IMG/VR virus record: IMGVR_UViG_3300028895_000214
Coordinates: 1-37,830 of that record
Direction: 5' to 3' (one strand)
Length of the DNA stretch: 37,830 bases
Source: a virus
Shown: piece by piece, positions 1-37,830 of the stretch
Position numbering within the stretch: the first letter of the stretch is position 1
Layout: each line of letters begins with the position of its first letter
Program-made: the position numbers and the translations under genes
Notes under the pieces: generated by a model
Databases searched by the model: none
Told to the model about the DNA's origin: nothing
The model's input: the letters and a program-made list of their open reading frames with translations, nothing else

Positions 1-84
1 TCTCTGAAAAAATTTTTCGAGCTCCGGCCGCCACCGAAACCGTTAACCAAATGACTTTTTAAATGATTTTTGGAGGGTCAAAAA

Positions 85-270
85 ATGTCACTCGTGTTAA
101 TAATTCACACGGTTATTTTACTCGGCGCCGCTGTTATTGTATTCGCGACCACGGACGCGGCGGATCGAACCGAGGCCGGAAAAATTGGAGTTCTCAATTT
201 ATGGCTTAATTGGACGCTCCAGCTCTATTGTGTTTATTTTTTATCAAAGATTTTACAGTTCAAGGGATGA
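85..270 (+). CDS. Small membrane protein, function unknown
   Basis: A 61-residue protein. The ATG at 85 is chosen over an in-frame TTG at 70 because GGAGG at 72-76 lies 8 bases upstream of the ATG. Residues 2-24 (start MSLVLIIHTVILLGAAVIVF) form one hydrophobic segment that could be a membrane anchor. A second, weaker apolar stretch (LWLNWTLQLYCVYFLSKIL) lies near the C-terminus. I do not recognise a family. It precedes the packaging genes after a 373-base gap, so it is probably not in their operon. If the genome is circularly permuted it would follow the thioredoxin-fold gene at the right end. Confidence 0.6.
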   Translation: MSLVLIIHTVILLGAAVIVFATTDAADRTEAGKIGVLNLWLNWTLQLYCVYFLSKILQFKG

Positions 271-390
271 ACCGGGCCCGAAACTCGCCCGGATCCCCGC
301 CAGATCCTCCCAGGGCGCGACGGAGTCCCCGGCCCTGGGGTTCTGCTACCTGGGAACTGGAGAAAACCGCTTAAAAACGAAATAAACAGG

Positions 391-464
391 CCGAAATCTG
401 GAGAAACCAGGGAGAAAAATCCGGAAACCTGGAAAAACCAGGAAAAACTCCGGAAACCGGGGAA
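391..464 (+). repeat. Degenerate tandem repeat, candidate terminase recognition region
   Basis: Imperfect copies of a unit built from CCGGAAACC followed by GGAAAAACCAGG: 'ctggagaaaccaggg', 'ccggaaacctgg', 'aaaaaccagg' and 'ccggaaaccgggg'. The spacing is about 12-30 bases. The position 180 bases upstream of the small terminase gene is where phages often place the terminase binding site. The assignment to packaging is inference from position only. Confidence 0.4.
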
Positions 465-468
465 TTGA

Positions 469-489
469 CCACGTCGTCAACCATTGACA
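469..489 (+). promoter_or_regulatory. 21-base conserved element with TCAAC/TTGA dyad, copy 1
   Basis: These 21 bases are identical to 2828-2848. The core TCAACCATTGA (477-487) is an inverted repeat, and it is preceded by another TTGAC at 465-469, giving TTGAC-N6-GTCAA-N3-TTGAC. The right half contains a consensus-like -35 hexamer (TTGACA, 484-489). The only good -10 (TATAAG, 512-517) is 22 bases away, too far for a standard promoter. An operator or a phage-specific promoter element upstream of the packaging genes is the likeliest role. Confidence 0.5.
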
Positions 490-643
490 GATCCCGGGTT
501 CTCTGAAACACTATAAGTCAGCTGGTAGTAAATCCCTTTTAACCGGACGCTCGCTCGGATCCATTCCGACCGGGCGTTCGTGTTTTACGGGCTCGGATCC
601 GGATCCCAGCTCCAGGATCCAGGGCCCGGACGGAGGCGAAAAG

Positions 644-1099
644 ATGTCGAACACTTGGGGAAAAGCAGTTCCGAACAAGTTAAAAGTAATTAATGGCAAG
701 CGCGGCGAGGATTACGTCGAGCCGGAGATCGAGATCCCGGATCCGCCGGAGACGTTACCCGTCGAGGCCCAGCTTGTCTGGATGGAAATCGCGGCGATCC
801 TGGTCAAGGCCCAGATGTTAACCGAGCTGGATCTCCCTCAGCTCGAGGTTTATTGTTTGTCATATATCCGCTGGCGGAACGCCGAGGCGGAGCTGGACGA
901 CAAGGGAATGTTGATGTCGTTCACCCGGGACACGGGCGAGATATATGAGCAAGTCAGGCCCGAGGTCGGACTCGCGCGGACTTATTACGCCCAGATGAAA
1001 ACAGCGGCGGACGCCCTGGGGTTATCCCCGGCGGCCAGGGCCAAGATCGCACCCGGCGCCGGGAAGAAAAAAACAAAAATGGGCGACATGCTGGACTAG
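644..1099 (+). CDS. terS: Terminase small subunit (P27-like)
   Basis: A 151-residue protein that would recognise phage DNA and load the large terminase for packaging. The layout matches the P27 family: a basic N-terminus, a PPETLPVEAQLVWMEIA segment, then helices including LTELDLPQLEVYCLSYIRWRNAE, and a conserved region ending in LGLSPAARAKI before a Lys-rich tail. It sits directly upstream of the large terminase gene, as usual. The ATG at 644 is preceded by GGAGG at about 632-636. The family call rests on motif pattern and gene order. The DNA target is unknown, but the repeats at 391-464 are candidates. Confidence 0.88.
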   Translation: MSNTWGKAVPNKLKVINGKRGEDYVEPEIEIPDPPETLPVEAQLVWMEIAAILVKAQMLTELDLPQLEVYCLSYIRWRNAEAELDDKGMLMSFTRDTGEIYEQVRPEVGLARTYYAQMKTAADALGLSPAARAKIAPGAGKKKTKMGDMLD

Positions 1100-1125
1100 G
1101 CGCCTGGAGGATCCAGGGCCCGGCG

Positions 1126-1149
1126 GGGTCGAGTCCCGGGTCGAGTCCC
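1126..1149 (+). repeat. 12-base tandem duplication between terS and terL
   Basis: GGGTCGAGTCCC occurs twice in direct contact (1126-1137 and 1138-1149) in the 78-base gap between the two terminase genes. It is flanked by CCAGGG (1113-1118) and CCCTGG, which can pair around it. No gene is present in the gap. It may be part of the packaging region or simply a junction duplication like others in this genome. Confidence 0.6.
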
Positions 1150-1177
1150 TGGGCGGAGTTCCTGGAGGGATCCGATA

Positions 1178-2758
1178 ATGTTTGACGCAATAGCCGCGAA
1201 CAAGGCGCTCGAGTTTATTAACCAGCTCCGGCACACGACCGGAAAATGGCGGGGCCAGACGTTCGATCTCCGGACATGGCAAGATATTATTATCTCGTTA
1301 TTCTTTGGAACTATGATCCAGGCGTCGACGCCGACGACTCGCGGGGTTCGTCAATACCAGACGTGTTATGTCGAGATCCCGCGCAAGAACGGGAAAACGG
1401 AGCTCGCCGCCGGGGTCGCGTTAAAACTCCTCTGCGCGGACGGGGAGCAAGGCGCGGAGATCTATTCATGCGCGGGAGATATCGACCAGGCCCGGCGCTG
1501 TTTCAATGCCGCTGTTAGTATGATTAACCAGGACGAGGATCTGAGCTCCCGCTGTAAAGTCGTCCAGTCCCAGAAAACAATTATCTATCCTCCGACGGAT
1601 TCAATATATCGCGCCGTCTCCTCCGATGCTTACACAAAGCACGGGCTCAACGCCCACGGGATTATATTTGACGAGCTCCACGTCCAGCCGAACCGGGAGC
1701 TCTGGGACGTTATGACAACGTCGATCGGATCTCGCGAGCAACCGGCTACTTTTGCGATTACGACCGCCGGGGTCGACAGAAAATCCATATGCTGGGAAAT
1801 ACACGACTACGCGCGGCAAGTTGCTAACGGGATTATTGACGATCCGACTTTTCTCCCTTTTATTTACTCCGCTTACGAGACGGAGGAGGAGCAAGCGAGC
1901 GAGCCGGACGCCTGGATGGATGAGTCCCGCTGGTTCGCGGCAAATCCCGCCCTGGGGGACTTCCGCTCTCTGGAGGAGATGCGAACTCTATTCAAGAGAT
2001 GCCAGCACACGCCCGCATTGATCCCGACATTTCAGCGGTTATATCTTAATATGTGGGTCTCCGCTTACAGCCGAGCTATTGACATTAATCGCTGGAACGC
2101 TTGTTCGGGCCCGCTCCCGGATCTCCGGGGCCGGGTCGCGTATGGCGCCCTGGATCTCAGCTCGACCGAGGATCTCACCGCGTTTATTCTCTTGATCCCT
2201 TACGACGACAGGTTCGTCGTTATTCCGCGGTTTTTTTGTCCGGAGGAGAATATCCTCGTCAGGAGCCGCCGCGACCGGGTTCCTTACGATCAATGGGCCC
2301 GGGATGGATATCTGATCGCGACTCCAGGAAATGTTATCGATTACGACGCGATACTCCGGCACGTTACGAACGCCCGGGACGACTACGATCTCCGCGGGAT
2401 CGCGTTCGACCGCTGGGGAGCGACGAGGATAGTCCAGGAACTCGAGAAAAGAAATATCGAGGTTATTAATCACGGCCAGGGTTACGCGTCAATGAACGCC
2501 CCGACAAAAGAATTATTGACTCTGGTCTCCTCCGGCGGGCTCCTCCACGACGGGAACCCGGTTCTCACATGGCAAGCTGACAACCTGGTAACAATAGCGG
2601 ACGACGCCGGGAACCTCAAACCGAGCAAGAGCAAGTCGTCGGAAAAGATCGACGGAATAGTCGGTCTCATTATGGCAATTACGATGCTCAGTTCAGAACC
2701 CGAGAAAAAAGAGTCGGTTTATAAAACTCGCGGGATCCTGGGAGTCAAGTTCGGTTAA
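1178..2758 (+). CDS. terL: Terminase large subunit
   Basis: A 526-residue ATPase and nuclease that drives DNA into the prohead and cuts it. The ATPase domain has a Walker A-type loop EIPRKNGKTE (about residues 67-75) and a Walker B IIFDELH (162-168). The C-terminal nuclease has the expected acidic clusters: ALDLSSTED (about 321-329), GIAFDRWG (about 406-413) and a final EKIDGIVG (about 488-495). The length is normal for the Terminase_1/HK97-type family. GGAGGGATC lies just upstream of the ATG. It follows the small subunit in the same direction and no key residue is visibly missing. Confidence 0.96.
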   Translation: MFDAIAANKALEFINQLRHTTGKWRGQTFDLRTWQDIIISLFFGTMIQASTPTTRGVRQYQTCYVEIPRKNGKTELAAGVALKLLCADGEQGAEIYSCAGDIDQARRCFNAAVSMINQDEDLSSRCKVVQSQKTIIYPPTDSIYRAVSSDAYTKHGLNAHGIIFDELHVQPNRELWDVMTTSIGSREQPATFAITTAGVDRKSICWEIHDYARQVANGIIDDPTFLPFIYSAYETEEEQASEPDAWMDESRWFAANPALGDFRSLEEMRTLFKRCQHTPALIPTFQRLYLNMWVSAYSRAIDINRWNACSGPLPDLRGRVAYGALDLSSTEDLTAFILLIPYDDRFVVIPRFFCPEENILVRSRRDRVPYDQWARDGYLIATPGNVIDYDAILRHVTNARDDYDLRGIAFDRWGATRIVQELEKRNIEVINHGQGYASMNAPTKELLTLVSSGGLLHDGNPVLTWQADNLVTIADDAGNLKPSKSKSSEKIDGIVGLIMAITMLSSEPEKKESVYKTRGILGVKFG

Positions 2759-2914
2759 CACTCCCTCCGATATCTCCCCGATATATTCAATTTTATTTTT
2801 AAATTTCAAACACATAACGGCGGAAATCCACGTCGTCAACCATTGACATTTTTTATATTTTACGCTTACGCTTGAAATGGCAGTCTTTACGCCCGTTATC
2901 AGGAGGTTTACTAG
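2759..2914. other. Intergenic region with weak hairpin
   Basis: A 156-base gap between terL and the next gene. A 5-bp hairpin (ATATC 2770-2774, GATAT 2780-2784) is followed by a T-rich run at 2791-2802 and could be a weak terminator for the terminase operon. The conserved 21-base element follows at 2828-2848. I see no coding sequence. Confidence 0.35.
2828..2848 (+). promoter_or_regulatory. 21-base conserved element with TCAAC/TTGA dyad, copy 2
   Basis: Identical over 21 bases to 469-489, with the dyad core at 2836-2846 and TTGACA at 2843-2848. A poor -10 (TACGCT, 2867-2872) lies 18 bases downstream. The region between is T-rich. It lies 67 bases upstream of the gene that starts the portal-capsid operon, as copy 1 lies upstream of the terminase pair. 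A shared operator or promoter for late genes is the natural reading. Confidence 0.5.
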
Positions 2915-3271
2915 ATGGAAATTGATCCCGCGACACAGCAAGCACTCGTCGACGCTGTTATTAATTCCCTGGAGGCGTCCGGGGCCCTGGACGGCTCGAT
3001 TTTAACCACGTTACTAGGCACGGCCGGAGGCGGTTCGTTAATTATCGCTTTTCTGGGACTACTTTTAAAGTCCGCCTGGACAAGTCACTCTAAAGAGCAC
3101 GAGGCGATCTGGTCTCGCCAGGACGAAACCAGGGAGAAAGTCGACAAACACGCGCTGGCATTGACCGCGATCGAAACCTCCCTCCCGTATTTGACTAGCG
3201 GGATCGACGAAATAAAACGAGAAATAAAAACATTACAGACATTACACAAAGGCGGCGCGAATGAACCTTAA
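2915..3271 (+). CDS. Membrane protein with coiled coil, unknown role
   Basis: A 118-residue protein. An acidic, helical N-terminus is followed by a Gly-rich apolar segment (about 34-54, GTAGGGSLIIAFLGLLL) able to span a membrane. The C-terminal half is heptad-like and charged (about 60-115), typical of a coiled coil. The parts resemble XhlA-type lysis accessory proteins, but in reverse order, so I give no name. GGAGG stands at 2901-2905. The end overlaps the portal start by 11 bases, so it is translated with the head genes. Confidence 0.7.
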   Translation: MEIDPATQQALVDAVINSLEASGALDGSILTTLLGTAGGGSLIIAFLGLLLKSAWTSHSKEHEAIWSRQDETREKVDKHALALTAIETSLPYLTSGIDEIKREIKTLQTLHKGGANEP

Positions 3272-4607
3272 AACGCTACAAACACGAAGCAAGCGACTTT
3301 TTAACCAGGCGGTCGGTTACACTTACAGGCAGATCGAACGGAGGTTCACGGACGAACAGAAACTCCGCTGGCTCGACGTCGGAGGATACGGAAACACGTC
3401 CGCCGGGGTTCGAGTCACGCCAGACACGTCAATGCAAGTCGTGACAGTTTATGCTTGTGTTAACCTATTATCCCGGACGATCGCCGCGCTCCCGCTTAAT
3501 TTGTTCAGACGTAAAACAGACGGGACGGCGGTTATCGCCTCGAACCACCCGCTCCAGACAGTTCTCCACAGGCTCCCTAATGAAGAAATGACAAGTTATA
3601 AATGCCGGGAGACGATGTTCGCTCACATCTTGCTCTGGGGGAACGCTTACGCGGAGATTATACGGAACGGCGCTGGCCAGGTCGTCGAACTCTGGCCGAT
3701 ACACCCGAGCCGGGTCACTCCAAAGCGGGACGTTAACGGGAAATTATACTATGAAATAACACTCCCTCCAGGACAGGCGACGGCGAACGGTCAAAACCTG
3801 GTTAACATGCCGCCGTCGAGGATCCACCACCTAAAGGGCCTGGGGCCAACAGGCGTCGAGGGTTATTCTGTTATCGCGCTCGCTCGCGAGGCGATCGCCG
3901 CTGGTATGGCGGCCCAGGAATACGCAAACAGGTTTTTTTCTAACGACTCAACGCCGCTCGGGTTCTTATCACACCCGGGCCAGCTCGGAACCGAGACCGT
4001 CGACCGACTCGAGAAATCCTGGGAAGAAAAACACGGCGGACTCGCCAGGGCCCACAAGGTCGCGATCCTGGAGGAGGGCCTCCAATGGGTCTCGATGGGG
4101 ATCCCGGCAAAAGACGCCCAGCTGTTAGAGCAAAGACGGTTCTCAAAAGAGGAGATCGCGACACTTTTTGGAGTCCCACAGCACCTTGTCGGGAACCTGG
4201 AAAAGGCCACGTTCTCCAATATTGAGCACCAGGGGATCGAATACGTCGTCCACTCGATAACGCCCTGGGCGGTTAACCTCGAACAACAGATGGACAAGGA
4301 TCTGTTAACTCCCAGCGAACAAGGCCGATATTTTACAGAGCACAATGTTAACGGGCTCCTCAGAGGCGACACAAAGTCCAGGTTCGAGGCTTACGGCCAG
4401 GCAAGGCGCGACGGCTGGATGTCCGCGGACGATATCCGGGATCTGGAGAACCTCCCGCCGCTACCGGACGAGCAAGGGAAAACATATATCGTCGGTCGAA
4501 ATATGGTCGACTTAAAACTTTTAAGCGATGAAAAAGAATTAAAAACAGGATCGGAGGGAAATACAAATGGCACAAACGGCACAGGCGCGAGCGCCCCGTC
4601 AGAATAA
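3261..4607 (+). CDS. Portal protein (HK97 family)
   Basis: A 448-residue protein that would form the dodecameric ring at the capsid vertex through which DNA passes. Family features include the segment VYACVNLLSRTIAALPLNLF (about 56-75), 'HILLWGNAYAEI', 'LWPIHPSRVTP', and the wing and stem region with EEGLQWVSMG and 'FGVPQHLVGN'. The length fits the phage_portal family (about 400-500). The start overlaps the preceding gene by 11 bases. The end overlaps the prohead protease by 41 bases, an unusually long overlap in which the Gly/Asn/Thr-rich portal tail is read in a second frame. Confidence 0.95.
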   Translation: MNLKTLQTRSKRLFNQAVGYTYRQIERRFTDEQKLRWLDVGGYGNTSAGVRVTPDTSMQVVTVYACVNLLSRTIAALPLNLFRRKTDGTAVIASNHPLQTVLHRLPNEEMTSYKCRETMFAHILLWGNAYAEIIRNGAGQVVELWPIHPSRVTPKRDVNGKLYYEITLPPGQATANGQNLVNMPPSRIHHLKGLGPTGVEGYSVIALAREAIAAGMAAQEYANRFFSNDSTPLGFLSHPGQLGTETVDRLEKSWEEKHGGLARAHKVAILEEGLQWVSMGIPAKDAQLLEQRRFSKEEIATLFGVPQHLVGNLEKATFSNIEHQGIEYVVHSITPWAVNLEQQMDKDLLTPSEQGRYFTEHNVNGLLRGDTKSRFEAYGQARRDGWMSADDIRDLENLPPLPDEQGKTYIVGRNMVDLKLLSDEKELKTGSEGNTNGTNGTGASAPSE

Positions 4608-5259
4608 TATTATTTCGATCCCGGACGGTTACACATACCGGACAATCGATGTCGGGGAGATCCGGGCGGACGCTCCCTCGAACGCTCCGGAGGGATCGCT
4701 CGGAGAAAGACTGACAGGATACGCCGCAAAATTTAACACAAGGTCGGAGCTGATCTACGGGCAATTTTACGAGGAGATCGCTCCAGGCGCGTTTAAGGAC
4801 TCGCTCCAGGACGGCGCCGATGTCAGGTTCACTCTGAACCACGACAAGAATTTTGTCCTCGGCCGGAATAAGTCCGGAACGCTGGATCTCCGGGAGGATA
4901 ACACCGGGTTAAAGTTTGAGGTTTGGCCGCCAGAGTCTCAATGGGCCCGGGATCTGTTAACGTCCGTGAAACGCGGAGACATTAATCAATGTTCGTTCTT
5001 ATTCCGGACGATCGAGGACGACTGGCGGGAGGATACGAAATCAGGGCTCCTGGTTCGGACACTTGTAAAAGTTGCACTCCGGGACGTCTCGCTCGTGACT
5101 TATCCCGCTTATGAGGACACGCTGGCGGAGGTTCGGTCGGAATATGAATCCGCCCTGGAAAGATTCAAGGCGGAGCGGATCCAGCCGAGCGAGGCCAGGG
5201 CCCGGGAACTGGATCTCCTGGAGGCGGAGATCTCCCTGGACGAACCCATGGGGGAATAA
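4567..5259 (+). CDS. Prohead maturation protease (HK97 family)
   Basis: A 230-residue serine protease that would cleave the capsid delta domain and scaffold during head maturation. The herpesvirus-assemblin-like signature is present: His92 in TLNHDKNFVLGR, Ser143 in INQCSFLF, and the characteristic LRDVSLVTYPAYEDT (171-185). The ATG at 4567 has GGAGGG at 4553-4558, inside the portal gene. The C-terminal 45 residues are acidic and helical. It lies between portal and capsid as in HK97. Confidence 0.94.
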   Translation: MAQTAQARAPRQNNIISIPDGYTYRTIDVGEIRADAPSNAPEGSLGERLTGYAAKFNTRSELIYGQFYEEIAPGAFKDSLQDGADVRFTLNHDKNFVLGRNKSGTLDLREDNTGLKFEVWPPESQWARDLLTSVKRGDINQCSFLFRTIEDDWREDTKSGLLVRTLVKVALRDVSLVTYPAYEDTLAEVRSEYESALERFKAERIQPSEARARELDLLEAEISLDEPMGE

Positions 5260-5295
5260 ATAAAAATGTTTGTTAAACCGTCAACAAACAAACAA

Positions 5296-5317
5296 ACACG
5301 AGGTTAACACGAGGTTA
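5296..5317 (+). repeat. 11-base tandem duplication carrying a ribosome binding site
   Basis: ACACGAGGTTA is present twice head to tail (5296-5306, 5307-5317), immediately before the start at 5322. Each copy contains GAGGT, so the duplication creates two candidate ribosome binding sites. It follows an AAACAAACAAAC stretch at 5284-5296. The gap has no other content. Confidence 0.6.
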
Positions 5318-5321
5318 TTAA

Positions 5322-5540
5322 ATGCCGATCCCGAAACCACGCGAGGGCGAGACTCAAGACAAATTTATGTCGCGCTGTATGGGCGATCCGACAATGGTTA
5401 AAGAATACGACCAGGCCCAACGATGGCAGATCTGCGACTCCTCCTGGAAAGAATCGAAACGGGAGGAGCCGGGGTTCGAGTCCGAGCACAGGCGCCGGGA
5501 TCTGGAAATCTTAGAATCAGAGATCGAGCTGGACACTTAA
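5322..5540 (+). CDS. Small conserved protein between protease and capsid genes
   Basis: A 72-residue protein. The N-terminus matches a small phage protein commonly encoded next to HK97-type proteases: MPIPKPREGETQDKFMSRCM, then DPTMVKEYDQAQRWQICDSSW. The pattern is a GE, a conserved Arg-Cys-Met, then an Arg and Cys before a Trp. The C-terminal 25 residues are acidic and resemble the acidic C-terminus of the protease. The biochemical role is not known to me. It is followed after 50 bases by the major capsid gene. Confidence 0.75.
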   Translation: MPIPKPREGETQDKFMSRCMGDPTMVKEYDQAQRWQICDSSWKESKREEPGFESEHRRRDLEILESEIELDT

Positions 5541-5590
5541 CAGCCGGGGCGATCTCGTATTCAAAAATTCTTTTTATAGGAGGTTCAAAA

Positions 5591-6889
5591 ATGAGCCAGG
5601 AATCAATCAAGTTAAGAGAAGAAAGGGCGGCGCTAGTCGCAAGGGCCCGCGAGATTAACGACAAGGCCCTGGCAGAGTCCCGCGATCTCACAGCTGAGGA
5701 GCGGACGAACTACGACTCCGCGATGGAAAAAGTCAACAAGCTGGGCGAGACGATTAAAGACATGGAAACCAGGGAAAAACAGCTGGCCGAGGCAGAGGCC
5801 GAGCTGGAGGCCCGGGAGTCCAGGTCGATTGCACCCGACGGCACCGCTGGAGCTCCTGGAGGAGCCAAACCGACAGGCGACGAGAAACGCGACGATCCCA
5901 TGGTTAAACTTTACTCTGGGATCGAGCAACGCCAGAGCCAGGTCGATAATGAAATGCGGGCTTTTAATAACTTTATTAAATCAGGAGTCCAGGAGGACGA
6001 GCTCCGGACACTCCAGGCCGGGATCGATACTCTGGGCGGTTACTTAGTAACTCCCCAGCAGTTTATCGCCGAGTTAATCAAGGATCTCGATAATATGGTA
6101 TTTGTTCGCCAGTATGCCAGGACATTTACCGTCACTAACGCCGAGTCCCTGGGCGCTCCCGCCCTCGATACGGATCTGGGCGATGCAGAATGGACAAGCG
6201 AGCTCGACACAGCCGACGCCGAGGACATGGAGTTCAACAAACGCGAGCTCCGGCCTTATCCGCTGAGCAAGCTCGTTTTAATTTCGTTTAAACTCCTCCG
6301 CGCCGCCGCTCTGAACCCGGAAACTCTGGCACGTCAGCGCATGAGTTACAAGTTCGGGGTCGCCATGGAAAAAGGTTATCTGACCGGATCCGGCGCTGGA
6401 CAGCCGCTCGGAATATTTACCGCGTCCGACGATGGAGTCTCAACAGCTCGCGACGTCGACTCCGGGGACAATACCAGTATTACAGCCGACGCCCTCCGCG
6501 AGATGAAATACGCGCTCAAGGGCCCGCATTATCAAAAGGCCCGCTGGTTATTTCACAGGGACGCTTTGTCCGTTATCTCCAGGCTAAAAGCTGAGGACGA
6601 GCAATATCTCTGGAGTCCCGGCCTCCGGATGGATAACGAGGACATGATCCTCGGCCGCCCGGTTGACATGAGCGAATACGCTCCGAACACATTTACCCAG
6701 AATTTATATATCGGCGCCCTTTGTAATTGGGCCGATGGTTACTGGATCGCCGACTCGCTCCAGTTCCAAGTCCAGAGGCTTGTCGAGTTATACGCTCGCC
6801 AGAACTCCCTCGGACTCCTGGGACGCGCAGAGTCCGACGGGATGCCAGTCCTGGAGGAGGCATTTGTCCGGATGAAGTTATCCGCTTAA
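5591..6889 (+). CDS. Major capsid protein (HK97 fold)
   Basis: A 432-residue shell protein. The start at 5591 is chosen because AGGAGG lies at 5578-5583; the reading frame extends upstream to 5423 but would overlap the preceding gene. Residues 1-80 form a charged coiled coil of the delta-domain type (EERAALVARAREINDKAL). A linker rich in Gly, Ala and Pro follows at about 80-95. The fold then runs from about 110, with GGYLVTPQQF, a region of the EWTSELDTADAEDMEFNKREL type, and the terminal VLEEAFVRMKLSA. The protease upstream would remove the N-terminal domain, probably near residues 100-115. Confidence 0.95.
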   Translation: MSQESIKLREERAALVARAREINDKALAESRDLTAEERTNYDSAMEKVNKLGETIKDMETREKQLAEAEAELEARESRSIAPDGTAGAPGGAKPTGDEKRDDPMVKLYSGIEQRQSQVDNEMRAFNNFIKSGVQEDELRTLQAGIDTLGGYLVTPQQFIAELIKDLDNMVFVRQYARTFTVTNAESLGAPALDTDLGDAEWTSELDTADAEDMEFNKRELRPYPLSKLVLISFKLLRAAALNPETLARQRMSYKFGVAMEKGYLTGSGAGQPLGIFTASDDGVSTARDVDSGDNTSITADALREMKYALKGPHYQKARWLFHRDALSVISRLKAEDEQYLWSPGLRMDNEDMILGRPVDMSEYAPNTFTQNLYIGALCNWADGYWIADSLQFQVQRLVELYARQNSLGLLGRAESDGMPVLEEAFVRMKLSA

Positions 6890-6903
6890 TATTAATTACT
6901 CCC

Positions 6904-6926
6904 GGGCCCTGGATCTCCTGGGGCCC
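6904..6926 (+). terminator. GC-rich hairpin after the capsid gene
   Basis: GGGCCC occurs at 6904-6909 and 6921-6926, able to pair around an 11-base loop in the 75-base gap after the capsid gene. No T-run follows, so it may be a processing or attenuation hairpin rather than a full terminator. Confidence 0.35.
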
Positions 6927-6964
6927 TGGAGACGGTTTTAAAATCCACTAATGGAGGCTTTACA

Positions 6965-7390
6965 ATGTTTAATTTACTTTCAGATATTATATTGAGCAAG
7001 GTCGAGGGAGCGAACGGCGCCGGAACGTCTGACGTCGAATCAGATATCCTCGATATGCAAAATGCCGACGGCGTCGTGTTTATGGGAGTCCCTTGCACCA
7101 CAGCGAACGCCGCTAATAACATCAAGGTTCAGATGGGCGACGAGTCCGATCTAAGCGACGCCGTAGACGTCGACGGATCCGAGATCACTCCGGCGGCCGC
7201 GAATGAAATCGTCGCGATCGATATCAGGCGCCCGCGCAAAAGATACGTCCGCGCCGTGATTACCCGCGGCGTCTCGACAGCGACTCAGGCGATATATGGG
7301 ATGCTCTACAATCTCAGGAAACCTGGCGTCGACAATAACGAGACAGACGTTATCCAGTCGGTTATTTTGAACTCGCCCGACGAGGTTTAA
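6965..7390 (+). CDS. Head accessory or decoration-like protein
   Basis: A 141-residue protein directly after the capsid gene. The pattern of a small beta-rich phage structural protein is visible: DGVVFMGVPCTTANAANNIKV (split as DGVVFMGV and NNIKVQMGD), 'DLSDAVDVDGSEI', 'VAIDIRRPRKRYVRAVI', and a terminal 'VILNSPDEV'. Proteins of this pattern are frequent next to HK97 capsid genes and are suspected head decoration or fibre components. That role is inferred. GGAGG at 6952-6956 precedes the ATG. A strong hairpin follows at 7421. Confidence 0.7.
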   Translation: MFNLLSDIILSKVEGANGAGTSDVESDILDMQNADGVVFMGVPCTTANAANNIKVQMGDESDLSDAVDVDGSEITPAAANEIVAIDIRRPRKRYVRAVITRGVSTATQAIYGMLYNLRKPGVDNNETDVIQSVILNSPDEV

Positions 7391-7420
7391 TTCGACGGGA
7401 ACTGATATTTAAATTTTTCT

Positions 7421-7466
7421 CCCTGGGGCCGCCCGCCCTTTTCACTCCCAGGACGGCGGCCCAGGG
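7421..7466 (+). terminator. Strong hairpin, probable terminator of the head operon
   Basis: The arms CCCTGGGGCCGCC (7421-7433) and GGCGGCCCAGGG (7455-7466) pair over 12 bases with one bulged G, around a 21-base loop. AATTTTAT follows. This is the strongest hairpin noticed in the left half and it separates the head genes from the accessory genes. Confidence 0.65.
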
Positions 7467-7509
7467 AATTTTATCCGTCACTTAAAATTAAATCGAGGAG
7501 GGGCGACTC

Positions 7510-7878
7510 ATGCAGTCAGACAGAACAAAAATGGCGCCGAGCCAGGAAGTCGTCGAGGTTACGATCCCGAACGGGGCCGCGTTATCAGCCGCGGTAAATC
7601 TTTACGGGTTCCGGCTCGCTGGTATTCAGATGCCCGCGGCCTGGGACACGGCGATTTTGACGCTCCAGGGTTCGCTAGACGGGGCGACGTTTTACGACGT
7701 TTACGACTCCGACGGGAACGCGGTCGAGCTCGACGTCGACGACCAGCGGTTCGTTACAGTCTTTACAGGTTATACAGCCGGGATCCCGATATTAAAACTC
7801 AGATCCGGGACGTCCGCGTCCCCGGTCAATCAGACCGCGGATCGCGTTATTAAACTTTTACTTTCTAAAGTCCGATAA
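7510..7878 (+). CDS. Small structural protein of the head-fibre neighbourhood
   Basis: A 122-residue protein with beta-rich composition. The central motif AGIQMPAAWDTAILTLQGSL and the following 'DGATFYDVYDSDGNAVEL' match a small virion-protein pattern seen beside head or fibre genes in many tailed phages. No catalytic residues are evident. GGAGGGGCG lies just upstream. It ends 15 bases before the next gene and probably shares a transcript with it. Confidence 0.65.
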   Translation: MQSDRTKMAPSQEVVEVTIPNGAALSAAVNLYGFRLAGIQMPAAWDTAILTLQGSLDGATFYDVYDSDGNAVELDVDDQRFVTVFTGYTAGIPILKLRSGTSASPVNQTADRVIKLLLSKVR

Positions 7879-7893
7879 CGAGGAGGTTAAAGG

Positions 7894-9561
7894 ATGAAAA
7901 AACGGAAAACAGGTTTTAAAAAATATCTCCCGTTATTGCTATTGTTAACGCTTTGCGTCGGAGCTGTTTTTCCGGTTTACTGGTCTCTTGTCCAGAGCAA
8001 GTCAGTTTTAAAAGTCCGGGGAGATATCTCCGCGATCGCGCTCAAGGAAATGTCCGGGGATCCGACGACAATTCCCGATTATGGCGTCTTATACTCTAAG
8101 GACGACACGACATTAAATTACATCGACGGCGCGGGTAATAGCTACGATCTAACAGCTGGAGGCGGAGGCGGCGGAGAATGGACAGTCGCCGGAGGAGTCC
8201 TGGCGAACACGGTCTCGTCGGTTACGTCTATCGATCTCGAGATCTCGGGAACTCCCGTCGCGTCGGTTACATCGACCGCCCTGGACGTTAAGGATCTTTA
8301 TGTCAAATATGGGGATAATACGGACAAGGATTTAACGCTGACAATGTTGGATCTCGGGGTCGCCGATATCCCGACCACGTTTACAATTAGCAATTATCAT
8401 TATAATTATTTTTTGCCGATTGATGTCCAGTTATCATTCGGCGGATCCGCTGGTCTGTTTTTAAACTCCGGCGTTTATATCGACTCAACAGCGACCGGGG
8501 CCGTCCCCGGGGTCGAGGTCGTCCAGAAATCAACGAACCCGGCTTTTAAAGCGACGGTCGGATCCGGGATCAATACAGGGACAGTCGGACTCGTCGACAT
8601 TAATAATTCTAATAACGACGGCCGGGCGCTCAATATCTACGGAGCTAACGGAACCGCCGCGACCGCGTCTCTGGTCTCCATAGTCCAGGCGAACGCGACA
8701 TTTGACGAGCACATGGTCACGCTGAGCAACGCCAGCGGCACGGATGCGCTAAACGTCGCCGACGGGACAGTCACGCTCGCTGAACACTTATTCCTTGCAG
8801 AAATCGCGACTCCGACGGCCCGGACTAATTACGGGGCAATTTATACGAAATCTGACGATAAGCTCTACTTCCAGGACGGCGCCGGATCTGAACACGAGGT
8901 CGCGTTCTCCGGAGGATCCGCTGGAGAATGGACGGTCGTCTCCGGAGTCCTGGCTAACACAGTTACAAGCGCGTCAAGTATTAACCTGGAATTATACGGC
9001 TCCCCGGTAGTTACGATCGCGTCGGGCGAGTTCGACACGACAACATATAGACTCCGCTCCGGATCCGCGGCGGACGCGACGACTCTAGTCCAGGGTCATA
9101 TCGCTAAGAACGACACAGGGAAGTCGATAAGTCAAAACATCGGACTCCTGGGCGAGGCGGGAGCCGACTCGTCTTATCCTGGCTCCGGAATTGCCGGAAT
9201 CTCAAAGACATTTGGAGCTCAACAGGCGCGGTCGGTTTATGGTCATGCTTATGTCAATAATGGGACGGATTCAGCAAGCGCGATCGCTGGTTATTTCGCC
9301 TCCTGGGATACTCACACGGGCGGCGACAATGTCGCGGTTTACGCCTGGGCGAACAACGGATCCGACGACTTTAGTTTTTACGGGTTCGGCGGCCAGTTGT
9401 TTAATGAGGACGAGGTTATCACGGACTCACAATTTTTTGTCCTGGAGGGGGCGACTCCGACAGCGCGCACCGATTACGGGGCGATTTACACTAAGAGCGA
9501 CAATAAACTTTACTTCCAAGATGGGGACGGAACCGAGCACGAGGTCGCGTTCACGCCCTAA
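7894..9561 (+). CDS. Repeat-containing fibre-like protein with N-terminal membrane signal
   Basis: A 555-residue protein. Residues 1-10 are basic and 11-33 strongly hydrophobic (YLPLLLLLTLCVGAVFPVYW), so it carries a signal peptide or signal anchor. The rest is beta-rich with a modular repeat: a 'YGxxYxKxDxxLxxxDGxGxEHEV' block at about 63-88, 305-335 and 525-555. The first two copies continue with Gly-rich 'GEWTVxxGVLANTVxS' segments. Such blocks are common in phage fibre and receptor-binding proteins. A secretion-type signal on a virion fibre is odd. It could instead be a cell-surface-anchored protein used in superinfection control. GGAGG is 7 bases upstream. Confidence 0.75.
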   Translation: MKKRKTGFKKYLPLLLLLTLCVGAVFPVYWSLVQSKSVLKVRGDISAIALKEMSGDPTTIPDYGVLYSKDDTTLNYIDGAGNSYDLTAGGGGGGEWTVAGGVLANTVSSVTSIDLEISGTPVASVTSTALDVKDLYVKYGDNTDKDLTLTMLDLGVADIPTTFTISNYHYNYFLPIDVQLSFGGSAGLFLNSGVYIDSTATGAVPGVEVVQKSTNPAFKATVGSGINTGTVGLVDINNSNNDGRALNIYGANGTAATASLVSIVQANATFDEHMVTLSNASGTDALNVADGTVTLAEHLFLAEIATPTARTNYGAIYTKSDDKLYFQDGAGSEHEVAFSGGSAGEWTVVSGVLANTVTSASSINLELYGSPVVTIASGEFDTTTYRLRSGSAADATTLVQGHIAKNDTGKSISQNIGLLGEAGADSSYPGSGIAGISKTFGAQQARSVYGHAYVNNGTDSASAIAGYFASWDTHTGGDNVAVYAWANNGSDDFSFYGFGGQLFNEDEVITDSQFFVLEGATPTARTDYGAIYTKSDNKLYFQDGDGTEHEVAFTP

Positions 9562-9597
9562 TATTAATATTTAACAAACCAGAGGAGATTAGAAATA

Positions 9598-10056
9598 ATG
9601 AGACATTTAACGAGATGTTTAAAGAGACGTTTAACGACAGTTTTAATACTTTGGCTCCTCCTCCTCCCGGCCGCTTGTGCTATTGCAGACGGCGACGCCC
9701 GGGATAAGGTCGAGACAGTTACAATTAAAATGACATTACTTGAACGGAAAATCCTCCCACAGCTCCGGCCCAGGAGGTCGTCAATCGAAACCCATAACGC
9801 CTGGGACGAGATCGAGTCCCTGGTAAAACTCACGCCCAGGGAGCGAAAAATCGCCTATAAGGGCCAGGACGACCAGGGCCGGGATCTCTGGGACTTGGAA
9901 TCGATAGAACCCGTTAAAATCGAATTTACAGAGGATCTGGTTATCATTATCGCGGGGTTATTGAAAAAACTGGATCGGACGGAGGATATCCCGCTCGAGG
10001 CCCGGACTCTTTACGATAAATTTATAAACGAGGCTAAAAAACATGGGTTACTTTAA
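9598..10056 (+). CDS. Predicted secreted or lipid-anchored protein, unknown function
   Basis: A 152-residue protein. The N-terminus MRHLTRCLKRRL is basic and is followed by TVLILWLLLLPAACA, a signal peptide. LPAAC is close to a lipobox but has Pro at -3, so lipoprotein processing is uncertain. The mature part is charged and mostly helical (TPRERKIAYKGQDDQGRDLW). The 3' end overlaps the head-tail connector gene by 14 bases. I do not recognise the family. Together with the preceding gene it forms a pair of envelope-directed proteins inside the virion gene cluster. Confidence 0.65.
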   Translation: MRHLTRCLKRRLTTVLILWLLLLPAACAIADGDARDKVETVTIKMTLLERKILPQLRPRRSSIETHNAWDEIESLVKLTPRERKIAYKGQDDQGRDLWDLESIEPVKIEFTEDLVIIIAGLLKKLDRTEDIPLEARTLYDKFINEAKKHGLL

Positions 10057-10618
10057 ACAAACATATTTAAGACAAGTCGCGGCGCCCGCCCAGGAACCCG
10101 TCTCCCTGGAGGAGGCGAAAACACATCTCCGGGTCAGTCACAATCTGGACGATACTTATATCCAGGGACTTATCACCCTGGCGCGCCAGGAATACGAGCG
10201 CATAACGGGCCGCGCATTAATCACCCAAACATGGAAACTCGGGCTCGACTGGTTCCCGGGAATTATTTATCTCCCTAAATATCCGGTTCAGTCGATAACG
10301 TCTATCGTCGTCGCTGGGACTACCTGGGACGCCGCGAATTACGAAGTCGATTTAATCTCGATCCCTCCGCGGATCGTTCCCGTCTCTACCTGGCCGACAG
10401 TCCCGGTTGATAACGAGCTGAGTCCGATCGAGGTTACATTTATCGCGGGCGAGGGAGACGCTCCTGGAGACATTCCGGACTCGTCCCCGCTCCATGCGAT
10501 CAAGTTATTAATATCTCATTGGTACGAAAACCGGGCCCCGTATGCCCAGGGAGCGACAACAGTTGTCGAGATCCCGGAGGCGGCTAAAGTTTTAATGACC
10601 AGGGCCCGTCAATGGTAA
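10043..10618 (+). CDS. Head-tail connector protein (gp6-like)
   Basis: A 191-residue protein that would form the adaptor ring below the portal. The family signature is clear: 'PVSLEEAKTHLRVSH', 'DDTYIQGLITLARQEYE', 'TGRALITQTWKLGLDWFP', then the beta segment 'YPVQSITSIVVAGTTWDAANYEV'. The C-terminus with 'HAIKLLISHWYENRAP' also fits. The start overlaps the preceding gene by 14 bases. The next gene is a head-tail joining protein, the usual order in HK97-type phages. Confidence 0.88.
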   Translation: MGYFKQTYLRQVAAPAQEPVSLEEAKTHLRVSHNLDDTYIQGLITLARQEYERITGRALITQTWKLGLDWFPGIIYLPKYPVQSITSIVVAGTTWDAANYEVDLISIPPRIVPVSTWPTVPVDNELSPIEVTFIAGEGDAPGDIPDSSPLHAIKLLISHWYENRAPYAQGATTVVEIPEAAKVLMTRARQW

Positions 10619-10623
10619 AAACA

Positions 10624-10660
10624 GAGGAGACACGAGGAGACACGCGGAGACGCGAGGAGA
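10624..10660 (+). repeat. 10-base tandem repeat rich in ribosome binding site sequence
   Basis: Units GAGGAGACAC (10624-10633), GAGGAGACAC (10634-10643), GCGGAGACGC (10644-10653) and a partial GAGGAGA (10654-10660). They fill the gap between the connector gene and the head-tail adaptor. Each unit presents a GGAG, so the leader holds four potential ribosome docking sites before the ATG at 10670. Confidence 0.75.
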
Positions 10661-10669
10661 TAAATAACA

Positions 10670-11020
10670 ATGCCGACGAATCCAGGAATATTTAATCGTT
10701 ATATTACGATCCAGCAAAAGGCCCCGGCCCGGGATCCGGACACTCACGAGGAGACCAGGGACTTTTCCGATTTTTATTCTTGCTGGGCGGCGATGATGCC
10801 GCTCGTCGGGAAAGAAACCTGGAGCCAGGTCGAGACACGGGTCGCGGAGGCGACGGGAAAATGGAGGATCCGGTTTTTTCCAGGGATCGTTCCAACTATG
10901 CGGGTTATTTATATTGACACGGACGACGGAGACAAGGAACGACATTTCGATATTCTCGGGATCGCGAAACCTTATGAGCTCCCGGAGTTCCTGGACTTGT
11001 TCGTCAAGGAAATAAAATAG
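10670..11020 (+). CDS. Head-tail adaptor (SPP1 gp16-like)
   Basis: A 116-residue head completion protein. The pattern fits the phage head-tail joining family: 'NRYITIQQKAPARDPDTHEE', a central 'CWAAMMPLVGKE', 'TGKWRIRFFPGIVPTMRVIY', and 'RHFDILGIAKPYE' near the C-terminus. It sits between the gp6-like connector and the gp10-like tail component. The tandem repeats just upstream supply its ribosome binding site. Confidence 0.86.
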   Translation: MPTNPGIFNRYITIQQKAPARDPDTHEETRDFSDFYSCWAAMMPLVGKETWSQVETRVAEATGKWRIRFFPGIVPTMRVIYIDTDDGDKERHFDILGIAKPYELPEFLDLFVKEIK

Positions 11021-11030
11021 CGAGGTCGCC

Positions 11031-11450
11031 ATGGCAAGAGCCAAAAAATTCAAGGGTCGCGGCTGGCAGTTAAAACTTGCTCAGCTCCCTAAAGACGTCA
11101 GCGCCGGGATAGTCGCGAGCTCAGTCCTGGATAATGCGGAGACGATCCGGGAGGACGCGGAGAAATACGCGCCCAGGAGATCCGGGACTCTGGCGAAAAA
11201 TATAATTAACATTCTTGAATTTTCTTCTCCTCTGGAGGCCCGGGCGCGAGTCGGGCCACGTAAAGGCAAGGGCAAGAACGACGTTTATTATGCGCCCTGG
11301 GCCGAGTTCGGCACCGTTCATTCGGCGCCGCGGCCTTACATGCGCCCGGCCTACGATTTAAATATAAACGCTGTTTTAAATAAAATCGGGCTCGATATCG
11401 CGACCAGGACAATTAAGGCGTTATCGCTCCAGGATACGAGGATAAAATAA
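11031..11450 (+). CDS. HK97 gp10-like tail component
   Basis: A 139-residue protein. Family pattern: helical N-terminus, 'IREDAEKYAPRRSGTLAKNI' (the conserved AP..SG.L motif), 'ARVGPRKGKGKNDVYYAPW', then 'EFGTVHSAPRPYMRPAYD'. HK97 gp10-type proteins complete the neck and tail interface. GAGGTCGCC precedes the start, and the next gene begins 3 bases after the stop. Confidence 0.88.
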   Translation: MARAKKFKGRGWQLKLAQLPKDVSAGIVASSVLDNAETIREDAEKYAPRRSGTLAKNIINILEFSSPLEARARVGPRKGKGKNDVYYAPWAEFGTVHSAPRPYMRPAYDLNINAVLNKIGLDIATRTIKALSLQDTRIK

Positions 11451-11452
11451 CG

Positions 11453-11860
11453 ATGGGAAAATTCGCTCGACACTACCTGGCCGATCTAATTTACAACAAT
11501 ATCTCCCGGATCTCCGGTCGAGTTTATCCAGGCTATTATCCCCAGAAAGCGGGGAACGAGGGCCCGGTTCTCCCGGCCGTGACTTATTCGGAGATATCAA
11601 ACCCGCGGACGACGTCGAAAGCTGGCAATACGGGAATAAGCCAGCCGCGCGTCCAGATCCGCTGTATAGATAAATTAAACTCTGGCGCCTGGGATCTCGC
11701 TCGCGAGGTCGAGGAGTTATTGTCCAGCCGCCGGAATTATAATTATAACGGGATTAAAATTTCACGGGTTCGATGCGTCAATTCGACGGAGGACTTCGAC
11801 GAGGATCTCCGCGTCTGGAGCGCGATCCTGGATTTTATTCTCGAAATTTCTAATTTATAG
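11453..11860 (+). CDS. Tail terminator / completion protein (DUF3168-like)
   Basis: A 135-residue protein. The layout 'LADLIYNNISRISGRVYPGY', 'PAVTYSEISNPRT', 'QPRVQIRCIDKL', 'AWDLAREVEELLSS' and a final 'WSAILDFILEIS' matches the DUF3168/tail terminator group, which caps the tail tube. The position between the gp10-like gene and the tail tube gene supports this. Confidence 0.82.
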   Translation: MGKFARHYLADLIYNNISRISGRVYPGYYPQKAGNEGPVLPAVTYSEISNPRTTSKAGNTGISQPRVQIRCIDKLNSGAWDLAREVEELLSSRRNYNYNGIKISRVRCVNSTEDFDEDLRVWSAILDFILEISNL

Positions 11861-11871
11861 GAGGCTAAAAA

Positions 11872-12279
11872 ATGTCAGATCCAATTAACGGCACAGACAT
11901 TCTGATCTTGCTCAATACTGGAACGATCGCCGTCCCGGTCTGGACTGCACACGCGCACCAGCGCGACGCGAGTCTGGACGAGACGAACGAATATATTGAT
12001 ACTTCCAGCAAAGCAAGCAGAAAGCGGACGGGGCTCGCGGGCCGCTACTCCGCAAGTTATTCACTTGACGGCCTGGAGATCTACGACGACGCGGCTCAGA
12101 TCGTTATCCAGGACGCAGTCAGAGACGGAGATCTCGTCCAGGTTATGAGATCCAGGAACGGCGCTAATCTCGAATGGGCTTATGCTGTTATAACCTCGTT
12201 TACTCGTAATTATCCCGACCAGGACGCCAGCACATATTCGGCGACATTCGAGATAACAGGCGACTGGACTCCGGCTTAA
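11872..12279 (+). CDS. Major tail protein (TP901-1-like)
   Basis: A 135-residue protein that would polymerise into the tail tube. Features of the TP901-1 major tail family: 'ILILLNTGTIAVPVWTAHAH', 'ASLDETNEYIDTSSKAS', 'YSASYSLDGLEIYDDAAQ' and a C-terminal 'YPDQDASTYSATFEITGDW'. AGGAGGC at 11859-11865 lies just before the start and partly within the end of the terminator gene. A 73-base gap with no evident signal follows. Confidence 0.85.
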   Translation: MSDPINGTDILILLNTGTIAVPVWTAHAHQRDASLDETNEYIDTSSKASRKRTGLAGRYSASYSLDGLEIYDDAAQIVIQDAVRDGDLVQVMRSRNGANLEWAYAVITSFTRNYPDQDASTYSATFEITGDWTPA

Positions 12280-12352
12280 AAAACGGCGCCCGGTTAAGGG
12301 ATTTTAATTGAAACCAGGAATATTTTATTATTAATCAATAGGAGGTTTTAAA

Positions 12353-12688
12353 ATGGCTGAATCTGAAATCACCGTCCAGGTCTTAGACGAGGACGGGTTA
12401 ACTCCCTCATTCGAGGCGGCTAACGCCGATGGTAATTACTTTGCTAACGGCGGCAAGGCGTTTTTATATGTCAAAAATGCGAATATCAGCTCCGCCAGGA
12501 CAGTCACGGTCAAGGGCCAGACAGATTGCAATCATGGCGTTTTACACGACCGCGACGTCACAGTCCCGGCGGACGACGAAATAATGATCCCTTGCGAGCT
12601 CCTGGAATGGTTTAACTCGAACGGGGAAACTCATATCGAATATAGTACGGAGGCGGATTTAACCGTCGCGGTTATCTCCCTCCCGTAG
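12353..12688 (+). CDS. Small tail-associated structural protein
   Basis: A 111-residue beta-rich protein. The pattern 'NGGKAFLYVKNANISSARTV', 'CNHGVLHDRDVTVPADDEIM', then 'THIEYSTEADLTVAVISL' is typical of small virion proteins encoded next to tail tube genes. No enzymatic motif. GGAGGT is at 12341-12346. A role on the tail tube surface is inferred from position. Confidence 0.68.
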   Translation: MAESEITVQVLDEDGLTPSFEAANADGNYFANGGKAFLYVKNANISSARTVTVKGQTDCNHGVLHDRDVTVPADDEIMIPCELLEWFNSNGETHIEYSTEADLTVAVISLP

Positions 12689-12731
12689 TTGTTTAATATT
12701 AACTTTTAACCACCAGAGGAGATTTTTAACG

Positions 12732-13157
12732 ATGTCTAATGCAGATTTAACAAAGTTCGTAAAACTTGCAGACGGGGAGGAGCACCCGATCAGATTTACT
12801 TTTAACGCCCTGGTCGCCGTCGAGGGATTACTCGGCGAGTCGATCACAAAGATTTTTACCCGGGTCGCGGTCGAGAATGATATCTCTTTTACCGCGATCC
12901 GGGCGCTCTTATGGGCCGGGCTCAATTTCGGGGATCCGAACCGCCCGTTAACTCCGGCGGCCGTCGGCGAATTAATGGAGGGGATCGATATCGGCGAACT
13001 CGTCCCCGTGTTAACCGCGGCCATGGAAAACGCGTTCCCGAATAAACCTAAATCAAAAATAGGCGACGCGCCTCCGGTCAAAAATCCGGTTCCGGGCCGG
13101 GAGGATCTGGAAAACCCTCCCGAGCCTCCGACGGAGGGTTCGACTATTGGGAATTAA
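12732..13157 (+). CDS. Tail assembly chaperone, short product (gpG analogue)
   Basis: A 141-residue protein that would coat the tape measure during tail assembly. Helical body with 'IRFTFNALVAVEGLLGESIT' and 'IRALLWAGLNFGDPN', ending in a Pro/Glu-rich tail (ENPPEPPTEGS). The codon for Asn128 starts the slippery heptamer described at 13112, so some ribosomes should move into the -1 frame and continue through 13504, giving a fusion of about 257 residues. The stop overlaps the ATG of the second reading frame by one base. Confidence 0.86.
   Translation: MSNADLTKFVKLADGEEHPIRFTFNALVAVEGLLGESITKIFTRVAVENDISFTAIRALLWAGLNFGDPNRPLTPAAVGELMEGIDIGELVPVLTAAMENAFPNKPKSKIGDAPPVKNPVPGREDLENPPEPPTEGSTIGN
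13112..13137 (+). promoter_or_regulatory. Programmed -1 ribosomal frameshift site
   Basis: The heptamer A AAC CCT (13112-13118) has X XXY YYZ form in the zero frame. Six bases later a short stem, CCTCC (13125-13129) with GGAGG (13133-13137), loops on GAC. A larger alternative stem pairs AACCCTCC (13113-13120) with GGAGGGTT (13133-13140). The new frame is open and reads SRASDGGFDYWELMKLA, so conserved chaperone residues FDYWEL precede the ATG at 13157 and can only be made by frameshifting. Confidence 0.75.
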
Positions 13158-13504
13158 TGAAACTAGCGGCCATGATGGATATAAAGCCAGGCGAGTTCTG
13201 GCTCTTGACGCCGCGCGAGTTATTCGTTTTTTACGAGGGTTACAAGCTAAGGATCGAGGCGGAGATCTCCAGGGAGACGCGGGCCTCCTGGCTAGTCGCG
13301 TCACTATCGAGACAAAAGCGGATCCCGAAACTCCGCTCCCTCCTGGCGCCGCTGAGCTCGAAAAAACGGAAACCGAAATCAAAAGCGAAAGTAATAGCGG
13401 AGCGGGATTATCTCGTCTCGCTTTATAATCAACGGATAAAAGGCACCACGGGCCCGGCTCCCGCGGGCTCTAAAAAATCAGAGGGAAAGGCAGAGGGCAA
13501 ATAA
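13157..13504 (+). CDS. Tail assembly chaperone, -1 frame extension (gpT analogue)
   Basis: The part from the ATG encodes 115 residues, but the open frame extends upstream to the slippery site, and the true product is probably the fusion of 129 zero-frame plus 128 minus-one-frame residues. The domain begins with FDYWELMKLAAMMDIKPGEF and continues WLLTPRELFVFYEGYKLR, the pattern of gpT/GTA-type tail chaperones. The C-terminus is Lys/Ser-rich and would bind the tape measure. Independent initiation at 13157 by TAATG coupling is also possible. Confidence 0.8.
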   Translation: MKLAAMMDIKPGEFWLLTPRELFVFYEGYKLRIEAEISRETRASWLVASLSRQKRIPKLRSLLAPLSSKKRKPKSKAKVIAERDYLVSLYNQRIKGTTGPAPAGSKKSEGKAEGK

Positions 13505-13505
13505 A

Positions 13506-16500
13506 ATGCCAGTTGCGAAAACGATAGCACAAGCGGCGGTTGACATAGCGGCGAACCTTAAACCGTTCGTCGATAATTTAAAAGATATGCCGGGCCTCCT
13601 GGAAAAGAAACTTAAACCGATGCAGAGATCTATCAGGAGGCTCAGCAGTCAGCTCGGGACGGTCGGATCCGCGATGTCAAGGGCCGTCACAGGCCCGCTG
13701 GCGGCCATGGGAGGAGCGGCCCTGGCCAGCGCCGTCAAGATTGATACGGCGCTAAAACAGATCCAAATAGGAACCAGGGCGAGCGAAACGGCCATGGTCG
13801 GCCTGGGCGAGTCGTTCCGGGATGTCCTCCGGGCGGTTCCAACAGACGTCGGCACGGCAAGCGCCGCGATCGCGGATCTTAACACTCTGACAGGCGCCAC
13901 GGGTTCGACACTTACGGACATGGCGACAAAAGTCCTGGACGCCTCCAGGATGCTAGGCGAGGACGGAGCCGGGAACGCTCAAAAGTTCGGCAAGTTCTTA
14001 AATCAATGGTCAATCGATGCAGAGAACGCCGGGCCCAAGATAGACGGGTTATTTAAATTAACTCAGGACTTCGGGATCGGCCTCGGGACGCTACTCGAAC
14101 AGCTCAACACTTATGGGCCTGTTTTGCAAAATGCCGGGATGTCCTCCGAACAAGCGGCGGAGTTCATGGCGAAATTATCCGCGTCCGGGATCGCGATCTC
14201 GCGAGTCATGCCGGGGATCAACGCCGCGATGCGAAAGTGGGCGGCGTCAAATATTGATCTCCAGGACGGGTTAAGTTACACGGTCGACCGGATCAAAAAC
14301 GCAAAGACGGAAACCGAGGCGCTCACCCTGGCGACTAACGTATTCGGGGCCGAGGGAGCTCAACGTCTCGTTACAGCTATCCGGAACGGAGCTATCGAGC
14401 TCGACAATCTGGGCGCCTCCCTGGAGGGGGCGACCGGGACGATCGAGTCCACTTCCGGGGCGACGTTATCATTCGGCGACCGTCTGACACTCTTAAAAAA
14501 TAACGCGATGCTCGCATTTGAACCGATCGGAGTCCAGCTCCTCGGGGCGCTCGAGGGACTGATCCCGCTCTTGATGGACGGCGCCCAGGTCGTCGCGGAT
14601 CTCGGACAAAAGTTCGCGGATCTGGATCCGAAAACTCAAAAAATTATCCTCGGAGTCGGAGGTCTCGCGGCCGCGATCGGCCCGCTGGCTCTGGCCGCCT
14701 CCGGGATACTAAAAACATTTGTCGGGTTATCGACCGCGCTCCCGCTGGCCGGGAAAGCAGTCGCGGCCCTGGCCGGGCCCGTAGGAATAGCGGCCGCCGC
14801 GATCGCCTCCTGGGGCGTCGTTATTTACCAGGTCGTCGATAATTGGGAGATCCTATCCACGGGGACGGCGGAGATCCTGGGACGGATCCGGGATTCTATC
14901 CAGGAATTTATCGGCCAGGCGATCTCGGACGTTAAAGGGTTCGCCAATATCGGCCGGGAGATGGTCGCGGGACTCTGGGCCGGGATCCAGGAGAAACTAA
15001 ACTGGCTCAAGGAAAAGACGTCAGAGCTGGCGAGCGCGATCCCGGACACTTTAAAGAAACTCTTGAAAATATCCTCCCCGTCTAAAGTCACGGCGGATAT
15101 AGGAAAAGACGTCGCGCTCGGGCTCGTCAAGGGATACGACAAGGGAGTTAAAAACGAGCTCCCTAAAGTCCTGGATGAACACTTACGCCTTACAAAAGGC
15201 AAGTATGAAGTTATGAGACAGGAGGCGGAGCGCCAGGCGGAGGCTCTACTCAAGACGGAGAAACTCAGCTCCGAGGAGCGGGAAAAAGTCCGCGAATGGC
15301 TCCGGCTCAAAAAAGCGGAGATTACACAGCTCGAGGTCGACGACGAAAAGAAAAAAGCGGATCAAGCAAAACGGGACGAGGAGGCGACACTCCGGGAGCG
15401 CCAGCGAAATTGGGAGACTTACGTCAGCGAGGAGGGGACGTTCGCCCAGGGATTTAAACTCGGACTCGATAAGATGCAAGCGGACATGGTCTCCTGGGGC
15501 GACGTCGGGCTCCGGACTTTCCAGTCTGTTACAAGCTCCCTGGAGGGGACTTTTAAATCATTTGTCGACGACGCGTTCGCTGGGGATCTCAAGTCAGCGG
15601 AGGATTATTTTAACGGGTTCGCGAAAAATGTCCTGGGCGCGTTTATGGACATGATCGCAAAAATGGCCGCGCAAAAATTGACCGGGGCTATTTTCGGCGG
15701 GATGGATCTCGGCGGAGGCGGCGGGATCCTCGGCAGTATTCTACCAGGAGGCGGCGGCGAGGGAGGCCCTGGACTCCTGGGAGCTGGAGGGATTACAGAC
15801 AAGCTCGGATTCGGCGAGGGAATAATGGGCGGAGTCGGCGCCGGGATCGCGTTCGGGACAGTTGCCGTCAGCGCCGCGCAGATTTACGAGGGAATATCCC
15901 AGGCGAGCGGGGCCCGGGATCTGGCCGGAGAAAATCGCGCGTTCGCCGACTTTCTCCAGGGACTCGGGTTAATGACCGCGACCGCGGATCGCTGGGGCGG
16001 CTTTGTTGATATGGACAAGGGCGTCCAGTTAATGGACGAGCTCTCAGGGTTCGAGGATCTCCTCCCGGCAGTCCGGGACTTTGTCGGATTATACGCCGGG
16101 GAGATGAAAGAAGCGGACTTGGCCATGGCGGAAAAATTAGGAACGACAGGTTATCTCGGCCAGGTCGGGGGGATGATTACAGCCGGGGCCGGGCTCGATG
16201 AGAACCAGATCAACCAGTTAATTAGTCAGATGCTTTTCTCGTTCAAAGACGCCGGGATGTCGATCGAGGAGTCCGCGGGGTTCTTAATGCAATTAATGCA
16301 ACAAACCGACGCCGCCGGGGGCGGAGTATTTGACCGGGATGTCCTGGTCGGTCTCGAGCGCCTGGCGTTATCAGCCGAGGAGGGAACGCTCGGACAAACA
16401 ATTAACCAGACGAATAATATTTCAGTTACGGGACTTGATCCCGACGATATAGTTAACCGGACAGCCGACGTCGTCGAGGATCGACTCCGATATGCGGATC

Positions 16501-16508
16501 GCGCCTAG
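13506..16508 (+). CDS. Tape measure protein
   Basis: A 1000-residue protein that sets tail length. At about 0.15 nm per residue the tail would be about 150 nm. The N-terminal third is the TP901-type domain (LGTVGSAMSRAVTGPLAAMG, then repeated helical Ala/Gly-rich segments). A strongly hydrophobic region lies at about 378-448 (ILGVGGLAAAIGPLALAASG, GPVGIAAAAIASWGVVIYQV). 'KKLLKISSPSKVTADIG' follows, typical of this family, then a Lys/Glu-rich coiled coil (about 565-640) and a Gly-rich segment (about 735-770). It begins 1 base after the chaperone stop. No lytic domain was recognised. Confidence 0.95.
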   Translation: MPVAKTIAQAAVDIAANLKPFVDNLKDMPGLLEKKLKPMQRSIRRLSSQLGTVGSAMSRAVTGPLAAMGGAALASAVKIDTALKQIQIGTRASETAMVGLGESFRDVLRAVPTDVGTASAAIADLNTLTGATGSTLTDMATKVLDASRMLGEDGAGNAQKFGKFLNQWSIDAENAGPKIDGLFKLTQDFGIGLGTLLEQLNTYGPVLQNAGMSSEQAAEFMAKLSASGIAISRVMPGINAAMRKWAASNIDLQDGLSYTVDRIKNAKTETEALTLATNVFGAEGAQRLVTAIRNGAIELDNLGASLEGATGTIESTSGATLSFGDRLTLLKNNAMLAFEPIGVQLLGALEGLIPLLMDGAQVVADLGQKFADLDPKTQKIILGVGGLAAAIGPLALAASGILKTFVGLSTALPLAGKAVAALAGPVGIAAAAIASWGVVIYQVVDNWEILSTGTAEILGRIRDSIQEFIGQAISDVKGFANIGREMVAGLWAGIQEKLNWLKEKTSELASAIPDTLKKLLKISSPSKVTADIGKDVALGLVKGYDKGVKNELPKVLDEHLRLTKGKYEVMRQEAERQAEALLKTEKLSSEEREKVREWLRLKKAEITQLEVDDEKKKADQAKRDEEATLRERQRNWETYVSEEGTFAQGFKLGLDKMQADMVSWGDVGLRTFQSVTSSLEGTFKSFVDDAFAGDLKSAEDYFNGFAKNVLGAFMDMIAKMAAQKLTGAIFGGMDLGGGGGILGSILPGGGGEGGPGLLGAGGITDKLGFGEGIMGGVGAGIAFGTVAVSAAQIYEGISQASGARDLAGENRAFADFLQGLGLMTATADRWGGFVDMDKGVQLMDELSGFEDLLPAVRDFVGLYAGEMKEADLAMAEKLGTTGYLGQVGGMITAGAGLDENQINQLISQMLFSFKDAGMSIEESAGFLMQLMQQTDAAGGGVFDRDVLVGLERLALSAEEGTLGQTINQTNNISVTGLDPDDIVNRTADVVEDRLRYADRA

Positions 16509-16523
16509 TCAGGAGGTTTATTG

Positions 16524-18182
16524 ATGGTCGAACCTTATAAAATACAGCCTCTTTTATATAAGAGATTTATTCGCTTCTTTTACGAGGGCGGTTATAACTT
16601 TTTCAAGGATCCAACAGACCGCGCGGCCCTGGATATCGCGTCAAATGCGGACTGGGGGATCCAGGTCGTTTTTCGGTTCTGGTATCAAACAGGCGGCGGG
16701 AATGACTGGCGGGATATATGCGGGAAATGGAGCGCGGCCCTCGATCCTGGTTATGGCTATCGCTTACAGATTAACTCCCAGGGCGGTTATATCAGACTCG
16801 CCACCAGGGATACAGGGGGCACCGCGAATTTTTACACGTCGACGGTCGGGGGACTGAACGACGGGAAAATATATAACCTGGTTATGTTTCAAGATCGGCA
16901 AGGTTACACTTACTTTAATTATGGCGAGGTCGGGAGCGGTCAGTTATCCCAGCTCGGCGACCGGATCTCTAGCGTCGCGGGCCTGGCGTATAATAACGAC
17001 GGCGGGTTCTTTATCTCGGGCCCGGCTCCGACGGCGCTCCCGACGTCAGTTGTCGACCACGCCCCGTATTTAGGGGATATTTTTCTCGTCCGCGTATTTA
17101 ATGAAATAAACCTCTTGTCCTGGAATTTCACTTTAAACGGAGACATTACCAGGAGAATAGATACTTATGATAAATTCGACGGGGAATATACTAACGATCC
17201 GGCGACACAACCAGGATGCGTTTCGGAATATCTCCTGGACAGTCCGGATCCGGACGCCTGGGATATTATCGCCGACTCCTCCGGAAACGGTTACGATCTG
17301 GAGTCCGTCAACGTCCCGACTCGGGCCTGCTACGGGAACGAGCTAATAAAATGGGACTCGTCGGATCTGGATCCGTCTTTCCATATCGAGGGCCAGGACG
17401 TCTCGAAAGCCGGGGATATCGTCCCCAATATCGCGCGGCACGGCGGTTATGATCCGACGCTGAATAAAGTTAATGACAAAAAGATCTCCCTTCGGGCCGT
17501 GTTTACCGCTAATAATCTCGCCGACCACGACATTAATAAAAATAATGACATGCTTATATTGAACCGACGCAATAATTCTATTTATGATCCATATCGCGAA
17601 CGGTTCGCCAGGTTCTCCACGGCCCGGAGTTTTAACGATACAGAGGAGGAGCTCCATAATTACGTCACCCGACAGACGATCGAGTTAATATGTCCAGATC
17701 CGTTCTGGTATAAGGAATTTAAATTCGCGGATCCTCCGAGCACTCCGACCGAGTTCCTCCTGGACGCCGGGAATAATTACACGGAAATATTTTATGTCAA
17801 TAACACCGGAAACGTCACAGTTTACCCGCGGTTTATGTTTTGTTCTTACGCCTCCCCGAACGGTTACATCGTAGTCGAGAACCTCGTCACCCTGGAGTCG
17901 TTCTCCCTGGGGCTCGTCACTATCGGCACCGCTTACGAGGATCTACTCTGGGAGATGTCGAACGAGGAGGGCGACGACTCCGGGAAATGTTTATATGTCG
18001 ACTGCAACCTGGGCGAGGTTTACGCGCTCGACTATTACGAGTCGAAACAGAAATTTTTTAACGGGGTTTATATTGGACTCGAACCGGGACTCAACAGGAT
18101 AAAAATAACAGGCGGTCAGATCGGCGGGAACCTGGGCGAGATCGGGGTTTTTATGGACTACCAGGAATTAGAGTTTATATAG
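16524..18182 (+). CDS. Distal tail protein with N-terminal lectin-like domain
   Basis: A 552-residue protein. The ATG at 16524 is preferred to the TTG at 16521 because GGAGG (16512-16516) is 7 bases upstream. The C-terminal part (about 270-552) looks like a siphovirus Dit: 'KKISLRAVFTANNLADHD', 'YVTRQTIELICPDPFWY', 'IFYVNNTGNVTVYPRFMF', and a final 'EPGLNRIKITGG'. Residues about 20-265 resemble a LamG/concanavalin-type beta sandwich: 'WGIQVVFRFWYQTGGGNDW', 'GYRLQINSQGGYIRLATRD', 'IADSSGNGYDLESV'. The added domain probably binds host surface sugar. It sits between tape measure and hub, as a Dit should. Confidence 0.75.
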   Translation: MVEPYKIQPLLYKRFIRFFYEGGYNFFKDPTDRAALDIASNADWGIQVVFRFWYQTGGGNDWRDICGKWSAALDPGYGYRLQINSQGGYIRLATRDTGGTANFYTSTVGGLNDGKIYNLVMFQDRQGYTYFNYGEVGSGQLSQLGDRISSVAGLAYNNDGGFFISGPAPTALPTSVVDHAPYLGDIFLVRVFNEINLLSWNFTLNGDITRRIDTYDKFDGEYTNDPATQPGCVSEYLLDSPDPDAWDIIADSSGNGYDLESVNVPTRACYGNELIKWDSSDLDPSFHIEGQDVSKAGDIVPNIARHGGYDPTLNKVNDKKISLRAVFTANNLADHDINKNNDMLILNRRNNSIYDPYRERFARFSTARSFNDTEEELHNYVTRQTIELICPDPFWYKEFKFADPPSTPTEFLLDAGNNYTEIFYVNNTGNVTVYPRFMFCSYASPNGYIVVENLVTLESFSLGLVTIGTAYEDLLWEMSNEEGDDSGKCLYVDCNLGEVYALDYYESKQKFFNGVYIGLEPGLNRIKITGGQIGGNLGEIGVFMDYQELEFI

Positions 18183-18195
18183 AGGAGTTAACCAG

Positions 18196-19992
18196 ATGCC
18201 GGAAATAATACAAACCTCCCCGGACTTTAAACCGATAGTCAGGATATTTGACCGTTATAAGGCTTTAAAATTGACGTTCACGGCCGACAAGCTGGTCGAC
18301 GTCGATTTTAACCAGGATCTCGTCGGCGGGGATAAAGAGTTCAGTTTCGAGATCGACGGGCCTCCCCAGGTTCCAATCGAAATCGGGGATTATGCTTTGA
18401 TCCAGAGGCGCCCGGACGAAAATCCTCTTTTTGTCGGGGAGATCCTCCGGACTCCGATCTCTAACGGGTTACACCTGGGCCAGGCGTCGTTCCCGATTAC
18501 AGTTATTGACGAGCTCAATTATTCCGGCTCCGCCGCGATGATCGCCGCTGGCTGGACGGTTACAGGTTCCGGGATGAACGTCCAGCACTATATCAGCAAC
18601 ACGGCCCAGGAGACGCCGAATTATAATTGCCCGGATCGCTTGTTCGTCCCGGGATATCTCAACGGAATGTATTCGACGCAGAATTGGGGCCCGAACGACG
18701 AGGGCCGTCTGATTTACAGGCCGCCGACTCCGCTTGACATTACAGACAAGTCACTCGTGATATGGGTTAAAATAAGAAATTACGAAGGTCAGACGCTAGA
18801 TTATGACCGGGTCGATTGGGATATCTACTCCGACACGGGAGGCCCTAACGAAGCATTTATGCGGAGTAATAAACTATCTGTTTTCCAGGACTTTTTTAAT
18901 GGAGACTTCGACTCCGAGTCCTGGTATCAATGGCGGATGGACTTTTCATTCGGAAATTACAGCGAAGTCGAGCCGTTATTCGATCCAACTAACGTCGATT
19001 TTATGCGCTGGCGGATCCTTAAAGACTCCGGCTCGTTTACAAATTTTACATTCGTTTTTCAAAAATTCATAATGTTTGAACCGCGGCCGATCTATCCGAA
19101 CGGACGGGCGGAGTATTTTGCTAACACCCGGTTTAAATATTCCGGCCTGGGGTTTTACGGCCGTCTCGCCTACTGGCTCCGGGACGAGGAGCTCGAGTTC
19201 ACGTCTGATTATATCCTCCGGGATATCTGGGGCGAGGGGTTTATGGATCACACGCCCTTTATCGATCACTGGTATAGGACACAAGACATGCCAGATTACG
19301 AGATGCGCGTCGACAGATCCACAGTCCAGGAGATGTCGAACGAGGCCGCGATCCACGCGGGGCACCATATTTTGAGGATCTCACAGCGGACGGGCGACGC
19401 GTATAAAGACACGCCGACCGTCTCCGCGGGGATATTTGCCAAGGGATACGAGCCGACACATTTTCTCCAGGAGGGAGTCCACTTTAATTTTAGAGACGGC
19501 GCCGTCGACGGATCCGGGCTCGTTAATTATATCTCGCTACGAACCGGGCTCGTCGATTACAAGGGAACGTCCCAGGCGTCAAACCAGAAAGTCAGTCAGG
19601 AGTTATTTTATTCTCAGCAGATTTATGGCGAGCGCCGAGTCGTCGGTCAGTCCCCGCAAAATGTCGCCGAGGATATAACACTCGTCGACCGCCGCGCGTT
19701 CGTCGACGCCCGCGACCGCGGGTTCCCGGTTATTGAATTATCGATCTCCGATATCAATTACACTCCAATAATTCGGCCTGGGGAAATAGTCCAGCTCCGG
19801 ACGCGCCAGGGCGCCTCGTTTAATGTCCGGATCCGGTCAATTAATTACAGATTCAGCGACAGCGGTTTTAAAATACGATTAACACTCGGCGAGGCGCATA
19901 GGGCGAACCCTGGGAGAACCCAGCTATATGCGCTCACGTCAAAAGCGCACAAGGGCGTCGATATGATGTCCGCTAATATAACTCAGACATAA
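18196..19992 (+). CDS. Tail hub / tail-associated protein with inserted beta domain
   Basis: A 598-residue protein. The N-terminus (KLTFTADKLVDVDFNQDL, 'EFSFEIDGPP', 'IEIGDYALIQRRPDENPLF') and the C-terminus ('INYTPIIRPGEIVQLRTRQG', 'NVRIRSINYRFSDSGFKI', 'LTLGEAHRANPGRTQLY') have the form of phage tail hub (gp27/Tal-like) proteins. Between about 113 and 298 lies an aromatic and Asn/Asp-rich block (GWTVTGSGMNVQHYISNTAQ) that looks like an inserted carbohydrate-binding-type sandwich. No peptidase motif was seen. The position after Dit supports a hub role. Confidence 0.75.
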   Translation: MPEIIQTSPDFKPIVRIFDRYKALKLTFTADKLVDVDFNQDLVGGDKEFSFEIDGPPQVPIEIGDYALIQRRPDENPLFVGEILRTPISNGLHLGQASFPITVIDELNYSGSAAMIAAGWTVTGSGMNVQHYISNTAQETPNYNCPDRLFVPGYLNGMYSTQNWGPNDEGRLIYRPPTPLDITDKSLVIWVKIRNYEGQTLDYDRVDWDIYSDTGGPNEAFMRSNKLSVFQDFFNGDFDSESWYQWRMDFSFGNYSEVEPLFDPTNVDFMRWRILKDSGSFTNFTFVFQKFIMFEPRPIYPNGRAEYFANTRFKYSGLGFYGRLAYWLRDEELEFTSDYILRDIWGEGFMDHTPFIDHWYRTQDMPDYEMRVDRSTVQEMSNEAAIHAGHHILRISQRTGDAYKDTPTVSAGIFAKGYEPTHFLQEGVHFNFRDGAVDGSGLVNYISLRTGLVDYKGTSQASNQKVSQELFYSQQIYGERRVVGQSPQNVAEDITLVDRRAFVDARDRGFPVIELSISDINYTPIIRPGEIVQLRTRQGASFNVRIRSINYRFSDSGFKIRLTLGEAHRANPGRTQLYALTSKAHKGVDMMSANITQT

Positions 19993-20004
19993 CGTCAGAC
20001 ATAA
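19983..20004 (+). repeat. 10-base direct repeat spanning the hub stop codon
   Basis: TCAGACATAA occurs at 19983-19992, where its TAA is the hub gene stop, and again at 19995-20004. The second copy duplicates the end of the coding sequence into the gap. GAGGGAGAC follows as the ribosome binding site of the next gene. Confidence 0.55.
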
Positions 20005-20014
20005 TGAGGGAGAC

Positions 20015-20722
20015 ATGGGCGGATCTGCAATATTAACGACTTTTCACCTGGACGGCCCGACGGATAACGGGCTCTATCACAATATTTATTATAATCGGAT
20101 CTGGCTCGAGCTGATCCATAGACTGACGGGGAAATCACTCCCGCATTTTATTGTCATGTCGACGGAGTCGTTCGTCCCGTCGATATTCTTTGAGCTCCGA
20201 TATCCAGTTGTTATCGTCCAGGAGGGTTACAATCAACTCGAGCATTTTAACATCGGGCTCGGCTGGCTGGACTCCCTGGGGTTCGATTACGTCTATGTTA
20301 TCGAGCAAGATCTCGCGATCTCTAAGAACGCTTTTCAACTCGCCTGGACGACAGATCTGTTTTTCGGAGACTGCACCGTCGGGACGGATCCCGGGTTCGA
20401 AAAATCTTTTTTCTGCGGGCCAGTCGCGACGCTCAAGGCTAACATGCCGAGCTCGATCTCCCAGGATATCCATATCGAATTAAGATCCGCGTTCGAGTCC
20501 CTGGCGTCACCGTTCGAGCAAAATCACTGGACATATGATCTCCCCGGGTTCGAGGAGATACTCCCGGACGGGGGGATCCCGAGTCTTAAACATCACTATC
20601 CGGCGGAATATTTGTTCGGATATTCCGACCACGCGATCCCGCCGAAGGATCCGAACCGATTATTATTATATTACTTAAACGCGAAACTCGGCCCGGCCCC
20701 GGGGCCGTCGCCAGTTCCGTAA
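20015..20722 (+). CDS. Putative GT-A-fold glycosyltransferase-like protein
   Basis: A 235-residue protein. The N-terminus SAILTTFHLDGP, then 'PVVIVQEGYNQLEHFNIGLG' and 'LDSLGFDYVYVIEQDLAISK', resembles the nucleotide-sugar half of GT-A enzymes, where a conserved Asn-x-Gly helix precedes hydrophobic-hydrophobic-x-D-x-D. Here the acidic motif is EQDL in place of the usual DxD. Two Cys (GDCTVG, FFCGPV) follow. The C-terminus is Pro-rich (PAPGPSPVP). A sugar transfer to virion or cell wall is possible but unproven. It lies between tail and endolysin genes, where an unrelated accessory gene would also fit. Confidence 0.5.
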   Translation: MGGSAILTTFHLDGPTDNGLYHNIYYNRIWLELIHRLTGKSLPHFIVMSTESFVPSIFFELRYPVVIVQEGYNQLEHFNIGLGWLDSLGFDYVYVIEQDLAISKNAFQLAWTTDLFFGDCTVGTDPGFEKSFFCGPVATLKANMPSSISQDIHIELRSAFESLASPFEQNHWTYDLPGFEEILPDGGIPSLKHHYPAEYLFGYSDHAIPPKDPNRLLLYYLNAKLGPAPGPSPVP

Positions 20723-20736
20723 AGCCAGGGCGCCAA

Positions 20737-21150
20737 ATGCCGACGATAGTATCAAAATATTACTCGATCAAGGATATCGCTTGTCAATGCGGATGCGGGT
20801 TCGCGGATCTGCACCCGCTCGTCGTTCACGATCTCGATTCATGTTGCGACATGCTGGGCCGTAAATTACATTTAACGTCGGTTTGTCGATGTCCGGAGCA
20901 TAACGAGTCGCCAGGCGTCGGCGGGGAGCCGAACTCTTACCACACCCGGACGCCATACCGGGTTTTCACATATGCCGCGGATATATGGGTCGGGGATCTC
21001 ACGTTCCCGGAGCGGCACGACTTATTGACTTACGTGTTCACCCGGTTCAATGGAATTGGACTATATCTCAGCAAGGGACGGCCCCGAGGCAAGCTGTTTA
21101 TCCATGTCGACAAGCGGCCATGGGCGCTAAGAACGATCTGGAGCCGATAA
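20737..21150 (+). CDS. Endolysin, M15-family peptidase
   Basis: A 137-residue peptidase that would cut peptidoglycan cross-links at lysis. The M15_3-type zinc motifs are present: 'LTSVCRCPEHNESPGVGGEP' (His55-Asn56 and VGG), His69 and Asp82 in SYHTRTPYRVFTYAADIW, and His123 with Asp125 in FIHVD. Between His69 and the AAD motif lie about 8 residues more than I would expect for this family, and the usual HxxGxAAD spacing is lost. A Cys cluster (CQCGCG, CC) in the N-terminal half is unusual. No signal peptide is present, so a holin is needed. Confidence 0.85.
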   Translation: MPTIVSKYYSIKDIACQCGCGFADLHPLVVHDLDSCCDMLGRKLHLTSVCRCPEHNESPGVGGEPNSYHTRTPYRVFTYAADIWVGDLTFPERHDLLTYVFTRFNGIGLYLSKGRPRGKLFIHVDKRPWALRTIWSR

Positions 21151-21151
21151 G

Positions 21152-21188
21152 TTAACCGGTTGACTTTTTTATGAAAATATGATAACTT
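21152..21188 (+). promoter_or_regulatory. Possible promoter overlapping an AACCGGTT palindrome
   Basis: TTAACCGGTTGAC (21152-21164) resembles the dyad found at 477 and 2836. It contains TTGACT (21160-21165), and TAACTT stands 17 bases downstream (21183-21188). The spacer is AT-rich. This could start the transcript for the genes from 21303 onward. The -10 is poor, so confidence is low. Confidence 0.35.
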
Positions 21189-21214
21189 CGGAGAAGTTCT
21201 TTTAACTTTCTCCG
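21189..21214 (+). terminator. Hairpin downstream of the endolysin gene
   Basis: CGGAGAA-GTT (21189-21198) pairs with AAC-TTTCTCCG (21204-21214) with one bulged T, around a 5-base T-rich loop. No T-run follows the stem. It could be the terminator of the tail-lysis operon or a leader structure for the next transcript. The remaining bases up to 21302 contain only the ribosome binding site GGGAGG. Confidence 0.45.
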
Positions 21215-21302
21215 GCACCACGCGGACGGCGCGGGGCGAATCCAGCAACGGCCCGGGCTGAAATATTAACTTTTTATTGTTACCTTAAAGGGAGGTACTA
21301 CC

Positions 21303-21905
21303 ATGCAACAAAGATCTATCCACTTAACACCGTTAATGAACAACAGGCTTAATAACACAGAACAAGAGTTCGACGACTTGATGGAGCTCGTCAACGGGTT
21401 ACGGACTAACGCGGATCTGAGCCAATACGGATTTTACATTTTCGATAACGATCCGGATCCCAGGACGGGGGAACCTTACAGGTCTGTTTTGATTGACGCC
21501 GATAAGAACGACGAGTCCAGCGAGCGCGTTTTCTCCGGATCTCCGGCCGAGGGGATCCGCTGGCTCAAGTCCGGGGACGAGATGGACTATCAATTAATTT
21601 ATACGCTCTGCGACATGGGCGTCTCGTTCTGTATAGACGCGTTCGGCGATCGGGGCTCTTTTAAACTCGTTAAAAGGATCCTGGAGTTTATCCGCCGGAT
21701 GGAGCTCGGGTTCGGACTCGACTTTCACCAGAGATTTTTTATTTTTAAACGCCTGGTCGTCGCGTTCGGGATCGATAACGATTTAACCGCTCGTAGTTAT
21801 TGCGTCGAGTTATTCGCGGATCTCGAGTCCCCGGACAAGCTCGAGCAGTTCCTGGACGGGCTGGATCGGAAACGGGGACGGGAGGAGGTCGCGAATAATG
21901 GCTGA
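21303..21905 (+). CDS. Unknown protein
   Basis: A 200-residue protein that I do not recognise. It is acidic, with an N-terminal 'NTEQEFDDLMELVNGLR', a mixed middle rich in Asp (DNDPDPRTGEPYRSVLIDAD), and a helical C-terminal half with two Cys ('LCDMGVSFCIDAFGD', 'ARSYCVELFADLESPDK'). No signal or membrane segment. GGGAGG precedes the ATG. It is the first gene after the lysis region and overlaps the next gene by 8 bases, so it opens a small operon (21303-22669). Confidence 0.7.
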   Translation: MQQRSIHLTPLMNNRLNNTEQEFDDLMELVNGLRTNADLSQYGFYIFDNDPDPRTGEPYRSVLIDADKNDESSERVFSGSPAEGIRWLKSGDEMDYQLIYTLCDMGVSFCIDAFGDRGSFKLVKRILEFIRRMELGFGLDFHQRFFIFKRLVVAFGIDNDLTARSYCVELFADLESPDKLEQFLDGLDRKRGREEVANNG

Positions 21906-22134
21906 TAGACTGACAATGAATAATTTACTAGTAAGCGCCAGGGCCGCGATCCTGGAATATAGGAACGACCAGAGGATCCTCGAGACGAAACTCGGATCCG
22001 ACGCTCGGCCGGATAACGCCGACCAGGTCGTCGACGATTATCTTGTCCTGGAGGAGATCAAAAAATATCTCGAGACCGCGGACGAGCTGATCCTCCAGGC
22101 GCAAAATTGTTTGTTAAAAATAAAAACGGTTTAA
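21898..22134 (+). CDS. Small helical protein, unknown
   Basis: A 78-residue, mostly helical and charged protein (ILEYRNDQRILETKLGSD, VVDDYLVLEEIKKYLETADE). The start overlaps the preceding stop by 8 bases, and GGGAGGAGG lies upstream inside that gene. No known motif. The following 46-base gap is an AAACAAACAAAC-type tract plus a ribosome binding site. Confidence 0.65.
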   Translation: MADRLTMNNLLVSARAAILEYRNDQRILETKLGSDARPDNADQVVDDYLVLEEIKKYLETADELILQAQNCLLKIKTV

Positions 22135-22180
22135 CAAACAGGAGACGGAAACAAACAAACAAACCAGAGGAGATTAAAAT

Positions 22181-22669
22181 ATGGATACAAAAGAATTAAT
22201 GAACCATGAGAGGGACGAGCTCGAGGCTAAAATCAAGGATCTCGAGTCCGACGGATCCACTACTTTTTGGAAAGTCAGAGTCGCGCGTATGAACCTTAAA
22301 GAGTTCGATCTCCGCGAAGAATTAATAATAACAGAGAACCGGATCGAGAAACAGGAGGAGACGCTCCGTAAATTGGTCGACGAGCTATACATTAACGCCG
22401 GGTCTCTGGACGACGCGGTCGGAACGCTCGACACTCTGACCGTCGAGGCTTGTCCAGCTGCGGATCTCGTAAAATCCCAAACGTTATTGACCAGGAGCGC
22501 GGACTCCGTAGCTAAAATAACTAATAATATTTCTAACGTCAGCGCCCAGCTCCATAAGTTAACGGAGCTCCGGGGCGCTGCTATGTTACTCGAGAATGAG
22601 ATCAAGGTCGTCGAACACGGACGGACTCAGTTAATATCGGAGGGACTGGAGGAGGGTCTCGATAAGTAA
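22181..22669 (+). CDS. Coiled-coil protein, unknown
   Basis: A 162-residue protein dominated by heptad-like helices: 'HERDELEAKIKDLESDG', 'LREELIITENRIEKQEETLR', and 'QLHKLTELRGAAMLLENEI'. One Cys. No membrane segment. It could be a structural or scaffolding partner of the two genes before it. A GC-rich hairpin directly after the stop suggests the end of this small operon. Confidence 0.68.
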   Translation: MDTKELMNHERDELEAKIKDLESDGSTTFWKVRVARMNLKEFDLREELIITENRIEKQEETLRKLVDELYINAGSLDDAVGTLDTLTVEACPAADLVKSQTLLTRSADSVAKITNNISNVSAQLHKLTELRGAAMLLENEIKVVEHGRTQLISEGLEEGLDK

Positions 22670-22670
22670 A

Positions 22671-22722
22671 GGCCGGGCGGGGAGTCGATCCCCGCTCCCG
22701 GGATCCGGAACCGCCCCGGGCC
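22671..22722 (+). terminator. GC-rich inverted repeat after the coiled-coil gene
   Basis: GGCCGGGCGG (22671-22680) pairs with CCGCCCCGGGCC (22711-22722), with two bulges, around a 30-base GC-rich loop that contains its own palindromes (GATC, CCCGGG, GGATCC). No T-run. A terminator or RNA processing site is likely from the position right after a stop codon. Confidence 0.4.
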
Positions 22723-22776
22723 CTGGGAGGGAGGATCGACAAACCAAATATTAATTTTAAACAGGAGGTCTGAAAA

Positions 22777-23040
22777 TTGCCAGATCCAGGCAAAGCGAAA
22801 TTTAAATCCCGACATTACGCAGTCCGGGAGGCCCGGGAGATCCTGGGCGCGGACAGGTTCGACGACGTCCCGCGCTGGGAGATTTACCGCGCCCTCTCGA
22901 CAATGGGTTACTCCCTCCAGGCAATAGCTAAAATATTCGGCGTCTCAAAGACAGCGGTTTACAAGGCCGTCAGTAAATATTCACAGCCGCCGGACATGGC
23001 ACTCGTGACACGCCTGGAAAACGCCGGGATTGCTACTTAA
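22777..23040 (+). CDS. Helix-turn-helix DNA-binding protein
   Basis: An 87-residue protein starting with TTG at 22777, supported by GGAGG at 22764-22768 with 8-base spacing. Residues about 45-68 (MGYSLQAIAKIFGVSKTAVY) form a clear helix-turn-helix of the RNA polymerase sigma/transposase-like type, with S-x-x-A-I-A-x-x-x-G-V-S-K-x-A-V. The N-terminus is basic. It stands immediately before the repeat-rich non-coding region at 23041-23376 and is a candidate for the protein that binds there. Confidence 0.72.
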   Translation: MPDPGKAKFKSRHYAVREAREILGADRFDDVPRWEIYRALSTMGYSLQAIAKIFGVSKTAVYKAVSKYSQPPDMALVTRLENAGIAT

Positions 23041-23107
23041 ATTAAGCCAGGAGACGGGATCCCGGGCTCCCTGGTAGTATGATGCCCGCCAGGGGGTTAT
23101 TACTTGT

Positions 23108-23142
23108 TAGAGCCGCGTCAGAGCCTCGATCAGAGCCTCGAC
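23108..23142 (+). repeat. Three iteron-like direct repeats
   Basis: Unit CAGAGCCTCGA at 23119-23129 and 23131-23141, with a diverged copy TAGAGCCGCGT at 23108-23118. The repeat distances are 11 and 12 bases, close to one helical turn, so the copies would present the same face to a bound protein. Confidence 0.65.
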
Positions 23143-23152
23143 GGGATCTCGC

Positions 23153-23320
23153 GCCCTGGAGCTGGAGTCGTCCGGTCGTATTCCCAGGAATCGACTCCAA
23201 ATTTGCTGGATGCAAGTCGATAAAATTAGCGAGCTATATTTAAGTTATTTGATTTTATATTATTAAATTATCGGTTTGTCCGATAAATCCTCCCTTTTCC
23301 GACGACTCCAGCTCCAGGGC
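23153..23320. repeat. Perfect 20-base inverted repeat around an AT-rich core
   Basis: The arms 23153-23172 (starting GCCCTGGAGCTGG) and 23301-23320 (ending CCAGCTCCAGGGC) are exact reverse complements over 20 bases, separated by 128 bases. Inside, GGAGTCG (23164-23170) can pair alternatively with CGACTCC (23192-23198), so two mutually exclusive folds are possible. Confidence 0.85.
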
Positions 23321-23376
23321 AACAGGGCACGTTACGCCGTGATTATTAAAATTTAAATACAGAGGAGATCGTAAAC

Positions 23377-23889
23377 ATGAGCGACGATTTTAAAGTCCCG
23401 GTCAGCGACAGTCAGGGACATTCGGTCAATCAATATTTTAGATGTCTCCCGGGACACGAGCGGCAAATAGTTAAAATTGTTTCAAGTCAGCGGTTCCCAT
23501 ACCGGACAAAAGGGGATCTGTTAAGACACGCGCTCAAGAGACATTTAGACTTTCTGGAGGATCTCCAGGGCGACGAGGAGATCCCGTCGGTTACGCGACA
23601 AGTCGATGCGATCCTGGAGATCCTCCACGACGACGAGTATTTCGCGGAGTTCCGGTTTGCCATGGAGAAACTCAAGGAACGCGTAGCAAAGCACGTCGCG
23701 GACGGGAGCGATCCCGAGGCCCGGCGGTTGATCCTGGACGTTATTGCTAAAGTTCACAGGATGCCGAGCGGGTTCTGGCGAAACAAGTATCTTGACACTA
23801 TTAAACTGGAGTTCGGGAAATTTATTAACGGCGGCAAGATGAAACTTGGAAACTTGACGCCGGAGGAGGAGGAGAACGACGATCAATGA
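23377..23889 (+). CDS. Possible ribbon-helix-helix DNA-binding protein
   Basis: A 170-residue protein. Residues about 15-58 (HSVNQYFRCLPGHERQIVKI, then 'RTKGDLLRHALKRHLDFLE') have the form of a ribbon-helix-helix domain: a short beta strand followed by two helices, the second starting after a T-K-G-D turn. The rest is helical and acidic. It is the first gene after the candidate origin, and its stop overlaps the helicase start (ATGA). A regulatory or origin-binding role is inferred. Confidence 0.6.
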   Translation: MSDDFKVPVSDSQGHSVNQYFRCLPGHERQIVKIVSSQRFPYRTKGDLLRHALKRHLDFLEDLQGDEEIPSVTRQVDAILEILHDDEYFAEFRFAMEKLKERVAKHVADGSDPEARRLILDVIAKVHRMPSGFWRNKYLDTIKLEFGKFINGGKMKLGNLTPEEEENDDQ

Positions 23890-25439
23890 ATATACTACCA
23901 GCACCGGACAGGCTCGGGCTCCCGGGACAATTTAGATCCTGGAGGCCATACCAGGAGGAGGCGGCGCTCGCGATTATCGACTCCGACCGCGTCCCGCTGA
24001 TCCAGGTTCAGCCGACAGGATCCGGCAAGTCGTTAACCTACGCGGCCGCGGCCCTTCTGGGGTTCGACCGCGCCGTCTTTTTAACCTCGACGAAATCACT
24101 CCAGAGGCAGTTATTGACAGAGTTCGAGCCGATCGGACTTGTCGAGGTCAAGGGTCGGAACGCTTACGAATGTCTTAAACACGGCGGGAACTGCGAGAAC
24201 CAGGCATGTCAATTCGGTTATAATTGCAAGCTCGCCGACGGCGGCTGTTATTATTTCGACGCGATCCGGACGGCGAAACGCTCCCGGTTTGTTTCAACAA
24301 ATTACCATTTTTACACTCTAATTAATCGGTTCAGCGAGAACCCGCTCGGGGAGTTCGATCTCGTAGTCGCGGACGAGGGCCACGGAGTCCCGGAGGTTCT
24401 GACAAGCTGTTTAAAAGAGACGCTGAGACGGGACGAGTTCCCGGACATGCCGGAGTCAACGGACGTCGAAACCTGGCGCGGCTGGATCCGGCTCCAGCTC
24501 GAGCAAATTAGTAATTTGTTAGATGATGAAAAGCGCCGGGGCTCGGCCAAATTCGGCGACATGCGGTTATTGAAAAAGATCTACTCCAGGAAACGCAAGC
24601 TCGAGAACCTCCAGGGGATCGACTCCGGCTGGCTTGTCTATAAAGTAAAAAACGGTTACGAGTTCGCCCCGATAGATATCTCCTCCCATGCCCAGCGGTT
24701 ACTTTTCAGCAACGGCGCCCAGGTTCTTATCACGAGCGCCACGGTCAGGGAGAAAACAGCGGAGCTCCTGGGGTTCGACACTCGTCCCGAGGGTTACAGG
24801 TTCCTTGAATACCCGTCGACGTTCCCGGTCGAGCGGCGGCTCGTTACTTATATCCCGACCGCTCGGGTCGACCACAGGATGGACGAGTTCAGCCGCCGGG
24901 CCTGGTTACAGAAAATAGTTAACATTATCCGGCCCCGGCTGGATCGCAAAGGGATAATTCATTCCGTCAGCTACAAGCGCGGGGAAGAAATAGCGGAGTT
25001 CCTGGAGGATCGGTTCGGATCCGAGCTCACGGTTATAAGTCATAATTCAAAAAATATTAATGATAAAGTCCACGAGTTCCGCGCATGTCACGACGCCGCG
25101 GTTATTATCTCCCCGAGTCTTACGACGGGTTATGACTTTCCGGGCGGACAATGCGAATACCAAATTATTTCAAAACTAGCGTTCCCGGACGGGCGGGATC
25201 CGCTCCACAGGGAACGAATGAAACTCGATCGAGATTACGGGGCTTATCTAACAGCTCAACAGCTCGTCCAGGCGTCGGGGCGCGGGATGCGCTCGGCGAC
25301 TGATCGATGCGAGACATTTATTATTGACGACCACTGGACATGGTTCGGGAAAAAGTTCTCCGAGTTTATCCCGGCCTGGTTCAGATCGGCGTTAAGAAAA
25401 TCCCGGGGGATCCCGGGAGCTCCGGCCCGGGCCTGTTAA
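23886..25439 (+). CDS. XPD/DinG-like SF2 DNA helicase with cysteine cluster
   Basis: A 517-residue helicase. Motifs: 'RSWRPYQEEAALAI' (Q-motif region), Walker A PTGSGKS (43-49), motif Ia 'FLTSTKSLQRQ', Walker B VADEGH (161-166), 'LITSATVREKT' (motif III), and 'QLVQASGRGMRSATDRCETF' (motif VI, about 458-477). Between Walker A and B are Cys96, 103, 108, 114 and 121 followed by YYF, the place and style of the 4Fe-4S domain of XPD/DinG. Walker B is DEGH rather than DEAH. It probably unwinds DNA at replication or repair. It begins the replication block. Confidence 0.88.
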   Translation: MNILPAPDRLGLPGQFRSWRPYQEEAALAIIDSDRVPLIQVQPTGSGKSLTYAAAALLGFDRAVFLTSTKSLQRQLLTEFEPIGLVEVKGRNAYECLKHGGNCENQACQFGYNCKLADGGCYYFDAIRTAKRSRFVSTNYHFYTLINRFSENPLGEFDLVVADEGHGVPEVLTSCLKETLRRDEFPDMPESTDVETWRGWIRLQLEQISNLLDDEKRRGSAKFGDMRLLKKIYSRKRKLENLQGIDSGWLVYKVKNGYEFAPIDISSHAQRLLFSNGAQVLITSATVREKTAELLGFDTRPEGYRFLEYPSTFPVERRLVTYIPTARVDHRMDEFSRRAWLQKIVNIIRPRLDRKGIIHSVSYKRGEEIAEFLEDRFGSELTVISHNSKNINDKVHEFRACHDAAVIISPSLTTGYDFPGGQCEYQIISKLAFPDGRDPLHRERMKLDRDYGAYLTAQQLVQASGRGMRSATDRCETFIIDDHWTWFGKKFSEFIPAWFRSALRKSRGIPGAPARAC

Positions 25440-25704
25440 GAAGTCGGGATTAAAAAACGGCAAGCGAGCGAGCGACTCGCGGATCCAGCGACTCAGCGAC
25501 AGGCCCAGGAGCCGAGACCAGAACGAAGGGAGGTCGATAATTTTATGGTCTGACTCTTTTTTAACGGAAATGAGCATATTTTGTGCAAAGTCCGGATCCC
25601 GGGACGTTTAGGGATATTCGGCCCGGGGCCGGATTTATTATCAGCGAGTTAATTTTTATTAATCATATTTACTTATTAACATTTTAACGAGGAGATTTTT
25701 AATT
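25440..25704. other. Intergenic region between helicase and recombination genes
   Basis: A 265-base gap. The first part is rich in GCGAG/GCGACTC repeats (about 25463-25500). A GGGAGGT at about 25529 is followed only by a two-codon frame, so it is either a vestige or a decoy. A small GC stem CGGCCC/GGGCCG (25619-25631) precedes AT-rich sequence (25632-25690) and the GAGGAG of the next gene. A promoter in the AT-rich part is plausible, but no clear -35/-10 pair was found. Confidence 0.4.
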
Positions 25705-26529
25705 ATGAGTCCTATTAGTTTAAAGCAAGACGATATCGTCGAGGGCGGCGGATTGATAGACGATATCGACGTCCGGTTTGTTAAATGCCGTTTTGAAATG
25801 TTTGATTATGGCGGGAACGCTAAAGTCGAGGTTCCGTCTCTGGGAATTGAAATGCAACCAGTCGACGGGGGCGATATTATTAAACAGAACTGGTCAATCG
25901 GGAAAAAGTCCGACTGGCGCGTCGACGCCGGAGGCAAGGGAATAACTCCAGTCTCCGACCGGATCAAGGGAATATCTGACAAGTCAAATCTGGGGATCCT
26001 GTTAAATTCGATATTCGATGCCGGGTTCCCACAGGACAGGATCGACGACGATATCTCAGTCCTGGAGGACATGGTTTGTCACGTTCTCCGCGTCGCGCCT
26101 CCGGCGAGACCAGGTCTCAAGTCGGAAAAGAAAAACAAGGATTTTGAGACAACGATCCTCACAGTCTCCGAAATTCTTTATTATCCCTGGGAGGAAAAGA
26201 AATCCGGGGCCGCCGCCGCCGCTGACAAGGCAAAAGGCGGAGGCAAAGCCAAGTCAAAGTCTAAGTCGAAAGCTAAAGACAAGGGCAATAACAAGGGCGC
26301 CGACTCAGACGTCGACGTCGAGGCCGAGGCGATCGCTTGTATTACAACAGTCCTGGAGGAGGCCAAGGATAACAGGATCTCAGTCCGGCGCCTGGCTCCG
26401 GCCATGTTTAAAATTATCAAGGATCACCCGGCAAGGAACGAGATCGCGTCCCACGCTACCAGCGACGAGTTCCTGGAGTCCCAGACGTTTTTTGATTACG
26501 ACGACGGGTTCCTGGCACTCCCGGAATAA
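25705..26529 (+). CDS. Putative ssDNA-binding-like recombination accessory protein
   Basis: A 274-residue protein in two parts. Residues about 1-165 are beta-rich (DDIDVRFVKCRFEMFDYGG, WSIGKKSDWRVDAGGKGI) and could be an OB-like or related fold. A flexible Lys/Ser/Ala linker follows (about 172-205, KAKSKSKSKAKDKGNNKG). The C-terminal 65 residues resemble a winged helix ('ACITTVLEEAKDNRISVRRL'). The position directly before an exonuclease and an annealing ATPase suggests ssDNA binding or recombination mediation. That is inference, and I cannot name a family. Confidence 0.55.
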   Translation: MSPISLKQDDIVEGGGLIDDIDVRFVKCRFEMFDYGGNAKVEVPSLGIEMQPVDGGDIIKQNWSIGKKSDWRVDAGGKGITPVSDRIKGISDKSNLGILLNSIFDAGFPQDRIDDDISVLEDMVCHVLRVAPPARPGLKSEKKNKDFETTILTVSEILYYPWEEKKSGAAAAADKAKGGGKAKSKSKSKAKDKGNNKGADSDVDVEAEAIACITTVLEEAKDNRISVRRLAPAMFKIIKDHPARNEIASHATSDEFLESQTFFDYDDGFLALPE

Positions 26530-26543
26530 TTTAACCAGAGGAG

Positions 26544-26596
26544 GAGCGGAGTCCTGGGGCCTGGTATTAATGACAGAGGCGCTGGGATCTCCGCTC
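26544..26596 (+). repeat. 8-base inverted repeat before the exonuclease gene
   Basis: GAGCGGAG (26544-26551) and CTCCGCTC (26589-26596) can pair around a 37-base loop in the 89-base gap. The left arm touches a GGAGG with no gene at a proper distance. This could be an RNA switch controlling the exonuclease start at 26619. Confidence 0.4.
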
Positions 26597-26618
26597 CGAT
26601 CGGAGGGAACTCCAGCTA

Positions 26619-27185
26619 ATGGAAATAAAAGTTATTGAAACTGAATTGATCCTCCAGAGTCACTCGGGAATGAACCGGGCGCCGGGTCTCCACTTGTCCG
26701 ACGTGCTCGACTCCCTGGAGGAGGAGGTTTTTAAAATTAAGCGCCCAGCTCGGAGCTGGGGCGAGGGAGACACTATTTGCATGGACACGGGGTTTTTATT
26801 CGAGGAGGCGCTCAGCTACGCGATGTCCGACAGTATGGCCGAGCGCCTGGACTCAGAGGTCGAGCTCGACGGGATCCTGGGATCCCCGGACGGGATCCGG
26901 TTCGAGACGGATCCATGGACGCTCGAGGAGTTTAAAGCCACCTGGAAAAGTTCAAACAATAGAGTCGAGGATAACTGGCGCTGGCTCACACAGATTAAAA
27001 GTTACTTGTGGATGATCGGCGGCGGGATGGACACTTGTATTTTACGTGTTCTTTATCTGAACGGAAACTACAAGGGATCCGGGCCCCAATATCGCGCATA
27101 TGAATTGACGTTCACGGAGCCGGAGCTCCGGAGTAATTGGAAAATGATTAAAAAAGAAGCGCGGCGCCGCGGCTGGATCGAATAA
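26619..27185 (+). CDS. PD-(D/E)XK exonuclease (RecB/Cas4-like)
   Basis: A 188-residue nuclease. The core motifs are in order: Gly58 and Glu62 in TGFLFEEALS, Asp91 in GSPDGI, Glu104 and Lys106 in LEEFKATWK, and Gln125/Tyr129 in LTQIKSYLWM. This is the RecB-type arrangement with the motif III Q-x3-Y. It lacks the Cys cluster of Cas4. It would resect phage DNA ends for recombination with the Sak4-like ATPase encoded nearby. The start has GGAGGG upstream (26603-26608). Confidence 0.85.
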   Translation: MEIKVIETELILQSHSGMNRAPGLHLSDVLDSLEEEVFKIKRPARSWGEGDTICMDTGFLFEEALSYAMSDSMAERLDSEVELDGILGSPDGIRFETDPWTLEEFKATWKSSNNRVEDNWRWLTQIKSYLWMIGGGMDTCILRVLYLNGNYKGSGPQYRAYELTFTEPELRSNWKMIKKEARRRGWIE

Positions 27186-27200
27186 CAACAGATTGACAAG

Positions 27201-27237
27201 TTATTGAGACGGTTTATTGAGACGAGTTATTGAGACG
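27201..27237 (+). repeat. Three copies of an 11-base unit with 13-base period
   Basis: TTATTGAGACG at 27201-27211, 27214-27224 and 27227-27237, separated by 2 bases each. They fill the gap after the exonuclease and end directly at GGAGG (27239-27243) of the next gene. Confidence 0.8.
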
Positions 27238-27251
27238 AGGAGGTCGACACA

Positions 27252-27506
27252 TTGAATAATTATAAAAAATTAATCACCCTGGAGGAGGCGGAGTCCCGGT
27301 TCTCCAGGAGCGGCCCGGGATTTATCCGACTGTTAGGGATCCGGGGACTCATTAATATTTACAATTACGACGGCCGGGAGCTGGTCGACGAGTTCGAGCT
27401 CTGCAAAATGCTAGAGACGGAGGCGGAGAACGGAACCTCCAGGGAGAACGATCTCGAGTCCAGGGCCCCGGGGCCAGAGGAGGTCAGAACAAATGACAAA
27501 AATTAA
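27252..27506 (+). CDS. Small protein, possibly DNA-binding
   Basis: An 84-residue protein with a TTG start at 27252, supported by GGAGG at 27239-27243 (8-base spacing). The N-terminal 55 residues (LITLEEAESRFSRSGPGFIR, then IYNYDGRELVDEFELCKML) are compatible with a small winged or excisionase-like helix-turn-helix in which 'YDGRELVDEFEL' forms the wing. The tail is Glu-rich. The end overlaps the Sak4-like ATPase gene by 14 bases. Confidence 0.6.
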   Translation: MNNYKKLITLEEAESRFSRSGPGFIRLLGIRGLINIYNYDGRELVDEFELCKMLETEAENGTSRENDLESRAPGPEEVRTNDKN

Positions 27507-28221
27507 ATTGCCGAGCTCGTTTGAGCTGGCGACCGGGGAGGTCAGATCCCGGCTCGTCGTCGGACTATGCGCCCGGGAGAAATGCGGCAAGACGCATTTT
27601 TCATTGACAGCACCAGGCCCGATCGCTTTTTTTAATTTCGATATCGGAACCGAGGGAGTCGTCGGGAAATTTATCGACGACAAGGAAATCTATATCAGTA
27701 ATTATGATCCTGGATCCGAGGATCCAGAGTCGGAATGGGAACGCTTCGAGTCGGATTATCGCTCGATAATGCGCGTCCCGGAGATCCGGACGTTTATCAT
27801 TGATACAGCGACGGAGGCTTGGGAGCTCCTCCGGATCTCAGAATTTGGAAAACTCGATCAAGTTATGCCGCACCTATACGGGCCCGTCAATGCTACTTAT
27901 AGGCGGATGATCCGGGACGGTTACGACTGCGGGAAAAACATTATCTTGATCCATAAAATGAAGGCGGAGTATGTCAATAATGACAGAACCGGGAATTATG
28001 TCCAGGCGGGGTTCGCGGACACTCCCTTTTTGACACAAGTTAACCTCCAGATGTTTAGGGACTATAACTCCGAGACGGAGCGGACGGAGTTCTCCGCGCT
28101 GATAAGGGATTGCAGACAGACGCCGGAGATTAATAACGAAGTCCTCGAGGGCCCGCTCTGCACATTCCCGACTCTGGCGTTAATGGTTCTCCCGGACAGC
28201 GACGAGGAGGACTGGTATTAA
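27493..28221 (+). CDS. Sak4-like single-strand annealing ATPase (RecA-like core)
   Basis: A 242-residue ATPase of the AAA_24/Sak4 type. Walker A: VVGLCAREKCGKTHFSL (about 22-38), with GKT but a stretched loop. Then 'IAFFNFDIGTEGVV' and Walker B 'RTFIIDTATEAWELL'. A central segment 'NIILIHKMKAEYVNND' carries the sensor-like strand. The usual role is annealing or filament formation on ssDNA, with phage SSB and exonuclease. Here the exonuclease and a possible SSB are encoded just upstream, so the set is complete. Confidence 0.82.
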   Translation: MTKIKLPSSFELATGEVRSRLVVGLCAREKCGKTHFSLTAPGPIAFFNFDIGTEGVVGKFIDDKEIYISNYDPGSEDPESEWERFESDYRSIMRVPEIRTFIIDTATEAWELLRISEFGKLDQVMPHLYGPVNATYRRMIRDGYDCGKNIILIHKMKAEYVNNDRTGNYVQAGFADTPFLTQVNLQMFRDYNSETERTEFSALIRDCRQTPEINNEVLEGPLCTFPTLALMVLPDSDEEDWY

Positions 28222-28400
28222 TGAATAATTTCGATTATGAATTATTAATCCGCAAGATTGCTTTTGATTGCATTGTCGCGGCTATCCAGGAACGAGAAAT
28301 CGCGTTATATATCCCGGACAATATAGATAAGGACAAGTTCGTCGACGACGTCCGGGCTTATGTTAAACAGTTGATCGATAGAGCGGAGGCCCAGGAATGA
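28221..28400 (+). CDS. Small protein linking Sak4-like and ERCC4-type genes
   Basis: A 59-residue protein. It begins with MNNFDYELLIRKIAFDCIVA and ends with KQLIDRAEAQE. The start overlaps the preceding stop (TAATG) and the stop overlaps the next start (ATGA), so it is translationally coupled on both sides, which argues that it is real. It is acidic and helical. No function recognised. A small partner of the ATPase or the nuclease is possible. Confidence 0.65.
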   Translation: MNNFDYELLIRKIAFDCIVAAIQEREIALYIPDNIDKDKFVDDVRAYVKQLIDRAEAQE

Positions 28401-29110
28401 TATTAATTGACGACCGAATCGGATCCGGGGAACTCGCAAAGTATTTTAAAAACGGAACCGCCCAGCTCGCGACTCTGGACTCCGCCGACTTTTGTTTCGT
28501 CGGGAACGGGCCCGGGGGCGAGTCCTGGCTAGTCGGAATTGAACGGAAAAAGATCCGGGATCTCCTGGGAGATCTCGGGCGGTTCACGTCCGGCCAGTTG
28601 CCTAAAATGCTGGACGACTACCAGGCGAGATTTTTAATAATCGAGGGGATCTGGCGCCGGAACTACTCAACGGGTCTCCTGGAGGTTCCGAGATCCCGGC
28701 GCTGGGAGCCGCTCGCCCTGGGATCCCGTCAATTTATGCACAAGGAACTAGACGGGATTTTAAACACGTTCTCCCTGGTCGCCGGGCTCCAGGTTCGACA
28801 AACCGCGGACGAAAAAGAGACCGTCGCGCTCGTGCTTAGTATTTACCGCTGGTTCACGTCTAAAGAGTTCGACGAGCACCGGGCGCACCTGGCACAGGAG
28901 CCGACGGTCGCGGTTCTCCGGAAACCAAATCTCGTCGAACGGATCGCGAAGGAACTCCCCGGGATCGGATGGAAAAAGGCCAGGGCCGTCTCCAGGAGGT
29001 TTAAAACTCCCGTCGAGCTGGCGCTGAGTCAGTCCGCGGACTGGCTGGAGATCCCGGGAATAGGAAAAACACTCGCGGGCCGGGTCGTCGGGGCACTCCG
29101 GGGAGACTGA
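28397..29110 (+). CDS. ERCC4-type nuclease with C-terminal HhH (XPF/Mus81-like)
   Basis: A 237-residue structure-specific nuclease. Asp5-Asp6 in MILIDDRIGSGEL and the signature VGIERKKIRDLL (Glu49-Arg50-Lys51, Asp55) mark the ERCC4 catalytic core. The C-terminal part has two helix-hairpin-helix repeats: 'AKELPGIGWKKARAVSRRF' and 'WLEIPGIGKTLAGRVVGAL'. The layout is that of archaeal XPF nuclease without the helicase. It could resolve recombination or flap intermediates made by the upstream genes. Short for the family but with all parts present. Confidence 0.9.
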   Translation: MILIDDRIGSGELAKYFKNGTAQLATLDSADFCFVGNGPGGESWLVGIERKKIRDLLGDLGRFTSGQLPKMLDDYQARFLIIEGIWRRNYSTGLLEVPRSRRWEPLALGSRQFMHKELDGILNTFSLVAGLQVRQTADEKETVALVLSIYRWFTSKEFDEHRAHLAQEPTVAVLRKPNLVERIAKELPGIGWKKARAVSRRFKTPVELALSQSADWLEIPGIGKTLAGRVVGALRGD

Positions 29111-29271
29111 GTTTTTTATTAACATATTTGAATAAATCCGGTCAGCTCCAGGGTCAACCTGGCCAGCTGGAGCCGGCACCGGGAAATATTGATTATTAAC
29201 AGAACACGGGAGAGTCGTCTATATTCACATTTACAATAATTACCAGCAAATTTAAAAGGGAGGTTTGAAAA
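29111..29271. other. Intergenic region with nested hairpin
   Basis: A 161-base gap. A T-rich run (29112-29117) follows the stop. GCTCCAG (29145-29151) pairs with CTGGAGC (29167-29173), and inside them CCAGG (29148-29152) can pair alternatively with CCTGG (29158-29162). The rest is AT-rich up to GGGAGG at about 29258-29263. It separates the recombination genes from the nucleotide/polymerase genes and may contain their promoter, though no clear one is visible. Confidence 0.4.
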
Positions 29272-29415
29272 ATGTCAATGTTAGAGGATCTCGAGGCGAT
29301 GTTTCCAGAGCTCACGGACGAGGATCTGGTATTTTTAACAAACAAACAAACAGATTCAATGGTTTATTTACCTTATTCAGAGGAGGACACTATCAATGTT
29401 AAGGAAAAAAGTTAA
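29272..29415 (+). CDS. Small acidic protein upstream of the PurZ-like gene
   Basis: A 47-residue protein (start MSMLEDLEAMFPELTDEDLV, end EEDTINVKEKS). GGGAGG lies 8-9 bases upstream of the ATG at 29272, among the best sites in the genome. The end overlaps the start of the next gene by 20 bases. It is strongly acidic and helical. No family recognised. The coupling suggests that it works with, or regulates the translation of, the synthetase-like protein. Confidence 0.6.
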   Translation: MSMLEDLEAMFPELTDEDLVFLTNKQTDSMVYLPYSEEDTINVKEKS

Positions 29416-30379
29416 TTTCATAATGGGCGCCCAGGCGGGACACGAGGGAGTCGGGGACGCGGCGGCTTACCTGGTCAGCAAATACCAGCTCGATGTCGTT
29501 ACCGCTTACTCAGCGACTTTTCCATGGCCGGAGCACTCCGCGATCGCGAACGGGAAAACAGTCAGGACGCGCCAGATCCCGGTCAGTATTCACGGGCACA
29601 CATTCGCCGTCGCGTTTTTCGGGCCCGGGTCGACGATCTCCCTGGAGGATCTCCAGGAGGATCTCGCGGAGATGTCGCCGGAATGTTGCGCGGTCGACGC
29701 CCAGGCGTTAGTCGTCGAGGATATCAACGGACGTCCCCAGGCGGCCAGCGCCGGGAGTCACGACATTTTGAAAAACGATCTCCGCCTGGTCAAACCGGAC
29801 GTTAGGGATCTCCTCCTGGACGCGCTCAAGTCCGGGGCGACGATTCTTTGCGAGGTTTACGGCGGTTTCGACCGATGCTCGATCCACGGCGTCGGGATCC
29901 GGGGAGCGGAGGAGCCGACAAGATATCACAAGCCAGTTAATCCGCTCGCGGCCATGGCGGAGCTCGGGCTCCCACAGAGGTATTTAGGCCACGTCTACGG
30001 AGTATTTGAACCGACGATCCGCTGGCGCGGGTTCGAGTCCCTCCCGTCGGATCTCTACGCGGACTCCGAGATCCTGGGAACCGTCCCGGCGTCTCACGAC
30101 TCGGAGGATCCCCAGGAGATCGCGTTCGACTTTTCGTTCGACAGGATCCAGAAATTTATCCAGGTCTGCGATCCGGATCTGCTTTATCTGAGCTCGGCGG
30201 AGCTCCTGGATCCCAGGGTCGCCAAGGTTCGTAAATATAAGGATCTCCCGGACTCAGTCACCGGGTTAATTAGTCAAATAGAGTCCCGGACAGCAAAAGC
30301 GGTCGCATTTGTCGGAGCGGGCCGGAGTATTCTCGATAGGAAAATTGACCGGATGGGGCTTGACACGAGGAGGTACTAG
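29396..30379 (+). CDS. Adenylosuccinate synthetase-like protein (PurZ/PurA superfamily)
   Basis: A 327-residue protein whose segments follow E. coli PurA in order: 'NFIMGAQAGHEGVGD' for the GDEGKGK loop, PEHSAIANGKT (His47) for AGHTLVINGEK, 'FFGPGSTISLEDLQEDL' for IGNGVVLSPAALMKEM, 'SGATILCEVYGG' for the FEGAQG region, 'YGVFEPTIRWRGFESLPSDL' for KAYSTRVGAGPFPTEL, and FVGAGRSILDRKI for STGPDRTETMI. It is about 100 residues shorter than PurA, close to phage PurZ. The loop is altered: the catalytic Asp is His16, and the Lys residues are Val19 and Asp21. The His acid is kept. It may make a modified purine nucleotide, or have another role. The polymerase gene follows after 5 bases. Confidence 0.7.
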   Translation: MLRKKVNFIMGAQAGHEGVGDAAAYLVSKYQLDVVTAYSATFPWPEHSAIANGKTVRTRQIPVSIHGHTFAVAFFGPGSTISLEDLQEDLAEMSPECCAVDAQALVVEDINGRPQAASAGSHDILKNDLRLVKPDVRDLLLDALKSGATILCEVYGGFDRCSIHGVGIRGAEEPTRYHKPVNPLAAMAELGLPQRYLGHVYGVFEPTIRWRGFESLPSDLYADSEILGTVPASHDSEDPQEIAFDFSFDRIQKFIQVCDPDLLYLSSAELLDPRVAKVRKYKDLPDSVTGLISQIESRTAKAVAFVGAGRSILDRKIDRMGLDTRRY

Positions 30380-30384
30380 TCACA

Positions 30385-33063
30385 ATGAATGATTATCCCC
30401 AGATGTTATCAGATCCCGAGATCTCCGGGGAGGACAAGCGACGGGAACTGGCAAAGCGCCGGATTATCCATTGTCGCGAATGTCCGCTCCGGGGTCGTCC
30501 CGTCGTCCCGGGATCCGGCAAGCTCGGGACGGGTCTCCTCCTGGTCGGGGAGGCCCCGGGGCGCCACGAGGCTAAGATCTCCGGGCTCCCGTTCACGGGC
30601 GACGCCGGGGTCGAGCTCAACAGCTATCTAACACGGGCCGGGCTCAGTCGCGACGCGTTCTTTGTTACAAATACGGTCAAATGCTGGCCGCCGTCGAACC
30701 GGGATCCGACGCCGGAGGAGAAATTCCGATGCTCTGGCTGGCTGGAGGAGGAAATCACCCTGGCGCGTCCCGATATCATCGGGGCCCTGGGAGCGGCCGC
30801 GACGAGACATTTTTTATTTCTCGAGCTGGACTTTGATCCCACAATGGAAATGACTCACGGGCTCCATTATCAGATCGATCTCCTCCTGGGCCAGAGAGAC
30901 GTCAAGTCCGCGACCGTCGTCCCGTGTTACCACCCGGCGCTCGGACTCCACGACACGCGGAGAATGTCGATTATTTTCCAGGATTACGAGTCCCTCGCCA
31001 GGGCGGTCAGAGGAGACGGGGAGGACGATCCGAAAAAAGTCTGGAGCCGGAGCGGGGAGTTCATAGATCCGGAGGATATCACGCTCTGGGAGTTAACAGA
31101 TCCGGACGAGATCGAAACCGCGTTCCGGGTCGCGGTCGAGCGGGATCTGACATATATCGCCCTTGATACAGAGTCCCTCGCCGACGGTTCTCCCTTTTGT
31201 GTCTCCGGGGCCCTGGAGGGGACGGCGGCTTTTATGATCGCGGCTGATAACGCCCGGGGTCTCGAGTCCCTGGCGGGGTTTGTCGCGACTCCCGGGGTTT
31301 TAACTATCCTCCACAATTCCCTCTGGGATCTCCCGATCCTGGCCGCGATGGGGATCCGGCCCGCCGCGTTCGTCGACACAATGATTATGAGTTATCTCCT
31401 GGGGGATCTCCCGCAAGGTCTCAAACCGCTGAGTTATCGACTCCTCGGGGCGAGAATGACCAAATACCAGGACATGATCGACGAGGCGAGCCGGGATCTC
31501 GCTCTCAATTATCTCCTCCGGGCCCAGGGAGGGAGTTATCCGGATCCAGACGAGGAGATCGGGTTCAAACCGGACGGGGAGATCCATATCAAGCGCCCTC
31601 AGAATATCGCTAAGAAAATAAAACGGGCGTTAAATGATTACGCCAAGGATCCCGGGGTCGATCTCCGGGCCCGCTGGTCGAAAATGGACGGAACCGACGT
31701 CGTCGAGTCCCGGCTCGGCCCGATGCCGGAGGCGGATCTCAGTTTTATCTCCAGGGACGAGGCGGTCGATTATGCTTGCGAGGACGCGCTCAACACTTTT
31801 AGGATTTATCCGCTACTCCGGGCCCAGATCGCCGCCGCGGAGCTCCTGGAAATTTTATGGATCGACTGCGCCCTGGTTCCCATGGTTAACGACATGCAGA
31901 CACGCGGGATGCTAGTCGACCAGATCCCGCTCCTGGAGATCGGCGAACTATGCGACGACCGGATGGACGAGTTAAACGCGGAGATCGACAAGCTCGCCGG
32001 GCGCCGGGTTAATCCAGCGAGTCCTCCCCAGGTCAAGGCGTTCTTAAAGTCCCAGGGCGTCAGGGTCAAAAACACGGCCCAGGAGACGCTCAAGGTATTA
32101 TCACACCCGGCGGCGCGAAAAGTCGTCTCCTGGCGCGAATATCAAAAGTTAAAGGGGACATATGTCGACAACCTGGTCGAACGCTCCTCCCACGGGGACG
32201 GACGCGTCAGAGGGCGGTTTAAATTGACCAGGACGGCGACGGGTCGAATCGCGATGGAGGATCCTAATTTAATGAACATCCCGACCAGGACGGAGGAGGG
32301 TCGCCGGATCCGGGGGGCGTTCCGGGCCGCGCCAGGGTTTAAACTCATGTCATGTGATTACGCTCAGATCGAGATGCGGGTCGCCGCGCATTGTTCGGGC
32401 GACAAGTTGATGCTCGATATTTTCCGAAACGACAAGGATTTTCACTCAATAACCGCGTCCCAGGCGTTCGGGATCCCGATCGACCAGGTCGACGAGCTCC
32501 AGCACCGTTATCCGGCAAAACGGGTCTCGTTCGGGGTTCTTTATGCTATCACGGGGCAAGGGTTATTGACTCAGCTCGAGGCGGCCGGGGCCCAGGGATG
32601 GACGCTCCAGAAATGCGAGGATTTTATAAAAGAATGGTTCCGGGTTTACTCCGGGGTCGCCTCCTGGATGGAGTCCGTCAGATCCCACGCTAAGCGGTTC
32701 GGGTTCGTCAAGGATATGTTCGGCCGCCGTCGGTTAACTCCAGGAGTCAAGTCAGCACATAAACGGATCCGGGAGGAGGCGCTCCGGGAGGCTTGCAACG
32801 CGCCCGTTCAGTCAGGAGCGCAAGGAATTATCAAGGTCGCCATGGGCCAATTGATCCCGGTTTATCGTCAATTCAACGCCTGGCCGCTCCTCCAGATCCA
32901 CGACGATATTATTTTCGAGATCCCGGAGGAGACACTCGACCGGGCAGTCCCGGCGATCGTTAAAACGATGGAGAACGCGGTCAAGCTGAGCCTCCCGACT
33001 CCGGTTGATCCGAAAGTCGGCGACCGCTGGAATAGTTTGAAGGAATATAAACCAGGAAACTAA
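30385..33063 (+). CDS. Fusion of 4Fe-4S uracil-DNA glycosylase with family A DNA polymerase
   Basis: An 892-residue replicative enzyme. Residues 25-205 are a family 4-type UDG: Cys30, Cys33, Cys100 and Cys116 for the cluster, GEAPGRHEAKISGLPFTG (55-72), 'FVTNTVKCWPPSNRDPTP' and HPA at 183-185. Residues about 245-480 are the 3'-5' exonuclease with ALDTES (Asp261, Glu263), HNSLWD (310-315) and DYACED (462-467). The polymerase has motif A SCDYAQIEMR (Asp658), motif B AKRVSFGVLYAITGQG (Lys712, Tyr720; Ala in place of the usual Gly) and motif C QIHDDIIFE (839-841). Both enzyme halves look intact. GGAGG at 30369-30373. Confidence 0.9.
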   Translation: MNDYPQMLSDPEISGEDKRRELAKRRIIHCRECPLRGRPVVPGSGKLGTGLLLVGEAPGRHEAKISGLPFTGDAGVELNSYLTRAGLSRDAFFVTNTVKCWPPSNRDPTPEEKFRCSGWLEEEITLARPDIIGALGAAATRHFLFLELDFDPTMEMTHGLHYQIDLLLGQRDVKSATVVPCYHPALGLHDTRRMSIIFQDYESLARAVRGDGEDDPKKVWSRSGEFIDPEDITLWELTDPDEIETAFRVAVERDLTYIALDTESLADGSPFCVSGALEGTAAFMIAADNARGLESLAGFVATPGVLTILHNSLWDLPILAAMGIRPAAFVDTMIMSYLLGDLPQGLKPLSYRLLGARMTKYQDMIDEASRDLALNYLLRAQGGSYPDPDEEIGFKPDGEIHIKRPQNIAKKIKRALNDYAKDPGVDLRARWSKMDGTDVVESRLGPMPEADLSFISRDEAVDYACEDALNTFRIYPLLRAQIAAAELLEILWIDCALVPMVNDMQTRGMLVDQIPLLEIGELCDDRMDELNAEIDKLAGRRVNPASPPQVKAFLKSQGVRVKNTAQETLKVLSHPAARKVVSWREYQKLKGTYVDNLVERSSHGDGRVRGRFKLTRTATGRIAMEDPNLMNIPTRTEEGRRIRGAFRAAPGFKLMSCDYAQIEMRVAAHCSGDKLMLDIFRNDKDFHSITASQAFGIPIDQVDELQHRYPAKRVSFGVLYAITGQGLLTQLEAAGAQGWTLQKCEDFIKEWFRVYSGVASWMESVRSHAKRFGFVKDMFGRRRLTPGVKSAHKRIREEALREACNAPVQSGAQGIIKVAMGQLIPVYRQFNAWPLLQIHDDIIFEIPEETLDRAVPAIVKTMENAVKLSLPTPVDPKVGDRWNSLKEYKPGN

Positions 33064-33104
33064 TATCAATCTTTTTATTAATCTTTTAACCAGGAGGTTA
33101 CACG

Positions 33105-33419
33105 ATGGACAAATTAGGTATTATCAAACAAATTATTAAAGTTTATCGCGCGATGGACGGGGGCAAAACTCAAGGCGGAATAATAACCGCTGTCCTGGTC
33201 GTCGTCGCCCTGGCCGTCGCCGCAAAGTTCGGGATTATCCTCGAACCGTCGACTCTGGTTCTGATATTCGCTCCGATAGGCGGCTGGATCGCTAACGGGT
33301 TCCGGGACGCGATGAAAAAGAGCGCCGCGGCCATGAAGTCCGACGCGGTCGAGACGGTCAAAAACGCGCTCAAGTCTGGCGAGATCAACCTGGACGATAT
33401 AACGGGAGGGTCGGAATAA
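33105..33419 (+). CDS. Two-helix membrane protein, holin candidate
   Basis: A 104-residue protein. A basic N-terminus (KQIIKVYRAMDGGKT) is followed by two membrane segments at about 25-45 (GGIITAVLVVVALAVAAKFG) and 50-66 (TLVLIFAPIGGWIANGF), then a charged C-terminal tail. This is the form of a class II holin, or of a small tail-linked membrane protein. It is 12 kb from the endolysin, which weakens the holin call. AGGAGGT is at 33092-33098. The stop is directly followed by the next ATG. Confidence 0.6.
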   Translation: MDKLGIIKQIIKVYRAMDGGKTQGGIITAVLVVVALAVAAKFGIILEPSTLVLIFAPIGGWIANGFRDAMKKSAAAMKSDAVETVKNALKSGEINLDDITGGSE

Positions 33420-33857
33420 ATGACATTAAATCCTTATTACTACGACGCGGACGGGAACGCCGTCCGGGATCTGGACGAGAAAACAATCAAGGATCTCGAG
33501 TTCGGGCTCCAGCTCCGCGCCCAGGCAAAAGAAGTTGAGGACGAAGCGAAGGAACTCAAGGAAACCGCCGCCGAGATCCTCCGGCCCTTGATGGTCAATA
33601 ATGACATTACGATAATCTCAGTCGACGGACTCGGGGTTCTCACGCGATATGACCACAAGTCGACGTCGTTCTCTAAAATCAAAGCATTTCAGAAAATGGC
33701 CGAGCTCGAGATCGACGCGGACATTATCCAGGAGATCCGGGACGCGGCGGAGTCGACGTCGATTACCCAGGACGTTATCAAGTGGGAGGCGAGGTCGGAG
33801 CCGAAACGGGATCCGAAGTCGAAACCGGGATCCGGATCCGGATCGGGGTCGAAATGA
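33420..33857 (+). CDS. Unknown protein with coiled coil and Gly-Ser tail
   Basis: A 145-residue protein starting directly after the preceding stop (TAAATG). The N-terminal half is a charged helix (LQLRAQAKEVEDEAKELKE), followed by a small beta part (ITIISVDGLGVLTRYDH) and a helical 'KAFQKMAELEIDADIIQEI'. The C-terminus is a Lys/Pro then Gly-Ser repeat (PGSGSGSGSK), encoded by tandem GGATCC-type codons at about 33826-33846. The form resembles small phage proteins encoded near recombinase genes, but I do not name it. The stop overlaps the next ATG. Confidence 0.65.
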   Translation: MTLNPYYYDADGNAVRDLDEKTIKDLEFGLQLRAQAKEVEDEAKELKETAAEILRPLMVNNDITIISVDGLGVLTRYDHKSTSFSKIKAFQKMAELEIDADIIQEIRDAAESTSITQDVIKWEARSEPKRDPKSKPGSGSGSGSK

Positions 33858-34111
33858 CACGCGACCAGATCGACATTAAACTGGCCGAGATCCGCCGGAA
33901 ATTAAACTCCGACTACCTGGGCCCCAGGGAGCGGAGAAATCTCCAGAGGCGGCTTGTTACGCTGTCCAGGGCCCGTAATAATCCAACGCCCAGGGATCGC
34001 GTTATGTTTGGAGCTCCTGGCCTGGTTCCGGTTCACAAGCGCCGGGAGCTGGAGCTCCGGACGATTTTTAACGATATTCAGAAATTAATCGAGGAGGACA
34101 CGTTTAAATGA
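33854..34111 (+). CDS. Small basic helical protein, unknown
   Basis: An 85-residue protein. The frame is open upstream to a GTG at 33782, but the ATG at 33854 is chosen because it overlaps the preceding stop (ATGA) and the upstream part would repeat the Gly-Ser region in another frame. It is rich in Arg (LGPRERRNLQRRLVTLSRAR) and probably binds nucleic acid. The stop overlaps the next start (ATGA). Confidence 0.62.
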   Translation: MTRDQIDIKLAEIRRKLNSDYLGPRERRNLQRRLVTLSRARNNPTPRDRVMFGAPGLVPVHKRRELELRTIFNDIQKLIEEDTFK

Positions 34112-34563
34112 CAGAACTGGCAGAAATATTCAAAGCTATGAGGGAGAAATCCCGCGAGATCCGCTGGAGGCGGGCGGAAAAAAATCTCGAATATCTCCAG
34201 GACGCGGTCGACCGCTCCCGGATTGAACCGTTCGAGATCCCCGGGGACGGGTCTATCGTTTTATTCCGGACTCCCGGGAGGATCAAGGCGACTTTCTGGC
34301 CGACTAAGAATAAATGGTCAGACGACACTAACGGGAGGATTTACCGGGGAGGCGCCCGGAATTTCGTCCGCTGGTACAGGAAAATAAACGGGGTTACGAA
34401 TGTCCATGGGATCGAGGTCGATCCGATCCGGGCCCCGGCCAGGGCCCCGGCGACGGTTACAGATATCCAGGACGGCGTCGCTACTAAAAATAAAAAAGCG
34501 GCGACCGCGGCGGCTAAGAAGAAAAAGAAACTCGTTATCGAAACCGAGGAGGAGGTCGACTAA
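34108..34563 (+). CDS. Basic protein, unknown
   Basis: A 151-residue protein. A helical Arg-rich N-terminus (IRWRRAEKNLEYLQDAVDR) is followed by a beta-rich core ('GDGSIVLFRTPGRIKATFWP', 'GGARNFVRWYRKINGVTNVH') and a Lys/Ala-rich tail (KNKKAATAAAKKKKKL) that ends acidic. The tail looks disordered and may bind DNA or RNA. It is coupled on both sides by ATGA and TAATG overlaps. Confidence 0.62.
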   Translation: MTELAEIFKAMREKSREIRWRRAEKNLEYLQDAVDRSRIEPFEIPGDGSIVLFRTPGRIKATFWPTKNKWSDDTNGRIYRGGARNFVRWYRKINGVTNVHGIEVDPIRAPARAPATVTDIQDGVATKNKKAATAAAKKKKKLVIETEEEVD

Positions 34564-34835
34564 TGAACTGGTCAGGCGACGACGTCGATTTTTACGAATA
34601 CGACGAGCACGAGGGCGAGGAGCTCGAGTTCGGGTTCTCCAGGATCGTTCACGAGACCGACAAGGCGGTTCTGGTTATCCTGGAGGACACGGACGAGGAG
34701 GTCTGGTTCCCGTTATCAGTTTGCGACTTTGAGTTAAATAACAAATGCGGAATTGCTCCAGATCTCAAAATGGACACGAGCGGGACGATCCGGGTTCCGC
34801 GCTGGCTGGCCAGGAAAAAAGAATTGAGCGACTGA
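34563..34835 (+). CDS. Small acidic protein, unknown
   Basis: A 90-residue protein starting within the preceding stop (TAATG). The N-terminus is very acidic (WSGDDVDFYEYDEHEGEE), then a beta-type core 'FSRIVHETDKAVLVILED', 'EVWFPLSVCDFEL' and a basic end (RVPRWLARKKELSD). The pattern resembles small phage proteins of unknown role in which a strand pair ends with W-L. No function assigned. About 100 bases of non-coding sequence follow. Confidence 0.62.
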   Translation: MNWSGDDVDFYEYDEHEGEELEFGFSRIVHETDKAVLVILEDTDEEVWFPLSVCDFELNNKCGIAPDLKMDTSGTIRVPRWLARKKELSD

Positions 34836-34939
34836 TCCGGTTCCTGGCAATTATCAACACTTTTTACCGGATATTCTCCGGGATCCCGGAGCTGTTTTTC
34901 CGAATATCCGGCAATTTTACCGAACGGAGGTTTAAAACG

Positions 34940-35230
34940 ATGCCAGAAAAACGGCGGCAAGTATCAAAATTTAGTATTCAGTTATCGCCTGGAGTCCCTG
35001 GGGCGGTTCAGCTCCCACGAGGCGCCCAGGTTCTCAGCGCCCAGGCAGCCGGGGTCAATTATTCGATATGGGCCCTGGTAGATCCTGGAGAAACCGCGAC
35101 ACAGGAGCGGGAGTTCCTGGTCGTAAAACAGGACGAGGAGATTTTCATCGATTACAAACATCTGAGTTTAAAGTTTGTTAACGCCCTCCAGATCGGGGCG
35201 GTTATGCTTCATTTTTTTGAGCTGGTCTGA
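34940..35230 (+). CDS. DUF7352-like small phage protein
   Basis: A 96-residue protein. The ATG at 34940 has GGAGG 9-10 bases upstream; the longer frame from 34745 overlaps the preceding gene and is not supported. The sequence follows a small phage family: 'KFSIQLSPGVPGAVQLPRGA', 'VLSAQAAGVNYSIWALVDPG' and a terminal 'FVNALQIGAVMLHFFEL', i.e. leading strand, LP-x-GA, WALVDP, and a final H-x-FE. The function of the family is unknown. Confidence 0.75.
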   Translation: MPEKRRQVSKFSIQLSPGVPGAVQLPRGAQVLSAQAAGVNYSIWALVDPGETATQEREFLVVKQDEEIFIDYKHLSLKFVNALQIGAVMLHFFELV

Positions 35231-35260
35231 GGATCTGGTCTGAGGATCTGATCCGAGGAT
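35222..35260 (+). repeat. Three tandem 13-base repeats over a stop codon
   Basis: CTGGTCTGAGGAT at 35222-35234 and 35235-35247, and a diverged CTGATCCGAGGAT at 35248-35260. The first copy contains the last codons and the TGA of the preceding gene, so the repeats are duplications of a coding end into the gap. Confidence 0.85.
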
Positions 35261-35277
35261 CCGACCAGGGAGGCGCG

Positions 35278-35958
35278 ATGTTTATTTCTGAATTATTTAT
35301 TTTTGAGTTACTCGATCGGAGTTACCAGGCGATTATCCAGGAGGCGATCGACTCCGCGCTCAACGCCACGGCCCGGGAATGTATAGAGCGCATATTTTTA
35401 GATTTTATCCGGCGCCAGCTCCGGGAGCTCCGATCTAAAGTTAAACTTTTTTATGATCCAGAGGAGGTCGAAACAATGGCAGTAATTAACAACAAGGAAA
35501 ACAGGACAATTAAGATCTATCATATTGACGATCCGGATTTTAAATTCCCGCCCAAGGATCGCCAGATCCGGGACGGGTCGGGCGCCTGGGCTTATCCGAT
35601 TCAATATCGGGAAATGGAGCTCCCGGGTAATATCATTACAAACAAAGCGACCAGGACGGATAAAAAATTCGCCTCCAGGTTCGAGTCCGACGGGCTCTGG
35701 AGATCCGAGCTCAGCTGGGCCGACTTTTCCTGGTTCGCCGCCAGCTCCAGGGCCTCGCATATTTACATCAAGCGCAAGCTGACAATGGACGAAGCGGCGG
35801 AGCTCGACCGTCTCGTAATGCGGGCGAAACCGTCCCAGATAATAGACGCGCTCCGGGAACGGTTCCACAATGGCCAGGGAGTCGATCTCATCGCCGACGG
35901 CCTGGATCCTTATAACGAGATCCGGACTCTGACGCTGAGGTTTCACAATGCCGACTAA
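35278..35958 (+). CDS. Unknown protein with a possible internal start
   Basis: A 226-residue protein. Residues 1-66 are hydrophobic and helical (FISELFIFELLDRSYQAII), followed by a more ordinary soluble part. GGGAGG precedes the ATG at 35278. A second GGAGG (35463-35467) lies 8 bases before an in-frame ATG at 35476, so a 160-residue product could also be made. The soluble part has 'KIYHIDDPDFKFPPKDRQI' and 'ELSWADFSWFAASSRASHIY'. I recognise no family. The end overlaps the HNH gene by 11 bases. Confidence 0.65.
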   Translation: MFISELFIFELLDRSYQAIIQEAIDSALNATARECIERIFLDFIRRQLRELRSKVKLFYDPEEVETMAVINNKENRTIKIYHIDDPDFKFPPKDRQIRDGSGAWAYPIQYREMELPGNIITNKATRTDKKFASRFESDGLWRSELSWADFSWFAASSRASHIYIKRKLTMDEAAELDRLVMRAKPSQIIDALRERFHNGQGVDLIADGLDPYNEIRTLTLRFHNAD

Positions 35959-36334
35959 GCCGAAAAAGTTCTGCGCCCGGCCCGGATGCTCGCGAATAGC
36001 TCCGGCCGGGTCGAGTTACTGCGATCAATGCAAGCGCCCGAACGGTCGGCGCCCGTCCGCGGCCCGGCGGGGTTACGGGGTCGGCCACAGGAAACGCCGC
36101 GCGGCCTGGTTAGCGACGCACCCGTTATGCGCCGAATGTCTCCGCCACGGGATAACGTCTCCGGCGACGGTTCTGGATCACATTATCCCATTACGCCAGG
36201 GAGGGGCCGACGCTCCCGACAATTATCAATCATTATGCCAGATATGCCACAACAGGAAAGCTGGCCAGGAGCGCTGGGCTTATGCAAATACAAACACTAA
36301 CGAAAAAAGAAAACTACCAGAGGAGGATCGTTAA
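35948..36334 (+). CDS. HNH endonuclease
   Basis: A 128-residue nuclease. Zinc-type CAEC (61-64) and CQIC (97-100) flank the catalytic core: VLDHIIPLRQGGADAPDNYQ (Asp77, His78, Asn92) and ICHNRKAGQ (His101, Asn102, Lys104). An extra Cys set (Cys9, Cys14, Cys25, Cys28) precedes it. HNH nucleases of this size next to terminases help to cut at packaging. If the genome is circular or permuted, this gene lies about 2.5 kb upstream of terS, which fits that role. Confidence 0.9.
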   Translation: MPTKPKKFCARPGCSRIAPAGSSYCDQCKRPNGRRPSAARRGYGVGHRKRRAAWLATHPLCAECLRHGITSPATVLDHIIPLRQGGADAPDNYQSLCQICHNRKAGQERWAYANTNTNEKRKLPEEDR

Positions 36335-36337
36335 ATA

Positions 36338-36700
36338 ATGAGAATATACGACGTTAAATCACCCGAACAGCTCGCGGATCTCCTGGAGGAAAACTTTGCA
36401 GTTGCAAAAGAGATCTCGCTCGCTGTTAACGAAATAATGAGTAAAAACGGCGCCGCCCAGGGCCGGGACTCGTTCTCCCCGGACGAGTTCCTTATCCCGC
36501 AAGTTATCGCGTTCCACGCCACAGTCGACGCGTTCTTTTTTGGGCGCCACGAGCCGGACAAATACGTTATGGGCCTGGAGCTGTTTAATTATCTTTATAC
36601 TATCCTTTGTCACCTGTTTTCAGAGAAAGACATTACAGGCGCCGCGGATAAGATCAAAGAAAAACTCAAACAGTCCAGGGAGTCTCTGAACGATAGTTGA
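36338..36700 (+). CDS. Unknown helical protein
   Basis: A 120-residue protein beginning 3 bases after the HNH stop, with GAGGAGG upstream inside that gene. Mostly helical: 'SPEQLADLLEENFAVAKEIS', 'DEFLIPQVIAFHATVDAFFF' and 'VMGLELFNYLYTILCHLF'. The last is hydrophobic but has few features of a membrane helix. It ends with a charged helix. No family recognised. Confidence 0.65.
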   Translation: MRIYDVKSPEQLADLLEENFAVAKEISLAVNEIMSKNGAAQGRDSFSPDEFLIPQVIAFHATVDAFFFGRHEPDKYVMGLELFNYLYTILCHLFSEKDITGAADKIKEKLKQSRESLNDS

Positions 36701-36742
36701 ACGATGATTAAATCCAGAGGAGGATCCGGGGGAGATCCAGAG

Positions 36743-36786
36743 GGAGTTTTAAAGGAAGTTTTAAAGGAAGTTTTAAAGGAAATTTT
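36743..36786 (+). repeat. 12-base tandem repeat in the leader of a small membrane gene
   Basis: GGAAGTTTTAAA at 36754-36765 and 36766-36777, with a partial copy before (GGAGTTTTAAA, 36743-36753) and after (GGAAATTTT, 36778-36786). Each copy has a GGA(A/G) that resembles a weak ribosome binding site. Confidence 0.8.
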
Positions 36787-36811
36787 CGGAGGAGGATCGG
36801 AGGGTCTGACA

Positions 36812-36916
36812 ATGGATTTAAATCTCGAATCATTAATCAGGTTTTTATTTTATTGTATCATTTTATTAATTCTATTATCAGTCGGGAGGTTTGTAATTGA
36901 TATCATCAACGGTTGA
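36812..36916 (+). CDS. Tiny single-span membrane protein
   Basis: A 34-residue protein, mostly one membrane helix (LIRFLFYCIILLILLSVGRF) with a short acidic start. The ATG at 36812 is chosen because GGAGGG at 36799-36804 is 7 bases upstream. The same frame is open from 36704, but that start has no ribosome binding site and would run through the tandem repeats. It could be a small lysis regulator (antiholin or spanin-like), but there is no specific sign. Confidence 0.55.
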   Translation: MDLNLESLIRFLFYCIILLILLSVGRFVIDIING

Positions 36917-36955
36917 CCGACACACCCTGGCCGACGGTTTGTTAAATTGTCAAGT

Positions 36956-37029
36956 TGTTAGACGCGTTACAAAATCGGACTTGTCCAGTAGATCGCCACT
37001 TGTCCAGCTGTTAGACGCGTTACAAAATC
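36956..37029 (+). repeat. Pair of 21-base direct repeats, candidate operators
   Basis: The 21 bases at 36956-36976 (TGTTAGACGCGTTACAAAAT then C) recur exactly at 37009-37029, 53 bases apart, which is about five helical turns. Each contains the palindrome ACGCGT. Between them ACTTGTCCAG occurs twice. The 53-base spacing is not a multiple of three, so the copies are read in different frames, which favours a non-coding role. Confidence 0.8.
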
Positions 37030-37134
37030 AAAATACTGTACATGTAAAGTCTGTTAGAAACGATGACAGGGTCAGTACATATAAAAGAGGGAGGGAGGGT
37101 CAGCGCGTATGGTTGACGGTTTGCAGTTGCTATC

Positions 37135-37173
37135 GTCAACGGTTGACTTTATAACTCCTCTTTCAACTATAAA
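37135..37173 (+). promoter_or_regulatory. Probable promoter with overlapping operator dyad
   Basis: GTCAAC-G-GTTGAC (37135-37147) is a 6-bp dyad whose right half forms a -35 TTGACT (37143-37148). TATAAA (37168-37173) lies 19 bases further. The dyad core TCAACGGTTGA also occurs at 36906-36916, and resembles TCAACCATTGA at 477 and 2836. A repressor or activator bound to the dyad would cover the -35. It would drive the thioredoxin-fold gene at 37290. Confidence 0.45.
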
Positions 37174-37289
37174 CATAAATCTAAACATTGAACACCCGGG
37201 GGCCGGGTCGACTCGTTTCCTCCAGGACAATTCAAAATCACCTGGGGGGCGGGGGGTTAACTTTTCACCTGGGAGGGAGGGACGACATT

Positions 37290-37793
37290 ATGTCACTAGT
37301 AGAAATAACGGGGGAGGCTATCCTGGAGAGACTGGCCGGGATGTCCGACGAGTATGTCCGGCTTGTCAAGGCGACAGGCTCAGCACAGGGAGACGCTCAA
37401 CGCCGGGGGCTGGTCTCCGCCCTGGGCCGGACGGTCGGGACGATCCACGGACTCGTCACGCTGTTAGAAATTAAATACGAAACAAATACTTATTCGATCC
37501 CGAAATTTGACAGAGCTCAGAAAGAAATTATCGACGACGTTATGTTCGTCGACTCGTCCGGCTCGTGCTCTTTTTGTAAAACGGGGGAGGCCCTGGTCGA
37601 CGACCACGGATTAAAAATTGAGATCCGATCGGGGGGCGACCGCGCCCTGGCGGAGGAGATTATCCCCAGGTTAATTGAGCGCGACAAGGAACTGAGTCAG
37701 ATCGCGTTCCCGGTTCTGGTTACAGATGGCGAGATATTCACAGGCTCCGACGCGCTCGCGAAACTAAAACGGATCGCGAGACGGCGGCCCTAG
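37290..37793 (+). CDS. Protein with C-terminal thioredoxin/glutaredoxin-like domain
   Basis: A 167-residue protein. The ATG at 37290 is chosen because GGGAGGGAGG lies about 10 bases upstream; the open frame extends to 37188 without support. Residues 1-80 are helical. Residues about 83-163 resemble a glutaredoxin: strand DDVMFVDSS, the redox pair Cys93-x-x-Cys96 in GSCSFCKTGEALVDDHGLKI, then 'QIAFPVLVTDGEIFTG' with Pro141 at the cis-Pro position, and 'SDALAKLKRI'. It could serve a nucleotide reductase or control protein disulfides. No reductase gene is in the window. It has its own control region. Confidence 0.65.
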   Translation: MSLVEITGEAILERLAGMSDEYVRLVKATGSAQGDAQRRGLVSALGRTVGTIHGLVTLLEIKYETNTYSIPKFDRAQKEIIDDVMFVDSSGSCSFCKTGEALVDDHGLKIEIRSGGDRALAEEIIPRLIERDKELSQIAFPVLVTDGEIFTGSDALAKLKRIARRRP

Positions 37794-37830
37794 GGGGTAT
37801 TTAATCTCTAGGGATCGACGCCCAATAGAC

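Follow-up and report, generated by a model that had tools for sequence, protein, structure and literature searches.

A DNA polymerase I in which a uracil-DNA glycosylase (UDG) precedes an exonuclease and a polymerase domain has been described in the Pseudomonas phage PaBG group (PMC7412058). PaBG is a jumbo phage; the N-terminal UDG of its enzyme was modelled on T. thermophilus 1ui0, and the BLASTP searches of its authors gave no close UDG outside their own group of phages (PMC7412058). UDG-like domains are also located at the PolA N terminus of the SPO1-type phage SP8 and of Lysinibacillus phage LysYB1. In the SP8 domain, neither the four cysteines nor GEAPG remain, while the LysYB1 domain has the cysteines without GEAPG. 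In vaccinia virus, a UDG is likewise physically part of the viral replicase (the D4-A20-E9 holoenzyme), but D4 belongs to another UDG family, forms a separate chain, and is joined to a family B polymerase. Biochemistry on any UDG-PolA fusion was not found in the open literature searched.

Here, we analyze the UDG-polymerase fusion (UDG-Pol) encoded in a 37,830-nucleotide stretch of viral DNA (IMG/VR record IMGVR_UViG_3300028895_000214), referred to as the window. Its domain order is identical to that of PaBG, and the enzyme is therefore not a new architecture. In contrast to SP8 and LysYB1, its UDG is intact, and unlike in vaccinia, glycosylase and family A polymerase share one chain. We consider it probable, though well short of certain, that UDG-Pol is a phage replicase that carries its own uracil repair and would remove uracil in physical coupling with replication.

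Domain architecture of UDG-Pol

The UDG-Pol gene (30385-33063) is a single unbroken frame of 892 codons (892 aa) with an ATG start, preceded by GAGGAGG and separated from the upstream gene by 5 bases. A family-4-type iron-sulfur UDG, a flexible linker of ~20 residues, a 3'-5' exonuclease, and a family A polymerase follow each other along the chain (Table 1). Pfam assigns residues 42-185 to the UDG superfamily (PF03167, E 1.7e-24; 86.9 bits against a curated cut-off of 24.3), residues 253-366 to the exonuclease PF01612 (E 3e-9), and residues 519-883 to DNA_pol_A PF00476 (E 6e-98). The AlphaFold model has a mean pLDDT of 90 and a pTM of 0.88, with pLDDT values of ~50 only at the N terminus, in the linker, and at the C-terminal end; in fold it most resembles the Klenow fragment (TM 0.86 on target). 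All residues of exo I-III and of polymerase motifs A, B, and C listed in Table 1 are intact. Matches and residues together identify a family A DNA polymerase with 3'-5' exonuclease, and the UDG, N-terminal to both in one ORF, makes the protein a UDG-PolA fusion of the SPO1/PaBG type. An earlier note on the window had read an intact proofreading exonuclease and polymerase in the same chain as the UDG, which Pfam and the catalytic residues confirm.

Table 1. Features of UDG-Pol and of the genes upstream (window positions)
Feature	Positions	Strand	Remarks
DinG/Rad3-type helicase	23886..25439	+	conserved module gene
Conserved module protein, function not assigned	25705..26529	+	conserved in relatives
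Conserved module protein	26619..27185	+	PD-(D/E)XK-like by eye only (GSPDG...EEFK); no Pfam match
AAA_24/Sak4-like ATPase	27493..28221	+	conserved module gene
XPF/Hef-like ERCC4 nuclease with helix-hairpin-helix	28397..29110	+	conserved upstream neighbor in the UDG-Pol clade
PurA-fold protein without PurA/PurZ active-site motifs	29396..30379	+	cargo gene, variable slot
Family-4-type UDG domain, residues ~1-210	30385..31014	+	Cys30/33/100/116, GEAPG..E, PF.G, TN...C, HPA
Low-confidence (flexible) linker, residues ~211-230	31015..31074	+	pLDDT ~50 in model
3'-5' proofreading exonuclease domain	31075..31830	+	D261/E263, D315, Y463/D467 (exo I-III)
Family A polymerase domain	31831..33060	+	D658/E663, R708/K712/F716/Y720/A721, H839/D840 (motifs A, B, C)

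The UDG domain is of the family 4 type

Alignment locates all four cluster cysteines in the UDG domain (Cys30, Cys33, Cys100, and Cys116), together with G55-E-A-P-G59, Glu62, Phe70, Asn96, Asn105, and His183-Pro-Ala; the cysteines, GEAPG, and HPA that the earlier note had picked out in the N-terminal part are thus all found. The domain thereby displays the residue pattern of family 4 (four cluster cysteines, GE-PG..E, Asn, HPA/HPS), and the closest solved structures are family 4 enzymes, namely T. maritima TM0511 (6e-28), S. tokodaii 4zbx, and T. thermophilus 1ui0. Its cluster cysteines and active-site residues align with those of TM0511, Tth UDGa, and S. tokodaii UDG. While these enzymes are free-standing, the domain of the window is fused and narrowly misses, by ~6 bits, the cut-off of the curated family-4 model TIGR00758 (119.2 against 125.3 bits for the whole protein). 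Because of this miss, we file it as UDG superfamily, family-4-type; the fusion relatives L036, L053, and L054 pass the same cut-off.

From the conserved residues, we infer that the domain would carry an Fe-S cluster and excise uracil. M. smegmatis UdgX is also among the sequence matches of the UDG part, as would be expected of a UdgX-like covalent trap that binds uracil without excising it. Such a trap is very improbable, as the T. maritima, S. tokodaii, and Thermus family-4 enzymes outscore UdgX by far and the UdgX model TIGR03914 gives 74.3 against a cut-off of 190.

UDG-PolA fusions are widespread and mostly intact

Searching IMG/VR with an alignment of UDGs, we obtained >530 relatives, the best 80 of which were inspected for fusion; 52 of these 80 carry UDG and PolA in one ORF. 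Phage records with the fusion include ctfzr933, ctLwi270 (annotated there as two ORFs), vir526, P744, PMBT14, MaInes, Mel-JY34, phiXF1, SP8, LysYB1, and others. Single-sequence scans of IMG/VR with the polymerase and with the PurZ-like protein returned solely the identical sister contig, and a scan of genome contigs matched only ordinary cellular Pol I, in no case fused. The survey reveals a much wider spread of UDG-PolA than was visible to the PaBG authors. The earlier caution that the fusion may not be unique is borne out by the SPO1-type, PaBG-type, and IMG/VR examples, and SP8 provides a case of the UDG-like domains on SPO1-type polymerases that the earlier note had mentioned.

Several loci are interrupted or divided. 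The SP8 polymerase gene lies in two parts with an HNH endonuclease ORF between them (L012, 4950-8611), an intein-like insert sits inside motif A of the UDG-Pol of L054 (5947-9444), and in L031 a UDG ORF (2234-2830) precedes polymerase ORFs that are distinct from it, as might result from the splitting of a fusion.

All twelve checked UDG positions, catalytic and cluster, are kept in 47 of 60 aligned fusions when Asp is allowed at Asn105, a count biased upward at the positions demanded by the scan patterns (GEA(P/L)G or TN..KC) and free of this bias at the N-terminal cysteines, Glu62, Phe70, Cys116, and His183. The cysteines tend to vanish jointly (SP8, L069, L097, L105, and MelJY34), which is the behavior expected of cluster ligands; L069, L097, L105, and MelJY34 keep the active site despite this loss. 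Column conservation amounts to 0.48 for the UDG and 0.47 for the polymerase. The sister contig is identical in the UDG-Pol region, and dN/dS was therefore taken from pairs of related fusions rather than from the window's own gene; values for the UDG range from 0.06 to 0.21, similar to those of the respective polymerase domains. The UDG is thus under purifying selection in related fusions.

In a minority of fusions the UDG is degenerate, which argues against a uracil-repair role and indicates that catalysis is not indispensable everywhere. The domain persists despite lost cysteines or active-site residues in SP8, P744, PMBT14, L069, and L097, and vaccinia D4, a UDG belonging to a processivity factor (PMC10253040, PMC5682278), offers a precedent for a domain that acts chiefly in DNA binding or processivity, with catalysis secondary. 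We regard such a D4-like role as the main rival explanation, unlikely yet to be taken seriously. The window and 46 other fusions retain every catalytic residue, needless for pure tethering, and D4 is a separate chain from another UDG family. Uracil removal by the replicase itself remains the reading that we favor.

UDG-Pol belongs to a conserved gene module

We placed the polymerase domain in a tree of 86 sequences (a quick search without bootstraps, with several long branches and without PaBG). UDG-Pol falls into a 23-member clade consisting exclusively of fusions (SH-aLRT 99) and, within it, into an inner group of 10 (SH-aLRT 98). The fusion label requires four changes on this tree, at least three of them forced by supported branches, so that gain and loss have recurred.

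Close relatives share the order helicase, two uncharacterized proteins, Sak4-like ATPase, ERCC4/HHH nuclease, and UDG-Pol, and the succession of helicase, ATPase, ERCC4, and UDG-Pol is retained where UDG-Pol identity is only 32-43%. The ERCC4 gene lies upstream in 21 of the 22 other clade members; the upstream sequence of the remaining one is only 2.5 kb long. Between ERCC4 and UDG-Pol, different relatives harbor unrelated genes. In L056, a small ORF in this slot (4659-5048) resembles, by eye only, nucleoside deoxyribosyltransferases (YIAGPYT).

In another clade (L004, L007, and L008), genes for thymidylate synthase, dCMP deaminase, or dUMP-hydroxymethylase-like proteins adjoin the fusion, and thymidylate synthase lies near it in 8 of 52 loci. 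These neighbors would suit a UDG that tells modified pyrimidines apart from uracil where the phage has altered thymine, thereby policing incomplete modification. For UDG-Pol, this is improbable: none of these genes was found in the window, and the L004/L007/L008 clade is distinct from that of the window.

Neither the polymerase nor its neighbor is of the Z-DNA type

In the window, the slot is occupied by a gene (29396-30379) whose product has a PurA-type fold (its structural model is of low confidence), as do the PurZ proteins of Z-DNA phages; it is seen only in the window phage and its near-identical sister contig. The earlier note had tied UDG-Pol to this PurZ-like neighbor and had suspected that a change in motif B alters base selectivity. 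The fold and the distance of 5 bases would fit a Z-selective (2-aminoadenine) polymerase partnered with it. However, the neighbor scores 30 against a cut-off of 300 with the curated PurZ model and lacks every active-site motif common to 16 PurZ relatives. Its P-loop reads GHEGVGD instead of GSTGKG, with Val at the P-loop Lys and no GTTGRG, and NAGH and STxQGS-type motifs, retained in 16/16 PurZ relatives (one of which, L020, ends before the P-loop), are absent. At the catalytic Asp/Ser position (PurA Asp13) it has His, where Ser is found in 147/147 phage PurZ (PMC12884076). By Ser, GSTGKG, NAGH, and STxQGS alike, it falls outside PurZ.

Decay to a pseudogene was considered for the neighbor and rejected: the frame is open and codon usage matches other genes. 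For the same reasons, a maintained, catalytically altered protein is likelier; judged from its sequence, the neighbor probably has another or no catalytic role and is a candidate pseudoenzyme or new activity.

The polymerase likewise differs from DpoZ, which shares the PolA fold with proofreading but has ~620 aa, no UDG, and Phe in helix O. Within helix O, a single substitution, Tyr to Phe, is common to both DpoZ clades (PMC8599892), and in 15/15 DpoZ sequences examined this Tyr is Phe and the preceding Phe is Leu, whereas UDG-Pol keeps Tyr720 and Phe716 like ordinary PolA. A Gly-to-Ala change in helix O, adjacent to Tyr720, is real (A721). As a selectivity switch it was rejected, since position 721 varies among other fusions (L, M, S, I, E, R, D). 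Both DpoZ models are missed (NF038380, DpoZ_1, 122.9 against 500; NF038381, DpoZ_2, 60.1 against 350), and in the 86-sequence tree DpoZ forms a separate clade apart from UDG-Pol (100% SH-aLRT). By residue, model score, and placement, UDG-Pol is not a DpoZ.

Co-occurrence points in the same direction. No UDG was found in any of 17 PurZ phages examined. By the earlier note's own criterion, a spread of the fusion among phages without a purine gene would count against its proposal, and a PF00709 match is absent from 59 of 61 fusion records, many of them fragments. The two with a match are the window's sister and one other phage (L054/L110/L202), whose PurZ0-like gene has the diagnostic Ser and an intact P-loop and lies by dUTPase and ribonucleotide reductase (L110, 919-1977, minus strand; L202, 792-4950). 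Its intein-bearing UDG-Pol is located elsewhere in the genome and retains the helix-O tyrosine. This related phage lends the Z-selective reading some support and demonstrates that UDG-Pol and a PurZ-type gene can coexist, though rarely. A dUTPase-type DutZ is absent from the window. On motifs, curated models, tree, and co-occurrence, we reject the link to purines or Z-DNA, and a Z-selective UDG-Pol is highly unlikely. Of the earlier note, the fused, apparently intact iron-sulfur UDG and the SPO1-type precedent stand, while altered base selectivity and the PurZ link find no support.

Proposed uracil removal coupled to replication

In the proposed mechanism, the N-terminal iron-sulfur UDG, which occupies the place of the 5' nuclease of cellular Pol I and hangs on a flexible linker, would scan DNA near the primer terminus and excise uracil, whether deaminated cytosine or incorporated dUMP is its source. 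The Klenow-like part would then resynthesize, while other nucleases, plausibly with the upstream ERCC4/HHH nuclease among them, would have to break the strand at the abasic site and remove the displaced flap. Intact residues, conservation in 47/60 fusions, low dN/dS, a confident fold, and the kept gene order argue for a uracil-repair replicase; coupling to the fork and the part of the ERCC4/HHH nuclease are what we infer. Uracil may enter the phage DNA, as the window has no detectable dUTPase. Against this role, no phage AP endonuclease was identified.

In L079 and L080 (ORF from 2545 in both) and in L107 (ORF from 829), a family-4-type UDG is fused C-terminally to a family C polymerase, DNA polymerase III alpha; the L107 protein also matches an intein model. 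As these polymerases are unrelated to family A, tethering of a UDG to the replicase has apparently been selected more than once, and its occurrence on both families suggests convergence. More tentatively, it is possible, if doubtful, that iron-sulfur UDGs joined phage replicases repeatedly and by convergence, N-terminally in family A polymerases and C-terminally in those of family C, and that UDG-Pol and the XPF-type nuclease of the window's lineage constitute a self-contained, fork-coupled repair machine.

UDG-Pol is of interest for its spread, for the nuclease conserved beside it, and for what appears to be convergence. Our survey supplies a panel of intact and degenerate UDG versions. If UDG-Pol is active, one and the same chain both removes lesions and replicates DNA, and the effect of fork-coupled uracil removal would become testable with a single purified protein.
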